Origin: Alteriqipengyuania lutimaris
GTDB lineage: Bacteria > Pseudomonadota > Alphaproteobacteria > Sphingomonadales > Sphingomonadaceae
Length of the DNA stretch: 64,000 nucleotides
Assembly: GCF_003363135.1 (NCBI RefSeq)
Contig: NZ_QRBB01000001.1
Span: 1,710,501-1,774,500 of the forward strand
Direction: 5' to 3'
Shown here piece after piece: positions 1 to 64,000 of the stretch; within the stretch, counting starts at the first letter, position 1; the number at the start of each line of letters is the position of its first letter. A program made the translations under genes and the position numbers. The notes below the pieces were generated by a model. That model was not told the origin of the DNA. It searched no databases and saw nothing but the letters and a program-made list of their open reading frames with translations.

Positions 1-2
1 GC

Positions 3-788
3 GTGACGCTTGCCGCGTGTAGCTCGCCCGAAGAGCTCGAGAAACAGGCGGGGGTGGAGGATGACGAGACCTCCGCAACGGCGGGCAGGGGTGACGCAGC
101 GGTCGCGACGCCGACCTCCACGCAAAGCGCCGCGCGCGAGATATCCGAAGAGACGGACCTCTACGCCTTCTCCTTCGCCTATCCCGAAACGCTGGGATCG
201 ATCCCGGCGCTCAAGGACCGGCTGGATGAGCAGGCCAATCGCGAGGAAGCGGACCTCCAGCGCGCTGCCCGCGATGCGAGTCGCGAAGCGCGCGAGGAAG
301 GTTTCCCCTATAACCGCTACATGGTCACCATCGAATGGCGGCTGGCGGGCAAGACCGACGACTGGCTGAGCCTGGTGGAAAGGGGCGCGACCTATTTCGG
401 CGGTGCGCACGGCAATTACGGTCTCAGCAGCGTGCTCTGGCACAGCGGTGCGCAGCGCCTGCTCGAACCCATCGTGCTGTTCGAATCGCAGGACGCGCTG
501 ACCGAGGCGCTCGGCACGCGGTTCTGCGATGCGCTCGATGCGCAGCGCATGGCGCGCCGCGGGGGCGAGGCGAGCGATAGCGACGACATCTTCGATCGGT
601 GCCCCTCGCTCGAGGAGCTGGAGCTGGTTCTGCTGACGAACGGCAGCAGGTTCGACCGGCTGATGCTCTATGCCGCGCCCTACGTCGCCGGCCCTTATGC
701 CGAGGGCGATTACGAGATAGAACTGAGCGTCGACGATGCGATCCGCGCAGCGGTGAAGCCCCGCTATCGCGATGACTTCGTATCGTAA
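3..788 (+). CDS. DUF3298/RsiV-like secreted lipoprotein (5' truncated)
   Basis: The reading frame is open to the left edge, so the true start lies upstream. The first visible residues, TLAACSS, form a lipobox with the lipidated Cys at visible residue 6, so this is the end of a lipoprotein signal peptide. An acidic, low-complexity linker (about residues 8-45) precedes the folded part. The C-terminal half (about 110-255) ends in a PYVAGPYAEGDYEI segment that resembles the DUF3298/DUF4163 fold of RsiV and PdaC. It is inferred to sit on the inner or outer membrane facing the periplasm. The enzymatic or binding role is unknown. The map gene follows 38 bp downstream. Confidence 0.6.
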   Translation: MTLAACSSPEELEKQAGVEDDETSATAGRGDAAVATPTSTQSAAREISEETDLYAFSFAYPETLGSIPALKDRLDEQANREEADLQRAARDASREAREEGFPYNRYMVTIEWRLAGKTDDWLSLVERGATYFGGAHGNYGLSSVLWHSGAQRLLEPIVLFESQDALTEALGTRFCDALDAQRMARRGGEASDSDDIFDRCPSLEELELVLLTNGSRFDRLMLYAAPYVAGPYAEGDYEIELSVDDAIRAAVKPRYRDDFVS

Positions 789-826
789 GCTCGCTTTTTT
801 CGGCTTTCATGCATATCTAGCGCGCC

Positions 827-1660
827 ATGACCGAATACCAGACCATCGAAGACTACGATGCCGACGTCTATCGCGACGGCACCATCAAGCTGCACGGCCC
901 GGAAGGGTTCGAGGGCATGCGCAGGGCCGGGCGGCTGGCGGCCGACATCCTCGACCAGATGCCTGAACTCGTCCAGCCCGGGGTGACCACGCAGAGCATT
1001 GACGACGCGATCCGCACCATGATGCTGGATGCAGGCGCGGTGCCCGCGACGCTGGGCTATCGCGGCTACACCCATTCGAGCTGCATCTCGGTCAACCATG
1101 TGATCTGCCACGGCATCCCAAGCGAGAAGACGCTGAAGGATGGCGATATCGTCAATATCGACGTGACCCCGCTGCTCGACGGCTGGCACGGCGACACCAG
1201 CCGCATGTTCTTTGCGGGCGATCCGCCGCTGAAGGCGACGAAGCTGGTCGAGGCGACGCACGAGGCGCTGATGATCGGGATCGAGGCGGCATCGAAGCCG
1301 GGCGCACATCTCGGCGATGTCGGCGCGGCGATCGAGGCGCATGCCAAGAAGCACCGCTATGGCGTGGTACGCGAATTCTGCGGCCACGGAGTGGGGCGGC
1401 TGTTCCACGACGCGCCCGAAGTCGTCCATGTGGGCGTTGCGGGTACGGGTCCGGAGCTCAAGCCCGGCATGTTCTTCACCATCGAGCCGATGCTCAATGC
1501 GGGCAAGCCATGGGCGAAGGTGCTGGGCGACGGCTGGACCGCGGTCAGCCGCGACAAGTCGCTCTCCGCCCAGTTCGAACACTCGCTCGGCATTACCGAG
1601 GACGGGGTCGAGATCTTCACGCTGAGCGCGAAGGAGCGGCACAAGCCGCCTTATTCGTAA
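827..1660 (+). CDS. map: Methionine aminopeptidase, type I
   Basis: Removes the initiator Met from nascent proteins in the cytosol. All five metal ligands of the pita-bread fold are visible: D112 (NIDVT), D123 (HGDTS), H187 (CGHGVG), E220 (TIEPM) and E251 (QFEHS). The catalytic His is H95 (VICHGIP). At 277 residues it has the usual type I length, with a short N-terminal extension of about 25 residues. The ATG was chosen because the fold begins shortly after it. It converges on ccmB, with a palindromic repeat in between. Confidence 0.95.
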   Translation: MTEYQTIEDYDADVYRDGTIKLHGPEGFEGMRRAGRLAADILDQMPELVQPGVTTQSIDDAIRTMMLDAGAVPATLGYRGYTHSSCISVNHVICHGIPSEKTLKDGDIVNIDVTPLLDGWHGDTSRMFFAGDPPLKATKLVEATHEALMIGIEAASKPGAHLGDVGAAIEAHAKKHRYGVVREFCGHGVGRLFHDAPEVVHVGVAGTGPELKPGMFFTIEPMLNAGKPWAKVLGDGWTAVSRDKSLSAQFEHSLGITEDGVEIFTLSAKERHKPPYS

Positions 1661-1669
1661 TTGTTTCTC

Positions 1670-1751
1670 GTCACACCGGACTTGATCCGGGGTCGTGCTT
1701 TTCTTCTGCTGCGCATCAGCAAGCCTTGCCCCGGATCAAGTCCGGGGTGAC
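1670..1751. repeat. REP-like inverted repeat
   Basis: Two 23-nt arms (1670-1692 and 1729-1751) are inverted copies with one mismatch. Each contains CCGGACTTGATCCGGGG, and 36 nt separate them. The same palindromic word recurs in intergenic DNA of many alphaproteobacteria (established knowledge). It lies between the convergent map and ccmB genes and could serve as a bidirectional terminator or mRNA stabiliser. Confidence 0.75.
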
Positions 1752-1759
1752 GATAGTGT

Positions 1760-2416
1760 TCAGTCGCGCGCGGCCCGGATAGCCGCCCCAGCGGCAAAGG
1801 GCGCGATGGCGCACAGCACCAGGCTGAACGCGGCGGCGAAGAGCGCTCCGGAAATATCCTCGCGCGCCAGATGCCCCGCGCCGAAAATCACCAGTGGCAC
1901 CGCAATCGGTGCGAGCAGCAGTCCTGCCAGCGCGGTGCCTGCACGCAGGCTCGCGAGCAGCGCGGCGGTGATGAGGCCGATGGCGGCAAGCCCTGGGGTG
2001 CCCGCCACCAGGCTGACGAATAGCCGCCAGAAGGTGTCGCCAGTCAAGGACAGCAGCGCGGCAGCGGGCAGGGTGGCGATCAGGATCAGCGGGCCGAAGC
2101 TGAGCCAGTGCGCCACCAGCCGCGCGGTCATCGCCACTTCCTCGCTCACACCGCGAAGGCGCAGTTGATCGAACACGCCAGCCTCGCGGTCGGCGGCCAC
2201 CAGCCGGTCGAGCGGGAGGATGCTGGCGAGCAGCGCCGCGACCCACAGCACCCCGCCGCCGGTACGCGCGAGCAGCGTCGGTTCGGGCCCGACCGCGAAG
2301 GGGAACAGCACCGCGACCAGCAGGAAGAAGATCAGCGGCAGGAAGGCCGAACCGCGTGCGCCACCCGGCAGCAGGATTGCGAGATCGCGACGCAGCAGGA
2401 TCGCGAAGGCTCTCAT
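1760..2416 (-). CDS. ccmB: Haem exporter membrane subunit CcmB
   Basis: Permease subunit of the CcmABCD complex, which supports haem delivery to the periplasmic chaperone CcmE for cytochrome c maturation (system I). The 218-residue protein shows about six hydrophobic segments. Its N-terminal RRDLAILLPGG and the cytoplasmic loop DRLVAADREAGVFDQLRL are family hallmarks. The start ATG at 2416 overlaps the ccmA stop (ATGA), so translation is probably coupled. A longer upstream reading in this frame runs through ccmA and was rejected. Confidence 0.9.
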   Translation of the reverse strand: MRAFAILLRRDLAILLPGGARGSAFLPLIFFLLVAVLFPFAVGPEPTLLARTGGGVLWVAALLASILPLDRLVAADREAGVFDQLRLRGVSEEVAMTARLVAHWLSFGPLILIATLPAAALLSLTGDTFWRLFVSLVAGTPGLAAIGLITAALLASLRAGTALAGLLLAPIAVPLVIFGAGHLAREDISGALFAAAFSLVLCAIAPFAAGAAIRAARD

Positions 2417-2991
2417 GCTACGTGCTCCGCCAGATCGAGCACTCGCGCGGGCAGGTCGACCGGCTGGTGCGAGACGAAGACGCACAGGCCGCCGCTGTCG
2501 CAATGGCGGGTAACGAGGTCGACCAGCATGCCCTGCGCGGCGCTGTCCAGCCCCGCGAAAGCCTCGTCGAGCAGCCAGATCGGGCGATCGCGGCACAACA
2601 GACGCGCGATCACCGCACGTTGCTTCTGCCCGGTCGAGAGATAGCCGACGGGAATGTCGAGCAGCTCACCGATGCCCGTAGCCGCTACAGGGCCGGACGG
2701 GTCGGCGCGCCCGTCGAGCCGCTGCCAGAACCCCAGCGCGTCGCCCAGCGTGCGGTCCAAGTCGAGCGCGTGCCTGCCATCGACCAGGCCGACCTCGTCG
2801 CTGCGCTCGACTTCGCCCGCGAAGGGCCGTGCGAGCCCTGCGAGGATGCGCAGCAGGCTCGTCTTGCCCACGCCATTGGGCCCGCGCACCTGCAGCATGT
2901 CGCCGGGGCCGAGATCGAGCGTCAGCTTGCGGAACAGCAGCCGCTCGCCACGTCTGCAGGCGAGGTCCGTGGCTGAGAGGCGGGCTTGCAT
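2413..2991 (-). CDS. ccmA: Haem exporter ATP-binding protein CcmA
   Basis: ABC ATPase that partners CcmB. Walker A is GPNGVGKTS (about residues 38-46). The signature is the CcmA-type variant STGQKQR, and Walker B is [12 protein letters not shown], followed by the switch His in VSHQP. At 192 residues it has the typical compact CcmA length. It is first in a two-gene ccmAB operon. Other ccm genes are not in the window, which suggests a dispersed system. Confidence 0.92.
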
Positions 2992-3056
2992 GGCTGCGCG
3001 GGTTAGGCGAGGGGGCGGCTCACGGCAATGTTTTCAGGCGAAGAAAGGACATCCCC

Positions 3057-3344
3057 ATGGCGGTCGAGAAACTGAGCGAGGAAGAGCGCAAAAGCTGGCT
3101 GGATGCGCTCGACGGCTGGGAGATGGCGGAAGGCCGCGACGCGATCGAGCGCACTTTCAAGTTCAAGGATTTCAGCGAGGCCTGGGGCTTCATGAGCCGC
3201 GTCGCGCTGATCGCGGAGAAGCACGATCACCATCCCGAATGGTCGAATGTCTACAACACGGTCGAGATTGCGCTGACCACGCACGATGCCGACGGCCTGT
3301 CGCACCGCGACGTCAAGATGGCGAAGGCGATCAACGCGCTTTGA
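3057..3344 (+). CDS. phhB: 4a-hydroxytetrahydrobiopterin dehydratase (PCD/DCoH)
   Basis: Dehydrates pterin-4a-carbinolamine in tetrahydrobiopterin recycling. The 95-residue protein has the family motif EKHDHHPEW (catalytic His pair followed by Pro-Glu-Trp) and the typical ending [15 protein letters not shown]. The ATG at 3057 follows a GAAAGGA ribosome site. No phenylalanine hydroxylase is adjacent. PCD homologues also occur alone in bacteria, where the role is less certain. Confidence 0.9.
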
Positions 3345-3394
3345 TCTTCGCGCTCGGGCGGGAGGCGACCGGTTCGCGCTAGCGAACTCTCGAA

Positions 3395-4198
3395 TTAACG
3401 CCCGCCCATCGTTCCCGCGCCGCGGCGCACCTGCTTGCGCATCTGGCCGGGCAGCCAGCGGGCGGCGAAGGCGGCGCGCTTGGCGGTCTTGCCGACCAGC
3501 GTATGCAGCTTGTCGCCGTGCACCGCGTTCCATGCAGCTTCGCCGACATCGGCGACCGGGGTGATCTCCAGCCCGGCGGCGAGCACGCGGTCGCGGATCG
3601 CCTCGTTCGACTGGGAATTGGGCACCTTGTCGATCAGCGGGGTCTCGATGAAGCCGGGCATGATCGAGCGGACCTTGATCCCGTGCTCCGCCCATTCGCC
3701 ATCGAGGCTTTCGGTGATCGCGCGCACGCCGAACTTGGTCGCGGAATAGACGCTCGCGCCCGCAGTGCCGTAAATGCCCGCCGCGCTCGCGGTGTTGAGC
3801 AGGCAGGATCCCGGCGCGCTCTTCTTGAGGTACGGCAGCGCGGCCTGCGCGCCGAACAGAACGCCTTTGAGGTTGATGTCGAGGCAGCGCTCGATCTCTT
3901 CGACGCTGGTGTGGTCGAGACTGCCGCCCAGCGGGATGCCTGCGTTGTTGGCGACAACGTCGATCCGCCCCCCGCACGCCATGGAGAAGGCGTCGAGCGC
4001 TTCGTCCCATGCCGCACGGTCGCGCACGTCGAAGGTGTGGGCGAAGGTGAAGCCGTTGCCGATAAGGTGCTCGGTCTTGCCCATGCCGTCCGCATCGACA
4101 TCGCCCAGCCCGACGAACCAGCCGCCCTCGGCAAAGCGCTGTGCAATCGCGCGGCCAATCCCCGATGCGCCGCCGGTAATGAAAATCGCCTTCTTCAT
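3395..4198 (-). CDS. Short-chain dehydrogenase/reductase
   Basis: Classical SDR of 267 residues. The N-terminal Rossmann motif is TGGASGIG (about residues 8-15), NNAG is present (ANNAGIP), and the catalytic Ser-Tyr-Lys lies in the NTASAAG and YSATK segments. NAD(P)-dependent oxidoreduction is certain at family level. The substrate cannot be read from the sequence. A basic C-terminal tail (KQVRRGAGTMGGR) extends beyond the core. It is transcribed alone, with a terminator-like hairpin between it and the upstream peptidase gene. Confidence 0.85.
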   Translation of the reverse strand: MKKAIFITGGASGIGRAIAQRFAEGGWFVGLGDVDADGMGKTEHLIGNGFTFAHTFDVRDRAAWDEALDAFSMACGGRIDVVANNAGIPLGGSLDHTSVEEIERCLDINLKGVLFGAQAALPYLKKSAPGSCLLNTASAAGIYGTAGASVYSATKFGVRAITESLDGEWAEHGIKVRSIMPGFIETPLIDKVPNSQSNEAIRDRVLAAGLEITPVADVGEAAWNAVHGDKLHTLVGKTAKRAAFAARWLPGQMRKQVRRGAGTMGGR

Positions 4199-4238
4199 GC
4201 CATCCCTGATCGCTCGTCCTGTGTCGCTCCAAACGAAA

Positions 4239-4271
4239 GGAGCCGCCCTCGACTAATGCGAGCGCGGCTCC
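4239..4271 (-). terminator. Rho-independent terminator of the S9 peptidase gene
   Basis: GGAGCCGC (4239-4246) pairs with GCGGCTCC (4264-4271), with an inner CTCG/CGAG stem and a 7-nt loop. Read on the minus strand, the hairpin follows the peptidase stop and is followed by TTTCGTTT. Confidence 0.7.
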
Positions 4272-4295
4272 CTGTCACCTAGCGCGTTTGGCGCA

Positions 4296-6398
4296 TCACT
4301 TGACCGCTTCGGACAGGCCCTGGACGAAGTCCGCACCTTCCACGATCTGCGCGGTGGACTGTTCCACCGTGTCGCGGATCGGCTCGGCCCGGCCGCCGAG
4401 GCAGGTGGCGAGGAAGTTCTCGGTCACCGCATTGAAGGCGATGTTGTTGGCGGGCTTGGCGAAGCCGTGGCCCTCGTCCGGGTAGAGGACGTAGGTCACC
4501 GGGATGCCCTTTTCCTTCATCGCATTCACGATCTGGTCGCTTTCCGCCTGGTTGACGCGCGGATCGTTGGCGCCCTGGCCGATCAGCAGCGGCCGGACGA
4601 TCTCGTCCGCCTTGTAGAGCGGGCTCGCGTCGATCAGCAACTGCTTGCCTTCGGGCGTGTTGGGGTTGCCCATCCGCTCGTGGAACTGCGATATGATCGG
4701 CGCCCAATAGGGCGGAATGGTGGACAGCAGCGTTTCGAGGTTGGAGGGGCCGACGATGTCGACGCCACAGGCGAAGGTTTCGGGCGTGTAGGTCAGGCCG
4801 ACGAGCGTCGCATAGCCGCCGTAGGAGCCGCCCATGATCGCGACCTTGTCTTCGATGGCGATCCCCTCGTCGATCGCCCAGCGGGTCGCATCGATCAGAT
4901 CGTCGTGCATGGTCTTGGACCATTGCAGGTTGGACGCGTTGATGAAGTCCTTCCCGAACCCGGTCGAGCCGCGGTAATTGACGCTCATCACCGCATAGCC
5001 GCGGTTGGCGAGCCACTGGTGGTAGCCGTTGTAGCCATAGCCGTCCCGCGCCCACGGGCCGCCGTGGACCAGCAGCACCATCGGCACCGCCGCGTCGGGC
5101 TTGCCGTCGCCATCGCTGTCGCTGCCCGGTGGCAGGGTGAGATAGGAGGGCAGGGTAAGCCCGTCGCGGCTTTTCAGCTCGAGCGCGTGCATCGGCTGGA
5201 GCGGCGCACCTTCGAGCTCGGGCCGAGTGACGTAGAGCTGGGTGAGCGTGCCGGCTTGGCGATCGTACAGGTACGACTTGGCGGGCGCGACGACGGGATC
5301 GTTGCCGACGATCCACTTCGTGTCGTCCTCGGTCCGCGAATTGATGCCGAACTCGCCTTCGAGATTATTTTCGAGGAAGCTCAGCGCCTCGCCGATTTCG
5401 GGATCGAGCGCGGTCCATTCGTTCTTGAGGTAATTGACCGAATAGGCTTCGATCTCGCCGGTTTCCTGGTCGCGGATCGTGCCGCCGATATCGGCCTTGT
5501 CGTTCTCCGCAATCACCCGCTTCTCGCCGGTTTCGACGTCCATCGCGATCAGCGCGGCGGTGTTGCGACCGCGGCTGTCGACCCAGTAGAGCGTCTTGCC
5601 GTCGGTGGTGAACCCAGCCGGATTGGTGGTGAGCGAATCCTCGAGGCCAGTGCTGCCGAAGGGCTCCTCCTCGACGTCGTTGTCCGTCACGCGGAAGAAA
5701 TCCATTCCGCCTTCCGCGTTGGGCCGCAGGGCGAGGCGCACGTCGAGGTTGTCGTCGGCCACGAACCCGGCGTAGCTCTCGTTCTCGATCAGCATGGTCA
5801 GCTCGCCCGTGTTGAGGTCGAGCATGTGGACGTCGTGATATTGCGGATTGCGGTTGTTGAGGCCGACGAGGATCTTGTCCTTTATCCTGTCCGATCCACC
5901 GACGAGCTGGACGCGCGTGTTCTCGAAATCGGTCAGGGTCGTCTCGGCTCCGGTTTCGACATTGATGCCGTAGAGCAGGAAATTCTCGTCCCCGCCCTTG
6001 TCTTGGATGTAGAGCAGGCTCTGGCTGTCGGGGGCCCAGAAATACTGGCGAATCGGGCGGTCGCTGGCCGTGGTCATGACCTTCGCATCGTCGAGGTCGT
6101 CCGCAGGAGCCATCCAGACGTTGAGCACGCCGTTCGAGGGCGCGAGCCAGGAAATCCATTTGCCGTCGGGGCTGATCTGGCCTGAGGCCTTGGTCGGATT
6201 GCCGAACAGGGCTTCGCGCGGGATCAGGGGTGCCGAAGCGGCGGGGTTGGTTGCGGTCATGCTGGGATCCGTTTGTGCGCCAAGACTAAGTGCGCCAGAA
6301 TTTTGCGCAATCGAAGGCACGGCGGCTAGCGCGAGCGCGCTTGCGGCGCAACCGAAGGTCAGAATCGAGCGGCTTGCGACTTTACGACGATGGAACAT
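4296..6398 (-). CDS. Secreted prolyl oligopeptidase family (S9) peptidase
   Basis: The 700-residue protein has an N-terminal signal peptide (basic HRRK, then a hydrophobic run ending near PSIAQN), a beta-propeller region (about 60-420) and a C-terminal alpha/beta-hydrolase. The catalytic Ser is in GGSYGGYATL, the Asp in IGQGANDPRV and the His in DEGHGFAKP. The HGGPWARDGYGY segment supplies the oxyanion hole. It is inferred to cleave short peptides in the periplasm, in the style of dipeptidyl or acylaminoacyl peptidases. Monocistronic, with its own terminator. Confidence 0.9.
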   Translation of the reverse strand: MFHRRKVASRSILTFGCAASALALAAVPSIAQNSGALSLGAQTDPSMTATNPAASAPLIPREALFGNPTKASGQISPDGKWISWLAPSNGVLNVWMAPADDLDDAKVMTTASDRPIRQYFWAPDSQSLLYIQDKGGDENFLLYGINVETGAETTLTDFENTRVQLVGGSDRIKDKILVGLNNRNPQYHDVHMLDLNTGELTMLIENESYAGFVADDNLDVRLALRPNAEGGMDFFRVTDNDVEEEPFGSTGLEDSLTTNPAGFTTDGKTLYWVDSRGRNTAALIAMDVETGEKRVIAENDKADIGGTIRDQETGEIEAYSVNYLKNEWTALDPEIGEALSFLENNLEGEFGINSRTEDDTKWIVGNDPVVAPAKSYLYDRQAGTLTQLYVTRPELEGAPLQPMHALELKSRDGLTLPSYLTLPPGSDSDGDGKPDAAVPMVLLVHGGPWARDGYGYNGYHQWLANRGYAVMSVNYRGSTGFGKDFINASNLQWSKTMHDDLIDATRWAIDEGIAIEDKVAIMGGSYGGYATLVGLTYTPETFACGVDIVGPSNLETLLSTIPPYWAPIISQFHERMGNPNTPEGKQLLIDASPLYKADEIVRPLLIGQGANDPRVNQAESDQIVNAMKEKGIPVTYVLYPDEGHGFAKPANNIAFNAVTENFLATCLGGRAEPIRDTVEQSTAQIVEGADFVQGLSEAVK

Positions 6399-6577
6399 GG
6401 AAAACTTCTCCCCGATAGTGAATGCGGTGATGGTAAACCACCCTTGTCACGGTGTAAAGGGACATTGACTGCAACGAGCCCCATGCGCGGGTGAGTGGAT
6501 AGCGGCCCCAGGGTCGTTCGGCTCTTCGAGATTGCATTCCTTCGGCAGCACGGTCGGCAATCGAGGTCGGTCCAAAC

Positions 6578-7123
6578 CTAGGCAAACCACTCGGGAAAAT
6601 CGCGGAAACCTTCCAGCCTGTTGTTGTGGAACCGGGCGATGAATGCGGTTTCGGTCCGTTCGTAATATTCGGGGTGCACGAACAGGCCATTGCAACCCTC
6701 GTCGTCTGCGGGGAAATATTGCTTCCTCGCCACGGTAAATTCGAAGGCGGCCCGATTATCGACCGTCCGGATAAGGTTGATTTCCTTGACCCTGATCGGT
6801 TCTGGATCGAGCTTGCCTCCAGACAGGCGGAACTCTTGAAAGAAGAGGTAGGTGTAGAACACGCCCCATACATTCTTCGAGACCGGATAGTCGGAGTCGA
6901 CCTCGATATCGCGCGCATCGACCCAATCCGTGACAGCATCCGCCGACAGCGCGGGAGCTTCGTTCATAAACGCGACCAGCTCATGAATTTGCTGTTCGCA
7001 TTCCTTGCGCCGAAAGGGTTTCGGCTTCACCGTGGGGCGCACGGTGCAGGCTTGTGCCCATGAAGGTGTGACAAGCACTGCGCTCGCCACCCCGATGCCC
7101 AGAAGTTCGCGGCGTCCAATCAC
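6578..7123 (-). CDS. Hypothetical exported protein with twin-Arg-like signal
   Basis: Unrecognised 181-residue protein. The N-terminus MIGRRELLGIGVASAV, with an Ala-rich stretch ending in WAQA, looks like a signal peptide. The RR pair before a hydrophobic core suggests Tat, but the full SRRxFLK motif is incomplete. The mature part is polar with many aromatic residues (GVFYTYLFFQEF, HPEYYERTE) and no catalytic motif that I recognise. The region between it and the peptidase gene (6399-6577) shows no gene. Confidence 0.6.
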   Translation of the reverse strand: MIGRRELLGIGVASAVLVTPSWAQACTVRPTVKPKPFRRKECEQQIHELVAFMNEAPALSADAVTDWVDARDIEVDSDYPVSKNVWGVFYTYLFFQEFRLSGGKLDPEPIRVKEINLIRTVDNRAAFEFTVARKQYFPADDEGCNGLFVHPEYYERTETAFIARFHNNRLEGFRDFPEWFA

Positions 7124-7243
7124 GGCATTCCCCCCGACCGTGCACTATGCTTCGAGACTGGCAGGCGATTTTCTAGGCTGCAATGGTGTTGTTCGTGATC
7201 GGCTCCATGGACGGTGCTCTTTCGCCGGCTTTCGAAGGGCCCG

Positions 7244-7861
7244 TTACAGCGTAGGTACGTAATATGCGTGCCACGTGAAGACCGCCATCGCGCCGCGATG
7301 CGGGCGCCAGTCCTCGGCGATGGCGCGGGTTTCCTTCTCGCTTGGTGCCTCTTCCAGACCGACGATCTTGCCCGTCGCCTTCTGCACGGCGAGATCGCCG
7401 GCAGGCCAGATGTCGGGGCGCCCTTCGGCGAACAGCAGGTAGATTTCGGCCGACCAGCGCCCGATGCCCTTGATCCGCGTGAGCTGCGCGATCGCCTCCT
7501 CGTCGTCCGCCGGGAGATTGTGCAGGTCGAGCTCGTCCGCCGCCACCAGTTCGCACAGCGAGCGGGCATAGCCCTGTTTCTGGCGCGACAGGCCGCAGGC
7601 GCGCAGTGAATCGAAATCCGCATCGACGATGCGATCGGGCGCCATCTCGCTGCCGATCTCTGCCTCGAGCTTGGCCCACACGCTGTCCGCCGCCGCCACG
7701 CTGACCTGCTGGCCTACGATCGTACGCAGCAGCGTGCGATGTCCGCGTTCGCGAATGCGCGGCTCTGGATAGCCCGCGATCTCCAGCGCGCGGGCGACGC
7801 GCGGATCGTCCTTCGCGACCGCGTCGAGCCCGTCCCTGATCTGCTGTGCACTCAAACCCAT
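7244..7861 (-). CDS. AlkA-like DNA-3-methyladenine glycosylase (HhH-GPD)
   Basis: Base-excision glycosylase that removes alkylated purines. The helix-hairpin-helix-GPD signature is clear: [18 protein letters not shown] (about 128-145), then the catalytic Asp D156 in WPAGDLAVQ. The N-terminal motif [13 protein letters not shown] is also typical. Start 7861 was chosen because AAGGAG lies 5 nt upstream; an upstream in-frame ATG would swallow that site. The 205-residue length fits the short bacterial class without the Ada-type N-terminal domain. Confidence 0.88.
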
Positions 7862-7957
7862 CGTGGCTCCTTCGCTTGCCATTGTGAAACGCACCTTTTA
7901 GCAGCCTCGTCAATGGTGGGCCGAAGGCGGCTCTTGCGACGCGAAAAAGGATTGCCA

Positions 7958-8275
7958 ATGCCCAAGCTTACGGTGGTGGACCGCAGCGGAACCGAACGCA
8001 TGATCGAGGTCGGCGACGGCCTGACCGTGATGGAAGCGATCCGCGACAATGGCTTCGACGAACTGCTGGCGCTGTGCGGCGGGTGCTGTTCGTGCGCGAC
8101 GTGCCACGTCCATGTCGATCCCGCCTTCGCCGACAAGCTGCCCGCGATCAGCGAGGACGAAGACGACCTGCTCGAAAGCAGCGACCACCGCGTCGAAACC
8201 TCGCGCCTGTCGTGCCAGATCGAGTTCACCTCCGATCTCGACGGGCTGAAGGTGCAGATCGCGCCCGAGGACTGA
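7958..8275 (+). CDS. 2Fe-2S ferredoxin
   Basis: Small electron carrier of the adrenodoxin/putidaredoxin type. It is 105 residues long with cluster ligands C40, C46, C49 and C86 in the C-x5-C-x2-C...C pattern; C43 and C44 are additional. [10 protein letters not shown] is the acidic partner-binding helix typical of vertebrate-type ferredoxins. The ATG at 7958 follows AAAAAGG. It is divergent from the glycosylase gene, and no P450 or reductase is adjacent, so the partner is unknown. Confidence 0.92.
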
Positions 8276-8359
8276 TGCACTGCGGCGCAAGATCGCATTG
8301 CGCCTCGGATAGTTTATCGCGGTTGCTGGAATGCCTCGCCCGGCGCTAAGCGGGAGGGC

Positions 8360-9370
8360 ATGACACCGCCTGCACCGCTTCCCCGCGCCCTCGACCTCAT
8401 CGGCAACACTCCGCTCGTCCGGCTCGAAGGGCCGAGCGAGGCGGCGGGCTGCGACATTTACGGCAAGTGCGAATTCGCCAATCCGGGTGGCTCGGTGAAG
8501 GATCGCGCGGCGCTGTGGATCATCCGCGATGCCGAGGCGCGCGGCGCGCTGAAGCCCGGCGGCACGGTGGTGGAAGGCACGGCGGGCAATACGGGGATCG
8601 GGATCGCACTGGTGGCCAATGCCCTCGGCTACAAGACCGTGATCGTCATGCCCGACAATCAGAGCCGCGAGAAGATGGATACGCTGCGCGCGCTGGGCGC
8701 GGAGCTGGTGCTGGTCCCGCCGACCAAGTTCGCCAATCCGGGGCACTTCGTCCACACCTCGCGCCGGCTGGCGGAAGAGACCGAGGGTGGGGTCTGGGCC
8801 AACCAGTTCGACAATTGCGCGAACCGCAAGGCCCATATCGACAGCACCGCGCCCGAATTGTGGGACCAGCTCGAAGGGCGGATCGACGGCTTCACCTGCG
8901 CCGCAGGCACAGGCGGGACGATCGCCGGGGTGGGGCTGGGCCTCAAGGAAAGGGACGAAAAGGTGCGCATTTCGCTGACCGACCCTCACGGCGCGGCGCT
9001 CTACAATTACTATGCGCATGGTGAATTGCAGGCGGAAGGGTCGTCGGTCGCCGAGGGGATCGGGCAGGGCCGCATCACGGCCAACCTCGATGGGGCACCG
9101 ATCGACACGCAATTCCGCATCTCGGACGAGGAGGGCCTCGCGTGGGTGGCGCGGCTGCTGAAGGAAGAGGGGCTGTGCCTCGGCCTGTCATCGGGCATCA
9201 ACATCGCGGGCGCGGTTGCGCTGGGCAAGCAGCTGGTGGCAGACGGACGCGAAAGCCCCAGAGTGGCGACGATCCTGTGCGACAGCGGCTTCCGCTATCT
9301 CTCGACGATTTTCAACGCGCAATGGCTGCGCGAGAAGGACCTGCCCGTGTTCGATTGGCTCGCCGATTGA
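8360..9370 (+). CDS. cysK: Cysteine synthase A-like PLP enzyme
   Basis: O-acetylserine (thiol)-lyase, 336 residues, PLP fold type II. The Schiff-base Lys is K47 in NPGGSVKDRA. The substrate loop is GTAGNTGIG and the phosphate-binding loop is GTGGT (CAAGTGGTIAG). The start is a good ATG with LIGNTPLVRLEG close behind. It supplies the cysteine-forming step for sulfide made by the cysH-cysI operon 27 kb away. CysK and cystathionine beta-synthase-like proteins share these motifs, so the assignment rests mainly on length and absence of CBS domains. Confidence 0.85.
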   Translation: MTPPAPLPRALDLIGNTPLVRLEGPSEAAGCDIYGKCEFANPGGSVKDRAALWIIRDAEARGALKPGGTVVEGTAGNTGIGIALVANALGYKTVIVMPDNQSREKMDTLRALGAELVLVPPTKFANPGHFVHTSRRLAEETEGGVWANQFDNCANRKAHIDSTAPELWDQLEGRIDGFTCAAGTGGTIAGVGLGLKERDEKVRISLTDPHGAALYNYYAHGELQAEGSSVAEGIGQGRITANLDGAPIDTQFRISDEEGLAWVARLLKEEGLCLGLSSGINIAGAVALGKQLVADGRESPRVATILCDSGFRYLSTIFNAQWLREKDLPVFDWLAD

Positions 9371-9396
9371 CCTGAGGCGCACACGGGCTAGATTCC

Positions 9397-9744
9397 GTGG
9401 CGATGGCGCTCATCCCTCTCCACCCCCGCTCCACGTCGGATGAACCGCGCGGCGAACGGATCGATTCCGAAGTGGCGCAGCGGATGCGCGTGGGGTTCGG
9501 AGGAATCCTGGTCGTCATCATCGCGGTGAGCATTGCGCATGTGATCACCACCCGCGCCTTGCAGAACGAGGAAACCGCGGTCCCGCAAGCCGCAGCGACG
9601 GTCGAGCCGAGCGCTTCGCCCACCACCAGCGACCCGGTGAGCGATGCGGGCGTCGTCCCCGATCTGCCCGAACAGCCCGAGGCGGAGCCGGTGCCCGAAG
9701 GACCGGTGCTGCCCGAAACGGGCGAGGGCGTGCCCCTTGAATAA
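9397..9744 (+). CDS. Hypothetical single-pass membrane protein
   Basis: Unrecognised 115-residue protein. One hydrophobic helix (about 33-51, VGFGGILVVIIAVSIAHVI) follows a charged N-terminus. The C-terminal half is Pro/Glu-rich and probably periplasmic. The start may be GTG at 9397 or ATG at 9403. It overlaps the next gene by 8 nt, so the two are likely co-translated. Confidence 0.6.
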   Translation: MAMALIPLHPRSTSDEPRGERIDSEVAQRMRVGFGGILVVIIAVSIAHVITTRALQNEETAVPQAAATVEPSASPTTSDPVSDAGVVPDLPEQPEAEPVPEGPVLPETGEGVPLE

Positions 9745-10573
9745 GCACACGCGGGCCACCGGCTTCGCGGGAATGGCGATTGCCGGCGTGATGGCCGCGC
9801 TGCTGATGGCGGGAACGCCCGGGGCGCCCGAGGCGAAAGATACCCGCTTCGGCCTGATGAGTTCGCTGCCGATCTATCGCATGCCGCAGGCCAGCGTGGC
9901 CGATGCCCTGGTGGTCGGAGGCGATGCGACCGGTGTGCACTGGCTGCGCCGGGTGGTGGAGGCGAACAACAGTCTCGACCCGGTCGACATGCTCGATCCC
10001 GCAGGCCTGGCGCGCCTCGACACGCTGCTGCTGATCCAGCCGCGGGCTCTGACCCCGGCGGAGAATGTCGCGCTGGACGACTGGGTGCGCGCGGGCGGCA
10101 AGGTGCTGCTGGTGGCGGACCCGATGCTGGTCAGCGAACCAACCTTCGCGCTGGGCGACCCGCGCAATCCGCAGGCGATCGCGGTGAGCGGGCCGATCCT
10201 CGCACGCTGGGGCCTGACGCTCGAAAGCGAGGTCGATGCGCGGCACCGGGCAGACCCAGGGATCGGTGGGGACGATCCGGGGATCGAGCGGGACGGGACG
10301 CATCGCCACGCAGACGACGAGATGCTCGATCTCGAAGGGGCCACGATCCCCGTGACCCTGGGCGGGCACTTCGCCCTGCGCGCCCCCGCGGGCGGCGCTC
10401 CGGCGGATTGCGAGCTGCGCGAAGCGCGGCTGATCGCGGTTTGCGATATCGGGGAAGGGCGCGCAGTCCTCTTGGCCGATGCGACCATGTTCGAGCGCTC
10501 TCCTGCGCCCTCCGATGCGCCCGATGCATTCTGGGCTTTGATGGGGATGGTGCGGGACGAACCGGGCGAATAG
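9737..10573 (+). CDS. DUF4350-like exported protein
   Basis: About 278 residues if started at TTG 9737, inside the end of the preceding gene. An ATG at 9773 is the alternative. A basic N-terminus and hydrophobic run (GMAIAGVMAALLMAG) suggest a signal peptide or anchor. The central part RLDTLLLIQPRALTPAENVALDDWVRAGGKVLLVADP matches the style of DUF4350/GldG-like domains, which occur with ABC-type membrane systems. No such partner is encoded nearby. The function is unknown and the family assignment is tentative. Confidence 0.55.
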   Translation: MNKHTRATGFAGMAIAGVMAALLMAGTPGAPEAKDTRFGLMSSLPIYRMPQASVADALVVGGDATGVHWLRRVVEANNSLDPVDMLDPAGLARLDTLLLIQPRALTPAENVALDDWVRAGGKVLLVADPMLVSEPTFALGDPRNPQAIAVSGPILARWGLTLESEVDARHRADPGIGGDDPGIERDGTHRHADDEMLDLEGATIPVTLGGHFALRAPAGGAPADCELREARLIAVCDIGEGRAVLLADATMFERSPAPSDAPDAFWALMGMVRDEPGE

Positions 10574-10887
10574 AGCTCGAGACGCCGGAAAAGCGACATT
10601 TTTGAATGCCAAGCATCGTCCCTCCGACGAGGATGGCTTGTATCCTGCTGTGCGGAATGACATAGGAATCCGCGAAATCTTGGGAAAAAAGCGGGAGAAC
10701 TGAAGAGATCTCCACAAAGATTCCCAAATTTCCCCTTTAATCCCCACTCATCCCGCTATAAGACGGAAGTCACATCGGACAGGAGTCGACCCGCGCGTGA
10801 ATGCCACGCGACCCGGGGTGCTTGGTGCACCGCGGCGCGGGGAGGCCTTGTCCTGAGCAATGGAGCTCACAGGGGAAGAGCGAAAAC
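10574..10887 (+). promoter_or_regulatory. mraZ/dcw leader region (no gene)
   Basis: A 314-bp non-coding stretch before the division cluster. It is locally AT-richer than its surroundings between about 10660 and 10765. It contains three GANTC words (10666-10670, 10719-10723, 10783-10787), the decameric repeat at 10721-10760 and a possible -10 hexamer TATAAG (10757-10762). From 10790 to 10880 I see only a GC-rich leader. Confidence 0.5.
10721..10760 (-). promoter_or_regulatory. Putative MraZ operator: four 10-bp-spaced direct repeats
   Basis: The plus strand reads TTCCCAAATT, TCCCCTTTAA, TCCCCACTCA, TCCCGCTATA, four decamers starting TYCC/TCCC in exact 10-bp register. On the complementary strand this is GGGA or GGGG every 10 bp. 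E. coli MraZ is known to bind TGGGN direct repeats with 5-nt spacers in its own promoter. By analogy this should be the autoregulatory site. It overlaps the proposed -10 element. Confidence 0.6.
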
Positions 10888-11385
10888 GTGTCGGAGGCGT
10901 TTCAGGGATATAGCGGTCAGGCCTTTTCGCTTCGCAGCGAAAAGGGCCGGTTCACGCTGCCGCCCGCCTTCCGCAACGCGGTGAAGCTCTCCACCGAGGA
11001 CCGCAGGCTCTGCCTGACCAAGCACGACAAGTGGGATTGCCTCGTCGGTTTCGGCACGAAGCGGGTCGAGGATTTCGAGGCGATCCTCGATCGCGAAGAG
11101 GAATCGGCCTTCAAGTTCGGACGCGATTTCGACCGCGATACCCGTGCGATCCAGCTCAACAGCTTCGAGACCATGCCGTTCGACGACAGCGGGCGTTTCA
11201 TCATGCCCGAATTCCTGCGCGACATCGGCGAGATCGACGATGCGCTGTTCTTCCAGGGCGGCGGACGCTTCTTCACGCTCTGGAACCCCGCCAAGCTCTA
11301 CGAAATGGGCCCCGAGATGGCGATGCCCAAGGCCGCCTGCCGCGCGCTGGAAAAGGACGCGCGCGAGAAGGGGAAGAAGAAGTGA
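10888..11385 (+). CDS. mraZ: Transcriptional regulator MraZ
   Basis: DNA-binding protein with two SpoVT/AbrB-like MraZ domains that form ring oligomers. It autoregulates the dcw operon. The start GTG 10888 ([12 protein letters not shown]) was chosen because it matches family N-termini and AGGGGAAGAG lies upstream. Frames starting earlier lack a recognisable N-terminus. The 165-residue length fits alphaproteobacterial MraZ. Core motifs are EKGRFTLP and [14 protein letters not shown]. The stop overlaps the rsmH start. Confidence 0.92.
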
Positions 11386-12335
11386 GCGGCCCGTCCCCTC
11401 ACGTCCCCGTCCTGCTCGACGAAGTGATCGTCGCGCTGAAGCCCGGGCCGGGCGACCTGATCGTCGACGGCACCTTCGGCGCGGGCGGCTATACCCGCGC
11501 GCTGCTGGATGCGGGCGCGACCGTGCACGCGTTCGACCGCGATCCCTCCGCGCTCGAGAATGCGCAAGGCTGGGCCGAACTGGCCGAAAGCCCGCCGCGC
11601 CTCGTCCTTCACCGCCGGCCCTTCGCCGAAATGGCGGATGCGCTGGGGGAGCAGGGCATCGACCAGGTGCAGGGCATCGTTCTCGACATTGGCGTATCCT
11701 CGATGCAGCTCGACCAAGCCGAGCGCGGCTTCTCCTTCGCCGGGGACGGCCCGCTCGACATGCGGATGGACCCCGACCTGCCGAGCGCGGCGGATTTCCT
11801 GAACTCCGCCGACGAAGGCGTGATCGCCGACGTGATCTACGAATATGGTGAAGAGCGGCAGTCGCGCCGGATCGCGCGCGCGATTGTCGCTGCGCGCCCG
11901 CTGGAGACGACCGGCGAACTCGCGCGGATCGTGCGCAAGGCGACCGGACACAAGCCGCACGACAAGAAGGACCCGGCGACGCGGACCTTCCAGGCGATCC
12001 GCATCCATGTGAACGGCGAGCTCGACCAGCTGCTCGAGGCGCTGGGGGCGGCGGAGCGTCTGCTCGCGCCCGGCGGGCGGCTGGTGGTCGTCTCGTTCCA
12101 CTCTCTCGAAGATCGCATCGTGAAGCGCTTCCTGCGGGACGCTTCCGGTCAGGTTGGCGGCGGCTCCCGCCATCTTCCCCTCAAGGAACTGCCGCCGACC
12201 ACATTTTCCAAGCCCGACAAGGCGGTCCGCGCGGGCGAGGCGGAGCTGGCGCGCAATCCGCGTGCGCGCTCGGCCATCCTGCGCTCTGCCACCCGCACCG
12301 ACGAACCCGCGAGAAAGGAACTGGTCCATGGTTAG
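11382..12335 (+). CDS. rsmH: 16S rRNA m4C1402 methyltransferase RsmH
   Basis: Methylates N4 of C1402 in 16S rRNA. The AdoMet-binding motif is [26 protein letters not shown] starts the fold, and [14 protein letters not shown] and [13 protein letters not shown] are diagnostic. The start GTG 11382 overlaps the mraZ TGA (GTGA), which gives 317 residues. Formerly called MraW. Confidence 0.96.
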
Positions 12336-12798
12336 AGGCAGTCGCCTGCGGCAGATCGGCTGGGCCATCTGCATCGGCATCGTCTTCGGCGGATTCATGC
12401 TGCTGACCTTCCGGGTCAACGCGGTGAAGAGCGAGGTCGTGCGGGCCGAGCGCCTGATCGTCGACCTCGAGCGCGAGAAGCTGGCGCTGGAAACCGAATT
12501 CGAAACGCGCGCCAACCAGCAGCAGCTGGCGGACTGGAACGCGATCGAGTTCGGCTACGCGCCGCCGCGCGCCGACCAGTTCCTCGAAAGCGAACGCCAG
12601 CTGGCGAGCTTCAGCGCGCCGCGCGCGCCCGGCTCGCCCGAGCCGATCCGCTTCGCCCGCGAAATGGAAGCGAGCGATTATCCCGCGCTCGTCTCTCCGC
12701 TGGCCAACAGCGACGACGAAGCATCCGACACGGCCGAAGATGCCGATGCGTCCGCACTGAAGTCCGAAGCGCAGCTCGCGCTGGCAAGGCTCGACTGA
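12328..12798 (+). CDS. ftsL: Cell division protein FtsL-like
   Basis: Bitopic divisome protein, 156 residues. One transmembrane helix (about 9-28, [18 protein letters not shown]) is followed by a coiled-coil leucine-zipper-like segment ([22 protein letters not shown]...). Identity is assigned from the fold plan and its position between rsmH and ftsI; FtsL sequences diverge rapidly. The C-terminal 50 residues are acidic and disordered. The ATG at 12328 lies inside the end of rsmH, and the stop overlaps the ftsI start. Confidence 0.8.
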
Positions 12799-14552
12799 TG
12801 GCGAGCGTCGCCATCGATTCCATGGTGGCGGCCGGCCCCTTGCGGGTGGCCAACAAGCGGCTCGAATCGCTGCTGATGGCGCGCATGCGCGCACTATTGC
12901 TGATGCCTGCCTTCGGGTTGGTTGCGGTCGTCGCGCTGCTGCGGATCGCCTCTTTCGGCGTGCTCGGCGCGCCCGATACGCCGATGTCGATGGAGCAGCG
13001 CCTGCTGCCCCCGCGCGGCGAGATCACCGATCGCAACGGCCTGCCGCTGGCACGCAATTACAATGCCTTCGCGCTGTGGTTCAATCCCAAGGCGATGAAG
13101 GACGGCGGCAGCGCGCTGGTCCGCTCGCCGGACGAGGTCGCGCATTCGCTGGCCGAAATCTTCCCCGAGCTGGACGAGGCGGACGTCGCCGCGCGGCTCG
13201 CCAGCGGCAAGGCGCAATACCTGCGCCGTCGCCTGCTGCCCGAGGAAGCCAACCGCGTGTTCGACATCGGCGAACCCGCGCTCGAACTGCCGGCGGAGAA
13301 GGACCGCTTCTACCCGCAGGGATCGATGGCCGCGCACGTGCTCGGCTACGTCAAGGACGGCGAAGGCCATCTCGGCATGGAAGCCGTGCTGCAGGACGAG
13401 CTGACCGATGCCGCCTCGCGCGGGGAGCCGACCGCGATCGCGATCGACCTGCGCGTTCAGGGCGCGCTGGAAGACGAGCTGCGCAAGGGGATGCTGTCGG
13501 TCAACGCACGCGGCGCGGCGGGCGTGATCCTCGACGTCGAGAGCGGCGAGATCGTCGCGCTGGCATCGCTGCCCGCCTTCGACCCCAACGACATTACGGC
13601 CGAAGACCTGATGGTGAGCGAGGCGCAGGCCAAGCGTGGCGAGACCCCGCGCGTGTTCAACTCCGTGACCAACCAGGTCTACGAACTGGGCTCCACCTTC
13701 AAGCCGCTGTCCTTCGCCGCCGCGATCGATGCGGGGATCATTCGCGACCTCAGCCTTCGGTACGACGCAAAGCCGGTGAAAGTCGCGGGCCGTACCCTTT
13801 CGGACAGTCACTCGCTCGGAGATACGCTCAATGTGCCCGAAGCGCTGATTCACTCCTCGAACACGGTTACCGCGCGTGTTGCCGACAAGCTCGGCGGCGA
13901 TCGCCTGCGCGACACGATGCGCGCTCTCGGCCTTGCCGAGCGGCCCTATATGGAGCTGCCCGCGCGCGGTGCGCCGATCTGGCCGGGGGAGAAGTGGTCG
14001 CGGATCACGACCATGACGGTCAGCTACGGCCACGGCATCGCGGTCACGCCGCTGCACCTCGCCAGCGCCTATGCCGCGATGGTCAACGGCGGCATCTGGC
14101 GCCCTGCGACGCTGCGCAAGGTCGAGCCGGGCACCGAGGTTGCCGGGCGGCGCGTGTTCAAGGAAGACACCAGCGCGCGCATGCGCCAGCTGCTGCGGAT
14201 GATCACGGTCTACGGCACGGGCAAGAGCGCCAATGCGCCGGGATATCGCGTCGGCGGCAAGACCGGCTCTGCCGAAAAGCCCTCGCACTCCGGCTATCGC
14301 GAGCGCCTGCTCGTCTCCACCTTCGCCGCCGCCTTCCCGATGGATCATCCGCGCTATGTCGTGGTCACCATGCTGGATGAGCCCAAGGGCACGACTGCCA
14401 GCTCGTTCCAGCGCACCGCCGCGTGGAATGCCGCGCCGATCGTCGGCAAGCTGATCCCGCGGATCGGCCCGATGCTCGACGTGCGGCCCGACCTCAGCCG
14501 CGATATCGATATCTCGGATCTGCGCCCGCTGATCCGGAGCGACATCGAATGA
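12798..14552 (+). CDS. ftsI: Peptidoglycan transpeptidase FtsI (PBP3)
   Basis: Class B penicillin-binding protein, the septal transpeptidase. The 584-residue protein has an N-terminal transmembrane segment (about 33-55) and a dimerisation domain beginning PPRGEITDRNG. The transpeptidase motifs are S299-T-F-K302, S353-S-N355 and K488-T-G490. It is translated from an ATG that overlaps the ftsL stop (TGATG). The partner is FtsW, encoded downstream in the same operon. Confidence 0.95.
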   Translation: MASVAIDSMVAAGPLRVANKRLESLLMARMRALLLMPAFGLVAVVALLRIASFGVLGAPDTPMSMEQRLLPPRGEITDRNGLPLARNYNAFALWFNPKAMKDGGSALVRSPDEVAHSLAEIFPELDEADVAARLASGKAQYLRRRLLPEEANRVFDIGEPALELPAEKDRFYPQGSMAAHVLGYVKDGEGHLGMEAVLQDELTDAASRGEPTAIAIDLRVQGALEDELRKGMLSVNARGAAGVILDVESGEIVALASLPAFDPNDITAEDLMVSEAQAKRGETPRVFNSVTNQVYELGSTFKPLSFAAAIDAGIIRDLSLRYDAKPVKVAGRTLSDSHSLGDTLNVPEALIHSSNTVTARVADKLGGDRLRDTMRALGLAERPYMELPARGAPIWPGEKWSRITTMTVSYGHGIAVTPLHLASAYAAMVNGGIWRPATLRKVEPGTEVAGRRVFKEDTSARMRQLLRMITVYGTGKSANAPGYRVGGKTGSAEKPSHSGYRERLLVSTFAAAFPMDHPRYVVVTMLDEPKGTTASSFQRTAAWNAAPIVGKLIPRIGPMLDVRPDLSRDIDISDLRPLIRSDIE

Positions 14553-16030
14553 AGCTCGACGCACTCCTCCAGGCTGCCGGGCGGACGGAGCGTGAAGGCG
14601 GCGCTTCGTCGGTGACGGGCTTCGCGATCGATCACCGCAAGGTCGCGCCGGGTACGGTCTTCGGTGCCTTCCAGGGCAGCGCAGTGAATGGCGAGGATTT
14701 CATCGAGGCGGCGATCGCGGCGGGCGCGATCGCCATCGTTGCGCGTCCCGAGGCGAAGATCGACGGCGCGCTGCATATTGCGGATGACACTCCGCGCCGC
14801 GCTTTCGCGAAGCTTGCCGCGCGCTATTTCACCCCGGCGCCCGAAACCATCGTCGCGGTCACTGGCACCAACGGCAAGACCTCCACGGTCGAGATGACCC
14901 GCCAGCTCTGGCGCATGCTGGGCGAGCGGGCGGCGAGCATCGGCACGCTGGGCGTGACCACGCCCGACGAGAGCGTGTCGACCGGGCTGACCACGCCCGA
15001 CATCGTGACCTTCCACTCGAACCTCGCCGGGCTGGCGCGCGAAGGCGTGACGCACATCGCCTACGAGGCATCGAGCCACGGGCTAGACCAGTATCGCAAC
15101 GAAGGCGCGCGCGTGATCGCCGGCGCCTTCACCAATTTCAGCCGCGACCACCTCGATTACCATGAAAGCATGGAGGCCTATTTCGAGGCCAAGATGCGGC
15201 TGTTCGACGCGGTCGTGGCGGATGACGGCACGGCGGTGATCTGGGCCGACGGCAGCGAGTGGTCCGCCAGGGCGCGCCAGCATGCGGAAAAGCGCGGGCT
15301 GTCGATTTTTACCGCCGGCCCGCAAGGCGAGGATATTCGCCTGATCGCGCAGGAGCCGTCGCAGTTGGGGCAGGCGATGGAGATCGCCCGCGGTGGCGAA
15401 CGGCGCACGGTCCGGTTGCCGCTGATCGGGGCCTATCAGGCTGCCAATGCCCTGACCGCCGCTTCGCTGGCGCTGGTCACAGGGGCGGACGAGCCGCGCC
15501 TGTGGGATGCGCTCGGCCGGTTGCAGCCGGTGCGCGGTCGGCTGGAGCGCGCGGTCATCACGCCCTCGGGCGCGCCGGTCTATGTCGATTACGCCCACAC
15601 GCCCGATGCACTTGAAGCCGCGATTTCGGCGCTGCGTCCGCATGTGAGCGGGCAGCTGGTGTGCGTCTTCGGCGCGGGCGGCGATCGCGACACCGGCAAG
15701 CGTGAAGGGATGGGCGAGGTCGCCTCGCGGCTCGCCGATGCGGTGATCGTGACCGACGACAATCCGCGCGGCGAGGACCCGGCGGCCATTCGCAGCGAGA
15801 TCATGCAGGGTGCGGGCGACAACACCCGCGAAGTGGCCGGGCGGCGCGAAGCCATCGCCGAAGCCATCCACAATATCGAGCGGGACGACATCGTCCTGAT
15901 TGCCGGCAAGGGCCACGAGGAGGGTCAGATCATCGGTTCGGGAGACAATATGCGGGTATTGCCGTTCAACGATGTGCAGGTCGCGCGCGAGGAAGCGGCG
16001 CAAAGCGCTCAGACGGAGACGGGCGCATGA
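14549..16030 (+). CDS. murE: UDP-MurNAc-L-Ala-D-Glu:meso-DAP ligase MurE
   Basis: Adds the third stem residue to the peptidoglycan precursor. The P-loop is GTNGKTST (106-113). The amino-acid specificity motif DNPR, in TDDNPRGEDP, marks the meso-diaminopimelate type. The carbamoylated-Lys region and the C-terminal GKGHEEGQ are present. Start ATG 14549 overlaps the ftsI stop, giving 493 residues. The frame continues upstream through ftsI only by chance. Confidence 0.95.
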   Translation: MKLDALLQAAGRTEREGGASSVTGFAIDHRKVAPGTVFGAFQGSAVNGEDFIEAAIAAGAIAIVARPEAKIDGALHIADDTPRRAFAKLAARYFTPAPETIVAVTGTNGKTSTVEMTRQLWRMLGERAASIGTLGVTTPDESVSTGLTTPDIVTFHSNLAGLAREGVTHIAYEASSHGLDQYRNEGARVIAGAFTNFSRDHLDYHESMEAYFEAKMRLFDAVVADDGTAVIWADGSEWSARARQHAEKRGLSIFTAGPQGEDIRLIAQEPSQLGQAMEIARGGERRTVRLPLIGAYQAANALTAASLALVTGADEPRLWDALGRLQPVRGRLERAVITPSGAPVYVDYAHTPDALEAAISALRPHVSGQLVCVFGAGGDRDTGKREGMGEVASRLADAVIVTDDNPRGEDPAAIRSEIMQGAGDNTREVAGRREAIAEAIHNIERDDIVLIAGKGHEEGQIIGSGDNMRVLPFNDVQVAREEAAQSAQTETGA

Positions 16031-17496
16031 GCGTGGTCGCTTTCGCCCATCCGAGCCTTCGCGCATGGCTGCCTGCACCGCGCGACGCGCTGTCGCTGGC
16101 TCTGTGGAACGCAGCCGAGATCGCCGAGGCGACCGGCGGTGTCGCCTCGGGCGAATTCCAGTGCGCAGGTGTCGAGATGGATAGCCGCGACGTGCGCCCG
16201 GGCGATCTCTTCATCGCATTGAAGGGCGAGGCGATGGATGGCCATCGCTTCATCGACAAGGCCTTTGCCGCAGGTGCTGCGGCCGCCATCGTCGACCGGC
16301 CGATCGACTGGCCGCATGTGCTGGTGGAAGATACGACCGCCGCACTCCACGCGCTGGCCGCTGCGGCGCGCACCCGTTCGCCGGGCAAACGCATCGCGGT
16401 GACTGGTTCGGTCGGCAAGACGGGGGTGAAGGAAGCGATCTTCACCGCGCTCGACCGTTCCAGCCGGGGCCAGGCGCACCGCTCGGTCCGCAGCTACAAC
16501 AACCATGTCGGCGTGCCGCTCAGCCTCGCGCGGATGGGCTCGCGGGCGAAGTATGGCGTGTTCGAGATGGGGATGAACCACGCGGGCGAAATCGCCCCGC
16601 TGGTCGACCATGTCCGGCCCGATGTCGCCGTCATCACCACCATCGCGCCCGCGCATATCGAGAACCTGGGCACTATCGAGGCGATTGCCGACGAGAAGGC
16701 GCAGATCTTCGTCGGACTGGAACCGGGCGGCGCGGCGGTGATCCCCGCCGACATTCCGCAGTTCGAGCAATTGCGCGCCCATGCCGAGGCTGCGGGCGCG
16801 GATGTGTTCTCCTTCGGGCGCGGGAGCCACGCGCGGGTCCGCCTGCTCGATGCAATCCCCGCTGCCAATGGCGGCGCTTCGCTCGTCACCGCGCAGATCG
16901 ACGATACGCGCCTGTGCTATTCGGTCGCCGAGCCGGGCGAGCACTGGATCGACAATTCGCTGGCCGTCATGGCGACCGTCTATGCCGTCGGCGGAGACCT
17001 CGGCGCGGCGGGCATCGCGCTGGGCGAGATGGGCGGACTGAAAGGGCGTGGCGCGCGCCACACGATCACCGCCGCCGGTGGCCGTGCGACGCTGATCGAC
17101 GAAAGCTACAACGCCAATCCCGCCTCGATGCGCGCCACGCTGGCGCAGCTTGGCCAGACCCCCGCCAGCCGCCGGATCGTGGTGCTGGGCGCGATGGGCG
17201 AGCTGGGCGAGTTCAGCGCGCGCTTCCACGAACAGCTGGCCGAACCGGTCGAGGCGGCGCAGGTCGATTTCGCGGTCCTCGTGGGCGAGGGGATGGAACC
17301 TCTCGTGCGCAAGCTGGGGACGGCGGGCATCAACGGGCTTGGCAATCCGGTGCCCTTCGCCCATTGCGCAGACCCTGCCGAAGCGATTGCCGCACTCGAG
17401 GAATTCGGCCTCAACGCGGGCGATGCGATCCTTGTGAAGGGTTCGAACTTCGTGGGTCTTGGCCGCCTGGTCGATCACTTCGTCAGTCGTGGCTGA
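16027..17496 (+). CDS. murF: UDP-MurNAc-tripeptide:D-Ala-D-Ala ligase MurF
   Basis: Completes the UDP-MurNAc-pentapeptide. The P-loop is TGSVGKTGVKEA. SYNNHVGVPLSL, GMNHAGEI and DESYNANPASM are family motifs. The 489 residues include an unusual N-terminal extension of about 25 residues (MSVVAFAHPSLRAWLPAPRD) before the usual LWNAAEIAEAT start. The ATG overlaps the murE stop (ATGA). It uses the D-Ala-D-Ala made by Ddl, encoded later in the operon. Confidence 0.95.
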   Translation: MSVVAFAHPSLRAWLPAPRDALSLALWNAAEIAEATGGVASGEFQCAGVEMDSRDVRPGDLFIALKGEAMDGHRFIDKAFAAGAAAAIVDRPIDWPHVLVEDTTAALHALAAAARTRSPGKRIAVTGSVGKTGVKEAIFTALDRSSRGQAHRSVRSYNNHVGVPLSLARMGSRAKYGVFEMGMNHAGEIAPLVDHVRPDVAVITTIAPAHIENLGTIEAIADEKAQIFVGLEPGGAAVIPADIPQFEQLRAHAEAAGADVFSFGRGSHARVRLLDAIPAANGGASLVTAQIDDTRLCYSVAEPGEHWIDNSLAVMATVYAVGGDLGAAGIALGEMGGLKGRGARHTITAAGGRATLIDESYNANPASMRATLAQLGQTPASRRIVVLGAMGELGEFSARFHEQLAEPVEAAQVDFAVLVGEGMEPLVRKLGTAGINGLGNPVPFAHCADPAEAIAALEEFGLNAGDAILVKGSNFVGLGRLVDHFVSRG

Positions 17497-17538
17497 TGGG
17501 TCAGCCGAGGTTGAGCAAGGGATCGGGACCGGCACGAA

Positions 17539-18609
17539 ATGTTCTATTTGATTGCGGAATGGCTTGAATTCGAAGGGATTTTCAATCTCTTCCGCTACCA
17601 GACGTTTCGTGCGGGTGCGGCCATTCTCACCGCCCTGTTCATCGGCCTGCTGATCGGTCCGAAGCTGATCGCGCTGCTGCGGGTGCGGCAGGGCAAGGGC
17701 CAGCCGATCCGCGAGGACGGGCCCAAGACCCACCTCGCCAAGGTCGGCACGCCGACGATGGGCGGGCTGATGATCCTCGTCGCGATGGTGCTCAGCCTGC
17801 TGCTGTGGATGGACATGTCCAGCCCCTTCGTATGGGCCTGCCTCGCCGTGACCATCGGGTTCGGCGCGATCGGCTTCATGGACGATTACGACAAGGTCAC
17901 GAAGAACAGCCATGCGGGCGTATCGGGCAAGGTACGCCTCGCGCTCGAATTCCTCGTCGCCGGGATCGCGGCCTATATCATCGTCAGCCAGATCAACACG
18001 TGGCTCTACGTGCCCTTCGTGTCCAACCAGGCGATCCCGCTCGGGCCGTTCTACTACGTCTTCGCTGCCGTGGTGATCGTGGGGGCGGGCAACGCGGTGA
18101 ACCTGACCGACGGGCTCGACGGGCTGGCGATCATGCCCGTGGTGATCGCGGCGGGCACCTTCGCGATCATCGCCTATCTCGCCGGCCGCGCGGATTTCAG
18201 CGAATATCTGGGCATTCCCTATATCGAGGGCGCGGGCGAGCTGGCGATCTTCTGCGCCTGCATCATGGGGGCGGGCCTCGCCTTCCTGTGGTTCAACGCG
18301 CCGCCCGCGAACGTCTTCATGGGCGACACCGGTTCGCTGGCTCTCGGCGGAGCGCTGGGCGCGATCGCGGTCGCCAGCCACCATGAAATCGTGCTCGCCA
18401 TCGTCGGCGGGCTGTTCGTGTTCGAGGCGCTCTCCGTCATCATCCAGGTCTTCTGGTTCAAGCGCACGGGCAAGCGCATATTCCGCATGGCGCCCGTCCA
18501 CCACCATTTCGAACAGCTCGGCTGGAGCGAGACGAAGGTCGTGATCCGCTTCTGGATCATCGCCATCGTGCTTGCCATCGTCGGGCTGAGCACGCTGAAG
18601 CTGCGGTGA
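17539..18609 (+). CDS. mraY: Phospho-MurNAc-pentapeptide transferase MraY
   Basis: Integral membrane enzyme that transfers phospho-MurNAc-pentapeptide to undecaprenyl phosphate, forming lipid I. About ten hydrophobic helices are visible. Catalytic and Mg-binding motifs are [17 protein letters not shown] and [11 protein letters not shown], and the His-rich loop is [10 protein letters not shown]. The 356-residue length is standard. It is separated from murF by 42 bp, a rare gap within this otherwise overlapping cluster. Confidence 0.96.
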
Positions 18610-19913
18610 TCACGAACCCCGCCTGGAAGGGCCGCAAATATGCGGTCCTCGGCCTCGCGAGGTCGGGGCGGGCGACGGTTAACGCCCTGCTGGCGGCGGG
18701 TGCGGACGTTACCGCATGGGACGAGCGCGACGATGCGCGCGCGTTCTTCGAGGGCCGCGTGACGCTGGCCGATCCGGTCGAGGTCGACCTGACCGGCTTC
18801 GACGGCGTGGTGGTCTCGCCCGGCGTCCCGCTCAACACCCACCCGATCAAGCCGCATGCCGACAGGTTCGGAGTGCCGGTGATCGGCGATATCGAGCTTT
18901 TCGCCCAGGCGCGTGAGACCCTGCCGCCGCACAAGGTCGTCGGTATTACCGGCACCAACGGCAAGAGCACCACCACCGCGCTGGTGCATCACATTCTGAA
19001 AGAAGCGGGCGTGCCGACCACGATGGGCGGCAATATCGGTCTCCCGATCCTCGAGCAGGAGCCGCTGCCGGAAGGCGGCGTTTATGTGCTCGAGCTGTCG
19101 AGCTACCAGATCGACCTGACCTTCAGCCTCGCTTGCGACGTCGCGGTGCTCCTGAACATCACGCCCGATCATCTCGACCGCTACGACAGCTTCGAAGCCT
19201 ATGCGGCGAGCAAATCGCGCCTGCTCGCGATGCAGACGCAGGGTCAGAATTCCATTGCCCGGTTCACCGATGCGCGGCTTCTGGGACAGTTCGCGGAAGG
19301 CTCGATCGCGAGCATTCTCGAGGATGTGCTGGAGAACCGGGGCTTCGAAGCCGGCGATCGGGACGACTGGCCATCGCTCCAGGGGCCGCACAATCGCGAG
19401 AACGCAGCAGCGGCGATCGAGGTTGCGGACATTCTAGGCCTGTCGGAAGGGCAAATTCGCGGGGGTCTGCGCACCTTCCCCGGCCTCCCCCACCGGATGG
19501 AGCGGGTCGGCGAGCTTGGCGGCGTGCTCTACGTCAACGACAGCAAGGCGACCAACACCGCCGCTGCCGCGCCCGCGCTGGCGGCGTTCGAGAAGATCCA
19601 CTGGATCGTCGGCGGAAAGGCCAAGGAGCCCGGCCTTGGCGAAACCGAGCAGCACATGCACCGCGTCACCGCCGCCTACACCATCGGAGAGGCGGGCGAT
19701 GCCTTTGCCGAAGCGCTGATGCCGCATTGCGCGGTCAGCCGGTGCGGCACGCTCGAAAAAGCGGTGGAGCTTGCCTCGCAGGTCGCGCGCGGCGGCGAGA
19801 CCGTGCTGCTGAGCCCCGCCTGCGCCAGCTTCGACCAGTTTCGCGATTTCGAGGATCGCGGCGACCAGTTTCGCACACTGGTCCACGCCATCACCTTCCG
19901 GGAGGGCATCTGA
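18606..19913 (+). CDS. murD: UDP-MurNAc-L-Ala:D-Glu ligase MurD
   Basis: Adds D-glutamate to UDP-MurNAc-L-Ala in the cytosol. The ATP-binding P-loop is [12 protein letters not shown]. The N-terminal nucleotide fold is [14 protein letters not shown], and [16 protein letters not shown] and [19 protein letters not shown] are MurD signatures. Start GTG 18606 overlaps the mraY TGA, giving 435 residues. Confidence 0.95.
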
Positions 19914-21152
19914 ATGAACATCGCTCCCGCCACCGCCCTGTCTCACGACCTGTCGGCACGCGGCAGCAAGCTGCCGTGGCGTGCGCGCGCCAAGATCTGG
20001 TGGCGCGAGCTCGACCACGTCCTCCTCGGCCTGATCGTCATCCTGATGGCGGTCGGTTGCGCCGCGATCTCCGCCGCCTCGCCCGCCGGGGCGGATCGCC
20101 TGTCGAGCGACGAGGTGACGCTGCCGCCGCTCTACTTCCTGTGGGCGCACCTGCGCTGGCTCGCACTCGGGATCGCGATGATGCTCGGCCTGTCGATGCT
20201 GAACCGCGAGACAGCGCGACGCTTTGCCATCCTGCTTTCGATAGCCATGGTCGCCGCGCTCGTGCTGGTGCCCTTCGTCGGGTACGAGGTGAACGGCGCG
20301 CGGCGCTGGCTCAACCTCGGCTTCCGGTTCCAGCCGTCCGAATTCCTCAAGCCCGGCTTCGCGGTGACCCTGGCATGGATCATGAGCTGGCGGCTCAAAG
20401 ACCCGCAGATGCCGGTCTTCGCCCTCGTCACCGGAGCGCTGGCGATGGTTGTCATCCTGCTGATGACGCAGCCCAATCTCGGCGACGCGATCCTGTTCGC
20501 GGGTGTGTGGTTCGTGCTCGTGCTGCTGGGCGGGGTCTCCTTCCGCCACGTCGCGGCGATGATCGCGAGTGGCTTCGTAGGCCTGTGCCTCGCCTACGCG
20601 TTCTACGATAATGCCCGTCACCGGATCGATTCCTGGCTGTTCGGCGGGACCGATTTCGACCAGGTCGACCTTGCCCAGCGAACGCTGCTGGCAGGCGGTT
20701 GGGACGGGGTCGGCTTCTGGGTCGGCCGGGCGAAGTTCCGCCTGCCCGAAGCGCAGACCGACTACATCTTCTCGGTCGTGGGCGAGGAGTTCGGCCTGCT
20801 TGCCTGCGGCGGGATCGTGCTGTTGTTCCTCGCCATCGTGCTGCGGGTGCTGGCGCGCGTGGCGAGCGAGGAGAATTTCTTCGCGCTGCTGGCCGCCGCG
20901 GGCCTCACCGCGCAGCTGGGCGGGCAGGCCTTCATCAACATCCTCGTCAACCTGTCGCTGTTCCCGTCGAAAGGCATGACGCTGCCGCTGGTCAGCTATG
21001 GCGGCTCGTCCACGATCGCGGTATGCATGGGCTTCGGCCTGCTGCTCGCGCTGACGCGGCGCAACCCGTTCCTGACGCGGGAAACCGCAGGCCTTCGCAA
21101 GCCCCTGTTCGAGAAGGACCGGGGTCTCTTCGACAAAGAGAGGAATTCATGA
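19914..21152 (+). CDS. ftsW: Peptidoglycan glycosyltransferase FtsW
   Basis: SEDS-family lipid II polymerase that works with FtsI at the septum. The 412-residue protein has about ten transmembrane helices. Motifs include NGARRWLNLGFRFQPSEF, the LLAGGWDGVGFWVGR loop with its acidic partner region, and the C-terminal LPLVSYGGSS. It starts one base after the murD stop. The C-terminal tail is short and charged. Confidence 0.94.
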   Translation: MNIAPATALSHDLSARGSKLPWRARAKIWWRELDHVLLGLIVILMAVGCAAISAASPAGADRLSSDEVTLPPLYFLWAHLRWLALGIAMMLGLSMLNRETARRFAILLSIAMVAALVLVPFVGYEVNGARRWLNLGFRFQPSEFLKPGFAVTLAWIMSWRLKDPQMPVFALVTGALAMVVILLMTQPNLGDAILFAGVWFVLVLLGGVSFRHVAAMIASGFVGLCLAYAFYDNARHRIDSWLFGGTDFDQVDLAQRTLLAGGWDGVGFWVGRAKFRLPEAQTDYIFSVVGEEFGLLACGGIVLLFLAIVLRVLARVASEENFFALLAAAGLTAQLGGQAFINILVNLSLFPSKGMTLPLVSYGGSSTIAVCMGFGLLLALTRRNPFLTRETAGLRKPLFEKDRGLFDKERNS

Positions 21153-22357
21153 GCGGGGCCAATCGACATTACGTGCTCGCCGCGGGCGGCACCGGCGGCC
21201 ACATGCTGCCGGCTTTTGCGCTGGCGCACGAGCTGGAGCGGCGCGGCCATCACGTTGCGCTGATCACCGACGAGCGCGGGGCGAACATCCCGGGCAAGCC
21301 GGACTTCATGCCCGCGCACATCATGCCCGCGGGGCGCTTCGGTAAGAACCCGATCCGCTGGATCAAGGGCGCGGCCAAGGTGATGGAAGGCCGCCAGATG
21401 GCGAAGCAGCTGTTCGAAAGCTTCGAGCCGAGCGCGGTCGTCGGCTTCGGCGGCTATCCGACGCTGCCCGCGCTGCTGGCGGCGCGCAGTGCCAAGGTGC
21501 CGAGCATCATTCACGAACAGAACGCGGTGCTGGGCCGGGTCAACCGCCTGCTTGCCCCGCGCGCCGCCGCGATCGCGACGGCCTATCCGCAGATCGCGCG
21601 GCTGAAGTCGAGCTGGAACCGCAAGACGCATCTGGTGGGCAACCCCGTGCGCGCCGAAGTGCTGGCTCTGCGCGAGGAACCCTTCCCGACCTTCACCGAA
21701 GACAGCCTGCTCAAGGTGCTGGTCACCGGCGGCAGCCAGGGCGCAAGCATTCTGGCGCAGGCGGTGCCCGACGGGCTGGCGATGCTGCCGCCCGCGCTGC
21801 GTCAGCGCCTGCAGGTGGTGCAGCAGTGCCGCCCGGAGGATGTGGGCGCGGTGCGCGAACGCTATCGCAACCACGAGATTCCAGCCGAGCTGGCGACCTA
21901 TTTCGAGAACATGGCCGAGCGGTTGGCCGATGCGCACCTGTTCATCGGGCGCGCCGGGGCCTCGACCATTGCCGAACTGACTGCGGTGGGCCGCCCCGCG
22001 ATCCTCGTACCGCTGCCGATCGCGACCGACGATCACCAGGCGGCGAACACGCGCGAAATCGTGCAAGCGGGCGGGGCGCGGATGATCCGCCAGAGTTCCT
22101 TCACGCCCAAGGAACTGGCGCGGCAGATCCAGGTACTCAGCCAGCGCTCGGGCACGCTCGGCACCGCAGCCCACAAGGCGTGGAATTGCGGTCGCCCCGA
22201 TGCGGTCAAGGACTTGGCCGACCTCGTCGAAAGCTTCGGCGGGGCTGAGATGATGGACGTCATCCGCGTGGGCAAGAACAACGCACGCGGCGCGTCGCAG
22301 GGCATTGCCGTGGGGCAGGGCGCGGCCAAGGACGTCGCGGAAGAGCGACAGGCATGA
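21149..22357 (+). CDS. murG: Lipid II synthase MurG
   Basis: Transfers GlcNAc from UDP-GlcNAc to lipid I on the cytoplasmic face of the membrane. The N-terminal [16 protein letters not shown] glycine loop, [12 protein letters not shown] and the C-terminal [11 protein letters not shown] are the GT28 signatures. Start ATG 21149 has AGAGAGGA just upstream and overlaps the ftsW stop, giving 402 residues. The C-terminus carries about 25 residues beyond the family's usual end. Confidence 0.95.
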
Positions 22358-23811
22358 AGGGCGTCGCCACCGATATCGGAATGATCCACTTCGTCGGCAT
22401 CGGCGGGATCGGCATGTCCGGCATCGCCGAGGTGATGCACAATCTCGGCTATCAGGTGCAGGGTTCCGACATTGCCGAAAGCCCCGCAGTGGAGCGGCTG
22501 AAGAAGCGCGGCATCGAGGTATCGATCGGCCATGCGCGCGAGAATGTGGACGGTGTGGCGGTGGTGGTCACCTCCACCGCGGTCAAGCGGACCAACCCGG
22601 AAGTCGAGGCCGCGCTCGAAAACCGCATCCCCGTGGTGCGGCGCGCCGAAATGCTCGCCGAACTGATGCGCCTCAAGTCGACCATCGCGGTGGCGGGCAC
22701 GCACGGCAAGACGACCACGACCAGCATGATCGCAGGCCTGCTCGACTGCGGTGAGATCGACCCGACCGTCATCAATGGCGGGGTGATCGAACAGTTCGGC
22801 TCCAACGCAAGGCTCGGCGATTCCGATTGGATGGTGGTCGAGGCGGACGAGAGCGACGGCAGCTTCCTGCGCCTCGACGGGACGATCGCGGTCGTCACCA
22901 ATATCGATCCCGAACATCTCGAGCATTACGGCGATTTCGACGGCGTGAAGCGCGCCTTCGTGGAGTTCATCCACAACGTGCCCTTCTACGGCGCGGCGAT
23001 TTTGTGCGTCGATCACCCGGAAGTGCAGGCAGTGATCGGGCAGGTGCGCGACCGGCGCGTGATCACCTACGGCTTCTCGCTCCAGGCCGATATCTGCGCG
23101 GTCAACGTCACGCCCGAGCCGGGCGGCAACCGCTTCGACGTGATCGTGCGCCAGCGCGGGCCGAGGGACCAGGCGCAGGACCGGCGGATCGAGAACGTGT
23201 TCCTGCCAATGCCCGGCAGGCACAATGTGCAGAACGCGCTCGCGGCGATCGCGGTCAGCCTCGAAATGAACTGCTCGGACGATGTGATCCGCAACGGTTT
23301 CGCCAATTTCGGCGGCGTCCGGCGGCGTTTCACCAAGGTCGGCACGGTTGAGGCCGATGGCGGCGTTGCGACCGTGATCGACGACTACGCCCACCACCCC
23401 GTGGAAATCCGCGCGGTGCTCGCCGCGGCGCGCGAAAGCGTGGGCTCGGGGGTCGAGGGCGGGCGCGTAATTGCGGTGATGCAGCCGCACCGCTATACGC
23501 GCCTCAACGAGCTGATGGGCGATTTCCAGAGCTGCTTCAACGAGGCGGATCAGGTCTATGTGACGCCGGTCTACGAAGCGGGCGAGGACCCGATCGATGG
23601 TGCCGATGCAAGCTCGCTGGTCGAGGGTATCAAGTCGCTCGGCCACCGCCACGCCCAGACGATCGAGGATCGCGAGCACCTCGTGCGCACCCTCGCGCCC
23701 GAATTGCAGCCGGGCGACCTCGTCCTGTGCCTGGGCGCGGGCGACATCACCAAGTGGGCGGCGAGGCTGCCCGACGAATTGCAGGCCCAGCGCGAGCAGG
23801 TGACCGCGTGA
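22354..23811 (+). CDS. murC: UDP-MurNAc:L-Ala ligase MurC
   Basis: First amino-acid-adding ligase of the stem peptide. The Rossmann entry is [16 protein letters not shown] and the P-loop is [23 protein letters not shown] and [10 protein letters not shown] are diagnostic. It has 485 residues. The ATG overlaps the murG stop (ATGA). Confidence 0.96.
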
Positions 23812-24719
23812 GCGATACGGCCATCCTCTCTCCCGAAACCATGCCCGATGTGCGCGGCAAGCTGACGCAGAATGCGCCGCTGGCCAAGCTCGTCTGGTTC
23901 AAGGCGGGCGGAACCGCCGACTGGCTGTTCGAACCCGCCGATGTGGACGACCTGTGTGCGTTTGTAGGCGCTCTAGATACGTCTGTGCCCCTCATGCCGC
24001 TGGGCCTCGGATCGAACTTGATCGTGCGCGATGGCGGTGTGCCCGGCGTGACGATCCGCCTCGGCAAGTCCTTCGCGAAGATCGAAAACCGGGGCGACAA
24101 TACGCTCGATTGCGGTGCGGGCGCGCACGGCGTGCTGATCGCCTCGACCGCGCGCGACAACGGCATTGCGGGGCTCGAGTTCCTGCGCGGTATTCCCGGC
24201 ACACTGGGCGGCTTCGTCCGCATGAATGGCGGCGCCTACGGGCGCGAGACGGCCGATGTGCTGGTCGATTGCGACGTCGTGCTGCGCGACGGATCGCTGG
24301 CGACGCTTCCGGTCGCGGAGCTTGGCTACACCTATCGCCACTCACAGCTGCCCGAGGGCGCGGTGGTGGTCGGTGCAAGGCTCAAGGGCAAGGCGGGCGA
24401 CCCCGAGGATATCGGCGCGGAGATGGAGCGGATCGCGCAGGCCCGCGAGGATAGCCAACCCGTGCGGACCAAGACCGGCGGCTCGACCTTCAAGAACCCT
24501 CCGGACGAGAAGGCGTGGCAGCTGGTCGATGCGGCGGGCTGTCGCGGAATGATGCGCGGCGGTGCGCAGGTTTCCGAAAAGCACACCAATTTCCTCATCA
24601 ACACCGGCGACGCGACCAGCGCCGATATCGAGCAGCTGGGCGAGGATGTCCGCGCCAAGGTGCGTGAAAACTCGGGCATCGAGCTCGAATGGGAAATCCA
24701 GCGGGTGGGACGCAAATGA
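23808..24719 (+). CDS. murB: UDP-enolpyruvyl-GlcNAc reductase MurB
   Basis: FAD-dependent reductase that forms UDP-MurNAc. The FAD motif [12 protein letters not shown] and [14 protein letters not shown] are clear. The catalytic Ser lies in [10 protein letters not shown], and the C-terminal acid is in SGIELEWEI. The short 303-residue form lacking the extra loop is the type II (Gram-positive-like) class, which is common in Alphaproteobacteria. Start GTG 23808 overlaps the murC stop. Confidence 0.94.
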
Positions 24720-25696
24720 TCCTGTCGAAGAAACTCCACGTCGCGGTCCTGATGGGCGGCTGGGCGAATGAACGGCCCGTCTCGCTGATGAGCGGGGAGG
24801 GGGTTGCCAAGGCGCTCGAAGCCCGCGGACATCGCGTTACCCGCATCGATATGGACCGGCAGGTTGCCGCGCGCATTACCGAGGCCGCGCCTGACGTCGT
24901 CTTCAATGCGCTCCACGGCGTGCCGGGCGAGGATGGCACGGTGCAGGGGATGCTCGATCTGATGGGCGTGCCTTATACCCACAGCGGCCTCGCCACTTCG
25001 GTGATCGCGATCGACAAGGAACTGACCAAGCAGGCGCTCGTCCCGCGCGGCATCCCGATGCCCGGCGGGCGGATCGTGAAGAGCGCCGATCTGTACGACC
25101 GCGATCCGCTGCCGCGTCCCTATGTCCTCAAGCCGGTCAACGAAGGCTCGTCCGTGGGCGTCGCCATCGTCACCGACGAAAGCAACTACGGAAACCCGAT
25201 CGCGCGCGATGCCAAGGGCCCGTGGCAGGAGTTCAGCGAACTGCTGGCCGAGCCCTATATCCGCGGGCGCGAGCTTACGACGGCGGTGGTCGGCGGCAAG
25301 GCGCTGGGCGTAACCGAACTGATCGTCGAGAGCGGCTTCTACGACTTCGAGAACAAGTATACCGATGGGCGCACGCGCCATGTCTGCCCGGCGGAGATTC
25401 CGGAAGAGATCGAACAGCTGTGCCTGCGCTACGCGCTCGATGCGCACCGCATTCTCGGCTGCAAGGGCACCAGTCGAACCGATTTCCGCTGGGACGACGA
25501 ACAGGGCGCCGACGGGCTCTTCGTGCTCGAGACCAACACCCAGCCGGGGATGACCCCGCTCAGCCTCGTGCCCGAGCAGGCCAGGCATGTCGGCATGAGC
25601 TACGAGAATCTGGTCGAGACGATTATCGCGGATGCCCTGGGGGCCGATGCTCCCGCCAACACCGGAGGAGACGATGGCGCGCAAGGTCAAGCGTAA
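24716..25696 (+). CDS. ddl: D-alanine-D-alanine ligase
   Basis: ATP-grasp enzyme supplying D-Ala-D-Ala to MurF. VLMGGWANERPVSLMSG is the N-terminal motif. The ATP-grasp core contains VLKPVNEGSSVGV, FRWDD and LETNTQPGMTPLSL with the Mg ligands. Start ATG 24716 overlaps the murB stop, giving 326 residues. The last seven codons overlap ftsQ. Confidence 0.95.
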   Translation: MILSKKLHVAVLMGGWANERPVSLMSGEGVAKALEARGHRVTRIDMDRQVAARITEAAPDVVFNALHGVPGEDGTVQGMLDLMGVPYTHSGLATSVIAIDKELTKQALVPRGIPMPGGRIVKSADLYDRDPLPRPYVLKPVNEGSSVGVAIVTDESNYGNPIARDAKGPWQEFSELLAEPYIRGRELTTAVVGGKALGVTELIVESGFYDFENKYTDGRTRHVCPAEIPEEIEQLCLRYALDAHRILGCKGTSRTDFRWDDEQGADGLFVLETNTQPGMTPLSLVPEQARHVGMSYENLVETIIADALGADAPANTGGDDGAQGQA

Positions 25697-26585
25697 GGCA
25701 CAGGGCGTTCGCCGCGCGGCCAACTCGCGCAGCCGCGCGTCCAAGGCGCGCGCGGCGCAGCGGCAAGGCAAGGGCGCGGTCGACACCGCGCTTTCCGCGC
25801 TGCCGATCAGCCAGCGCCAGCTGCAGGGAGGCTTCCTCGCCCTGATCCTGGCAGGCGCGGCGGCGCTTGCGTGGTGGGTCGCGAGCGCGGCGGGCGTGCC
25901 CGCGCTGCTCCACCAGCAGATGGCGTCGACCGCAGGCGCCGCCGGCTTCCAGATGCGCACGATCGACCTGACCGGGGTCGAGCGGATGAACCGCCTCAAG
26001 ATCTACGAAGAGGTGATGGAGCATCGCGGCACCCCGATGCCGCTGCTCGACCTCGCGGCGATCCGCGCGGACCTGACGCAGATGCCGTGGGTCGCCGAAG
26101 CGCGCGTCTCGCGCCAGCTGCCCGACAAGCTGGTCATCGATATCGAGGAACGCACCCCGCACGCCGTGCTGGTGAAGCCCGACCGGCTGGTGCTGATCGA
26201 TCGCGACGGCATCGAGCTCGACCCGATCGGCGAGGATGCGGCCGAAGGCATGCTGCGCATTTCGGGCGCGGGCGCCGCGACCCAGATCGACTCGCTTGAT
26301 CGCATCATCGCCGCCGCGCCGGCGCTCCAGCCGCAGATCGCGAGCGCGCACCGGATCGGCGAGCGGCGCTGGAACATCGTGTTCAAGACCGGCCAGATCC
26401 TCGCGCTGCCACAGGGCGAGGAGGAGGCTGCGGCCGCTTTCATCGATTTTGCCAAGCTCGACGGGCTTTATCGCCTGCTCGGCGGCAAGGCGACCGTCAT
26501 CGATCTGCGGGTGCCCGACCGCTACGTCCTGCGCGAACCGGGCCGGGCCGATCGCTTCGCGGGCAACGCAGGGAGTGTGGAATAA
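25674..26585 (+). CDS. ftsQ: Cell division protein FtsQ
   Basis: Bitopic divisome scaffold, 303 residues. It has a strongly basic cytoplasmic tail (about 1-45), a transmembrane helix (about 58-78), then a POTRA domain beginning FQMRTIDLTGVERM and a beta domain with PWVAEARVSRQLPDKLVIDIEER. Start 25674 was chosen for its GGAGGAG site 4 nt upstream, and it gives a 23-nt overlap with ddl. Confidence 0.92.
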   Translation: MARKVKRKAQGVRRAANSRSRASKARAAQRQGKGAVDTALSALPISQRQLQGGFLALILAGAAALAWWVASAAGVPALLHQQMASTAGAAGFQMRTIDLTGVERMNRLKIYEEVMEHRGTPMPLLDLAAIRADLTQMPWVAEARVSRQLPDKLVIDIEERTPHAVLVKPDRLVLIDRDGIELDPIGEDAAEGMLRISGAGAATQIDSLDRIIAAAPALQPQIASAHRIGERRWNIVFKTGQILALPQGEEEAAAAFIDFAKLDGLYRLLGGKATVIDLRVPDRYVLREPGRADRFAGNAGSVE

Positions 26586-27835
26586 TGGGTACGGCACGCA
26601 TCGCGCGCGTCTTCGGCGCGGTCAATCTGGGGTCTTTCAGGGTCTCGGCGATGATCATGGGCCTGACCGAAGGGGGCGAGATGATCGTCCTCGGCTCCTC
26701 GCACCGCGCCAGCGCGGGCGTGCGCCGCGGCTACGTGACCGACAGCAAGGCGGCGACCCACGCGATCCGCGAAGCGGTCGAGCGGGCGGAGAAGGACGCC
26801 GGGACGGGGATCGAGAGCGTGTGGGTCGGATGCGCGGGCGCAGGGCTGGCGAGCCGCATCTCGCGCGTCGAAATCCCGATCCACGGCCGCCGGATCGAGG
26901 AAGAGGATGTCGACCACCTGCTGGTGACCGCGCGCGACACGCTGGAGCCCGACGGGCGCATGGTGCTGCATGCGCAGCCCGCGCATTACTCGGTCGACGG
27001 GCCGCATGGCGTCGCCAATCCAGTCGGCCTTTATGCGGAGCAGCTGGGCGTCGACGTCCACATCCTGCTCGCCGATGGCGCGCCGATCCGCAACATTATC
27101 ACCGCTGTGCAGAGCGCGCACCTGACGGTGGAAGGCGTGGTCGCCGCGCCGATCGCTTCGGCCCATGCATCGCTGACGCCCGAGGAGCGCGAGCTGGGCA
27201 CGGCCCTGATCGAAATCGGCGGCGATGTGACCAACGTGGCGGTGCTTCGCAACGGCATGGTCCAGGCGATGCGCGCCGTTCCGCTCGGCTCGGGCGATAT
27301 TACCGACGCCATAGCCAGCACGTTCGGCATCCGCCGCCAGCATGCCCAGCGCCTCAAATGCGTGTCCGGATCCGCGCTCGCCAGCCCGTCCGACCACCGC
27401 GAGCAGGTGCCGGTCGATCCCGACGGCGATCCGCGTGCCGGATCGATCAACCGGGCGGATCTGGTCGCGGTGGTGACCGAGCAGCTCGGCCGACTGACCG
27501 ACGAGATCGGCAAATCGCTCAAAGCGATGGACTTCGCAGGGGCCAAGGGCGGTCCCGCAGTGCTGACAGGCGGCGGCGCGGAACTCGCGGGCAGCGCGGA
27601 ATTCGTGCAGAACGCGCTCGGCCGGCCGGTGCGCATCGGCAAGCCGCAGGTGCTGCGCGGACTGCCGCCGGCGCATGCGACGCCCGGCTTTTCGACGCTG
27701 GTGGGCCTGTGTCTCTATGCCGCGAAGGACCCGGTCGACATCCGGACCGTTAAGGCCAAGTATCAGTCGCATACGCGATTGACCGGCATGGGCCTCGTCA
27801 ACCGCGTTTGGCGCGCAGGCCGCGATTATTTCTGA
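26585..27835 (+). CDS. ftsA: Cell division protein FtsA
   Basis: Actin-like ATPase that tethers FtsZ to the membrane. GAVNLGSFRVSA opens the phosphate-1 region, although the canonical acidic D is here N. ALIEIGGDVTNVAVLRNG is phosphate-2, and LTGGGAELAGSAEFVQ is the adenosine motif. The C-terminus ends in an amphipathic helix (LVNRVWRAGRDYF), the membrane anchor. It has 416 residues. The start overlaps the ftsQ stop (TAATG). Confidence 0.93.
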   Translation: MGTARIARVFGAVNLGSFRVSAMIMGLTEGGEMIVLGSSHRASAGVRRGYVTDSKAATHAIREAVERAEKDAGTGIESVWVGCAGAGLASRISRVEIPIHGRRIEEEDVDHLLVTARDTLEPDGRMVLHAQPAHYSVDGPHGVANPVGLYAEQLGVDVHILLADGAPIRNIITAVQSAHLTVEGVVAAPIASAHASLTPEERELGTALIEIGGDVTNVAVLRNGMVQAMRAVPLGSGDITDAIASTFGIRRQHAQRLKCVSGSALASPSDHREQVPVDPDGDPRAGSINRADLVAVVTEQLGRLTDEIGKSLKAMDFAGAKGGPAVLTGGGAELAGSAEFVQNALGRPVRIGKPQVLRGLPPAHATPGFSTLVGLCLYAAKDPVDIRTVKAKYQSHTRLTGMGLVNRVWRAGRDYF

Positions 27836-27967
27836 TCCGGGAGCCTGTGCGCCAGGGACCAGTGATGTGGAAAAGATCGGGCATATCGATTAAATATCCC
27901 CGAGTTTTCTGCCAAACGAATGTATTGAGAAACCGGCAAGAGAGCGGTTTCACGTAAGGAAGACCCT

Positions 27968-29683
27968 ATGAGTATCAATATCGGCCCCGACCCCTCCGAC
28001 GATCTGCGCCCCCGGATCACGGTCATCGGCGTAGGCGGAGCGGGCGGCAACGCCATCGCCAACATGATGGAAGCCGATATCGAAGGTGTCGACTTCATCG
28101 TCGCCAACACCGATGCCCAGTCGCTCAGCACCTCGCCTGCGGAAAACCGCATCCAGCTCGGCCCGGAAAGCACCGGCGGGCTTGGCGCGGGCGCGCGGCC
28201 CGAACTGGGCAAGGCGGCGGCCGAAGAAACGGTCGAGGCGATCGAGGAAGCGCTCGAAGGCGTGAACATGTGCTTCATCGCCGCCGGGATGGGCGGCGGC
28301 ACGGGCACGGGCGCCGCTCCGGTCATTGCCGAGGCGGCCCGGCGCAAGGGCGTGCTGACCGTGGGCGTGGTGACCAAGCCGTTCCTGTTCGAAGGCACGC
28401 GCCGGATGCGCGCCGCCGAAGCGGGAATCGAGGAATTGCAGCGCAACGTCGACACGCTGATCGTCATCCCCAACCAGAACCTGTTCCTGATCGCGAAGCC
28501 GGAAACGACCTTCAAGGAAGCCTTCCGCATGGCGGACGAGGTGCTTCAGCAGGGCGTGCGCTCGATCACCGACCTGATGGTGATGCCGGGCCTCATCAAC
28601 CTCGACTTCGCCGACGTGAAATCGGTGATGGAAGAGATGGGCAAGGCGATGATGGGCACCGGCGAGGCCGAGGGCGACAATCGCGCCCGCGAGGCTGCCG
28701 AACAGGCGATCGCCAATCCGCTGCTCGAAGGCGTATCGATGGCGGGCGCCAAGGGCGTCATCATCTCGATCATCGGCGGCGAGGACATGAAGCTGCTCGA
28801 AGTCGACGAAGCCGCAAACCACATCCGCGAACTGGTCGACGAGAATGCAAACATCATCTGGGGTTCGGCCTTCAACCCGAACCTCGAAGGCAAGATCCGC
28901 GTCTCGGTGGTCGCGACGGGGATAGAGGATGGTTCGGAGAGCCAGCCCGCGATCCCGCGCGCTTCGCTCGAAACCCGCGCGCCCGAACCGCGCCCGGCCA
29001 GGCGGCCCGCGCTCGATCTGACCGAAGCCAACGAAGAGTCCTCGCCCGAGCCGCAGCGCGAACCGGTGCGCGATGGCCCGTCGATGCCGCAGTCCTTCGA
29101 CAGTTCTGCTGCGTCCGACAGCCGCAGGGGCGAAGACACAGGCTCGCAGACCATCGACGATTCTGATCGGGAAGAGGACGGCGACGATGTCGACGATATC
29201 GTCGATCCGCTGGCCGGCCTGCGCAATGCCGACGAGGAAGAGCGCAGCTTCGGCGCGTCCGATTCTGCCGATAGCGCTGGCGATGCGCCGTTCTCGCGCC
29301 CCTCGGCGAGGGACGAGCAGCCAGCCGAGCAGGGCGACGAAGAATGGGGCGACGACGAGGATACGCTCGATCTCGGTTCCATGCCGCAGGCGGAAGAGCA
29401 CGACGACGAGAACGAGCTTAAGCTTGGCGAAAATGCCGCCCCCGCCGAGGCGCCGGAGCCGCAGCCCGGTCGTTCGCGCCGTCGCGGTCTGGTGTCCGGC
29501 GACGAGGGCGGGCCGAAGAAGCCCGCTCCCCCGCTGCCGCAGGGCGGCGGCGGTGGAACGCTGTTCGAACGCATGGCCAAGCTGTCGCGCAGCGGGGCAC
29601 CGGACGACGGGGACGATGATGACGACGACGATGGTTCGTCGCTCAATATCCCGCGCTTTCTTGGACGGCAGAACAACCAGTAA
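27968..29683 (+). CDS. ftsZ: Tubulin-like division GTPase FtsZ with a long acidic linker
   Basis: Forms the Z ring. The GTP motif is [11 protein letters not shown] (about residue 105), with the T7 loop [11 protein letters not shown]. The GTPase core spans about 10-320. It is followed by roughly 230 residues of Pro/Glu/Asp-rich disordered linker ending in a run of Asp, then the conserved C-terminal peptide [10 protein letters not shown] that binds FtsA and other partners. Total length is 571 residues, long because of the linker. A 132-bp gap after ftsA may carry its own promoter. The ribosome site is AAGGAAGA. Confidence 0.97.
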
Positions 29684-29752
29684 TCGCGCCGGAGTGCGGC
29701 TGCGGACCCCGCAAGGGGCTGTTCAGCCGCGCCGCGCGACACTATCCTGCGA

Positions 29753-31441
29753 ATGATGACGGGACGGTACAAGCTAACGCGCACCGCGATGCCGGTGCTG
29801 GTGCTCGCGCTTGCAGGGTTCGCTGCCCCCGCGACGGCGCAATCGGGCGATACCGTGTCGCGGGCGGTGGTGCAGCCGCTGCCGCCCGCCGCGTCCGACG
29901 ATCTCAACGAAGCGCTGATGCGCCTCGCGCGCGACCGGCGCGATGTCGACGCGCTGATTGCGGCCGGGCTCGCCTCGCTCCAGCTCGGCGATTCCGACGC
30001 GGCGATTGGCTTCTTCGGGCGCGCCAGGGAATTGTCCCCCCAGAACCCGCGTATTTCGGAAGGCATGGCCGCCGCCTATGTGCGCGGCGGACGGCCGGTC
30101 GAAGCGCTGAAGCTGTTCGAGGAGGCCGAACAGGCCGGGATCAGCAGCGGCTCGCTGTGGGCCGATCGCGGCCTCGCCTATGATCTGGTCGGGCAGAACA
30201 GCGCGGCGCAAACGGCCTATCGCCGTGCGCTTTCGCTCGAGGACGACGCCGAGGTGCGGCAGCGACTGGCCTTGAGTCATGCCATCGCGGGCGAGCGCCA
30301 GCCGTTCGAGGACACGCTCAAGCCCATGCTCGATGCGCGCGATTTTGCCGCCTACCGTACCCGGGCCTTCGGTCTGGCGGTGCTGGGCGACGCGGACGAG
30401 GCGATCGAGATCGCCCGCGCCGTCATGCCGCGCGACCTCGCCGGGCGGCTGGAGCCTTACCTGCGCTTCATGCCGCGGCTGACCAAGTCGCAGCAGGCCG
30501 CCGCCGCCAATCTCGGCATCTACCCTTCCGCCGCCCGCATCGGTCGCGACGATCCGCGTATCGCAAGCGCGGCGGGCGGCGTGGCCGGACCGGGCGCTCC
30601 CGATACTGGCTTGGAACCGCGTGGAGCACCGCTCGGCGAGGGACCGGCCATACAGGTCGCCCGGCGACCGGTACGCGATCTGAGCGACCCGCTGCGGCGC
30701 ACGATCCTGCGTGAGCCCGTTGCCCGCGCAGCGATCGCGATTCCGCCCCCCACACCCACACCCACACCCACACCCACACCCACATCCACACCCGCTCCGG
30801 CACCGACGCCCGCACCGACGCAAGCGCCTGCCGGTGCGACCGAGGTTCGGATGGCACAAAGCGACGCGGCATCCGCGCCCATCGGGCCGACCGCCTCCGA
30901 TCCCGTGCCGCTGGCCGCGGCGAATCTCGGCCAGCCCGAATCGCGGGGCGCGGACCCGGTTACTTTCGATCTCGCCGATTCGCGTCCCGCCCAAGCTGCG
31001 CCGACGCCAGCTCCGGCAGCATCGCCGCCGTCCGGCGCATCGGCTCCGCTCGACCTTGCCGAGGCCTTTGCCGATTTCGCCGAGCCGACCGCGGTCGCGG
31101 TCGCCGGAGAGGACGTGGTCGACATCAGCGCGATCGAGCCCGTGCGCGAAGAGGCTGCGCCCCCGCCGGCGCCCGCGCCGCGGCGTATCTGGCTCCAGAT
31201 CGGCGTCGGGCAGAATCGCGGACTGCTGCGCAATGACTGGCGGCTCAAATACCGCAAGTTCGACGTGCTGAAGGACAAGGGCCCCTTCGTGACCCCCATG
31301 GGGCAGACCAACCGGCTGCTCGCCGGGCCGTTCGACAATCAGGCGCAGGCGCGCGAAGCGCTGAACGCGCTCGCGGCGGAGGATGTCGATTCCTTCATCT
31401 GGACCAGCGCCGAAGGCCAGCAGATCGACGAATTGCGCTGA
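29753..31441 (+). CDS. TPR and SPOR domain exported protein
   Basis: 562 residues. The signal peptide (hydrophobic PVLVLALAGFAAPATAQ) is followed by TPR-like helices (about 40-240: DALIAAGLASLQLGD, EGMAAAYVRGGRPVEALKLF). A low-complexity Pro/Thr/Ala region (about 320-470) includes a PT dipeptide repeat encoded by a CCCACA hexamer. A C-terminal SPOR-like domain (about 480-555, RIWLQIGVGQNRGLLRNDW) follows. SPOR domains bind denuded septal glycan, so a role at the division site is inferred, in keeping with its place after ftsZ. Start is ATG 29753 or 29756. Confidence 0.8.
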   Translation: MMTGRYKLTRTAMPVLVLALAGFAAPATAQSGDTVSRAVVQPLPPAASDDLNEALMRLARDRRDVDALIAAGLASLQLGDSDAAIGFFGRARELSPQNPRISEGMAAAYVRGGRPVEALKLFEEAEQAGISSGSLWADRGLAYDLVGQNSAAQTAYRRALSLEDDAEVRQRLALSHAIAGERQPFEDTLKPMLDARDFAAYRTRAFGLAVLGDADEAIEIARAVMPRDLAGRLEPYLRFMPRLTKSQQAAAANLGIYPSAARIGRDDPRIASAAGGVAGPGAPDTGLEPRGAPLGEGPAIQVARRPVRDLSDPLRRTILREPVARAAIAIPPPTPTPTPTPTPTSTPAPAPTPAPTQAPAGATEVRMAQSDAASAPIGPTASDPVPLAAANLGQPESRGADPVTFDLADSRPAQAAPTPAPAASPPSGASAPLDLAEAFADFAEPTAVAVAGEDVVDISAIEPVREEAAPPPAPAPRRIWLQIGVGQNRGLLRNDWRLKYRKFDVLKDKGPFVTPMGQTNRLLAGPFDNQAQAREALNALAAEDVDSFIWTSAEGQQIDELR

Positions 31442-31608
31442 TCGGCGCTGCTGGGATCGGGCGTCTATCCCCGGAAAAACGCTTTTCCCACAAGGCGTGA
31501 ACAGCGTTAATTCTTATGCACCGCTCGCTGGTCGTCCCGGTTTGCGTGCCCCCGGGGCGATGCGTCACAAGGTCATGACTTGATGACGGACGGGTATAGG
31601 GATCGCAT

Positions 31609-32115
31609 ATGGCAACCGCTCTGAAAGAACCCATCGGCAGCCAGTACGGCGCGCCGATGGACATGCTGGCCGCGCTGTTCGACGCGCGCGGCTGGCCGCT
31701 CGACACGCATGCGGAGGAAGAGCTGGGTGGCGAAGTGCAGGGCGCCTGGGTGAAATACCAGGTTCGCGCGGTGCTGCGGCCCGAGGACGGCGTGCTCCAG
31801 CTGATCTGCCTGCCCGATATCCGCGTGGGGAAAGAGCAGCTTGCAGCCGCTTACGAATTGCTGGGGCTCGCCAACGAACAGGTCTGGCTCGGCCATTTCG
31901 ACATCTGGAGCCACGGCCGCGTGCTGGTCTACCGCCATGGTGCGATGCTGTCGGACGACGGGATGCTCAGCCTTGGACAGGCGCAGGCCCTGATCGAGAA
32001 TGCAGTCGACGAATGCGATCGCTTCTATCCTGCCTTCCAGTTCGTGCTGTGGGGCAACAAGAGCCCGGCGGACGCGCTGGAAGCGGCGCTGATCGACGCG
32101 ATGGGCGAGGCGTGA
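31609..32115 (+). CDS. YbjN domain protein
   Basis: 168-residue cytoplasmic protein with the YbjN/sensory-transduction regulator fold (MLAALFDARGWPL..., VLRPEDGVLQLICLPDIRV, LSLGQAQALIENAVDECDRFYPAF). It is a widespread alphaproteobacterial family of unknown biochemical role, structurally related to type III secretion chaperones. The ATG at 31609 has a weak AGGGATCGC site. It is followed by 140 bp of leader before the BI-1 gene. Confidence 0.8.
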   Translation: MATALKEPIGSQYGAPMDMLAALFDARGWPLDTHAEEELGGEVQGAWVKYQVRAVLRPEDGVLQLICLPDIRVGKEQLAAAYELLGLANEQVWLGHFDIWSHGRVLVYRHGAMLSDDGMLSLGQAQALIENAVDECDRFYPAFQFVLWGNKSPADALEAALIDAMGEA

Positions 32116-32255
32116 TCGCCCGCTGTTGCACGGCGTGCACCTGAACGGCCATTAAGTCTAAATCGTCGCCGCAGGCCTTGAATTTCGGGGCGTTTGACGC
32201 GATATTCTCCGGTGAACCGGCGCATGACGCAGCCGGCAATTGGAGTGGCTTTGAA
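32116..32255 (+). promoter_or_regulatory. Structured leader of the BI-1 gene (ybhL-leader candidate)
   Basis: No gene here. A stem CGGCGC (32218-32223) pairs with GC-A-GCCG (32229-32235, one bulged A) around a 5-nt loop. CTCC (32207-32210) can pair with GGAG (32242-32245), enclosing it and covering the GGAG ribosome site. A ybhL leader RNA is known upstream of BI-1 family genes in Alphaproteobacteria. Whether this belongs to that family cannot be decided by eye. Confidence 0.35.
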
Positions 32256-32996
32256 ATGGCTGATTGGGACGACCGCACACGGCAGGGTTTCGGCTCCGTG
32301 CCGCGCGCCGGGGGTGATGTCGCCTCGCGCACGACCTACGACGCGGGTCTGCGCAAGTACATGCTCTCGATTTACAACTACATGACCTCGGGCGTGCTGC
32401 TGACCGGCATCGTCGCCCTGCTGACCGCGCAGAGCGGGCTGGCCTACACCTTCGCATCCGGTCCGCTGATGTGGATCGTGGCATTGTCGCCGCTGGCGAT
32501 CGTCTTCGCGATGAGCTTCGGTGCGCAGAAGTTCAGCCAGGGCACGCTGCAGCTGATGTTCTGGGGCTTCGCCTTCCTGATGGGTCTGTCGCTCTCGACG
32601 ATCTTCCTCGTCTACACGGGCGGATCGATCGCGGCGACCTTCTTCGCAACGGCCGGTGCCTTCGCGGGTCTGAGCCTGTTCGGCTACACGACCAAGAAGG
32701 ACCTGTCCGCCTGGGGCAGCTTCCTGATCATGGGCGTGATCGGCATCGTCATCGCGATGGTGATCAACATCTTCCTGCAGTCGGCGGCGCTCGAACTCGC
32801 GGTGAGCATCCTCGGCGTGCTGATCTTCGCCGGGCTGACCGCCTACGATACGCAGCGGCTCAAGAACGATTACCAGCGCCTGCGTGGCACCAGCTGGGAA
32901 GGCAAGTCGATCATTCTCGGGGCGCTGAGCCTCTACCTCGACTTCATCAACATGTTCCTGTTCCTGCTGCGCTTTATGGGCGCCGCCCGCGAGTAA
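32256..32996 (+). CDS. Bax inhibitor-1/YccA family membrane protein
   Basis: 246-residue integral membrane protein with about seven hydrophobic helices. It resembles the BI-1/LFG channel-like family (YbhL, YccA). Family marks include RKYMLSIYNYMTSGVLLTG, SLFGYTTKKDLSAWGSFL and GLTAYDTQRLKNDY. The C-terminal Asp pair region typical of pH-sensing Ca2+ leak homologues is present (YDTQ; LYLDFINMF). Start ATG 32256 was chosen because upstream codons lie in the structured leader. Confidence 0.88.
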   Translation: MADWDDRTRQGFGSVPRAGGDVASRTTYDAGLRKYMLSIYNYMTSGVLLTGIVALLTAQSGLAYTFASGPLMWIVALSPLAIVFAMSFGAQKFSQGTLQLMFWGFAFLMGLSLSTIFLVYTGGSIAATFFATAGAFAGLSLFGYTTKKDLSAWGSFLIMGVIGIVIAMVINIFLQSAALELAVSILGVLIFAGLTAYDTQRLKNDYQRLRGTSWEGKSIILGALSLYLDFINMFLFLLRFMGAARE

Positions 32997-33028
32997 GCGC
33001 ACTTCAGGTGACATCACCGAACAGAAAG

Positions 33029-33063
33029 ATGCCCGAGCCGGATTTTCCGTCTCGGGCATTTTC
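33029..33063 (+). terminator. Rho-independent terminator of the BI-1 gene
   Basis: ATGCCCGAG (33029-33037) pairs with CTCGGGCAT (33051-33059), with a 13-nt loop and a short T tract directly after. It lies 32 bp past the stop. Confidence 0.65.
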
Positions 33064-33165
33064 TATTCATATGTAATGCGTTAAGAGTGGGCCGAGCGAA
33101 TGATGGCCGGCCGCGCGTCCCCCCGGAGCGTGAAAAGGCAATCCGCGATTGGGAGCCTTTCGATT

Positions 33166-34131
33166 ATGTCCGCCGACCTCAAGTCGCCCCTGCGCATCAC
33201 CATCCTTACCGGTGCGCTTGGCCTGCTGGCCGCCTGCGCTACGCCCGAGCCGCCGCCCCCGCCACCGCCTCCGCCGCCGCCCCCCCCGCCCATTCCGGCG
33301 CGGCCCATTCCCCCAATGGGCGCGAGCGCGATCATGACGATCCCGCAGGTCGCGCCCGATGGCGTGCGCCAGACGGTCAATGCTTACATCACCCCTGCAC
33401 AGACCACGTGGAACGTGCGCTCCGCCCTCAACGTGGCGGCGCTCAACTGCCTGGCGGACGAACACGCGGGCATCCTGCCCAACTACAAGCTCTTCCTCGA
33501 GAATTTCGACAAGCCGCTCGACAAGGCGAACGACGCGGTCGAGGCCGAATTCCGCGAGAAATACGGCGACCGCAAGACCGGCCGTGCCGAGCTCGATAGC
33601 TACATGACCAAGGTCTACAACTATTTCACCATGCCGCCGGCGAAGGCCGAGTTCTGCGACGCGGCGCTGGAACTGAGCAACGAATCGGTCATGGTCGCCC
33701 CTGCCGATCTCGAAAGCTTTTCCGCACGTGCGCTGACCCGCTTCGAGGGCGTGTTCGAGGATTTCTTCCGCTCCTTCGAACGCTACCGCACCAACCTCGC
33801 CACGTGGGATCGCCTCTATGGCACGCCCGCGGGTCTCTATCCCAGCTACCAGCCTTCGACGCAGATGGCGGAGGCGGACACCATGCAGGCCGATGACGGC
33901 GTGCGCCTGCTTAACGCGCCCGTGGACGCCGCGAACAGCGAGCAATCGGGTGCGGTCACTCTCGGCACGGATCCGGTGCTGAACGTGCCCCAATCGACCC
34001 CGGACGTCGCGGTCGAGCCGAGTACGGCCGCAACGTCGCAGGGCAACGGGGTCACGATCGTCCTGCCAGAAACCGCTGCGACGAGCACTCCGGAGGAAAT
34101 TCAGGGGCCGCCCGAACCCGATCCTTCCTGA
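33166..34131 (+). CDS. Hypothetical lipoprotein with polyproline spacer
   Basis: 321 residues from ATG 33166. The signal peptide ends in the lipobox LAAC (Cys about residue 25). Directly after it comes a run of about fourteen prolines (PEPPPP...PIPARPIPP), likely a rigid spacer lifting the folded domain off the membrane. The central domain (about 70-230) is alpha-helical and charged, without motifs that I recognise. The C-terminal 80 residues are low-complexity. Family and function are unknown. Confidence 0.6.
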   Translation: MSADLKSPLRITILTGALGLLAACATPEPPPPPPPPPPPPPPIPARPIPPMGASAIMTIPQVAPDGVRQTVNAYITPAQTTWNVRSALNVAALNCLADEHAGILPNYKLFLENFDKPLDKANDAVEAEFREKYGDRKTGRAELDSYMTKVYNYFTMPPAKAEFCDAALELSNESVMVAPADLESFSARALTRFEGVFEDFFRSFERYRTNLATWDRLYGTPAGLYPSYQPSTQMAEADTMQADDGVRLLNAPVDAANSEQSGAVTLGTDPVLNVPQSTPDVAVEPSTAATSQGNGVTIVLPETAATSTPEEIQGPPEPDPS

Positions 34132-34207
34132 TCGCGAGGGCGGTAGTGCACAGGTCTTCACCGAAAGGCCTTGCGTCTGCCGCCCGGTTCGTTATTGGGG
34201 CGCGCTC

Positions 34208-34235
34208 TTGCGTAGGGGCGCGTGTCGCCTATCTT
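34208..34235 (+). promoter_or_regulatory. Possible tRNA-Ala promoter
   Basis: TTGCGT (34208-34213) and TATCTT (34230-34235) are 16 bp apart, about 18 bp before the tRNA 5' end. Only moderately close to the sigma70 consensus. Confidence 0.35.
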
Positions 34236-34252
34236 CGCCACAACACCTGAAC

Positions 34253-35433
<1,181 letters not shown>

Positions 35434-35458
35434 TTTCACTGGCTGCGGACGTTTTCGA

Positions 35459-36367
35459 ATGACCCTCGCGCTGACGGGAGGGACCGGGTTCGTCGGGCAG
35501 GCGGTGCTCGATCTGCTGGAAGGCAAGGGCGAGCGGGTACGGGTCCTGGCGCGCAAGGTGCCCCAGAGCCGCCGAGGCGTCCGCTGGGTGGAAGGGACGC
35601 TCAACGAATCCTTCAAGCTCGCGCATCTGGTCTCCGATGCCGAATGCGTGATCCATATCGCCGGGCTGACCCGCAGTACGAACCCCGACCATTTCGAGAT
35701 CGTCAACGTCACCGGCACATTGAACGTGGTGGAAGCCGCGGTGCGGGCGGGGGCCAAGCGGCTGGTCTTCGTATCCTCGCTCGCCGCGCGCGAGCCCGAT
35801 CTGTCCGCCTATGGCCTGTCGAAACGGCGTGCCGAAACCATCGTTGCGGCGAGCGGACTCGACTGGACGATCGTGCGCCCACCCGGCGTCTACGGCCCGC
35901 GCGACACCGATTACCTCGAGATGTTCCGCGCCGCGAGGAAAGGCGTCCTTCCGGTCCCGGCCGGTGGGCGCAGTTCGATGATCCACGTGCGCGACCTTGC
36001 GCGCCTGCTGCTCGCGCTGCGCGAAGGCGGGGAAGGGATCACGCATGAGATTTTCGAACCCGACGACGGGCGGACCGGCGGCTGGACGCACGGCGATCTG
36101 GCGCGGAGCATCGGCTCGGCCGTCGGCACCAAGGTGTATCCCGTGCCGCTGCCCGGTTTCGCGCTGCATGCTGCAGCGATGGCGGACGAGAAGATTCGCG
36201 GCCGCAACGCACGCCTCACGCGCGACCGTGCGGGCTATCTCGCGCATAGCGACTGGACGGTCGCGCCCGAGCGCGCGGTGCCCAGGGATATCTGGCAACC
36301 CCAGATATTGACCCGCGAGGGCCTGCGCGAAACCGCGCAATGGTATCGCGAAGCGGGGATGCTGTAG
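35459..36367 (+). CDS. NAD(P)-binding epimerase-like protein (complex I NDUFA9-type)
   Basis: 302 residues, an atypical SDR. The nucleotide motif is TGGTGFVGQ near the N-terminus. The Ser-Tyr-Lys region is FVSSLAAREPDLSAYGLSKRRAE with YxxxK. Similar alphaproteobacterial proteins are annotated as complex I NDUFA9-family proteins. It may act as an assembly or structural subunit rather than an enzyme. It starts 25 bp after obgE and probably shares its transcript. Confidence 0.8.
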   Translation: MTLALTGGTGFVGQAVLDLLEGKGERVRVLARKVPQSRRGVRWVEGTLNESFKLAHLVSDAECVIHIAGLTRSTNPDHFEIVNVTGTLNVVEAAVRAGAKRLVFVSSLAAREPDLSAYGLSKRRAETIVAASGLDWTIVRPPGVYGPRDTDYLEMFRAARKGVLPVPAGGRSSMIHVRDLARLLLALREGGEGITHEIFEPDDGRTGGWTHGDLARSIGSAVGTKVYPVPLPGFALHAAAMADEKIRGRNARLTRDRAGYLAHSDWTVAPERAVPRDIWQPQILTREGLRETAQWYREAGML

Positions 36368-36393
36368 CCTGACGGCAGGCTAGAGAAGACAGC

Positions 36394-37143
36394 CTACAGG
36401 AACGGCTCTTCGCCCGGCTTGTGGATGCCGCATTCGACCTTGTCCCAGCCCTTCCACCGGCCCGATCGCGGGTCCTCGCCCGGTGCGACCTTGTGCGTGC
36501 AGGGCGCGCACCCGATCGAGGGGAAGCCGCGTGCCACCAGCGGGTGTCGGGGCAGGTCGTGTTCCTCGAAATAGGCCGCGATCCGGTCTGCGTCCCAGTC
36601 GATCAGCGGATTGATCTTGAGGCGCCCTGCCGCATCGCTGCTATCGATCTCGAAGCGCGGGAGGTTGGCGCGGGTCGCGCTCTGGAAGGCCTTGCGCCCG
36701 GTCAGCGTGGCATCGAAATCGGCCAGCGCGCGGGCGAGCGGCTTCACCTTGCGCAATTCGCAGCAGCCGTCGGGGTCGTAGGACCAGCGCAGGCCGCTTT
36801 CGTCGCGCGCGGCGATATCCTCCGGATCAGGATGGAGGTTGACCAGATTGGTCAGGCCGAGCCGTTCCTTCAGCAGATCGCGATAGGCCAGCGTTTCTTC
36901 GAAATGCTTGCCCGTCTCGAGGAACAGCACCGGGAAATCCGGATCGACCGACGCGACCAGATGCAGCAGCACCGCGCTTTCCGCCCCGAAGCTGGAGACG
37001 AGCGCAATGCGCCCGGCCTTGCCGTCCTCCACCAGCGCCTGCAGCATCTCCTCGGTCTCCATCGCGCGATACTGGCGATTGAGATCGATCGCATCGCTGT
37101 CGGTGAAGCGAGGGGCCGTGCTCAGCCGGTCGATGGCGCGCAT
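36394..37143 (-). CDS. cysH: Assimilatory APS/PAPS reductase CysH
   Basis: Reduces adenylyl sulfate to sulfite using thioredoxin. The catalytic Cys is in the C-terminal ECGIHK. CCELRK and CAPCT supply the CC...CxxC ligands of a 4Fe-4S cluster, which points to the APS-using bacterial type. The PP-loop is SSFGAESAVLLHL. Start ATG 37143 lies one base after the DUF934 stop, giving 249 residues. Last gene of the five-gene sulfite operon. Confidence 0.92.
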   Translation of the reverse strand: MRAIDRLSTAPRFTDSDAIDLNRQYRAMETEEMLQALVEDGKAGRIALVSSFGAESAVLLHLVASVDPDFPVLFLETGKHFEETLAYRDLLKERLGLTNLVNLHPDPEDIAARDESGLRWSYDPDGCCELRKVKPLARALADFDATLTGRKAFQSATRANLPRFEIDSSDAAGRLKINPLIDWDADRIAAYFEEHDLPRHPLVARGFPSIGCAPCTHKVAPGEDPRSGRWKGWDKVECGIHKPGEEPFL

Positions 37144-37144
37144 G

Positions 37145-37576
37145 TCATTGATGGCGCAGGCTCCAGATCGGCGTGCGCGGATCGGCGGCGGGCTGGTAGA
37201 CCTCGGGGAAGCGCGCGAAGGCGGCTTCGGCCTCCAGCGGGTCGATCGGCGTTTCGGGCGCAAAGGCGTCGAAGCCGCAGCGGCGCATGTAGGCGAGCTG
37301 GTCGACCAGCACGTCGCCCACCGCGCGCAATTCGCCCGTGAAGCCCGCCTCGCGCAGGATCCGCGCGGCGGAATAGCCGCGACCGTCGGTAAAGGCGGGG
37401 AACGCGATGTCGACGCGGGCCAGCCGGTCCAGATGCGGCAGCAGCTCGCGCGCATCGCCGCCGGGCTCGATCCGGACCGCGACCGCATTGGTCTGCTCGG
37501 CAAAGGCGTCGAGCGTCACTGCGGGTTCCATGCAAGGCTCGTCGTCGCGGAGCCTGATCTGTGCGTCCTCAGCCAT
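37145..37576 (-). CDS. DUF934 protein of the sulfite reduction operon
   Basis: 143 residues. DUF934 proteins are almost always encoded beside cysI/cysH in Alpha- and Betaproteobacteria. Visible marks are DIAFPAFTDGRGYSAARILRE and GELRAVGDVLVDQLAYMRRCGFDAF. The biochemical role is unknown; association with sulfite reductase is inferred from conserved order. Start ATG 37576 overlaps the end of cysI by 8 nt. Confidence 0.88.
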   Translation of the reverse strand: MAEDAQIRLRDDEPCMEPAVTLDAFAEQTNAVAVRIEPGGDARELLPHLDRLARVDIAFPAFTDGRGYSAARILREAGFTGELRAVGDVLVDQLAYMRRCGFDAFAPETPIDPLEAEAAFARFPEVYQPAADPRTPIWSLRHQ

Positions 37577-39197
37577 AAAGCGCCTCCTTGAACGGGGCCA
37601 TGCCGATCCGGCGGTAGGTATCGAGGAAGCGTTCGCCCTCGGTGCGTTCGCGCAGGTAGACGTCGGCGGCAGTTTCGACCGCATCGACGATGCCGTGCTC
37701 GTCGAAGCCCGGGCCGGTGATCTTGGCGAGGCTGACGTCCTCCGCCTCGCTCCCGCCGAGCAGCAGCTGGTAGTTCTCGGTGCCTTTCCTATCGACGCCG
37801 AGGATGCCGATGTGCCCTGCGTGGTGATGCCCGCAGGCGTTGATGCAGCCCGAGATTTTCAGCTTCAGCTCGCCCAGAGCGGCTTCCTTGCCGTTGGCGG
37901 CGAAGCGCTCCGAAATGCGCTGCGCGATGGGGATCGAGCGGGCATTGGCGAGGCTGCAATAGTCGAGGCCGGGGCAGGCGATGATATCGCCCATGAGGTC
38001 GGCGTTGGGCGTACCCATGCCCGCCTCGTTCAATGCCTGCCACAATGCGTAGAGATCGGCCTTGCCGACGTGCGGCAGGACGACGTTCTGCGTGTGCATG
38101 ACGCGCAGTTCGTCGAAGGAGTACTTCTCCGCCAGATCGGCCAGCACGCGCATCTGCGCATCGGTTGCGTCGCCGGGAATGCCGCCCACAGGCTTGAGGC
38201 TGACGATGGCGGAGGCGTAGCCCGGCACCTTGTGCGCGTGCGTATTGTGGTCGAGCCAGACCGCGAAATCGGGGTCCGAGCGATCGGGCTCGGCGTCGCT
38301 CGCGTCGAAGGCGGGATCGGCGAAGTACCCCTTGATCCGCTCCAGCTCGGCCAAGGGCGGCTCCACACCCTGATCGAGCAGGTGCGCGAATTCCTCCTCG
38401 ACCTGGCGGGTATATTCCTCCGCGCCGAGTTCGTGGACGAGGATCTTGATCCGCGCCTTGTACTTGTTGTCGCGCCGGCCGTAGCGGTTGTAGACGCGCA
38501 GGCAGGCCTCGGAATAGGTCACCAGCTGGTCGAGCGGCACGAAATCGCGGATCAGCGGTGCGATCATCGGGGTGCGGCCCATGCCGCCGCCGACATAGAA
38601 CCGCGCGCCCAGTTCGCCGTCCCGCTCCACGATACGGATGCCGATATCGTGCAGCCGCATCGCCGCGCGATCCTGCTCGCTCGCGATCACGCAGATCTTG
38701 AACTTGCGCGGCAGGTACGAAAACTCGGGGTGGAAGCTGGACCATTGGCGCAGCAGCTCGGCATAGGGGCGCGGGTCCGCCACCTCGTCCGCCGCAGCGC
38801 CCGCGAAATGGTCCGAGCTGATGTTGCGGATGCAGTTGCCGCTGGTCTGAATCGCATGCATTTCTACCGTCGCCAGATCGGCGAGGATGTCGGCGGCGTC
38901 TTCCAGCTTGATCCAGTTGTACTGGATGTTCTGCCGCGTGGTGAAGTGGCCGTAGCCGCGGTCGTACTTCTCGGCGATGTCCGCCAGCATGCGCATCTGT
39001 CCGCCGTTAAGCGTGCCGTAGGGGATCGCGACGCGCAGCATGTAGGCGTGCAGCTGGAGATAGAGGCCGTTCATCAGCCGCAGCGGCTTGAACTGGTCCT
39101 CGGTCAGCTTGCCGGCCAGCCGCCGTTCGCACTGGTCGCGAAACTCGGCGACGCGGGCATCGACCATCGCCTGGTCGTATTGGTCGTAGGCGTACAT
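37569..39197 (-). CDS. cysI: Sulfite/nitrite reductase haemoprotein (CysI-like)
   Basis: Sirohaem and 4Fe-4S enzyme, 542 residues, six-electron reduction of sulfite to sulfide. Cluster and sirohaem ligands are C-x5-C in ACPGLDYCSLANAR and C-x3-C in SGCINACGHH. The N-terminal parachute region RVAIPYGTLNGGQMRMLADIAEKY is present, as is FTTRQNIQYNWI. Neighbours (cysH, a SUMT gene making the sirohaem precursor) favour sulfite over nitrite as substrate. Start ATG 39197 shares one base with the DUF2849 stop. Confidence 0.92.
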   Translation of the reverse strand: MYAYDQYDQAMVDARVAEFRDQCERRLAGKLTEDQFKPLRLMNGLYLQLHAYMLRVAIPYGTLNGGQMRMLADIAEKYDRGYGHFTTRQNIQYNWIKLEDAADILADLATVEMHAIQTSGNCIRNISSDHFAGAAADEVADPRPYAELLRQWSSFHPEFSYLPRKFKICVIASEQDRAAMRLHDIGIRIVERDGELGARFYVGGGMGRTPMIAPLIRDFVPLDQLVTYSEACLRVYNRYGRRDNKYKARIKILVHELGAEEYTRQVEEEFAHLLDQGVEPPLAELERIKGYFADPAFDASDAEPDRSDPDFAVWLDHNTHAHKVPGYASAIVSLKPVGGIPGDATDAQMRVLADLAEKYSFDELRVMHTQNVVLPHVGKADLYALWQALNEAGMGTPNADLMGDIIACPGLDYCSLANARSIPIAQRISERFAANGKEAALGELKLKISGCINACGHHHAGHIGILGVDRKGTENYQLLLGGSEAEDVSLAKITGPGFDEHGIVDAVETAADVYLRERTEGERFLDTYRRIGMAPFKEALYG

Positions 39198-39496
39198 CAG
39201 ATTACCTTTTCGACGGCGCCGGGGTCGTCGGGCTTGAGGGTAAGGTCGGGCCGCACCGTGGGGCCGAGAGCGCGGACGCGCTCCTTGATATGGGCGGGGC
39301 GAGGGGCGCCGTCGGGGCCGGGCTCGGCAGCGACCACGTAGGGCACGTTGACGCGGCGCGCGGCTTCCTCGCGCGTGGCGATGGCCTCTGCCCCCTCGCC
39401 CGCGTCGACCGCATCCTCGATCCGGATCGACCAGTCGCTGCCCGTCCACCAGACGACCGCGCCGGTCTTGAGGTCGTTGCCAGAGATCAGCTTCAT
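39197..39496 (-). CDS. DUF2849 protein of the sulfite reduction operon
   Basis: 99 residues. It begins MKLISGNDLKTGAVVWWTGSDW, the DUF2849 hallmark, and belongs to a small family always found next to cysI in Alphaproteobacteria. It has no cysteines or cofactor motif. Overlaps on both sides (ATGA with the SUMT gene, TGATG with cysI) show tight co-translation, so a role in reductase assembly or electron supply is inferred. Confidence 0.85.
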   Translation of the reverse strand: MKLISGNDLKTGAVVWWTGSDWSIRIEDAVDAGEGAEAIATREEAARRVNVPYVVAAEPGPDGAPRPAHIKERVRALGPTVRPDLTLKPDDPGAVEKVI

Positions 39497-40251
39497 TGCG
39501 CCGCCTCCCGCGCCATCACGGCCAGCTGGGCATCGGTGCGCGCGGTGACCTCGCCAATCACGATCAGCGCTGGCGAGACCACATGCTCCTCCTCGACGAG
39601 ATCGGGCAGGCCGGCGAGCAGCCCGCGCAGCACCCGCATGTTCGGCCGCGCGCCATTCTCGATCACGGCGACGGGCATGTCGGGCGAAAGGCCGTCGGCC
39701 ATCAGCTTGTCGGCGATGTCGCCTGCGGTCTTCACGCCCATGTAGATCACCAACGTGCGACCCTTGCCGGCAAGGCCCGACCAGTTCTGATCGCTCAGTC
39801 CCTTGCACTGGCCCGCCACGAAGCTGACGATGCTGGAGGCGTCGCGGTGGGTCAGCGCGATCTGCGCCGCCGCCGCCGCACCGTTGGCCGCGCTGATGCC
39901 GGGCACGATCTCGACCGCCACGCCATGCGCACGCGCAGCCTCGGCCTCTTCGCCGCCGCGCCCGAAGATCAGCGGGTCGCCGCCCTTCAGACGCACGGGC
40001 GAACGCCCGGCCTTCGCTTCGCGCACCAGCAGGGCGTTGATGTCTTCCTGCGGGAGCGTGTGCCTGGAGCGCTGTTTCGCGACCGACACGAGCGTCGCGT
40101 CGGGCCGCGCCAGCGCGAGGATCGCGGGATCGACCAGACCGTCGTGGACGATCAGCTCGGCATGTTCGATCAGCCGCGCGGCGCGCAGCGTGAGGAGGTC
40201 GGGATCGCCGGGGCCTGCGCCCACGAGGTAGATGGTGCCTGTCTTCGCCAT
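39493..40251 (-). CDS. cobA: Uroporphyrinogen-III C-methyltransferase (SUMT)
   Basis: Uses two AdoMet to make precorrin-2, the precursor of sirohaem needed by CysI. The N-terminal VGAGPGDPDLLTLRA, GGDPLIFGRGGEE and PGISAANGAAAAAQIALTHRD are the SUMT motifs. 252 residues is the single-domain form (no CysG dehydrogenase/chelatase part; that activity must be encoded elsewhere). First gene of the operon. Confidence 0.94.
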   Translation of the reverse strand: MAKTGTIYLVGAGPGDPDLLTLRAARLIEHAELIVHDGLVDPAILALARPDATLVSVAKQRSRHTLPQEDINALLVREAKAGRSPVRLKGGDPLIFGRGGEEAEAARAHGVAVEIVPGISAANGAAAAAQIALTHRDASSIVSFVAGQCKGLSDQNWSGLAGKGRTLVIYMGVKTAGDIADKLMADGLSPDMPVAVIENGARPNMRVLRGLLAGLPDLVEEEHVVSPALIVIGEVTARTDAQLAVMAREAAQ

Positions 40252-40313
40252 GCGTAGCTACATGGCGGGACCGGCCGGGACGCGCGAACGAGAATGGGTT
40301 CGCGCGGGGCTAG

Positions 40314-41507
40314 CTATTCTTTAGCGGCCGGTTTCTCTTTGGCGGAGGGCTTCGCTTTGGTGCCGCTGCGCTTCTGCTCCAGCGCGGCGATCAGCTGGTC
40401 GAGCCCCTCGGCGCTGCGCAGGTTGATGTCGCGCTGCGGGAAGGGAATCTCCACCTCGTGTTCCTGGAACAGGTGCCACAGCTTCTTGAGCACCTCGCTC
40501 TTCACGTTGCCGGTCCCCGCCTCGGGGTCGGTGATCCACACGTGGATGATGAAATTGACCGAGCTGTCGCCATAGCCGTCCAGCCACACGGTCGGCGGGG
40601 GCGACTTGAGCACGCGGCCGCACGAGAGCGCGGCTTCCAGCATCAGTTCCTCCGCCTGGTCGATATCGGCGTGGTAGGAAATGCCGACCGGCACCTGCAT
40701 GCGCACGTTGCGGCTGGAATAGGACCAGTTTTCGACCTGATTGATCATCAGGTTCTCGTTCGGGATCAGGTATTCCTTCTGGTCGCGCGTGGTGATCGAC
40801 ACCGCGCGAATGCCGATCTTGCGGATCTGGCCGAAGGTGGAAACGCCCGCCTGGTCGGCGATCGCGATGACGTCGCCCGGCTTGATCGACTTGTCCATCA
40901 GCAGGATGATCCCCGCGATCAGGTTGCCGAAGGTCTTCTGCAACCCGAAACCGATCGCGAGGCCGAAGGCACCGGAGAAGACCGCGAGCGCGGTCAGGTC
41001 GATCCCCAGCAGGTCGATCCCGATGAAGAAGGCCATGCCCCACACGACGATGGTGACGATCTTCTCGGCCAGCAGCCGCCGCGTCTGGTCGAGCCGGGTG
41101 GCGCGTGCGAGCGCCGCATGGGCCAGCCTGCTGCCGAAGAAGGCGAAGGCGAATACGCCGGCCACCACCGCGAGGAACACGACGCCGTCGAGCACGGAGA
41201 TGTGGGTCGATCCGATATTGATCGCCATCGAGTCCATCTGGTCGAGCACGCTGCCCACCGTCTGGCTCTGCTCGCCCACCGCTTCGCGCAACTCGTCCGC
41301 CGCCTTCACGCTGTCGGTCGGCGAAGCCTCGGGAGTGGGCGCAGCGGCCGTTGCGGGGGACGAGCCGTCGGATGGCACCGGTTGCAGGATCACCTGCTCG
41401 CCCGCCTGCAGCGCCTCCCCGGTGGGTTCGGGTGTGGGGCTCGCCTCTCCTTGCGGATTGAGCACCGCGTCGGTGGCGGCGTTGGGGCCGAGGGTTGCGC
41501 TGGACAT
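40314..41507 (-). CDS. MscS-family mechanosensitive channel
   Basis: 397 residues. A disordered Pro/Ser-rich N-terminus (about 1-95) precedes three hydrophobic segments (about 110-205) and the MscS pore helix AVFSGAFGLAIGFGLQKTFGN. The beta domain shows KPGDVIAIADQAGV and IPNENLMINQVENWSYS. The C-terminal tail is Lys/Ala-rich. It protects against hypo-osmotic shock from the inner membrane. Its start is one base from the stop of the lyase gene upstream. Confidence 0.9.
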   Translation of the reverse strand: MSSATLGPNAATDAVLNPQGEASPTPEPTGEALQAGEQVILQPVPSDGSSPATAAAPTPEASPTDSVKAADELREAVGEQSQTVGSVLDQMDSMAINIGSTHISVLDGVVFLAVVAGVFAFAFFGSRLAHAALARATRLDQTRRLLAEKIVTIVVWGMAFFIGIDLLGIDLTALAVFSGAFGLAIGFGLQKTFGNLIAGIILLMDKSIKPGDVIAIADQAGVSTFGQIRKIGIRAVSITTRDQKEYLIPNENLMINQVENWSYSSRNVRMQVPVGISYHADIDQAEELMLEAALSCGRVLKSPPPTVWLDGYGDSSVNFIIHVWITDPEAGTGNVKSEVLKKLWHLFQEHEVEIPFPQRDINLRSAEGLDQLIAALEQKRSGTKAKPSAKEKPAAKE

Positions 41508-42760
41508 CAGCTATGCTTGATCGCGGCGAAGGCGCGGTCAAGGTCGGCGATGAGGTCATCCGCATCTTCGAGCCCGATGGCGAGGCGGACACCCAGATGA
41601 TCTTCCTCGCGCCAGCCGGACTTCGGCCACGCGCTCGCGCTGCGAATCCGCGCGGCGTCGAAGGGCAGGGCGAGGCTTTCGAACCCGCCCCAGCTATAGC
41701 CGATGCCGAACAGGTCGAGGCTGTCGACGAAGGCCGCGCGCTGATCGCTGGTGTGACCGGCGAGGACGAAGCTGAACAATCCGCAGCCGCCGGTGAAGTC
41801 GCGCGTCCACAAATCGTGGCCGGGCGAGCCTTCGAGCATGGGGCACAGCACATGCGCCACTTCGGTGCGTTTATGCAGCCATTGTGCAACCTTGAGCGCG
41901 CTCTCGCTGCTTTTGTGCAGCCTTAAAGGCACGGTCCGCAGGCCCCGCGAAACCAGCGCCGCATCGTCGGGCGAGACGCACTGGCCGAGGCTCTGCGCGG
42001 TATGGCGCAGCTTCGCGTAGTATTTCGCATTCGCGCTCGCCGCGCCCATCATGACGTCCGAATGCCCGCCCGCATGCTTGGTGAGTGCGGTGATCGTGAT
42101 GTCGCAGCCATGCTCAAGCGCCGGGAAGCCGAGCCCGGTCGCCCAGGTATTGTCCACGAGGACACTCGCGGCATGATCGCGCGCGATTGCCGCCAACGAG
42201 GGAATGTCGGGCACTTCCATCGTCAGGCTGCCCGGCGTCTCGAGCATGACCGCGCTGGTCCGCTCGTCGAAGAGCGCGGCGAAGGCATCGTGATCGGCAG
42301 GATCGAAGAACCGCGCCTCGACACCCCAGCGCTTGAGCAGGCCCGATGCAATCGCGCGCGTGGGTTCGTAGACATTGTCCTGCACCAGCAGCACGTCCCC
42401 GGGCTCGAGCACGCTCATCAGCGCGCCCGCCAGCGCGGCGGTGCCGCTGGGGTAGAGCATCGTGCCATCGGCGCCCGGTTCCAGCTGCGTCAGCGCCTCG
42501 GCCAGCGCCCATTGCGTCGGCGCGCCGCGGCGGCCGTAGTGGAAATGCCCGTCCTCGTTGTGCGCGAGCGATGCGATCCGGTCGCCCTCGGTGGCGTAGA
42601 GATGCGTGCTGGCGCGCCAGACCGGGGGATTGACCACCGGGCCGGTCCACTCCTCGCGCCGCCCGGCGAGCACGGCGCGGGTGGACGGGGCAACGGGCTT
42701 GTCGCTCTTGCTCAGCGGGGGGCTCCGGTTTCCTTGGGGGTTTCGGGGTCTGCGCCCCAT
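41507..42760 (-). CDS. metC: Cystathionine beta-lyase (PLP, Cys/Met metabolism family)
   Basis: Cleaves cystathionine to homocysteine. The PLP Lys is in ITALTKHAGGHSDVMMG. YPSGTAALAGAL and GGFESLALP are family motifs. The start is uncertain: ATG 42760 overlaps sseA by 49 nt, while the similarity to family N-termini begins near a CTG at 42715, which overlaps the sseA stop as CTGA, and a GTG lies a little further down. About 400 residues is usual. Methionine gamma-lyase activity is a possible alternative. Confidence 0.85.
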   Translation of the reverse strand: MGRRPRNPQGNRSPPLSKSDKPVAPSTRAVLAGRREEWTGPVVNPPVWRASTHLYATEGDRIASLAHNEDGHFHYGRRGAPTQWALAEALTQLEPGADGTMLYPSGTAALAGALMSVLEPGDVLLVQDNVYEPTRAIASGLLKRWGVEARFFDPADHDAFAALFDERTSAVMLETPGSLTMEVPDIPSLAAIARDHAASVLVDNTWATGLGFPALEHGCDITITALTKHAGGHSDVMMGAASANAKYYAKLRHTAQSLGQCVSPDDAALVSRGLRTVPLRLHKSSESALKVAQWLHKRTEVAHVLCPMLEGSPGHDLWTRDFTGGCGLFSFVLAGHTSDQRAAFVDSLDLFGIGYSWGGFESLALPFDAARIRSASAWPKSGWREEDHLGVRLAIGLEDADDLIADLDRAFAAIKHS

Positions 42761-43560
42761 TCGCTCCAGCTGCCATCGTAAAGCGCTGTGCTTGGCGCGC
42801 CGAGGAGCCGCAGCGCGAACAGCAGGACCGAGGCGGTCACGCCGCTGCCGCAAGTGGTGACGATGGGCCGGTCGAGATCGATGCCCGCCCGTTCGAACAG
42901 CGCGCGCAGTTCGTCGGGTTCGCGAAAGGTGCCGTCGTCGTTCAGGACGTCGCGGAAGAACAGGTGGCGCGCGCCCGGGATATGGCCGCCGGGGAGGTCG
43001 TGGACCGTGTCTTGCGTCGTGCCGGTGAAGCGGTCCGCGTCGCGCGCATCGATCACCTGTTCGCCGCCGCTATCGAGGTTGGCGAGCATTGCGGACTTGT
43101 CGCGGATATCGGTCATGCGGACGGCGGTTGCGGGCCGATCGGCTGGGTTGGTCGCGGGCATGCCCGCCTCGAGCGGGCGATCCTCGGCCCGCCACTTCGC
43201 CAGTCCGCCGTCGAGCACCGCGATATTGGCCAGCCCTGCAAGGTCGAGCAGTACCCACGCGCGCGCCGCGCTGCGCAGCATCGAATCGTCGTAAAGCACG
43301 ATGCGGGTTTGCGGACCGACGCCGCGCTCCCCCAGCCAACGGGCGATGCGCTGTCCGTCGGGCACCTTGCCGGGCAGGGCGGATTGGGGATCGTGCAGGC
43401 CCGCCAGATCGAGGAATCGTGCACCGGGAATATGTGCCGCCTCGAACTCGGCACGCGCATCGCGCTGAGCATTCGGCAGGTGCAGCGACGCATCGAGTAC
43501 GGCGAGGTCGGGAGCCTCGAGCTCCGCCGCGAGCCAGCCGGTCGATACGAGCATGTCCAT
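42712..43560 (-). CDS. sseA: 3-mercaptopyruvate sulfurtransferase
   Basis: Two tandem rhodanese domains, 282 residues. The active Cys is in the second domain, CGSGVT, the mercaptopyruvate-type loop rather than CRKGVT of thiosulfate sulfurtransferases. GGHIPGARHLFF and HIPGARFLDLAG are the paired domain marks. Start ATG 43560 (MDMLVSTGWLAAEL) matches family starts; earlier codons look non-coding. It transfers sulfur from mercaptopyruvate and fits the neighbouring sulfur genes. Confidence 0.9.
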   Translation of the reverse strand: MDMLVSTGWLAAELEAPDLAVLDASLHLPNAQRDARAEFEAAHIPGARFLDLAGLHDPQSALPGKVPDGQRIARWLGERGVGPQTRIVLYDDSMLRSAARAWVLLDLAGLANIAVLDGGLAKWRAEDRPLEAGMPATNPADRPATAVRMTDIRDKSAMLANLDSGGEQVIDARDADRFTGTTQDTVHDLPGGHIPGARHLFFRDVLNDDGTFREPDELRALFERAGIDLDRPIVTTCGSGVTASVLLFALRLLGAPSTALYDGSWSEWGADPETPKETGAPR

Positions 43561-43630
43561 GGCGAGGTCGTCTAACCGGGAAGCCCCGCCCTTGTCGAGC
43601 GCAGCACCGCAGCACGCCGGGCCGGTCGGG

Positions 43631-44857
43631 TCACGCAAGCGCGCGGGTGGTCAGCTGTGCATAGCTGCGCGGAGGCTCGTCGAGCCGGAAGGGGGTGGGG
43701 CGAGAGCCCTTCTGCGGATTTCGCGTGCCGATGACATAGGTATAGGCGCGGGGGTCGAGGTTAGCAGCGCGCAGCGTAAGCCGCAGCAGCGGGACGAAGA
43801 CCGGAACCGAACCCTGCCGGATCGCGCGGACTTCGCGCAGCGGCAGGCGCAGTTCGCCCTGAAGGACGGTGCGCTGCCCCGGGTCGAGGCGGGAAACGGT
43901 GTGCAGTTCGGGCAGGACCTGGCTCGTGTCGGCCAGTTGCTGCTCGGCAGGTACCCGGCCATGCGCGGTGGTCACATCGCCCTGGACCTCGATCAGATCG
44001 ATCGGCGCGCGCCCGCGGTTGACGAGGCTGAGGCGGTAGGAGATCGAGGCGTTCATCACGCTGCGGTTGAGCGTCACGGCATGAGCCTCGACTTCGAGCG
44101 ACCCGGCGTCGGGCTGGGGGGCGGGTGTCCCGCTGGTCGCCTCGTGCGAAGGCGGCGCGGACAGTGCGGAAGGCGCGGAGTGGGCCCGCGAGGTCTTGCG
44201 GCGCATCCGCATCGCGATCGCGCCAGCAAGCGCGAGCAGCGCGGCGAGCGCGCCTGCCAGCCAGAGCCAGGGCAAGCCGCCCTCGGTCTGCTCCACCGCT
44301 TCGGCCTCGCGGATCGTGGTTTCGTCGGCGGTGGAAGAGCTCGGCAGCGGCTGGGTATCCGGCTGGGCCGCGTCGCTTGGGCCCGTCTCCGCCGTGCCCG
44401 TGCCCGTTTGAGCACCCGTATCATCTGCGCTGGTCGCAGCCTCGGTCGCGTTCCGGTCCGCAGCAGCGCCGGGGGCAGTGCCCGCCGTCTGGCTCGCATT
44501 GCGCGACGGCTGGCCCGAGCCGCCCAGCATCTCGCGGGTGGATACCGAGCGATCGCTGGCGGGCAGCGAACGGTCCGAGGCGGTCGGGGAAGGCGGCGCC
44601 GATGGTGTCGCACGCGGGCTTGCGGCAGGGCTGGGCGTGCCCGTTCGCGTGGCCCGCGGCGTGGGGCTGGCCGTCGGGGTTGCGATGATGCGCGGCGAGC
44701 TGAACCGGTCGCCTTCGAGATCGGTTGGGCCTTCGACCTCGGAATCGGGGGCCGGCGTCGCCTCCGGGTCGGGGGGCAGCCGGAAATCGGTGACCGGCTG
44801 GGCCGAGGCACCGACGGCGCCGAGCAGCAGCGCGACAGAAAGAAGGGGCAAACGCAT
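43631..44857 (-). CDS. Hypothetical membrane protein with low-complexity ectodomain
   Basis: 408 residues. A signal peptide (LPLLSVALLLGAVGASAQ) is followed by a long Ser/Thr/Pro/Ala-rich region (about 30-190), one transmembrane helix (about 195-215, WLWLAGALAALLALAGAIAM) with a basic stop, then a cytoplasmic beta-rich domain (about 245-400) with LVNRGRAPIDLIEVQGDV. The plan resembles conserved sphingomonad proteins of unknown function. It overlaps no other gene. Confidence 0.65.
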   Translation of the reverse strand: MRLPLLSVALLLGAVGASAQPVTDFRLPPDPEATPAPDSEVEGPTDLEGDRFSSPRIIATPTASPTPRATRTGTPSPAASPRATPSAPPSPTASDRSLPASDRSVSTREMLGGSGQPSRNASQTAGTAPGAAADRNATEAATSADDTGAQTGTGTAETGPSDAAQPDTQPLPSSSTADETTIREAEAVEQTEGGLPWLWLAGALAALLALAGAIAMRMRRKTSRAHSAPSALSAPPSHEATSGTPAPQPDAGSLEVEAHAVTLNRSVMNASISYRLSLVNRGRAPIDLIEVQGDVTTAHGRVPAEQQLADTSQVLPELHTVSRLDPGQRTVLQGELRLPLREVRAIRQGSVPVFVPLLRLTLRAANLDPRAYTYVIGTRNPQKGSRPTPFRLDEPPRSYAQLTTRALA

Positions 44858-45018
44858 CGGGTCGACTTACGAAAAAGGGCCGGGCGCTTCGCATCCGGCG
44901 GGGGTTGTGCGGGGTTGGTCCTGCCTTGCACGGGGCAGGATGGCGCTGAATAGTGTGTGAATCGCGCGCGTGCAAAGGCTCGCTTGTGTCGCACGCGCGA
45001 TAAAGGCACAGACGCGGC

Positions 45019-45498
45019 ATGAGCGACACACCCGACCAAGAGGCTGCCGCCGGGGCCCCGCGCTTCCTCGGCCAGTCGAGCCCGCTGCCCGCCTCGCCCC
45101 AGGAGGCCGCGCTCGACTACGTGCCCAATCCGCGCACCGGCTCGCTGTACACCGTGCGCTTTTCCGCGCCCGAGTTCACTTCGCTGTGCCCGGTGACGGG
45201 CCAGCCCGACTTCGCGCATCTGGTGATCGACTACGCGCCGGGCGAAACGATCGTGGAATCGAAAAGCCTCAAGCTGTTCCTCGGCTCTTTCCGCAACCAT
45301 TGCGGGTTTCACGAGGATGTGACGGTGGGCATCGGCCAGCGCCTGTTCGACGAGATGGCGCCGAAATGGCTCCGGATCGGCGGCTACTGGTATCCGCGCG
45401 GCGGCATTCCGATCGACGTCTTCTGGCAGAGCGGCCCGGTCCCCGAGGGGCTGTGGGTGCCCGAGCAGGGCGTGCAGAACTATCGCGGGCGCGGGTAG
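45019..45498 (+). CDS. queF: NADPH-dependent preQ0 reductase QueF
   Basis: Reduces 7-cyano-7-deazaguanine to preQ1 in queuosine biosynthesis. The nucleophilic Cys is in [11 protein letters not shown], with the Asp of [11 protein letters not shown]. The NADPH-binding motif [15 protein letters not shown] and FHEDV follow. 159 residues is the short unimodular type. No other que gene is adjacent, and no preQ1 riboswitch is apparent upstream. Confidence 0.95.
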
Positions 45499-45524
45499 GC
45501 AGAGAGCACCCGCCATTCGGCGCG

Positions 45525-46286
45525 CTATTTCTTGACCCGCCACTCGCGCGCGTAGGTCGATACCTCGTTGTATTTGCGCCGCGCGGCCTCGTTCTGCTCG
45601 GCGCGCTCGTCCTCGCTCGAGGCGCGGGCCTGCCCTTCCTTGATCAGCGCATCGCGGCGGATCGGGACGATCTGCGCGATCGGCGTGCCTGCGGGCAGCA
45701 CATGCTCGCCCAGCGGGCCGGTCCACAGGAAGGGCATGTTCACCGTCGTGTCGAAACGATCGCAGTCGACGAGGCCGGAAAAGGTCGTGAAGGGCAGGTC
45801 GGGGCGGTTGAGCGGTTGCATGAACAGCGCCGAATAGCCTTCGGGCACCTTGATCCGCCATGGATTGACGAACTTCAGCGGCATCGCCGCCTCGAAAGGC
45901 GCGTTCGGCGCACCGATCTGGCCTGGATGATGCTGGTCGATCGGGGCAAAGGCGACGTTTTCGGCCCACCCGAGCCCGATCGACACGCGATCCTCGGGCA
46001 CGTGCAGCAGGACATCGTAGGGCAGGGGGATAACGAAGCCGAGCGCGAAGGCATCGGTGACGGGCAGGCACGCCTTCACCGTCAGGCCCGGCATCCCGTT
46101 GGCATCGGGCATGCCCATGTCCCTGTCGAGCCGCCGGAACCACTCGGGCGCGAAGCGGATCGCGCGCTCCGGCGCAGGAATGCGGCCGAAGAGCGCGGGA
46201 TCGCACAGGAATTCGATCTGCGGTGCATGGCCGCTCTCGCCAGCTTGCTCCGGCCCGATGTCGAAGCGCACCGTATCATCGGGCAT
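45525..46286 (-). CDS. DUF6065-like protein at the end of the peptide-export locus
   Basis: 253 residues, soluble, no signal peptide. Marks such as PLKFVNPWRIKVPEGYSALFMQPLNR and LPAGTPIAQIVPIRR suggest the DUF6065 family (from memory, not searched). The C-terminus is charged (AEQNEAARRKYNEV). It lies 41 bp after the exporter gene in the same orientation. It may act on or with the secreted peptides, but no catalytic motif is evident. Confidence 0.6.
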   Translation of the reverse strand: MPDDTVRFDIGPEQAGESGHAPQIEFLCDPALFGRIPAPERAIRFAPEWFRRLDRDMGMPDANGMPGLTVKACLPVTDAFALGFVIPLPYDVLLHVPEDRVSIGLGWAENVAFAPIDQHHPGQIGAPNAPFEAAMPLKFVNPWRIKVPEGYSALFMQPLNRPDLPFTTFSGLVDCDRFDTTVNMPFLWTGPLGEHVLPAGTPIAQIVPIRRDALIKEGQARASSEDERAEQNEAARRKYNEVSTYAREWRVKK

Positions 46287-46326
46287 CGGCTTGTCCCTCC
46301 CGCGCGTGAAATGCGACGGGCAATGC

Positions 46327-48450
46327 TTAACCGGCCGCGCCGGGTTCGTGTACCCTCAGCTGTCCTGCTTCCATCACGAGGATGCGGTCGGCTGCCTCGA
46401 TCGTTTCCTTGCGGTGGGCGATGATGACGCGGGTGATCCCCATCGCCCCGATCGCTGCGTTCACGGCGACCTCGTGCTTCGTATCGAGATGCGCGGTCCC
46501 TTCGTCCATGAACAGGATCCTGGGCGCACGGTAGAGCGCTCTTGCCAGCAGGACGCGCTGTTTCTGGCCGCCCGACAGGGTCGATCCCATATCGCCGATC
46601 AGCGATTCGTACTGCATCGGCATGCGCATCACGTCTTCGTGGATCGACGCGGCGGCAGCGGCATTGACGACTTTCTGCAGGTCCACCTCCTCGTCGAACA
46701 AGGCGATATTGTCCGCCAGCGATCCGGCAAAGAGGCTGTCTTCCTGCAGCACCGCCGCGATCTGCTGATGGAAGCTCTTGTAGCCGAAGCGGTGCAGCGG
46801 CATCCCGTCGACCAGCACCTCGCCGCCTTCCGGTTCGACGAGGCCCAGCATGATCTTGAGCAAGGTCGACTTGCCGCCGCCCGATGGCCCGGTGATGGCG
46901 ACATGCTCGCCCGCCTCGATCACCATGTTGACGCCCTGCAGCACCAGCGGATCGCTCGGCGAATAGCGGTAGTGAATATCGCGCAGTTCGATCTTGCCGG
47001 TCAGCTCCGTATGCGTTTTCGCCGCGACGGTGAAACTGCGATCCTCGTCCGACAGCGCGATATCGGACAGGCGCTCCAGATGCAGGCCCAGCATCTTGAA
47101 CTGGATCGCCTGGTCGATCAGCGCTGCCGATTTGCTGATGAACTGGTTCTTGTAGGCGATATAGGCGAACACCATCCCGACGCTGAAGCCGGCCCCGTCG
47201 ATGACGAACCCGACCGCCAGCCAGATGGTCAGCACGTTCTCGATCCCGAAGATCAGCAGGTTGGCGGTCGATTGCCAGATGCCTATCCGCGCCAGCCGGA
47301 CGTCCGCATTGATCGAATCCGTCAACCGCGTCTGCCACAGCGCATGGCGCAGGGTTTCGCGGCTGAACAGGCGCAGGGTCACCATCCCCCGCAGCGTCTC
47401 GATCAGGGTGGTCTGTTCCTTGCCGCCGGTGATGATGCTGGCTTCCTGCGCCTCGCGCTGAAACGAGAAGCTCACGAACCGCGCGACGCCGTAGAGGACG
47501 AAGGCGATGACGGCGATGAAGGCGAGCAGCGTGCTGTAGTAGAACATCACCGCCAGCGTGAAGATCGCCATCACCCCGTCGACCAGCGCCGCGACCGCGC
47601 CCTGCGTCAGCAGGTTCTGGATCGGCACGACCGACTGGAAGCGCGACAGGATATCGCCCGTGTGGCGCTTCTCGAAATACTCGATCGGCAGCCGGAAAAG
47701 GCGCCGCGCGATATTCGTCGCCAGGGCATAGCCGACGCTGGTGCCTGCATTGAGCAGCACGAAGGACCGCAGCAGGCTGGCGATCACGTTGATCAGGGTG
47801 AACAGGCCGAAGCCCAGCGCAAGGACGGTCAGCAGGTCGTTGTCGAGCGCGGGCAGCGCGCTGTCGATCGCGACCTGCATGTAATAGGGCGAGGCGAGCG
47901 CGAAGGCCTGCAGCACCAGGCTGAGCAGCAGGATCTGCGCGAGAGCGCGCTTGAGCCCGGTCATGCTCTGCCACAGCTGCGACATGCGCAGCCGCTCGCG
48001 CTGGGAGCCGCGCTCGAAATCGTTGCTCGGCCTCAGTTCGAGGGCGACCCCGGTGAAATGGTCCGACACCTCCTGCAGCGGCATCCAGGTGGAGCGGCCA
48101 TCGGGGTTATGGATCAGCGCCTTGCCGCCCTTGACCGCCTCGATCACCACGTAGTGGTTCATGTCCCAGTGGAGCACGGCGGGCATGTGCAGGTTGGCGA
48201 GTTCTTCCAGCGGCAGCTTGACCGCACGCGGCGTCAGTCCGATCTGGTCGGCAAGATTGATCAGCGCGCGTAGGGGCGCACCGCGCATCGATGGTGAATA
48301 GCGGCGCCGCATCGTGCCGAGGTCGGTGTCGAGCCCGTGGTAGTTCGCGACCATGGTGAGGCTGGCGAGCCCGCATTCCGCGACTTCCGTCTGGCGGACG
48401 AGCCGCACGCGGCTGCGGGTGGTGAAGCCGAGATCCAAAGCGGTGGCCAT
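46327..48450 (-). CDS. Peptidase-containing (C39) ABC exporter
   Basis: Type I bacteriocin exporter, 707 residues. The N-terminal C39 leader peptidase has Q20, catalytic C26 (VAECGLASL), H99 (WDMNHYVV) and D117 (HNPDG), so it should be active. About six transmembrane helices follow (160-440). The ATPase has Walker A GPSGGGKST, signature LSGGQKQR and Walker B ILFMDEGTAHLD. It cleaves after double-Gly leaders and exports the core. It is encoded one base after the HlyD gene. The four precursors upstream are its likely substrates. Confidence 0.95.
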   Translation of the reverse strand: MATALDLGFTTRSRVRLVRQTEVAECGLASLTMVANYHGLDTDLGTMRRRYSPSMRGAPLRALINLADQIGLTPRAVKLPLEELANLHMPAVLHWDMNHYVVIEAVKGGKALIHNPDGRSTWMPLQEVSDHFTGVALELRPSNDFERGSQRERLRMSQLWQSMTGLKRALAQILLLSLVLQAFALASPYYMQVAIDSALPALDNDLLTVLALGFGLFTLINVIASLLRSFVLLNAGTSVGYALATNIARRLFRLPIEYFEKRHTGDILSRFQSVVPIQNLLTQGAVAALVDGVMAIFTLAVMFYYSTLLAFIAVIAFVLYGVARFVSFSFQREAQEASIITGGKEQTTLIETLRGMVTLRLFSRETLRHALWQTRLTDSINADVRLARIGIWQSTANLLIFGIENVLTIWLAVGFVIDGAGFSVGMVFAYIAYKNQFISKSAALIDQAIQFKMLGLHLERLSDIALSDEDRSFTVAAKTHTELTGKIELRDIHYRYSPSDPLVLQGVNMVIEAGEHVAITGPSGGGKSTLLKIMLGLVEPEGGEVLVDGMPLHRFGYKSFHQQIAAVLQEDSLFAGSLADNIALFDEEVDLQKVVNAAAAASIHEDVMRMPMQYESLIGDMGSTLSGGQKQRVLLARALYRAPRILFMDEGTAHLDTKHEVAVNAAIGAMGITRVIIAHRKETIEAADRILVMEAGQLRVHEPGAAG

Positions 48451-48451
48451 C

Positions 48452-49684
48452 TTATCGCCTCTGTACTGCGAACAGGGGCTCGAAAAGCCACTCGATCAGG
48501 GACTGTTCTTCGGTGATGATGCGGGCGGTCAGCGTCATTCCGGCGACGAGCGGCTCCTCGCGCCCGAAGGCGGTCACTTCGGTTGCATCCAGCGTGACGA
48601 CGACAGGATAGACCGATACGACCGCGCCGTTGGGCATCGTCTGGCTGACCGCACTGCCGGCGACCGTCGTCACCGTTCCCTCGACCGTGCCGAAGCGCTG
48701 GTAGGGGAAGGCATCGATCGCGAGGCGGACATTCTGGCCCGTTTTCACGAAACCGATGGCCTGGCTCGGCACGAGAAGCTCCGCCCGCAGTTTCGCGCCG
48801 TCCGGGATGACCGCCATGACCTGTGTCTGCGGGCCGACGCGCTGGCCGCTGCGCATGGTCAGTGCCGTGACCCTACCGGCGACGGGTGCGCTCAGCGCGT
48901 AAGAGCGTGCCCCTTCGTTGCCGGCCGCCTGCTGCGCCACCTGCGCACGCGATGCGGCGATGTTCGCCGCCTGGCTCTGCGCCTGGGCGGAGATGTTGGC
49001 GGAGGTGGTGGACAATTCGGCGAGCGTCGCCCGGCGCGCGGTGAGCGACTGGCGAAGCTGCGACAATTGCTGCTGCCGCGCCACGAGCGTGTCTTCCCGT
49101 GCACGAAGATCGGCCTGGCTGATGAAGCCGTCCTCCGCGACGCCTTGCGCTCTTTCGAGATCGGCTGCGGCCGAACCGACGAGGTTTTCCTGCAAGGCGA
49201 TCTGCGATTGCAGCTGCGATATCTCGGAGCGCAGCCCTGCGGCCTGGACCGCGATCTGGCTGCGCTGGGCGGATGCGGAGCGCTGCGCCGCCGTGAGCTG
49301 GGCGATCAGGCTCGCATCCTGCTGCGCGATCGCCTGCTGGGTCAGCGCGGCCGCCGATTCGCCGGTGGGACTGTCTTCCTCGGCGTTGATCGCGACGAGT
49401 GTGGCGCCTTCGTCGACCTGCTCGCCATCGGTGACGAAGATCTCGGTAATCGTGCCCGCACGCGTCGGGATGATGGCGGCCACGCCCTTGTCGGGCACGA
49501 TCACCCCGGTAACCGTTTCGACCCGCGAATAGGTGGCCAGCGACAGGAAGACGATCGCGGCGAGCAGCCCGCCGAATATCAAATAGCCGATCAGCTGCCA
49601 CGGCAGAGGGACCGCAATCGATACCTCGCCCGACAGGCGATCTTTCTTCTGGGTCAGGACTTCCGAACGAAATAGCGCCGACAT
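48452..49684 (-). CDS. HlyD-family periplasmic adaptor of the peptide exporter
   Basis: 410-residue membrane fusion protein. One N-terminal transmembrane helix (about 30-50, LIGYLIFGGLLAAIVFLSL), a biotinyl-lipoyl-like half (VIVPDKGVAAIIPTRAG...EGATLVAI), a long coiled-coil hairpin rich in Gln and Ala (about 110-250), then the beta-barrel domain. It links the ABC exporter to an outer-membrane channel, which is not encoded here. Ala/Gln-rich coiled coils are typical of CvaA/HlyD homologues. Confidence 0.92.
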   Translation of the reverse strand: MSALFRSEVLTQKKDRLSGEVSIAVPLPWQLIGYLIFGGLLAAIVFLSLATYSRVETVTGVIVPDKGVAAIIPTRAGTITEIFVTDGEQVDEGATLVAINAEEDSPTGESAAALTQQAIAQQDASLIAQLTAAQRSASAQRSQIAVQAAGLRSEISQLQSQIALQENLVGSAAADLERAQGVAEDGFISQADLRAREDTLVARQQQLSQLRQSLTARRATLAELSTTSANISAQAQSQAANIAASRAQVAQQAAGNEGARSYALSAPVAGRVTALTMRSGQRVGPQTQVMAVIPDGAKLRAELLVPSQAIGFVKTGQNVRLAIDAFPYQRFGTVEGTVTTVAGSAVSQTMPNGAVVSVYPVVVTLDATEVTAFGREEPLVAGMTLTARIITEEQSLIEWLFEPLFAVQRR

Positions 49685-49844
49685 GCGACCGGTCCGCTCC
49701 CCTCACAAATCAACGGTCCTAGCTTGTTGGTATCCCCTAGGCGCTCGCTCGGGTAAACCGTAATAGTGCAAGTGAGTTATAGGGGGTTGGCGGCCAACCG
49801 TGGAAACGCGCCTCGATCCCGAAGCTCCTATCCGGGGGATTCTT
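49685..49844 (-). promoter_or_regulatory. Upstream region of the exporter genes
   Basis: A 160-bp non-coding gap. The plus strand carries GTAATAGTGC (49760-49769), nine of ten bases matching one arm of the palindrome upstream of the Trp-rich precursor gene. The minus-strand text GCACTATTAC lies about 75 bp before the HlyD start. A promoter is likely here, but no convincing -35/-10 pair was seen. Confidence 0.35.
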
Positions 49845-50015
49845 TCAACGCCTCAGATAGCCCAATCCGATCGTGACACCCACGATGCACGCAGCGCAGA
49901 GGAGTGCGAGAACCAGCAGCGTCGGCTTCTCGCCGGCTCGCAGGGCATAGAAAAGCGCGACAGCCGAAAGAATTCCGCTAATGAGCAAGATTATTTGCCC
50001 TTTTTGTTCAATCAT
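49845..50015 (-). CDS. Small two-helix membrane protein, candidate immunity protein
   Basis: 56 residues from ATG 50015, which begins MIEQKGQ. Two hydrophobic helices (about 8-24 and 31-52) are joined by a short RAGEKP turn, with a C-terminal YLRR. Size, topology and position between a bacteriocin-like precursor and the exporter genes match immunity proteins of class II bacteriocin loci. No sequence family is recognised. An upstream in-frame ATG would add 18 basic residues that overlap the hairpin and is less likely. Confidence 0.6.
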   Translation of the reverse strand: MIEQKGQIILLISGILSAVALFYALRAGEKPTLLVLALLCAACIVGVTIGLGYLRR

Positions 50016-50040
50016 ATCACGCCCCCGATAAAGTCTTAGG

Positions 50041-50073
50041 GCTAGTGCCCCGCTTTTGTCGCGGGGCACTAGC
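50041..50073 (-). terminator. Hairpin after the Gly-rich precursor gene
   Basis: GCTAGTGCCCCGC (50041-50053) pairs perfectly with GCGGGGCACTAGC (50061-50073) around a 7-nt loop. There is no strong U tract on either side. It could be a partial terminator or an mRNA-processing barrier that keeps precursor expression above that of downstream genes. Confidence 0.6.
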
Positions 50074-50081
50074 GAAGAGGG

Positions 50082-50345
50082 TCAGCCGCCCGACGCCACA
50101 AACCAACCACCTGCGGTGAGGAAGCCGCCCACGGCGACCAAGCTGGCGCCGCCGGTGGGAACCGCAAGGCCAATCCCGACTGCAATGGTACCGATCGCCG
50201 CGAGCGTAACGCCCCTTGTAACGTTGCTGGCGCCCCCGCCATCGGGATTGTTACGGACGCCGCCGCCGACGAGATCGACTTCGTTGAAGTTGAGATCCTG
50301 GATCGGGCTTTGGGTACCGAGCTTGTTCTGATCGGGATTGGTCAT
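50082..50345 (-). CDS. Precursor peptide A: Gly-rich bacteriocin-like
   Basis: 87 residues. The leader ends DLNFNEVDLVGGG. Counting from the third Gly as -1, the C39 pattern fits (L -12, E -8, V -7, V -4, G -2, G -1), so cleavage after G29 is predicted. The 58-residue core begins VRNNPDGGG and then has two hydrophobic Gly/Ala-rich segments (VTLAAIGTIAVGIGLAV; ASLVAVGGFLTAGGW), each with GxxxG-like spacing typical of membrane-active class II bacteriocins. No Cys. The ribosome site AGGAATAG precedes ATG 50345. Confidence 0.75.
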   Translation of the reverse strand: MTNPDQNKLGTQSPIQDLNFNEVDLVGGGVRNNPDGGGASNVTRGVTLAAIGTIAVGIGLAVPTGGASLVAVGGFLTAGGWFVASGG

Positions 50346-50489
50346 TGTGTCTATTCCTGTTTTTGAATGCCGACGCGGGTTGTCGGCGAAATTTACCCGC
50401 GTTCCGCAGCACGATTGGGCGCGGCGGAAATTGCTGCTCGGCGGACGTGCGCCCTCGCGCCGAGAAAATCCTGTTTTCGGTTGTGCCGA

Positions 50490-50663
50490 TCAATCGGCGC
50501 TGAGGCTGTCGAAGGCATCCTCGGCGGCGCTTGCCAGCACGCCGGCTGCGAGTGCCTGGATTTCGTTCGCGCCGAGTGCCTTGGCCGCCTTGTAACCGGC
50601 CTCGAACCCGTCTTGGCCTGCGCCGCTCACCGACGAGATTTCTGCTTGGTTCAGCATTTTCAT
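50490..50663 (-). CDS. Precursor peptide B: Ala-rich helical
   Basis: 57 residues. The leader MKMLNQAEISSVSGA matches the consensus exactly (L -12, E -8, I -7, V -4, G -2, A -1; a Gly-Ala site). The 42-residue core starts GQDGFEAGYKAAKALG and is Ala-rich, acidic and predicted helical, with no Cys or Trp. Start ATG 50663 follows GGGGACG. It lies 102 bp after precursor C and 145 bp before precursor A. Confidence 0.7.
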   Translation of the reverse strand: MKMLNQAEISSVSGAGQDGFEAGYKAAKALGANEIQALAAGVLASAAEDAFDSLSAD

Positions 50664-50716
50664 AGTTCGTCCCCTGTCTTGTCTTGCATCCCCGCACTGC
50701 GAGGATCGATGGTCCT

Positions 50717-50755
50717 ACCCGGGCCGCGCGGCGGCAGCGCCGCGTCGGCCCGGGT
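50717..50755 (-). terminator. Strong hairpin after the PDPFPF-repeat gene
   Basis: On the minus strand ACCCGGGCCG-A-CGCGGCG pairs with CGCCGCG-CGGCCCGGGT around CTGC, 17 base pairs with one bulged A. It begins 10 bp past the stop of precursor C. There is no U tract, so an attenuator or 3'-end stabiliser is as likely as a terminator. Confidence 0.6.
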
Positions 50756-50764
50756 GCCCGGCGG

Positions 50765-50971
50765 TTACAGCTCCCAGGGCTGCGGGAAGGGGGTGGGGAA
50801 GGGGTCCGGGAACGGGAAAGGATCGGGGAACGGGAAGGGATCCGGGAAAGGGAAGGGGTCCGGGAACGGGAACGGATCGGGCGGGAAGCAGCCACCCGGT
50901 TGATCGGCGATTACGCCGCCCACGACCAGCTGCAACTCGGCGGTCGTGATCTCTACGATGCGATTTGTCAT
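50765..50971 (-). CDS. Precursor peptide C: PDPFPF-repeat peptide
   Basis: 68 residues. The leader MTNRIVEITTAELQLVVGG fits the C39 consensus (I -12, E -8, L -7, V -4, GG). The 49-residue core starts VIADQPGGCFP and then has four PDPFPF units, a fifth PDPFPT, and ends PFPQPWEL. It contains one Cys, right after a second GG, and no Lys or Arg. Codons differ between units at third positions (Asp GAT or GAC; Pro CCC, CCG or CCT; Phe almost always TTC), which suggests the protein sequence is what is kept. GAGGAGAG precedes ATG 50971. Confidence 0.8.
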   Translation of the reverse strand: MTNRIVEITTAELQLVVGGVIADQPGGCFPPDPFPFPDPFPFPDPFPFPDPFPFPDPFPTPFPQPWEL

Positions 50972-51226
50972 CTTGGCTCTCCTCATCGAACATGCGCCAG
51001 CATCGGGCTGACGTGACGAGGATCGCAAATCGCGAAGTTCCCACAATAAACCGGATGAGCTAGGATGAATTTGCTACCGCGACAGGGCGACCTTGTGCCG
51101 CGCTCCGTGGCATTCTGCGGCATCTATGGGCATGTATCCGGTTTGGCCCAAAAATAGTGGGCTTGTGCTATTGGAACCGGCACCCTCTTGCAGGCATGAT
51201 GGGCGTATTCGCAGGAGTATCGCAGG
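50972..51226. promoter_or_regulatory. Divergent control region between precursor C and the response regulator
   Basis: A 255-bp non-coding stretch from which the precursor genes (minus) and the LuxR-type gene (plus) diverge. It contains a small GCCCA/TGGGC hairpin (about 51146-51162) and AT-richer tracts near 51040-51075. No clear promoter hexamers or shared operator were seen. Confidence 0.4.
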
Positions 51227-51877
51227 TTGAGAATTCAACGGGACAATCTGGCAGCCCAGTCCTCCCGCACGATCGTGGCTGACGACCACCCGATTTTCAG
51301 GGAAGGCATCTCTTCGATCCTCAGGGATATCGATCCCTCGATCGAGGTCGATCAGGCAGGCTCGTTCGAAGAATTGCTGGAGGTCGCTTCGAACGGGGCC
51401 AGTCCGGCCCTTTTCCTGCTCGATCTGAACTTTCCCGGGATGGATGTCGATGCGGCGGTTCCGCTGCTGCGGCTGAAATTTCCACTGTCGTCGATCATCA
51501 TCATATCGATGGCGGATGACCGCCGCTCCACCGATCATATCATGGATGTCGGTGTCGACGGCTTCATCAGCAAGGCCGCGACCCAGCAGCAGATCCGCGA
51601 AGGGATTGCTGCGGTCATAGGCGGTGAATTCGTGAATGTGAGCGAGGCCGGCGGGCTTTCGATGACCAGCTCGGTGTCGCATTTCTCCGGCCTGACGCCG
51701 CGGCAGCTGGACGTGCTGCGCGGGATCGCGAAAGGTCGGTCGAACAAGCAGATTGCAGCCGACCTGGGCATTTCGCCCTTCACGGTCCGCATCCATGTTT
51801 CCGCGCTGCTGCGGGAGCTGAAGGTCGACAGTCGGACGGCAGCTGCCGCATTGGCGACGCGATACGGCGTCCATTGA
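51227..51877 (+). CDS. LuxR/NarL-type response regulator
   Basis: 216 residues from TTG 51227, with AGGAG 9 nt upstream. The receiver has the acidic pair D19-D20 (VADDHP), phospho-acceptor D66 (FLLDLNFPG) and Lys in ISKAA. The C-terminal LuxR HTH is LTPRQLDVLRGIAKGRSNKQIAADLGISPFTVRIHVSALL. It is encoded divergently from precursor C and adjacent to precursor D and the hybrid kinase, so it is the likely regulator of the peptide genes. Confidence 0.9.
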   Translation: MRIQRDNLAAQSSRTIVADDHPIFREGISSILRDIDPSIEVDQAGSFEELLEVASNGASPALFLLDLNFPGMDVDAAVPLLRLKFPLSSIIIISMADDRRSTDHIMDVGVDGFISKAATQQQIREGIAAVIGGEFVNVSEAGGLSMTSSVSHFSGLTPRQLDVLRGIAKGRSNKQIAADLGISPFTVRIHVSALLRELKVDSRTAAAALATRYGVH

Positions 51878-51879
51878 AA

Positions 51880-51901
51880 AAGGGCCGCTTTCGCGGCCCT
51901 T
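51880..51901. terminator. Bidirectional terminator hairpin
   Basis: AAGGGCCGC (51880-51888) pairs with GCGGCCCTT (51893-51901), tetraloop TTTC, 9 bp. A runs on the left and TTCTCGT on the right serve the convergent response-regulator and precursor D genes. Confidence 0.75.
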
Positions 51902-51907
51902 CTCGTG

Positions 51908-52078
51908 TTACGAAGCGTCGGGATCTTCGGTCGGAATTTCCGGCATGAGATCGGTCCAGCGCCCGGTGGTGATCCAGTCCCAGATTCCGTAATGCACGTC
52001 CTCAGCCATGGGCGCGCCGCCAGAGACGTTTTCAATTTCCTGTCCATCAAGAAGCTGGATTCCGGTAAAGTCGTTCAA
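51908..52078 (-). CDS. Precursor peptide D: Trp-rich acidic
   Basis: 56 residues from TTG 52078, chosen because AGGAG lies 7 nt upstream; an upstream ATG at 52153 would put the ribosome site and a palindrome inside the gene. The leader ends LDGQEIENVSGG (L -12, E -8, I -7, V -4, GG). The 35-residue core APMAEDVHYGIWDWITTGRW... has three Trp, is acidic at the end (PTEDPDAS), and lacks Cys. It is unlike the other three cores. Confidence 0.7.
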   Translation of the reverse strand: MNDFTGIQLLDGQEIENVSGGAPMAEDVHYGIWDWITTGRWTDLMPEIPTEDPDAS

Positions 52079-52102
52079 GATTAATCTCCTGTCCAAGGTG
52101 TG

Positions 52103-52116
52103 CGATTCGCGAATCG
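52103..52116. promoter_or_regulatory. 14-bp perfect palindrome upstream of precursor D
   Basis: CGATTCGCGAATCG is fully self-complementary and contains two overlapping-strand GANTC words. It lies 25 bp before the TTG start of precursor D, a position suited to an operator. Confidence 0.5.
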
Positions 52117-52149
52117 ACTTGAAATATTTGCTGATTTTGCGCGCCGAGT

Positions 52150-52173
52150 GCACTAATACAGATGTACTAGTGC
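52150..52173. promoter_or_regulatory. 24-bp imperfect palindrome upstream of precursor D
   Basis: GCACTAATAC (52150-52159), spacer AGAT, GTACTAGTGC (52164-52173); nine of ten positions are complementary. It sits between the hybrid-kinase stop and precursor D. One arm recurs upstream of the HlyD gene. A LuxR-type binding site is inferred. A weak terminator for the kinase gene is the alternative, but no U tract follows. Confidence 0.45.
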
Positions 52174-52183
52174 CGGAGAGAAA

Positions 52184-54388
52184 TTATCGGCGAACCGACA
52201 TGAGGGCGGATCTCAACTCGGCAGCTCTCAAGGGCTTGGACAAAATCAATCCTGCGTGTTCGGGGAGAGTGACGCGAATCTTCTCGGGATGATGTCCGGA
52301 AATCACGATGAGGATGGAGCCGGCGTCGTGTAGATGCGAAACTAGGCCACTCCATTTCGCAAGCGTCCGTCCGTCACTGAGGTCATAGTCGCTCAGGAGA
52401 ATATCGCAGTTCGGAATGCTCTCAGGAAGAGTGTCATAGGCTTCGACCTGGCAGCCCCATCGTTCCAGCAACCGCTGAGTCGAGATGCGCGTCTCGACGT
52501 CGTCCTCAATCAATACGATACGCACGCCCGACAGTGGCATGGGACGGATTGATGGGGGGGCAGTCCCTGTTTCACGAAGATCGGTAATGGCAAGACCTTC
52601 AATCGTCGCAGCAGTGCCGCGCCCTTCTTTCGACCTGAGTACGAAGCGCAGACCGAGCATCTCGGAAATGCGATTTACAATCGCCAGACCCAGACCCTTG
52701 TTATCGGAATGCCGTTCGCCTCTGCTCGCGATGCGATAGAACTCCTTCCGCACATGCAGCAGCTCATCTGCGGAAATTCCGCGACCATTATCGATCACTG
52801 CCAGGGTCACCTTGCCTGCATGACGTCGACACCCGACCAGTACCTTCTTTCCCGGCGCATATTTGATGGCGTTGGAAACGAGGTTTTGCAGTATGGTACC
52901 GATCAGCGCACGGTCGGTATGAATATGCAGATCCGAAGGGACGAACCGCAATTCGACGCTGGCCTGTTCGGCAGTCAGAGCATTCTGCCTGTCGAGATCG
53001 GCGAGCAGATCGTTCACTGCGACCGGCGCATTGCGAACCTTCAAGGTGCCGCTCTCGATTGCGGCAATGTCGAGCAGGGCGCGAAACATCCGGCTGGCGT
53101 TTTCGACCGACCACGAGATCTTCGAAACCATCAGCTGTTGATCGCGCGAAAGGTCCGTGTCCGCGAGGCGTTCGGCAAGCAGACCGATAGCGTGAATGGG
53201 CTGTCTCAGATCGTGGCTTGCTTGCGCGAGGAAACGCGATTTGGATTCCGCTGCGCTTCGGTATGTGCGCACCGCGTCCGCACCCCTCGTCCAGAGCCGC
53301 GTCAAAGCAAGCAGGAGCAGCAAGAAGATTGCGTGGGACGTCTGAAGGAAGATCAGGTGCGGTTCGAGAAACAGTGGGCTCACCGCAATGACCAGCATGG
53401 CCGCCAGAGCGACGACACGACCGTAGGGTCGGCGGATAAACAGCCAGATCAACGCCGCCATGAAGGCCAGAGCGAAGGACGGGAGCCAACCGATTGAGAC
53501 CGGCGGTCCGTCGCGCAGGGTCTGCGCTGCGAGGATCGTTGCAGCCGCTCGCGACGTATAGGGATCGAGCGGGGTCACGAGCGTGTCGCGGCTGGGTACA
53601 TCCACGAAACTGATGAGGACCCGTTTGCCTTCGAGCAGTTTCGGGTCGAAGTCTCCCGCCAGCAGGTCTCCGGCCGGGATCGCTGGAACGGTCGCGGGGT
53701 CGTATCGCAGATCGACATTGAAAGCGTTCAGCGCCACACCGTGGGAGCCTTCGGCCAACAGGGTGGCGAGTGAAGGGAAGAGCCCGTCTTCCATCCTTAC
53801 AGCAACGGGCGCATAGACCGGCGCTCCGAAAGTATGTTCCCTCAGAGCCATGACGGAAGGTGTGACCCGTCCGGCAATTTCCGGTTCGAGCCTGGAAGAC
53901 GTTTCGGCTAGTTTTCCCACAGCCGGTGGCGCAGAAGATCGCGAGAGCTGACCGACCTCCTCGGGCGTCAGATCGATCCGCCATACCGGGCGAAGGGGCA
54001 GTTCGGCCACGGCCTCGGCCAGCTGCTCGGCTCCCTCATCGGTATCTTCAGCGAAGTACTGGCTATCGACCAGGATCTGCTTGGGCTGGGCGTTTCCGAT
54101 AATCGCGAGCAAATCCGCCAAGTCGCTTTTGGTCCACGAGTTCGTGGGCTGCTGCTGCACCGTGTCAGTGTCGATCGCGACGATGACGGCGTCGCCGCGA
54201 TAGGCCTTCGGATTGGCCGCGGCGGTGACCGAGCGTTGGAGCCAGTCATAGGGTTCGAACGGTTCGACCGCGACGATGAAGATCGCCAGGAATGCGAAGA
54301 TCAGAAGTTCGCGCCGCGATGGCCTCCTCGAAAAGGAATTTCCGGCAACGATTCTTTGCATCGAGTTTCGTCGCTCCGCATTGGCCAT
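52184..54388 (-). CDS. CHASE2-domain hybrid histidine kinase
   Basis: 734 residues from ATG 54388 (TTG 54397 or ATG 54361 possible). One N-terminal transmembrane helix (about 28-42) is followed by a CHASE2 sensor (45-295, extracytoplasmic), three helices (300-365), HisKA with H392 (SHDLRQP), HATPase_c with VSNAIKY, DNGRGI and GLGLAIV, and a receiver with D667 (LLSDYDLSDG) and Lys in LSKPLR. It should sense a periplasmic or outside cue and signal to the LuxR-type regulator nearby. Confidence 0.9.
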   Translation of the reverse strand: MANAERRNSMQRIVAGNSFSRRPSRRELLIFAFLAIFIVAVEPFEPYDWLQRSVTAAANPKAYRGDAVIVAIDTDTVQQQPTNSWTKSDLADLLAIIGNAQPKQILVDSQYFAEDTDEGAEQLAEAVAELPLRPVWRIDLTPEEVGQLSRSSAPPAVGKLAETSSRLEPEIAGRVTPSVMALREHTFGAPVYAPVAVRMEDGLFPSLATLLAEGSHGVALNAFNVDLRYDPATVPAIPAGDLLAGDFDPKLLEGKRVLISFVDVPSRDTLVTPLDPYTSRAAATILAAQTLRDGPPVSIGWLPSFALAFMAALIWLFIRRPYGRVVALAAMLVIAVSPLFLEPHLIFLQTSHAIFLLLLLALTRLWTRGADAVRTYRSAAESKSRFLAQASHDLRQPIHAIGLLAERLADTDLSRDQQLMVSKISWSVENASRMFRALLDIAAIESGTLKVRNAPVAVNDLLADLDRQNALTAEQASVELRFVPSDLHIHTDRALIGTILQNLVSNAIKYAPGKKVLVGCRRHAGKVTLAVIDNGRGISADELLHVRKEFYRIASRGERHSDNKGLGLAIVNRISEMLGLRFVLRSKEGRGTAATIEGLAITDLRETGTAPPSIRPMPLSGVRIVLIEDDVETRISTQRLLERWGCQVEAYDTLPESIPNCDILLSDYDLSDGRTLAKWSGLVSHLHDAGSILIVISGHHPEKIRVTLPEHAGLILSKPLRAAELRSALMSVRR

Positions 54389-54576
54389 CAATGACAAGGA
54401 AGCCGGGGCTTACGATGACCGGTCCTTTTGTCCTAACCAATTCGGCGGCCATTGGTTCATCGCAGCTGCGGATTCGCGCCGACCTCCGCGCGCAACTTGC
54501 GGTTCGTCGTCTTGCGAAGACGCACCAGTGCCATCCCGGCCGGCAGCGGTTGCGCGTGAAGCGCGCGCGCCTTGCG

Positions 54577-54652
54577 TGGTGCCGGTTGCAGGAATCGAAC
54601 CCGCGACCTTCGGTTTACAAAACCGCTGCTCTACCAGCTGAGCTAAACCGGC
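54577..54652 (-). tRNA. tRNA-Thr (TGT anticodon)
   Basis: 76-nt cloverleaf with encoded CCA on the minus strand. The acceptor GCCGGTT pairs with AACCGGC, the D stem GCTC with GAGC, and the T stem GCGGG with CCTGC (one G-T). The anticodon loop TTTGTAA reads ACA. The outermost anticodon-stem pair (27-43) is a G-A mismatch. Confidence 0.93.
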
Positions 54653-54830
54653 CCGACGCGGGGGGCGCTTTGCGCGAAAACGGCGCCCGCGTCCAGCCCG
54701 TCGATGGCCCCTCCGACGCCCTCTTTAACACCCGTCGGGCGACGTTTGCCGTCGGACGGATGAGGACGGCTCATCTTTGGCAAAATCCTGCGCGCGTGGT
54801 ATGGTTAACATAGCAAGCTAGGAAGCCCAA

Positions 54831-55130
54831 TTGGACCAGAATCTGCGCACGCAACTCCAGTACGACGCCCGCAAGAAGTCGGTCGGGGCCGCCTATGTCC
54901 TGTGGTTCTTCCTCGGCTATTTCGGCGCGCACCCCTTCTATCTTGGCCACGTCAATTCGGGGCTGGTGCAGTTTGCGTTGCTAGCGCTCGGCTGGATCCC
55001 CGGCTTCGCAGGCTGGTTCGTGCTCGCCATCTGGTGGCTGGTCGACGCCTTCCTCATCCCCGGCCAGGCCGAACGGCGCAATCTCGCCATGCTCGAAAAG
55101 CTGGAGGCGGGCCTGCCGGTGGCGGCCTGA
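54831..55130 (+). CDS. TM2 domain membrane protein
   Basis: 99 residues, start TTG 54831 with AGGAAG 6 nt upstream. The TM2 pattern is KSVGAAYVLWFFLGYFGAHPFYLGHVNSG followed by a second helix (IPGFAGWFVLAIWWLVDAFLIPG) with the conserved Asp near the end. Two membrane helices joined by a short loop. The role of bacterial TM2 proteins is unknown. Confidence 0.85.
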   Translation: MDQNLRTQLQYDARKKSVGAAYVLWFFLGYFGAHPFYLGHVNSGLVQFALLALGWIPGFAGWFVLAIWWLVDAFLIPGQAERRNLAMLEKLEAGLPVAA

Positions 55131-55133
55131 TCG

Positions 55134-56015
55134 CTAGCGGGCGCCGAAGGTCCAGCCCTCGGTGCGTGCGATCTGCCGGGTGAGGCCGCGCGGAGCCCAC
55201 AGGCCTGCATCCTCGCCGTTGCGGCGCAGCCAGGCAGCGGTCAGCAGCGCATCGGCGCTGTGATCGTCGATGGCGCCGCTGCCCTCGACCGGCGGCGAGC
55301 CGAGACCGTCCAGACCCTCGTTCAGCAGCGCATGATCGCGCACCTTGCGCCCGCGATGGCCGGGCAGCGCCTCCAGCGAGGCGAGCGCGGTGTAGATCTC
55401 GACCAGCACCGATCCCCGGCGCGGCAGCGGGTCGACCGGCCACACGGGCAGCGCGCCGTCCAGACGGTGCAGCAGGCGCATGCCGGTGAGGCTCGACTTT
55501 CCGACCTGTGCCGCGCCGACGAGGTTGAAGTTGGACACCGGCCGGCATCCCATCGCGCGCTGGGCTTCTTCCGCAACCCGAAAGCGACCCTCGCGGGTGG
55601 CGGCATAGGGTGCGTGGAAGCGGGCGCCTTCCGCGCCGCGCCCGTGGCGAAAGTAATCCTGCAATACGGGATGGCGCAGCACGCCGCCCGCCTCCAGATG
55701 CGGATCCTCGGCGCACAGCGCGTCGGCCAGCGCCCACAGCGCCTTCGCATCGGGCGGAGAATGCTCCCAGCCCGGAAAGAACGCGCCGCAATCGGCGAAG
55801 GGCAGGGCAATCCCGAGGTCCATCCCGACCAGCGTGGCACGCGGCAGATCGTCGCGCAGGAAGGCGAGCACCTCCTCGCGGCTCCATGGCTTGCCGCGAT
55901 CGATGAGGCGCGGCGGCCCCTGGCCCTCGTCTGCCAGCGCCAGCGCGATCCCCTTGTGGCGCTCGCCCCGCGCGCCCGACCAGTCGATCGCGAGGAAGTG
56001 GGAGAAGCGGCTCAA
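55134..56015 (-). CDS. DUF429-like (RNase H-fold) protein
   Basis: 293 residues from TTG 56015, which overlaps the rarA stop as TTGA. The N-terminus FLAIDWSGARGERHKGIAL and the later VGMDLGIALPFAD place acidic residues on two early beta strands in the RNase H-like manner. A C-terminal IDDHSADALLTAAWL supplies a third acidic site. A DUF429-type predicted nuclease is the best reading, by motif style only. Coupling to rarA suggests a DNA-maintenance link, which is inference. Confidence 0.6.
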   Translation of the reverse strand: MSRFSHFLAIDWSGARGERHKGIALALADEGQGPPRLIDRGKPWSREEVLAFLRDDLPRATLVGMDLGIALPFADCGAFFPGWEHSPPDAKALWALADALCAEDPHLEAGGVLRHPVLQDYFRHGRGAEGARFHAPYAATREGRFRVAEEAQRAMGCRPVSNFNLVGAAQVGKSSLTGMRLLHRLDGALPVWPVDPLPRRGSVLVEIYTALASLEALPGHRGRKVRDHALLNEGLDGLGSPPVEGSGAIDDHSADALLTAAWLRRNGEDAGLWAPRGLTRQIARTEGWTFGAR

Positions 56016-57331
56016 TCGCGGCCTTTGCGCCGCGCGGCCCAGAACTCCATCCGCTCGGCCACGCGTTTCTCGAAGCCGCGTCCGGTCGGCTGGTAGAAGC
56101 CCTGCGGCTCCATCTCGTCGGGCCAGTAATTGTCGCCCGAGAACGCATCTTGCGCCGAATGGTCGTAGGAATAGCCCTCGCCATAGCCGATGTCCTTCAT
56201 CAGCTTGGTCGGTGCGTTGAGGATGTTCTTGGGCGGGCTGAGGCTGCCGGTGTCCTTGGCGCTGCGCCACGCGGCCTTCTGCGCGGCATAGGCTGCGTTC
56301 GATTTGGGCGCGGTGGCGAGGTAGATGCACGCCTGCACCAGCGCCAGTTCGCCTTCGGGGCTGCCGAGGAATTCGTACGCATCGCGCGCGGCGATGCACT
56401 GGGTCAGCGCGGCGGGATCGGCCATGCCGATATCCTCCACCGCCATGCGCACCAGCCGCCGCGCGAGATAGCGCGGCTCCTCCCCCGCGGTCAGCATCCG
56501 CGCGAGGTAGTAGAGCGCGGCGTCGGGATCGCTCCCGCGCACCGCCTTGTGCAGCGCGGAGATCAGATTGTAATGCCCGTCGCGGTCCTTGTCGTACACC
56601 GCCACCCGGCGCTGCAGGAAGCTGCCGAGCGCCGCCGGATCGAGCGGCTGGTCGAGCCCCGCATTATACAGCGTTTCCGCCTGGTTGAGCAGGAAGCGCC
56701 CATCGCCGTCGGCACTCGCGATCAGCGCCACGCGCGCATCCTCGGTGAGGGGGAGGGGGCGTTCCAGCTCTTCCGCGCGGGTCAGCAGCTCGCCCAAAGC
56801 CTCGTGCCCGAGCCGCTCGAGAATCAGCACCTGCGCGCGGCTGAGCAGCGCGGCGTTCAATGCAAAGCTGGGGTTCTCGGTCGTCGCGCCGACCAGCGTC
56901 ACCGTGCCGCGCTCGACGAAGGGCAGGAAGCCGTCCTGCTGCGCGCGGTTGAAGCGGTGGATCTCGTCCACGAAGAGCAGCGTCTTCTGCCCCGCCTTCA
57001 TTGCGGTTTCGGCCTCTGCGAAGGCCTTCTTGAGGTCGGCCACACCGCTGAACACCGCGCTGACCGCCGCATAGCGCATGCCGACCGCGTCGGCGAGCAG
57101 GCGTGCGATCGTGGTCTTGCCGGTGCCTGGCGGGCCCCACAGGATCATGCTGGAGAGGCGGCCCGCCGCGACCATCCGTCCGATCGAACCTTCGGGTCCG
57201 GTGAGGTGGTCCTGCCCCACGACTTCGCCCAGCGTGCGCGGACGCAGCCGGTCGGCCAGCGGCGCATCTTCGCGCGGCGCGGCAGGCGGGGTTGCGGACT
57301 GGGGTGCTTCGTTTTCGAACAGATCGGCCAT
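56012..57331 (-). CDS. rarA: Replication-associated recombination protein RarA (MgsA)
   Basis: AAA+ ATPase acting at stalled forks, 439 residues. Walker A is GPPGTGKTTIARLLA, Walker B LLFVDEIHRFNRAQQDGFLP, sensor 1 GATTENPSFALN. The N-terminal PLADRLRPRTLGEVVGQDHLTGP and the C-terminal YGEGYSYDHSAQDAF and YLP-region marks (GFYQPTGRGFEKR) are RarA-specific. Divergent from the PadR gene. Confidence 0.95.
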   Translation of the reverse strand: MADLFENEAPQSATPPAAPREDAPLADRLRPRTLGEVVGQDHLTGPEGSIGRMVAAGRLSSMILWGPPGTGKTTIARLLADAVGMRYAAVSAVFSGVADLKKAFAEAETAMKAGQKTLLFVDEIHRFNRAQQDGFLPFVERGTVTLVGATTENPSFALNAALLSRAQVLILERLGHEALGELLTRAEELERPLPLTEDARVALIASADGDGRFLLNQAETLYNAGLDQPLDPAALGSFLQRRVAVYDKDRDGHYNLISALHKAVRGSDPDAALYYLARMLTAGEEPRYLARRLVRMAVEDIGMADPAALTQCIAARDAYEFLGSPEGELALVQACIYLATAPKSNAAYAAQKAAWRSAKDTGSLSPPKNILNAPTKLMKDIGYGEGYSYDHSAQDAFSGDNYWPDEMEPQGFYQPTGRGFEKRVAERMEFWAARRKGRD

Positions 57332-57390
57332 TGGTCGGCTGACATAGGCACTCGGTCGGAAAAATGCAGTGCCGACTTGTCACGATCTAT

Positions 57391-57406
57391 CTAAGATATA
57401 TCTCAG
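57391..57406. promoter_or_regulatory. Putative PadR operator
   Basis: CTAAGATATATCTCAG is an inverted repeat of form CTnAGATAT/ATATCTnAG with a perfect 10-bp AGATATATCT centre. It sits in the AT-rich gap 21 bp before the PadR start codon. PadR regulators commonly bind such sites and repress themselves. Confidence 0.6.
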
Positions 57407-57426
57407 AGCTATCTTGAACCGGAGAT

Positions 57427-58245
57427 ATGATGATGAACGATCACGACAGGCGCAAGGATGAAGAGCCCGAGGATGGGCGCATTCCCGACCATCCCGAAGG
57501 TGAGGATTTTGACGTGGAGGTCGAGGTGGATATCGACGACGACGATATGCCCGGCGGCAAACGCACCTCGGCCAGCTTCGATACCGACGCGATCTTCGGG
57601 CCCGAGGGCGTCTTCGGCCCCGGTGGCCCCTTCGGCCCCAAGGGCCCGTTCGGGCGTGAGGGACCCTTCGGACCCGGTGGCCCCTTCGGCGAGACTGGCC
57701 CCTTCGGCGGCGGTCGGCGCGGCAGCCGGGCGCGGTGGAAGATGGCGGGCGTGCATGATGCCGGGGAGCATCATCGCCCCCGCCGCAAGCGCATGTTCGG
57801 CCCGGGCGAGCTGCGGCTCGTCCTGCTCGCGCTGATCGCGGACGCGCCCAAGCACGGATACGAGTTGATCAAGGAGATCGAGGACATGACGGGCGGCGAA
57901 TATTCGCCCAGTCCGGGCGTGATCTATCCGACGCTCTCCCTGCTCGAGGACGAGGGCCGGATCGCTCCGGTCGAGGGCGACGAGAGCCGCAAGGCGTTTC
58001 GCGTCACCCCATCCGGGATGGAGGAACTGACCGAGCGCGCCAGCGAGGTCGACCGTCTTATGGAACGGCTGGGGCGCCAGGCGAAGCGCGCGAAGCCAGC
58101 GGGTTCGCCGGACCTGCTCCGCGCGCTCGGCAACCTCGCCACGGTCATCACCAATCGCGCGGCCAACGGCCAGTTCAGCAGCGAGAGCAAGGACAAGGTC
58201 GTCGACCTGATCGACGAGCTGGCGCGCAAGATCGAACGGCTCTGA
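57427..58245 (+). CDS. PadR-family regulator with collagen-like N-terminus
   Basis: 272 residues. The C-terminal PadR winged helix (about 120-200, LRLVLLALIADAPKHGYELIKEIEDM, SPSPGVIYPTLSLLEDEG) is followed by a dimerisation helix. The first 120 residues are unusual: an acidic stretch (EVEVDIDDDD) and eight or nine FGPxGP-type units, then basic RRGSRARWK. Start codons 57427, 57430 and 57433 are consecutive ATGs; GGAG at 57421 best suits 57430 or 57433. It probably represses its own promoter. Confidence 0.88.
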   Translation: MMMNDHDRRKDEEPEDGRIPDHPEGEDFDVEVEVDIDDDDMPGGKRTSASFDTDAIFGPEGVFGPGGPFGPKGPFGREGPFGPGGPFGETGPFGGGRRGSRARWKMAGVHDAGEHHRPRRKRMFGPGELRLVLLALIADAPKHGYELIKEIEDMTGGEYSPSPGVIYPTLSLLEDEGRIAPVEGDESRKAFRVTPSGMEELTERASEVDRLMERLGRQAKRAKPAGSPDLLRALGNLATVITNRAANGQFSSESKDKVVDLIDELARKIERL

Positions 58246-58259
58246 CCTGCCTCACTTGT

Positions 58260-58295
58260 GACCCGGGCATCGGCGTGTAAGCTCATGCCCGGGTC
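58260..58295. terminator. Hairpin downstream of the PadR gene
   Basis: GACCCGGGCAT (58260-58270) pairs with ATGCCCGGGTC (58285-58295), 11 bp with a 14-nt loop. It lies between the PadR stop and the next start. No U tract, so it may be a REP-like element or a weak terminator. Confidence 0.5.
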
Positions 58296-58317
58296 GCCCT
58301 GGTGGGAGGGGACACTC

Positions 58318-58776
58318 ATGGACGAACATCTCAATGCGCGCACGCCGTGGCACCTGTGGCTGGTCGGCGCGGTTTCGCTGGCGTGGAATGCCTTCGGCGC
58401 GAACGACTATCTGCAGACGCAGATGGGCAATCTCGAATATTTCGAGACGATGATGGACGGGATCGAGGCGACGCCGACGCAGGCGCTCGCCTATTTTCAG
58501 GGCTACCCGGCATGGGTTCACGCCGCATGGGCGGTGGGCGTGTGGGGATCGGTGCTCGGCTCGCTGCTGCTGCTCCTGCGCAGCCGGTTCGCGGTGCACG
58601 CCTTCGCGCTGTCGCTGCTGGGCCTCGCGACGACGACCGTCTACCAGCTGATCGTGGGCCAGCCCGACTGGGTGCAGAGCGCCACCACCACGATCATCAC
58701 CATCGTGATCTGGTCGATCGCGACCTTCCTGCTGATCTACGCCGCCAGCATGCGCTCGAAGGGCGTGCTACGCTGA
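58318..58776 (+). CDS. Hypothetical four-helix membrane protein
   Basis: 152 residues from ATG 58318, with GGAGGGG upstream. Four hydrophobic segments (about 12-28, 62-86, 92-108, 120-142). The first loop contains GANDYLQTQMGNLEYFETMM, a mark of a sphingomonad family of unknown function. It follows the PadR gene in the same direction and may be co-regulated. Its last 9 bases overlap the convergent glycosyltransferase gene. Confidence 0.65.
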   Translation: MDEHLNARTPWHLWLVGAVSLAWNAFGANDYLQTQMGNLEYFETMMDGIEATPTQALAYFQGYPAWVHAAWAVGVWGSVLGSLLLLLRSRFAVHAFALSLLGLATTTVYQLIVGQPDWVQSATTTIITIVIWSIATFLLIYAASMRSKGVLR

Positions 58777-59940
58777 TCCGGTATCTACCGCGGCCTGCGG
58801 CTTCGCATTGGCGAGCCGCAGGTAGGTATCGACCATCGAGGCATTGATCGCCTCCCACGTAAAAGGCCGGCTGCGTTCGAGCCCCGCCGCGCCGTGGCGC
58901 GCGCGCAGGTCCGCATCGGTGCAATAGGGCGCGAGCGCATCGGCGAAGCCCGCGACATCGCCGGGCGTCACCAGCACGCCGGTCTCGCCGTCGGCGACGA
59001 GGCTGGAACTGCCGGTGGCGTTCGCCGCGACTACCGGCTTGCCGCAGGCCATGTGCTCCAGCGTGACATTGCCGAAGGTCTCGGTGATCGAGGGGTTGAA
59101 GAACACGTCCGCGCTGGCGACCGCGCGCCCCAGGTCCTTGCCGGCCTGGTGGCCCACGAAGACCCCGCCCGGCAGCGCCTTCTCGAACCAGCCGCGCGCA
59201 GGCCCGTCGCCGATCACCATCACACGGTGCGGCACCTGCCGCCTGCGCAGCTCGATGATCGTGTCGGCAAAGACATCGAGCCCTTTTTCCATCACCAGTC
59301 GCCCGAGGAAGGAGATCACGACCTCGTCGTCGCCGAAGCCCAGTTCGCGCCGCCACGCCATGTCGCGCGCGCCCGGGTGGAACACCTCGCGGTCGATCCC
59401 GCGCGTCCAGATACCGATATCGTCGTTCATGTTCTGCGAGCGGAGCACGTCGACCATCCCTTCGGACGGGGCGACCAGCGCATCGCATCTGCGGTACATC
59501 GCGCGCAGCCACGCCTCGACCGCGGGCTCGAGAAAGCCGAGATGGTAATAGCGCGGATAGGTCTCGAACCGCGTGTGGACCGATCCGAGCACCGGCACGC
59601 CATGCTTGCGCGCCCAGTCGACCGCCTGCCGGCTCGTCCGGTCGGGGCTGGCAACGTGGACGAGGTTGGGGCGAAAGCTCTCGAACCGCTCCTTCGCCTT
59701 GCCCATGAGGCCCAGCGGAACGCGATATTCGGAGCGTCCGGGTATCGCCACCGACGGGACCGAGATCACTTCGCCCACCGCCTCGACCTGCGGGTTCCTC
59801 ACCGTGGGCGCGAAGACGCGCACCGCGCCGCCTAGGCCCATCACATGGCCGACGAGGCGGTTGAGCGCCTGGGTCGGCCCGTCGAGGACCATGTTGTAGT
59901 TCCCGCTGACCAGCGCGACGCGAAGATCGGATGCTTCCAT
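58768..59940 (-). CDS. GT4 glycosyltransferase
   Basis: 390 residues from ATG 59940. The GT-B fold has an N-terminal LVSGNYNMVLDGPTQALNRLVGH and a C-terminal donor-binding motif FFNPSITETFGNVTLEHMACGKPVV with the E-x7-E pair. FLGRLVMEKGLDVF is the linker. The sequence resembles mannosyltransferases acting on glycolipids (MgtA/GtrB-like). The acceptor is unknown. Confidence 0.88.
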   Translation of the reverse strand: MEASDLRVALVSGNYNMVLDGPTQALNRLVGHVMGLGGAVRVFAPTVRNPQVEAVGEVISVPSVAIPGRSEYRVPLGLMGKAKERFESFRPNLVHVASPDRTSRQAVDWARKHGVPVLGSVHTRFETYPRYYHLGFLEPAVEAWLRAMYRRCDALVAPSEGMVDVLRSQNMNDDIGIWTRGIDREVFHPGARDMAWRRELGFGDDEVVISFLGRLVMEKGLDVFADTIIELRRRQVPHRVMVIGDGPARGWFEKALPGGVFVGHQAGKDLGRAVASADVFFNPSITETFGNVTLEHMACGKPVVAANATGSSSLVADGETGVLVTPGDVAGFADALAPYCTDADLRARHGAAGLERSRPFTWEAINASMVDTYLRLANAKPQAAVDTGSA

Positions 59941-60086
59941 GGCGCCCGCCTTAAGGCGCGAAGCCCCGATTGGCGAGGGGCGAGCGGGCAAGATCGGCGC
60001 TTCGACCCAACCGGTCGCCGGGCCGCCCTGTCGAAAGACTTCCGTTTCGCGTTGACTCTTTGCAGCGCAACTTTATTGCCGCCGAT

Positions 60087-60130
60087 GGGCCACGCGGTCC
60101 CAACGCCGCGCGAGCTCTCTGCAAGGAGAG
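60087..60130 (+). promoter_or_regulatory. serC leader RNA (serC-motif candidate)
   Basis: Two hairpins precede serC. GGGCC (60087-60091) pairs with GG-T-CCC (60096-60101, bulged T). CTCTCT (60115-60120) pairs with GGAGAG (60125-60130) across a GCAA GNRA tetraloop. The second stem buries the Shine-Dalgarno GGAGAG, 5 nt from the ATG. This matches the plan of the alphaproteobacterial serC RNA motif. Confidence 0.65.
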
Positions 60131-60135
60131 AATAC

Positions 60136-61290
60136 ATGACTGATAAACCCGCGCTCAAGCCTGAGCGTCCTTTCTTTTCGTCCGGTCCGACCGCCAAGTT
60201 TCCCGGCTGGTCGCTCGATAAGCTCCAAACCGAATCGCTGGGCCGCTCGCACCGTTCTTCGGTCGGCAAGGCGCGGCTGAAATACGCGATCGACCTCACC
60301 AAAGAGCTGCTCGGCGTGCCCGACGATTATCTCGTCGGCATCATGCCTGCGTCCGACACCGGCGCGCTCGAATGCGCGATGTGGACGATGCTGGGCAACG
60401 GCCCCGCCACGGTCGCGGCGTGGGAAAGCTTCGGCAACGTGTGGATCCAGGACGCGGTCAAGCAGCTCAAGCTGCCCGACCTGCAAGTGCTCGACGCGCC
60501 CTATGGCGACCTGCCCGATTTCTCGCAGATCCCGCAGGACAACGATGTCGTCTTCACCTGGAACGGGACGACGAGCGGGGCGCGCATCCCGAACACCGAC
60601 TGGCTCGAGTCGGGCCGGAATGGCATCACCATCAACGACGCGACCAGCGCCATCTTCGCGCAGGAGATGGACTGGCCCAAGCTCGATGCGACGACCTTCA
60701 GCTGGCAGAAGGTGATGGGCTCCGAAGCGCAGCACGGCATGCTGATCCTCAGCCCCAAGGCGGTCGAGCGGATCGAAAGCTACGATCCCGAATGGCCGCT
60801 GCCCAAGCTCTTCCGCCTCAAGAAGGGCGGCAAGCTCAACACCGCGATCTTCGAAGGCGCGACGATCAACACCCCCTCGATGCTGGCGACCGAGGATTAC
60901 ATCGCCGCGCTCGAATGGGCGAAGTCGATCGGCGGGCTGCCTGCGATGATCGACCGCGCCAATGCCAATGCCAAGGTGCTGACCGACTGGATCGAGGCGA
61001 CCCCGTGGCTGCGCAACATGGTCTCCGTGCCCGAGCAGCGCACCAATACGGGCGTGTGCTTCGTTTTCCAGGGCGAATGGTTCGAAAGCCTGAGCGCGGA
61101 AGAGCAGGCGGCGGTGCCGACGAAGATCTACAAGATGCTCGAAGCCGAAGGGGTCGGCTACGACTTCAACGGCTATCGCGACGCCCCGCCGAGCCTGCGC
61201 ATCTGGTGCGGTGGCACAGTGGAAAGCGAAGACATCGCGCGTCTGCTGCCGTGGATCGAGTGGGCCTTTGCCGAGCTGCAGAAGGCCTGA
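60136..61290 (+). CDS. serC: Phosphoserine aminotransferase SerC
   Basis: PLP enzyme converting 3-phosphohydroxypyruvate to phosphoserine, 384 residues. The PLP Lys is in TFSWQKVMGSEAQHG. The N-terminus FFSSGPTAKFPGW and GRSHRS are marks of the long alphaproteobacterial type. Start ATG 60136 was chosen for its GGAGAG site; an in-frame ATG at 60085 would translate through the leader. Likely co-transcribed with serA. A TTGACT (60052-60057) upstream may be the -35. Confidence 0.93.
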   Translation: MTDKPALKPERPFFSSGPTAKFPGWSLDKLQTESLGRSHRSSVGKARLKYAIDLTKELLGVPDDYLVGIMPASDTGALECAMWTMLGNGPATVAAWESFGNVWIQDAVKQLKLPDLQVLDAPYGDLPDFSQIPQDNDVVFTWNGTTSGARIPNTDWLESGRNGITINDATSAIFAQEMDWPKLDATTFSWQKVMGSEAQHGMLILSPKAVERIESYDPEWPLPKLFRLKKGGKLNTAIFEGATINTPSMLATEDYIAALEWAKSIGGLPAMIDRANANAKVLTDWIEATPWLRNMVSVPEQRTNTGVCFVFQGEWFESLSAEEQAAVPTKIYKMLEAEGVGYDFNGYRDAPPSLRIWCGGTVESEDIARLLPWIEWAFAELQKA

Positions 61291-61312
61291 GCGCGCCCGT
61301 CACTTTCATTCC

Positions 61313-61389
61313 CGCTCGTCCTGAGCCTGTCGAAGGGCGAGCGAGGCACAGTTTTCTCGTTCGCGCTTCGACAAGCTCAGCACGAACGG
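61313..61389. repeat. Inverted palindromic repeat between serC and serA
   Basis: GTCCTGAGCCTGTCGAAG (61318-61335) and CTTCGACAAGCTCAGCAC (61364-61381) are inverted copies with three mismatches, flanked by GCTCG/CGAGC arms. This word family is widespread in intergenic DNA of sphingomonads and relatives. Confidence 0.75.
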
Positions 61390-61408
61390 CGTTGCGCGGA
61401 GTAATCCC

Positions 61409-62992
61409 ATGACCAAGCCCAAAGTCCTGATTTCCGACAAGATGAGCCCCGAAGCCGCCAAGATCTTCGAAGATCGCGGCTGCGAGGTGCACGAGAAGAC
61501 CGGCCTTTCGCCCGATGAGCTCAAAGCGATCATCGGCGAATACGAAGGCCTCGCCATCCGCTCCTCGACCAAGGTCACGCCCGAGATCCTCGATGCGGCG
61601 ACCAACCTCAAGGTGATCGGCCGCGCCGGCATCGGGGTCGACAATGTCGACATTCCCGCCGCCAGCGAACGCGGCGTGGTGGTGATGAACACGCCCTTCG
61701 GCAATTCGATCACCACCGCCGAACACGCCATCGCCATGCTGATGGCGCTCGCGCGGCAGATTCCGCAGGCGAACGAGCGCACGCAGAAGGGCGAGTGGCC
61801 CAAGAGCGACTTCATGGGCGTCGAGCTGACGGGCAAGACGCTCGGTCTGATCGGCGCAGGCAATATCGGCTCAATCGTCGCGAGCCGCGCGCAGGGCCTG
61901 CGCATGAAAGTGATCGCTTACGATCCCTTCCTGACCGAGGAACGCGCCGTCGATATCGGGGTCGAGAAGGTCGAGCTGGACGAGCTTCTCAAGCGCGCGG
62001 ACTGCATCACGCTGCACACGCCGCTGACCGACGAGACGCGCAATATCCTCAGCCGCGAAAATCTCGAGAAGACCAAGAAGGGCGTGCGGATCGTCAATTG
62101 CGCGCGCGGCGGGCTGGTCGACGAGGAGGCGCTGGCCGACCTGCTCGAAAGCGGGCATATCGCAGGTGCCGCGCTTGACGTGTTTCAGACCGAACCGGCG
62201 AAGGAGAGCCCGCTCTTCGGCAAGCCCGGCTTCATCTGCACCCCGCATCTCGGCGCCTCAACGCGCGAGGCGCAGGAGAACGTCGCGCTGCAGGTTGCCG
62301 AACAGCTGAGCGATTTCCTGCTCACCGGCGCCGTCACCAATGCGCTCAACATGCCCAGCCTCAGCGCGGAGGAAGCGCCGCGTCTGAAGCCCTACATGCA
62401 GCTCGCCGAAAGCCTTGGCTCGCTGGTCGGCCAGCTCGCGCATGGCAGCCTACCGAGCATCTCGATCGAGCTGGAAGGCGATGCGGCGGAGCTCAATCCC
62501 AAGCCGATCACCGGCGCGGTGCTGGCGGGGCTGATGCGCCGCTATTCGCAGAGCGTGAACATGATCAATGCGCCGTACCTCGCCAAGGATCGCGGCATCG
62601 AAGTGCGCGAGATCCGCAACAGCCGCGAGGGTACGTACCAGACGCTGATCCGCGTGACGGTTGATACCGATGCGGGCAAGCGTTCGGTCGCTGGGACCTT
62701 GTTCGGCAAGGAAGCGCCGCGCCTGGTCGAGATTTTCGGCATCGGGATTGAGGCCAGCCTCGAAGGGCACATGCTCTATGTTGTCAACGACGACGCGCCC
62801 GGCTTCATCGGCCGGATCGGCTCGCTGCTGGGCAGCCGGGGCATCAATATCGGCACCTTCAACCTCGGCCGCCGGAGCGCGGGGGGCGAGGCGGTGCTGC
62901 TGCTCAGTCTCGATGCGCCGATCGACGACGACCTGATCGCCGAGGCCGAGGCTCTGGAAGGGGTGCGGACGGTCAAGGCGCTGAGTTTCTAG
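61409..62992 (+). CDS. serA: D-3-phosphoglycerate dehydrogenase SerA
   Basis: Oxidises 3-phosphoglycerate with NAD+, committing carbon to serine. The long 527-residue form has a substrate domain, Rossmann motif LGLIGAGNIGSIVASRA (about 135-150), catalytic Arg in NCARGGLVDEEAL, Glu and His in PHLGASTREAQE, an intervening domain (about 320-455) and a C-terminal ACT domain (VVNDDAPGFIGRIGSLLGSRGINIGTF) that binds serine for feedback control. Confidence 0.95.
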   Translation: MTKPKVLISDKMSPEAAKIFEDRGCEVHEKTGLSPDELKAIIGEYEGLAIRSSTKVTPEILDAATNLKVIGRAGIGVDNVDIPAASERGVVVMNTPFGNSITTAEHAIAMLMALARQIPQANERTQKGEWPKSDFMGVELTGKTLGLIGAGNIGSIVASRAQGLRMKVIAYDPFLTEERAVDIGVEKVELDELLKRADCITLHTPLTDETRNILSRENLEKTKKGVRIVNCARGGLVDEEALADLLESGHIAGAALDVFQTEPAKESPLFGKPGFICTPHLGASTREAQENVALQVAEQLSDFLLTGAVTNALNMPSLSAEEAPRLKPYMQLAESLGSLVGQLAHGSLPSISIELEGDAAELNPKPITGAVLAGLMRRYSQSVNMINAPYLAKDRGIEVREIRNSREGTYQTLIRVTVDTDAGKRSVAGTLFGKEAPRLVEIFGIGIEASLEGHMLYVVNDDAPGFIGRIGSLLGSRGINIGTFNLGRRSAGGEAVLLLSLDAPIDDDLIAEAEALEGVRTVKALSF

Positions 62993-63010
62993 CGCCCCCA
63001 TAACGCCCCC

Positions 63011-63125
63011 GCTCATGCTGAGCTTGTCGGACTCGAAGAGGGCCTTGGCCAACCGTCGCTTTTTCTTCTACCGGCGCAACGGACCGGAAGAAGTACAGCC
63101 CTTCGACAGGCTCGGGGCGAGCGGA
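63011..63125. repeat. Second palindromic repeat pair, after serA
   Basis: GCTCATGCTGAGCTTGTCG (from 63011) and CCCTTCGACAGGCTCGGGGCG (from 63100) are diverged inverted copies of the same element as at 61313-61389. Between them CTTCTACCGG and CCGGAAGAAG form an additional stem (about 63066-63094). Confidence 0.65.
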
Positions 63126-63140
63126 GTTTAGAACAAAGCC

Positions 63141-64000
63141 ATGACCGACGACCTGCTGCCCGAAGGGCTGGCCGACAACCTGCCCGCGCAGTCCGCGCTG
63201 CTGACCCGTGCCATGCGCGCCGCGCTCGATGCGATGGACGCGCATGGCTACGACCGGGTCAGCCCGCCGCTGATCGAGTTCGAACGCTCGCTCGCGCGGC
63301 GGATGGACGGGTTGCAGACCCGCGCCATGTTCCGCTTCGTCGATCCGGCGAGCCTGCGCACGCTGGCGCTGCGGTCCGACATCACGCCGCAGATCGGGCG
63401 CATCGCCGCGACCGCGCTGGCCGACCGGGCGCGCCCCTTGCGCCTGTGCTACGCAGGCGAGGTCACGCGCATCGCCGCCGACCAGCTCGACCCCGTGCGC
63501 CAGCGCCTGCAGGTGGGCGCGGAGTTGATCGGGGCGGACAGCGTCGCCGCCGCGAGCGAGGTGGTGCTGATGGCGATCGAGGCGCTGGAGGCCGTGGGCG
63601 TGGGTGAGCTGTCGGTCGACTTCACGCTGCCCGACCTCGTCTCGACGCTGGCACAGGGAGCTTTTCCGCTGTCGGCCGAGCAGGCAGAGACCGTGCGGCG
63701 CGAACTCGATACCAAGGATGCCGGCGGGCTGAAGGCGGCGGGTGGCGAGGCCTTCCTGCCGCTGATCCATGCCGCCGGGCCGTTCGAGGATGCGCTGGCG
63801 AAGCTGCGCGCGGTGGACGCGGGCGGCGCGCTCGAAAGCCGGATCGCGGGGCTGGAGCAGATCGCGCAGGCCGTGGGCACTCGCGCACGTATCACGCTCG
63901 ACCCGACCGAGCGGCATGGCTTCGAATACCAGAGCTGGTTCGGCTTCACCGTCTATGCGGGTGGCTCGCGCCGGGCCTTGGGGCGGGGCGGGACCTACTG
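63141..64000 (+). CDS. hisZ: ATP phosphoribosyltransferase regulatory subunit HisZ (3' truncated)
   Basis: Open to the right edge; 286 codons visible, no stop. The translation begins MTDDLLPEGLADNLP. The HisRS-like core shows RVSPPLIEFERSL, MFRFVDPASLRTLALRSDITPQIGRI and RLCYAGEVTR, typical of the catalytically inactive class II synthetase paralogue that activates short-form HisG. HGFEYQSWFGFTVYAGG near the edge fits motif 3. hisG should follow downstream, outside the window. Confidence 0.9.
   Translation, partial: MTDDLLPEGLADNLPAQSALLTRAMRAALDAMDAHGYDRVSPPLIEFERSLARRMDGLQTRAMFRFVDPASLRTLALRSDITPQIGRIAATALADRARPLRLCYAGEVTRIAADQLDPVRQRLQVGAELIGADSVAAASEVVLMAIEALEAVGVGELSVDFTLPDLVSTLAQGAFPLSAEQAETVRRELDTKDAGGLKAAGGEAFLPLIHAAGPFEDALAKLRAVDAGGALESRIAGLEQIAQAVGTRARITLDPTERHGFEYQSWFGFTVYAGGSRRALGRGGTY

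Follow-up and report, generated by a model that had tools for sequence, protein, structure and literature searches.

Within a window of 64,000 nucleotides from the alphaproteobacterium Alteriqipengyuania lutimaris (contig NZ_QRBB01000001.1; "the window" means this whole analyzed stretch), we analyzed a gene for a secreted-type peptide built of Phe-Pro repeats, together with its neighborhood. The open reading frame described in an earlier note was confirmed exactly at positions 50765-50971 of the minus strand, running from ATG to TAA with AGGAG 5' of the ATG, and encodes 68 amino acids. The genes and features around it are the following.

45525-46286, minus strand: DUF6065-like gene directly downstream of the exporter gene (Pfam match below the cut-off).
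46327-48450, minus strand: C39 peptidase-ABC exporter, with Cys26, His99, Asp117 and the Walker motifs in place.
48452-49684, minus strand: HlyD-type membrane fusion protein (profile match).
49760-49783, plus strand: weaker copy of the operator-like motif, upstream of the HlyD-exporter operon.
49845-50069, minus strand: small hydrophobic protein, start uncertain (open reading frame list).
50041-50073, no strand: 13-bp perfect inverted repeat between the peptide genes and the exporter side, a possible terminator or attenuator.
50082-50345, minus strand: GG-leader peptide with a Gly-rich hydrophobic core (leader regular expression).
50490-50663, minus strand: GA-leader peptide, Ala-rich, with matches in three syntenic loci.
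50717-50755, no strand: 10-bp G+C-rich inverted repeat directly downstream of the Phe-Pro peptide gene.
50765-50971, minus strand: Phe-Pro repeat precursor, 68 aa (leader 50915-50971, mature part 50768-50914, stop codon 50765-50767).
50792-50881, minus strand: array of four PDPFPF units and one PDPFPT (sequence, TRF).
50882-50914, minus strand: mature N-terminal head VIADQPGGCFP, in the place of the family motif P[DN]G.GCT.P.
51151-51174, plus strand: operator-like motif TAGT-N5-TGTGCTA (at 51155-51170), between the Phe-Pro peptide gene and the response regulator gene.
51227-51877, plus strand: NarL/LuxR-type response regulator (profile match).
51908-52078, minus strand: GG-leader Trp-rich peptide (..GIWDW..), TTG start with AGGAG upstream (by eye).
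52150-52173, plus strand: weaker, near-palindromic motif copy upstream of the Trp-rich peptide gene.
52184-54397, minus strand: CHASE2 hybrid histidine kinase, C-terminal half NahK/ErcS-like (profile match).

The leader of the window Phe-Pro peptide (MTNRIVEITTAELQLVVGG) matches the double-glycine pattern. Its earlier reading as a C39-type leader is supported by the exporter with Cys/His/Asp motifs 2.3 kb away, which is the only C39 peptidase match in the whole genome; the leader models PF02979 (NHLP) and PF07862 (Nif11) gave no match to the peptide. The core begins VIADQPGGCFPPDPFPF. The predicted mature peptide has 49 residues, a calculated unmodified mass of 5556 Da and a calculated pI of 4.05, and consists of 20 Pro, 11 Phe, 6 Asp, one Cys and one Trp among others, with no Lys or Arg; the core contains one Thr and no Ser. 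This composition confirms both the lack of basic residues and the single Cys given in the earlier note, and the absence of Lys and Arg supports its statement that the peptide is unlike cationic proline-rich antimicrobials. The latter are animal peptides with Arg/Lys-rich cores; they share a high Pro content and aromatic residues with the window peptide, whereas the window core has no basic residue and belongs to a bacterial peptide with a GG leader.

The mature peptide reads VIADQPGGC-FP, four units of PDPFPF, one PDPFPT, and then PFPQPWEL. The earlier count of five near-identical units thus holds if PDPFPT is included; only four units are full, and an extra FP lies between the Cys and the array. 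Over the 40 residues that start from the Phe after the Cys, Pro occupies every second position at a frequency of 0.90. The corresponding 18-bp tandem array was detected by TRF. Among the four full units, which are alike in protein and differ only in third bases, the pairwise differences at codon positions 1, 2 and 3 are 0, 0 and 15, and the four variable columns out of 18 are all third positions (combinatorial chance 0.005, with four columns being little data). This pattern fits selection on the peptide, as had been proposed from the synonymous codons of the units, with modest data behind it; the alternative outcome named in advance, changes random with respect to the reading frame, was checked, and all of the differences fall in third positions.

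The AlphaFold2 model of the peptide is an extended chain (mean pLDDT 67, pTM 0.24), and a polyproline-II rod is the shape predicted for the array at this low confidence. In a polyproline-II helix with three residues per turn, a hexad repeat of this kind would place Asp along one face and Phe along the remaining two. The Cys after the second GG, previously suggested as an alternative cut, is more plausibly the head residue common to a broad family (..G.GC[T].P, GGC[IF]P), and nothing in the analysis points to metal binding or receptor mimicry, which had been raised as well. A lipoprotein cut before the Cys was rejected, the -3 residue being not hydrophobic and the GG leader being no Sec signal.

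Four GG/GA-leader-like small open reading frames were detected by the leader regular expression in the 64-kb window, and all of them fall within 50082-52096, next to the exporter; the number in 20 third-order Markov copies of this sequence was 0-3 (mean 0.85). Read by eye, the frames of at least 110 aa between exporter and kinase, in the window and in six syntenic loci, comprised only HlyD, the regulator and overlapping frames, with one additional 111-aa frame in L172. The earlier note treated the Phe-Pro peptide by itself; its sequence context points to a locus with several peptide cargoes, of which it is one, and with a dedicated two-component pair. The GA-leader peptide at 50490-50663 has a weak microcin V profile match over residues 1-46. 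The small protein at 49845-50069, for which no profile model scored above the cut-off, might at a guess be an immunity protein. The DUF6065-like gene was rejected as a partner of the locus, since it was found at none of the 40 exporter loci compared.

The exporter was matched at E ≤ 1e-90 in 45 of 397 genomes of the family, this genome included; 15 exporters besides its own are 67-89% identical, and one is 58% identical. We compared 40 of the 45 other places, including all of the closest 16. Within the genus, none of the nine other genomes had a match to the window Phe-Pro peptide at E ≤ 0.0001 (a match at E 2.3e-4 was rejected as chance, lying inside an 810-aa frame), and of the ten genomes only G003 carries another full-length C39-type match, which is 32% identical. 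The pair of regulator and kinase was found at seven of the 17 loci formed by this locus and the closest 16: the window locus, L169, L170, L171, L172, L175 and L176. The six syntenic genomes represent four genera, with exporters 76-89% identical to that of the window. At five of the six, a peptide of the form GG|V..P[DN]G.GCTEP followed by a variable tail, hereafter the Cys-head peptide, is encoded in the operon that diverges from the regulator; counted from the regulator, its gene comes first in L169, L172, L175 and L176 but second in L170. At L171, where the pair is present, the regular expression found no Cys-head peptide, and L179 has one on the other side of the exporter without the pair.

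It should be noted that the peptides of exporter loci were detected by regular expression, so that misses are possible and the absences in the following counts are soft. The Trp-rich peptide occurs at 7/7 loci with the pair and 0/9 without (p 9e-5), and the Cys-head peptide, counting that of the window, at 6/7 and 1/9 (p 0.009), the contig-cut L174 being left out of both; with L174 added (0/10 without the pair for the Trp-rich peptide), p becomes 5e-5 and 0.004, respectively. The Trp-rich peptide is a candidate signal. In L169, two sister peptides have microcin V matches below the cut-off, and one of them also matches a Gly-zipper model above it. More distant exporter loci contain a different cargo type: GA-leader peptides with Lys/Ser/Gly/Cys-rich cores at L201:16883-17053, L206:16475-16642 and L207:280-483.

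The motif TAGT-N5-TGTGCTA is common to five of six aligned intergenic regions between peptide and regulator genes. Among 258 loci, the exact motif occurs at nine distinct places, all at loci with the kinase/regulator pair; five loci defined the motif, and L171, L172, the second L169 site and Paracoccus L250 are independent of that definition. Eight of nine alphaproteobacterial loci with a related pair carry the exact form, one of them on a plasmid of Paracoccus, which belongs to another order; the Phyllobacterium locus has only weaker forms. In the 3.29-Mb genome itself, the exact motif occurs once, at this locus, and the reversed control pattern does not occur. A matrix built without the window gave three matches above 10 bits (at 51151, 49760 and 52150), all in the locus, in a scan that for this genome covered the 64-kb window; in other loci, not all matches above 10 bits are where they would be expected, three of six in L170 being elsewhere. 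The promoter element is therefore common to the transcription units of the locus, and its exact copy is confined, in this genome, to the region between peptide and regulator.

The Phe-Pro peptide gene occupies the position of the Cys-head peptide genes at the syntenic loci: it belongs to the operon that diverges from the regulator and has the same promoter motif. Its leader and the one of the L169 Cys-head peptide agree at 11 of 19 positions, compared with 3-9 of 15-19 for 18 other leaders, some of them shorter. As in the Cys-head family, a double-glycine leader directly precedes the head and the mature part contains a single Cys, as counted for the window peptide; the head keeps G-G-C and the following Pro residues (VIADQPGGCFPP), and the [DN]G and the Thr are lost. 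Against a profile of seven other Cys-head peptides, with its own sequence left out, the window Phe-Pro peptide scored 21.9 bits over residues 1-28, compared to 32.0 bits for P0066 and 19.2 and 14.0 bits for the next two. The other window peptide at 50082-50345 scored 22.3 bits, i.e., as high as the Phe-Pro peptide, and the case for descent therefore rests mainly on leader and place. Taken at the level of sequence, the gene looks like the Cys-head gene of the locus with an eroded head and a tail replaced by the Phe-Pro array.

The Cys-head family extends well beyond these genomes. Nine peptides (seven Cys-head peptides of exporter loci, P0066 and that of the window) were searched against a protein database, which yielded 131 proteins at E ≤ 1, with 120 listed. 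Among the matches listed, the loose Cys-head pattern is present in 119 of 119 newly listed proteins, whose sources include Erythrobacter, Altererythrobacter, Paracoccus, Phyllobacterium and Myxococcota, as well as plasmids of Bacteroidota; the strict form P[NDH]G[EKRQ][GTS]CT is present in 107 of all proteins collected. The gene order of the window locus (exporter, HlyD, regulator, hybrid kinase) recurs on Paracoccus versutus pTAV3 and on a plasmid of Phyllobacterium zundukense, with the kinase match restricted to the C-terminal half and the head peptide beyond the kinase rather than between HlyD and regulator. On plasmids of Phocaeicola salanitronis and Bacteroides uniformis, the head lies near a kinase, HlyD and a C39 exporter; head and kinase are separated by a leader peptide that contains Trp. 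A regulator is annotated near the Cys-head peptides on the Paracoccus, Phyllobacterium and Phocaeicola plasmids. Two Cys-head peptides lie close together on pTAV3 (L250:7643-7786 and 8001-8144), one of the GGCIKP and one of the PDGKGCTEP form, and this side-by-side occurrence ties the two forms together.

Scans of 39 family members found no dedicated Pfam or NCBIfam model for the Cys head; the models that did match, all weakly (best E 7e-4), were those for bacteriocins, lantibiotics, pheromones and low-complexity sequence. P0017 has a precomputed annotation as Pfam PF27893, which is absent from our own Pfam scan of this protein. In seven of the 397 family genomes, the best match to the head profile had E < 1e-9, in all cases at an exporter locus; most of these peptides helped build the profile, so that what this search adds is the lack of matches at that level away from an exporter. 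A wider draw of 181 genomes of the class and 190 of the phylum recovered only the window peptide and that of G049, both of which are in the profile, suggesting that the head family is rare among the sampled genomes. Weak matches in G227, G319 and G377 were rejected as chance, the frames read there showing no leader-type context. Among solved structures, the head profile had no match at E ≤ 1, and exact-letter literature searches for PNGEGCT and PDGKGCT heads found no paper.

The Phe-Pro core has a distribution of its own. Searched alone against 5.8 billion proteins, the window peptide has eight relatives at E ≤ 1, the best (9e-7) being 43% identical over 41% of the query. None of the relatives found there has the same core, so that any conservation of function would be conjectural for the window peptide. 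A profile of nine Phe-Pro peptides retrieved 95 database proteins. A script found a leader-like motif in 65 of these 95, a core with at least five aromatic-Pro steps in 56 of the 65, and [GSN]C[IFTV] within 20 residues of the cut in 22 of the 56; these shares are biased because the profile contained both leader and core, and some of the 56, such as P0092 and P0095, are not leader peptides. The search for such repeats behind double-Gly leaders elsewhere, which the earlier note had suggested, thus showed that Phe-Pro cores recur behind several leader types: short leaders, NHLP-type (P0050, P0057, P0062, P0063) and Nif11-type (P0032, P0074), the type being taken from Pfam labels for P0050, P0057, P0062, P0032 and P0074. 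P0031 and P0037, with a Phe-Pro core and no head, have leaders nearly identical to those of P0181 and P0199, with a head and a Phe-Pro tail, which connects the two kinds of peptide. Phe-Pro-rich tails of at least three steps occur in 14 of the 119 Cys-head proteins.

Within the family, a second Phe-Pro peptide was found at the orthologous locus of another genus (L170:6818-7006) and a third at L007, in a third genus. The latter, the G095 peptide (L119:9649-9822, which is L007:1465-1638), adjoins another GG-leader peptide between frames of 1104 and 2774 aa; the 20 kb analyzed at this locus contain no C39 match, only two ABC ATPase matches, and the genome has one C39 elsewhere. Most of the remaining genomic matches were discarded. 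The window peptide matched 19 of the 397 genomes at E ≤ 1e-4, and a reading of both strands of these loci (L007-L025) left L007 as the sole case of a leader peptide with a Phe-Pro core. A scan of genomes for GGC[IF]PxPFP gave 93 loci with two GG-leader peptides, L036 and L071; L071 has no C39 match within 8 kb, and L077, flagged by the regular expression, was rejected as a long frame. The Phe-Pro profile matched 58 places in 51 of the 397 genomes at E ≤ 0.01. The 30 places that were read include three true peptides (those of the window, G095 and G049), and one of the other 28, in G194, coincides with the Trp-rich peptide of L175. L213 and L232, also flagged by the regular expression, were rejected as long frames without a Phe-Pro core. 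At L036:3510-4989 of Parapedobacter tibetensis, there are four peptides with NHLP-looking leaders, one with the core VIDGGCFPLPFPTFPIFRLL, and a LanM-like frame (by eye) nearby. Among the titles and abstracts listed, no literature on GG peptides of the PFPFP type was found, and the sole exact-letter match to PFPFPFP, a review, concerns another subject. The 2004 screen of GG peptides is reportedly the work of Dirix and others.

We give about an even chance to the explanation that the window Phe-Pro peptide remains unmodified and serves as an effector, probably bacteriocin-like, of a regulated and self-contained locus for peptide export. The C39-ABC/HlyD exporter next door would cut the precursor after Gly19, and the exported product would be an unmodified, acidic peptide of 49 residues, one of four cargo peptides of the locus. 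The response regulator would bind operators at the peptide operon, the exporter operon and the Trp-rich peptide gene, and the levels of peptides and exporter would increase in step, like those of class II bacteriocin loci under pheromone control. The Phe-Pro peptide would descend from the Cys-head peptide of the locus (V..P[DN]G.GCTEP and a variable tail); its head would have eroded to VIADQPGGCFP, and an alternating Pro-x array, probably forming an extended rod that resists proteases, would have taken the place of the tail. In such a bacteriocin-like effector, the tail would set the target of its putative activity. By analogy, the putative antibacterial role is the likeliest one, because the sister cargoes resemble Gly-zipper class II microcins and the locus resembles blp loci.

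Class II microcins are defined (PMC9746304) as Gram-negative peptides exported by C39-ABC/HlyD systems. They share with the window locus the GG/GA leader, the dedicated PCAT exporter with a membrane fusion protein and several small cargoes, and the L169 sisters add Gly-zipper cores and sub-threshold microcin V matches. However, the window core is an acidic Phe-Pro array that matches no microcin model at E ≤ 1, and the locus has no recognized immunity gene. The pneumococcal blp system (PMC5295010) likewise combines an exporter, GG peptides, a histidine kinase, a response regulator and a system-confined promoter element, whereas the window locus has a CHASE2 hybrid kinase, for which peptide sensing is putative, and a NarL-type regulator. 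For the head family, class IIa bacteriocins, with their YGNGVXC box (PMC6671954), offer an analogy only: a conserved short N-terminal box, N-G-x-x-C spacing, and then a variable tail. The window peptide differs in having no N-G, no YGNGV box, one Cys in place of the pair, an acidic character and a Gram-negative host. Bacteroidetocins have four Cys in a mature peptide of 42-48 aa (PMC6671954), a feature absent from the window peptide with its one Cys.

A role at the cell surface or in a biofilm, in which an exported structural rod coats cells or joins the matrix, perhaps disulfide-linked via the Cys, is unlikely in our judgment and is the first of the alternatives. An extended polymer would be in keeping with the acidity of the peptide, its aromatic content and its regularly alternating residues, and the occurrence of Phe-Pro cores behind unrelated leaders fits a physical role. 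There is also a precedent in EbfG1-4 of Synechococcus elongatus, small GG-leader proteins that are exported with the C39 transporter protein PteB and needed for biofilm formation (PMC4997328), although the host is distant and the word "proline" is absent from the main text of that source. Conversely, some of the other cargoes in such loci are hydrophobic, microcin-like Gly-zipper peptides, we noticed no gene for an adhesin or matrix component at the locus, and the distribution of the exporter is accessory and patchy (15 at ≥67% identity besides its own in 397 family genomes).

Somewhat less probable again is that the Phe-Pro peptide, or its head, is a pheromone sensed by the CHASE2 kinase. Its gene is divergent from that of the regulator, with the strongest motif copy between them, and Cys-head peptides lie beside a kinase on the Paracoccus, Phyllobacterium, Phocaeicola and Bacteroides plasmids, too. 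However, the Trp-rich peptide tracks the pair better (7/7 and 0/9) than the Cys-head peptide does (6/7 and 1/9), and the tail changed completely while kinase and regulator stayed. We consider it quite improbable that the gene encodes a RiPP precursor, a peptide to be modified by an enzyme whose gene lies elsewhere. Some Phe-Pro cores do follow leaders of the NHLP and Nif11 types, which belong to modifying systems, and the L036 core lies beside the LanM-like frame; nevertheless, no modifying enzyme was seen at the window locus or the six syntenic loci, the DUF6065-like gene was found at none of the 40 exporter loci, and the core has one Cys, one Thr and no Ser. A spurious low-complexity frame deserves hardly any credence: most genome matches to Phe-Pro sequence are chance frames, with two true peptides in 93 loci of the head-pattern scan, whereas this gene has a leader, a ribosome site, synteny, the motif and the third-position pattern.

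A tentative and broader proposal, to which we assign roughly a one-in-three standing, is that of a cross-phylum class of exported peptides with a near-invariant N-terminal Cys head (GP[ND]G.GCT, its N-G-x-x-C spacing resembling that of the pediocin box) and a free, exchangeable C-terminal module. The head would engage a common partner or chemistry, and the window module would have been swapped for a Phe-Pro rod, with a dedicated two-component system and operator. If this two-part class is real, the Phe-Pro rod would represent a novel structural type among the bacterial peptides that serve antagonism or signaling. If the effector explanation is correct, Erythrobacter-type Alphaproteobacteria would offer a testable system in which a single operator-like sequence goes with one exporter, one kinase and four peptides; the same head also occurs in Myxococcota and on gut Bacteroidota plasmids. 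The Trp-rich peptide could be tested as a pheromone, the Cys-head peptides for killing versus signaling, and the acidic Phe-Pro rod for its behavior outside the cell.

Two other repeats were observed in the window. A predicted 272-aa protein (57427-58245, plus strand) has an N-terminal stretch of Phe-Gly-Pro repeats (GPFGPKGPFGREGPFG) coded by an 18-bp tandem array at 57594-57690, ~7 kb from the Phe-Pro peptide, and a hexanucleotide tandem repeat, CCCACA, is present in 7.5 copies at 30749-30793.
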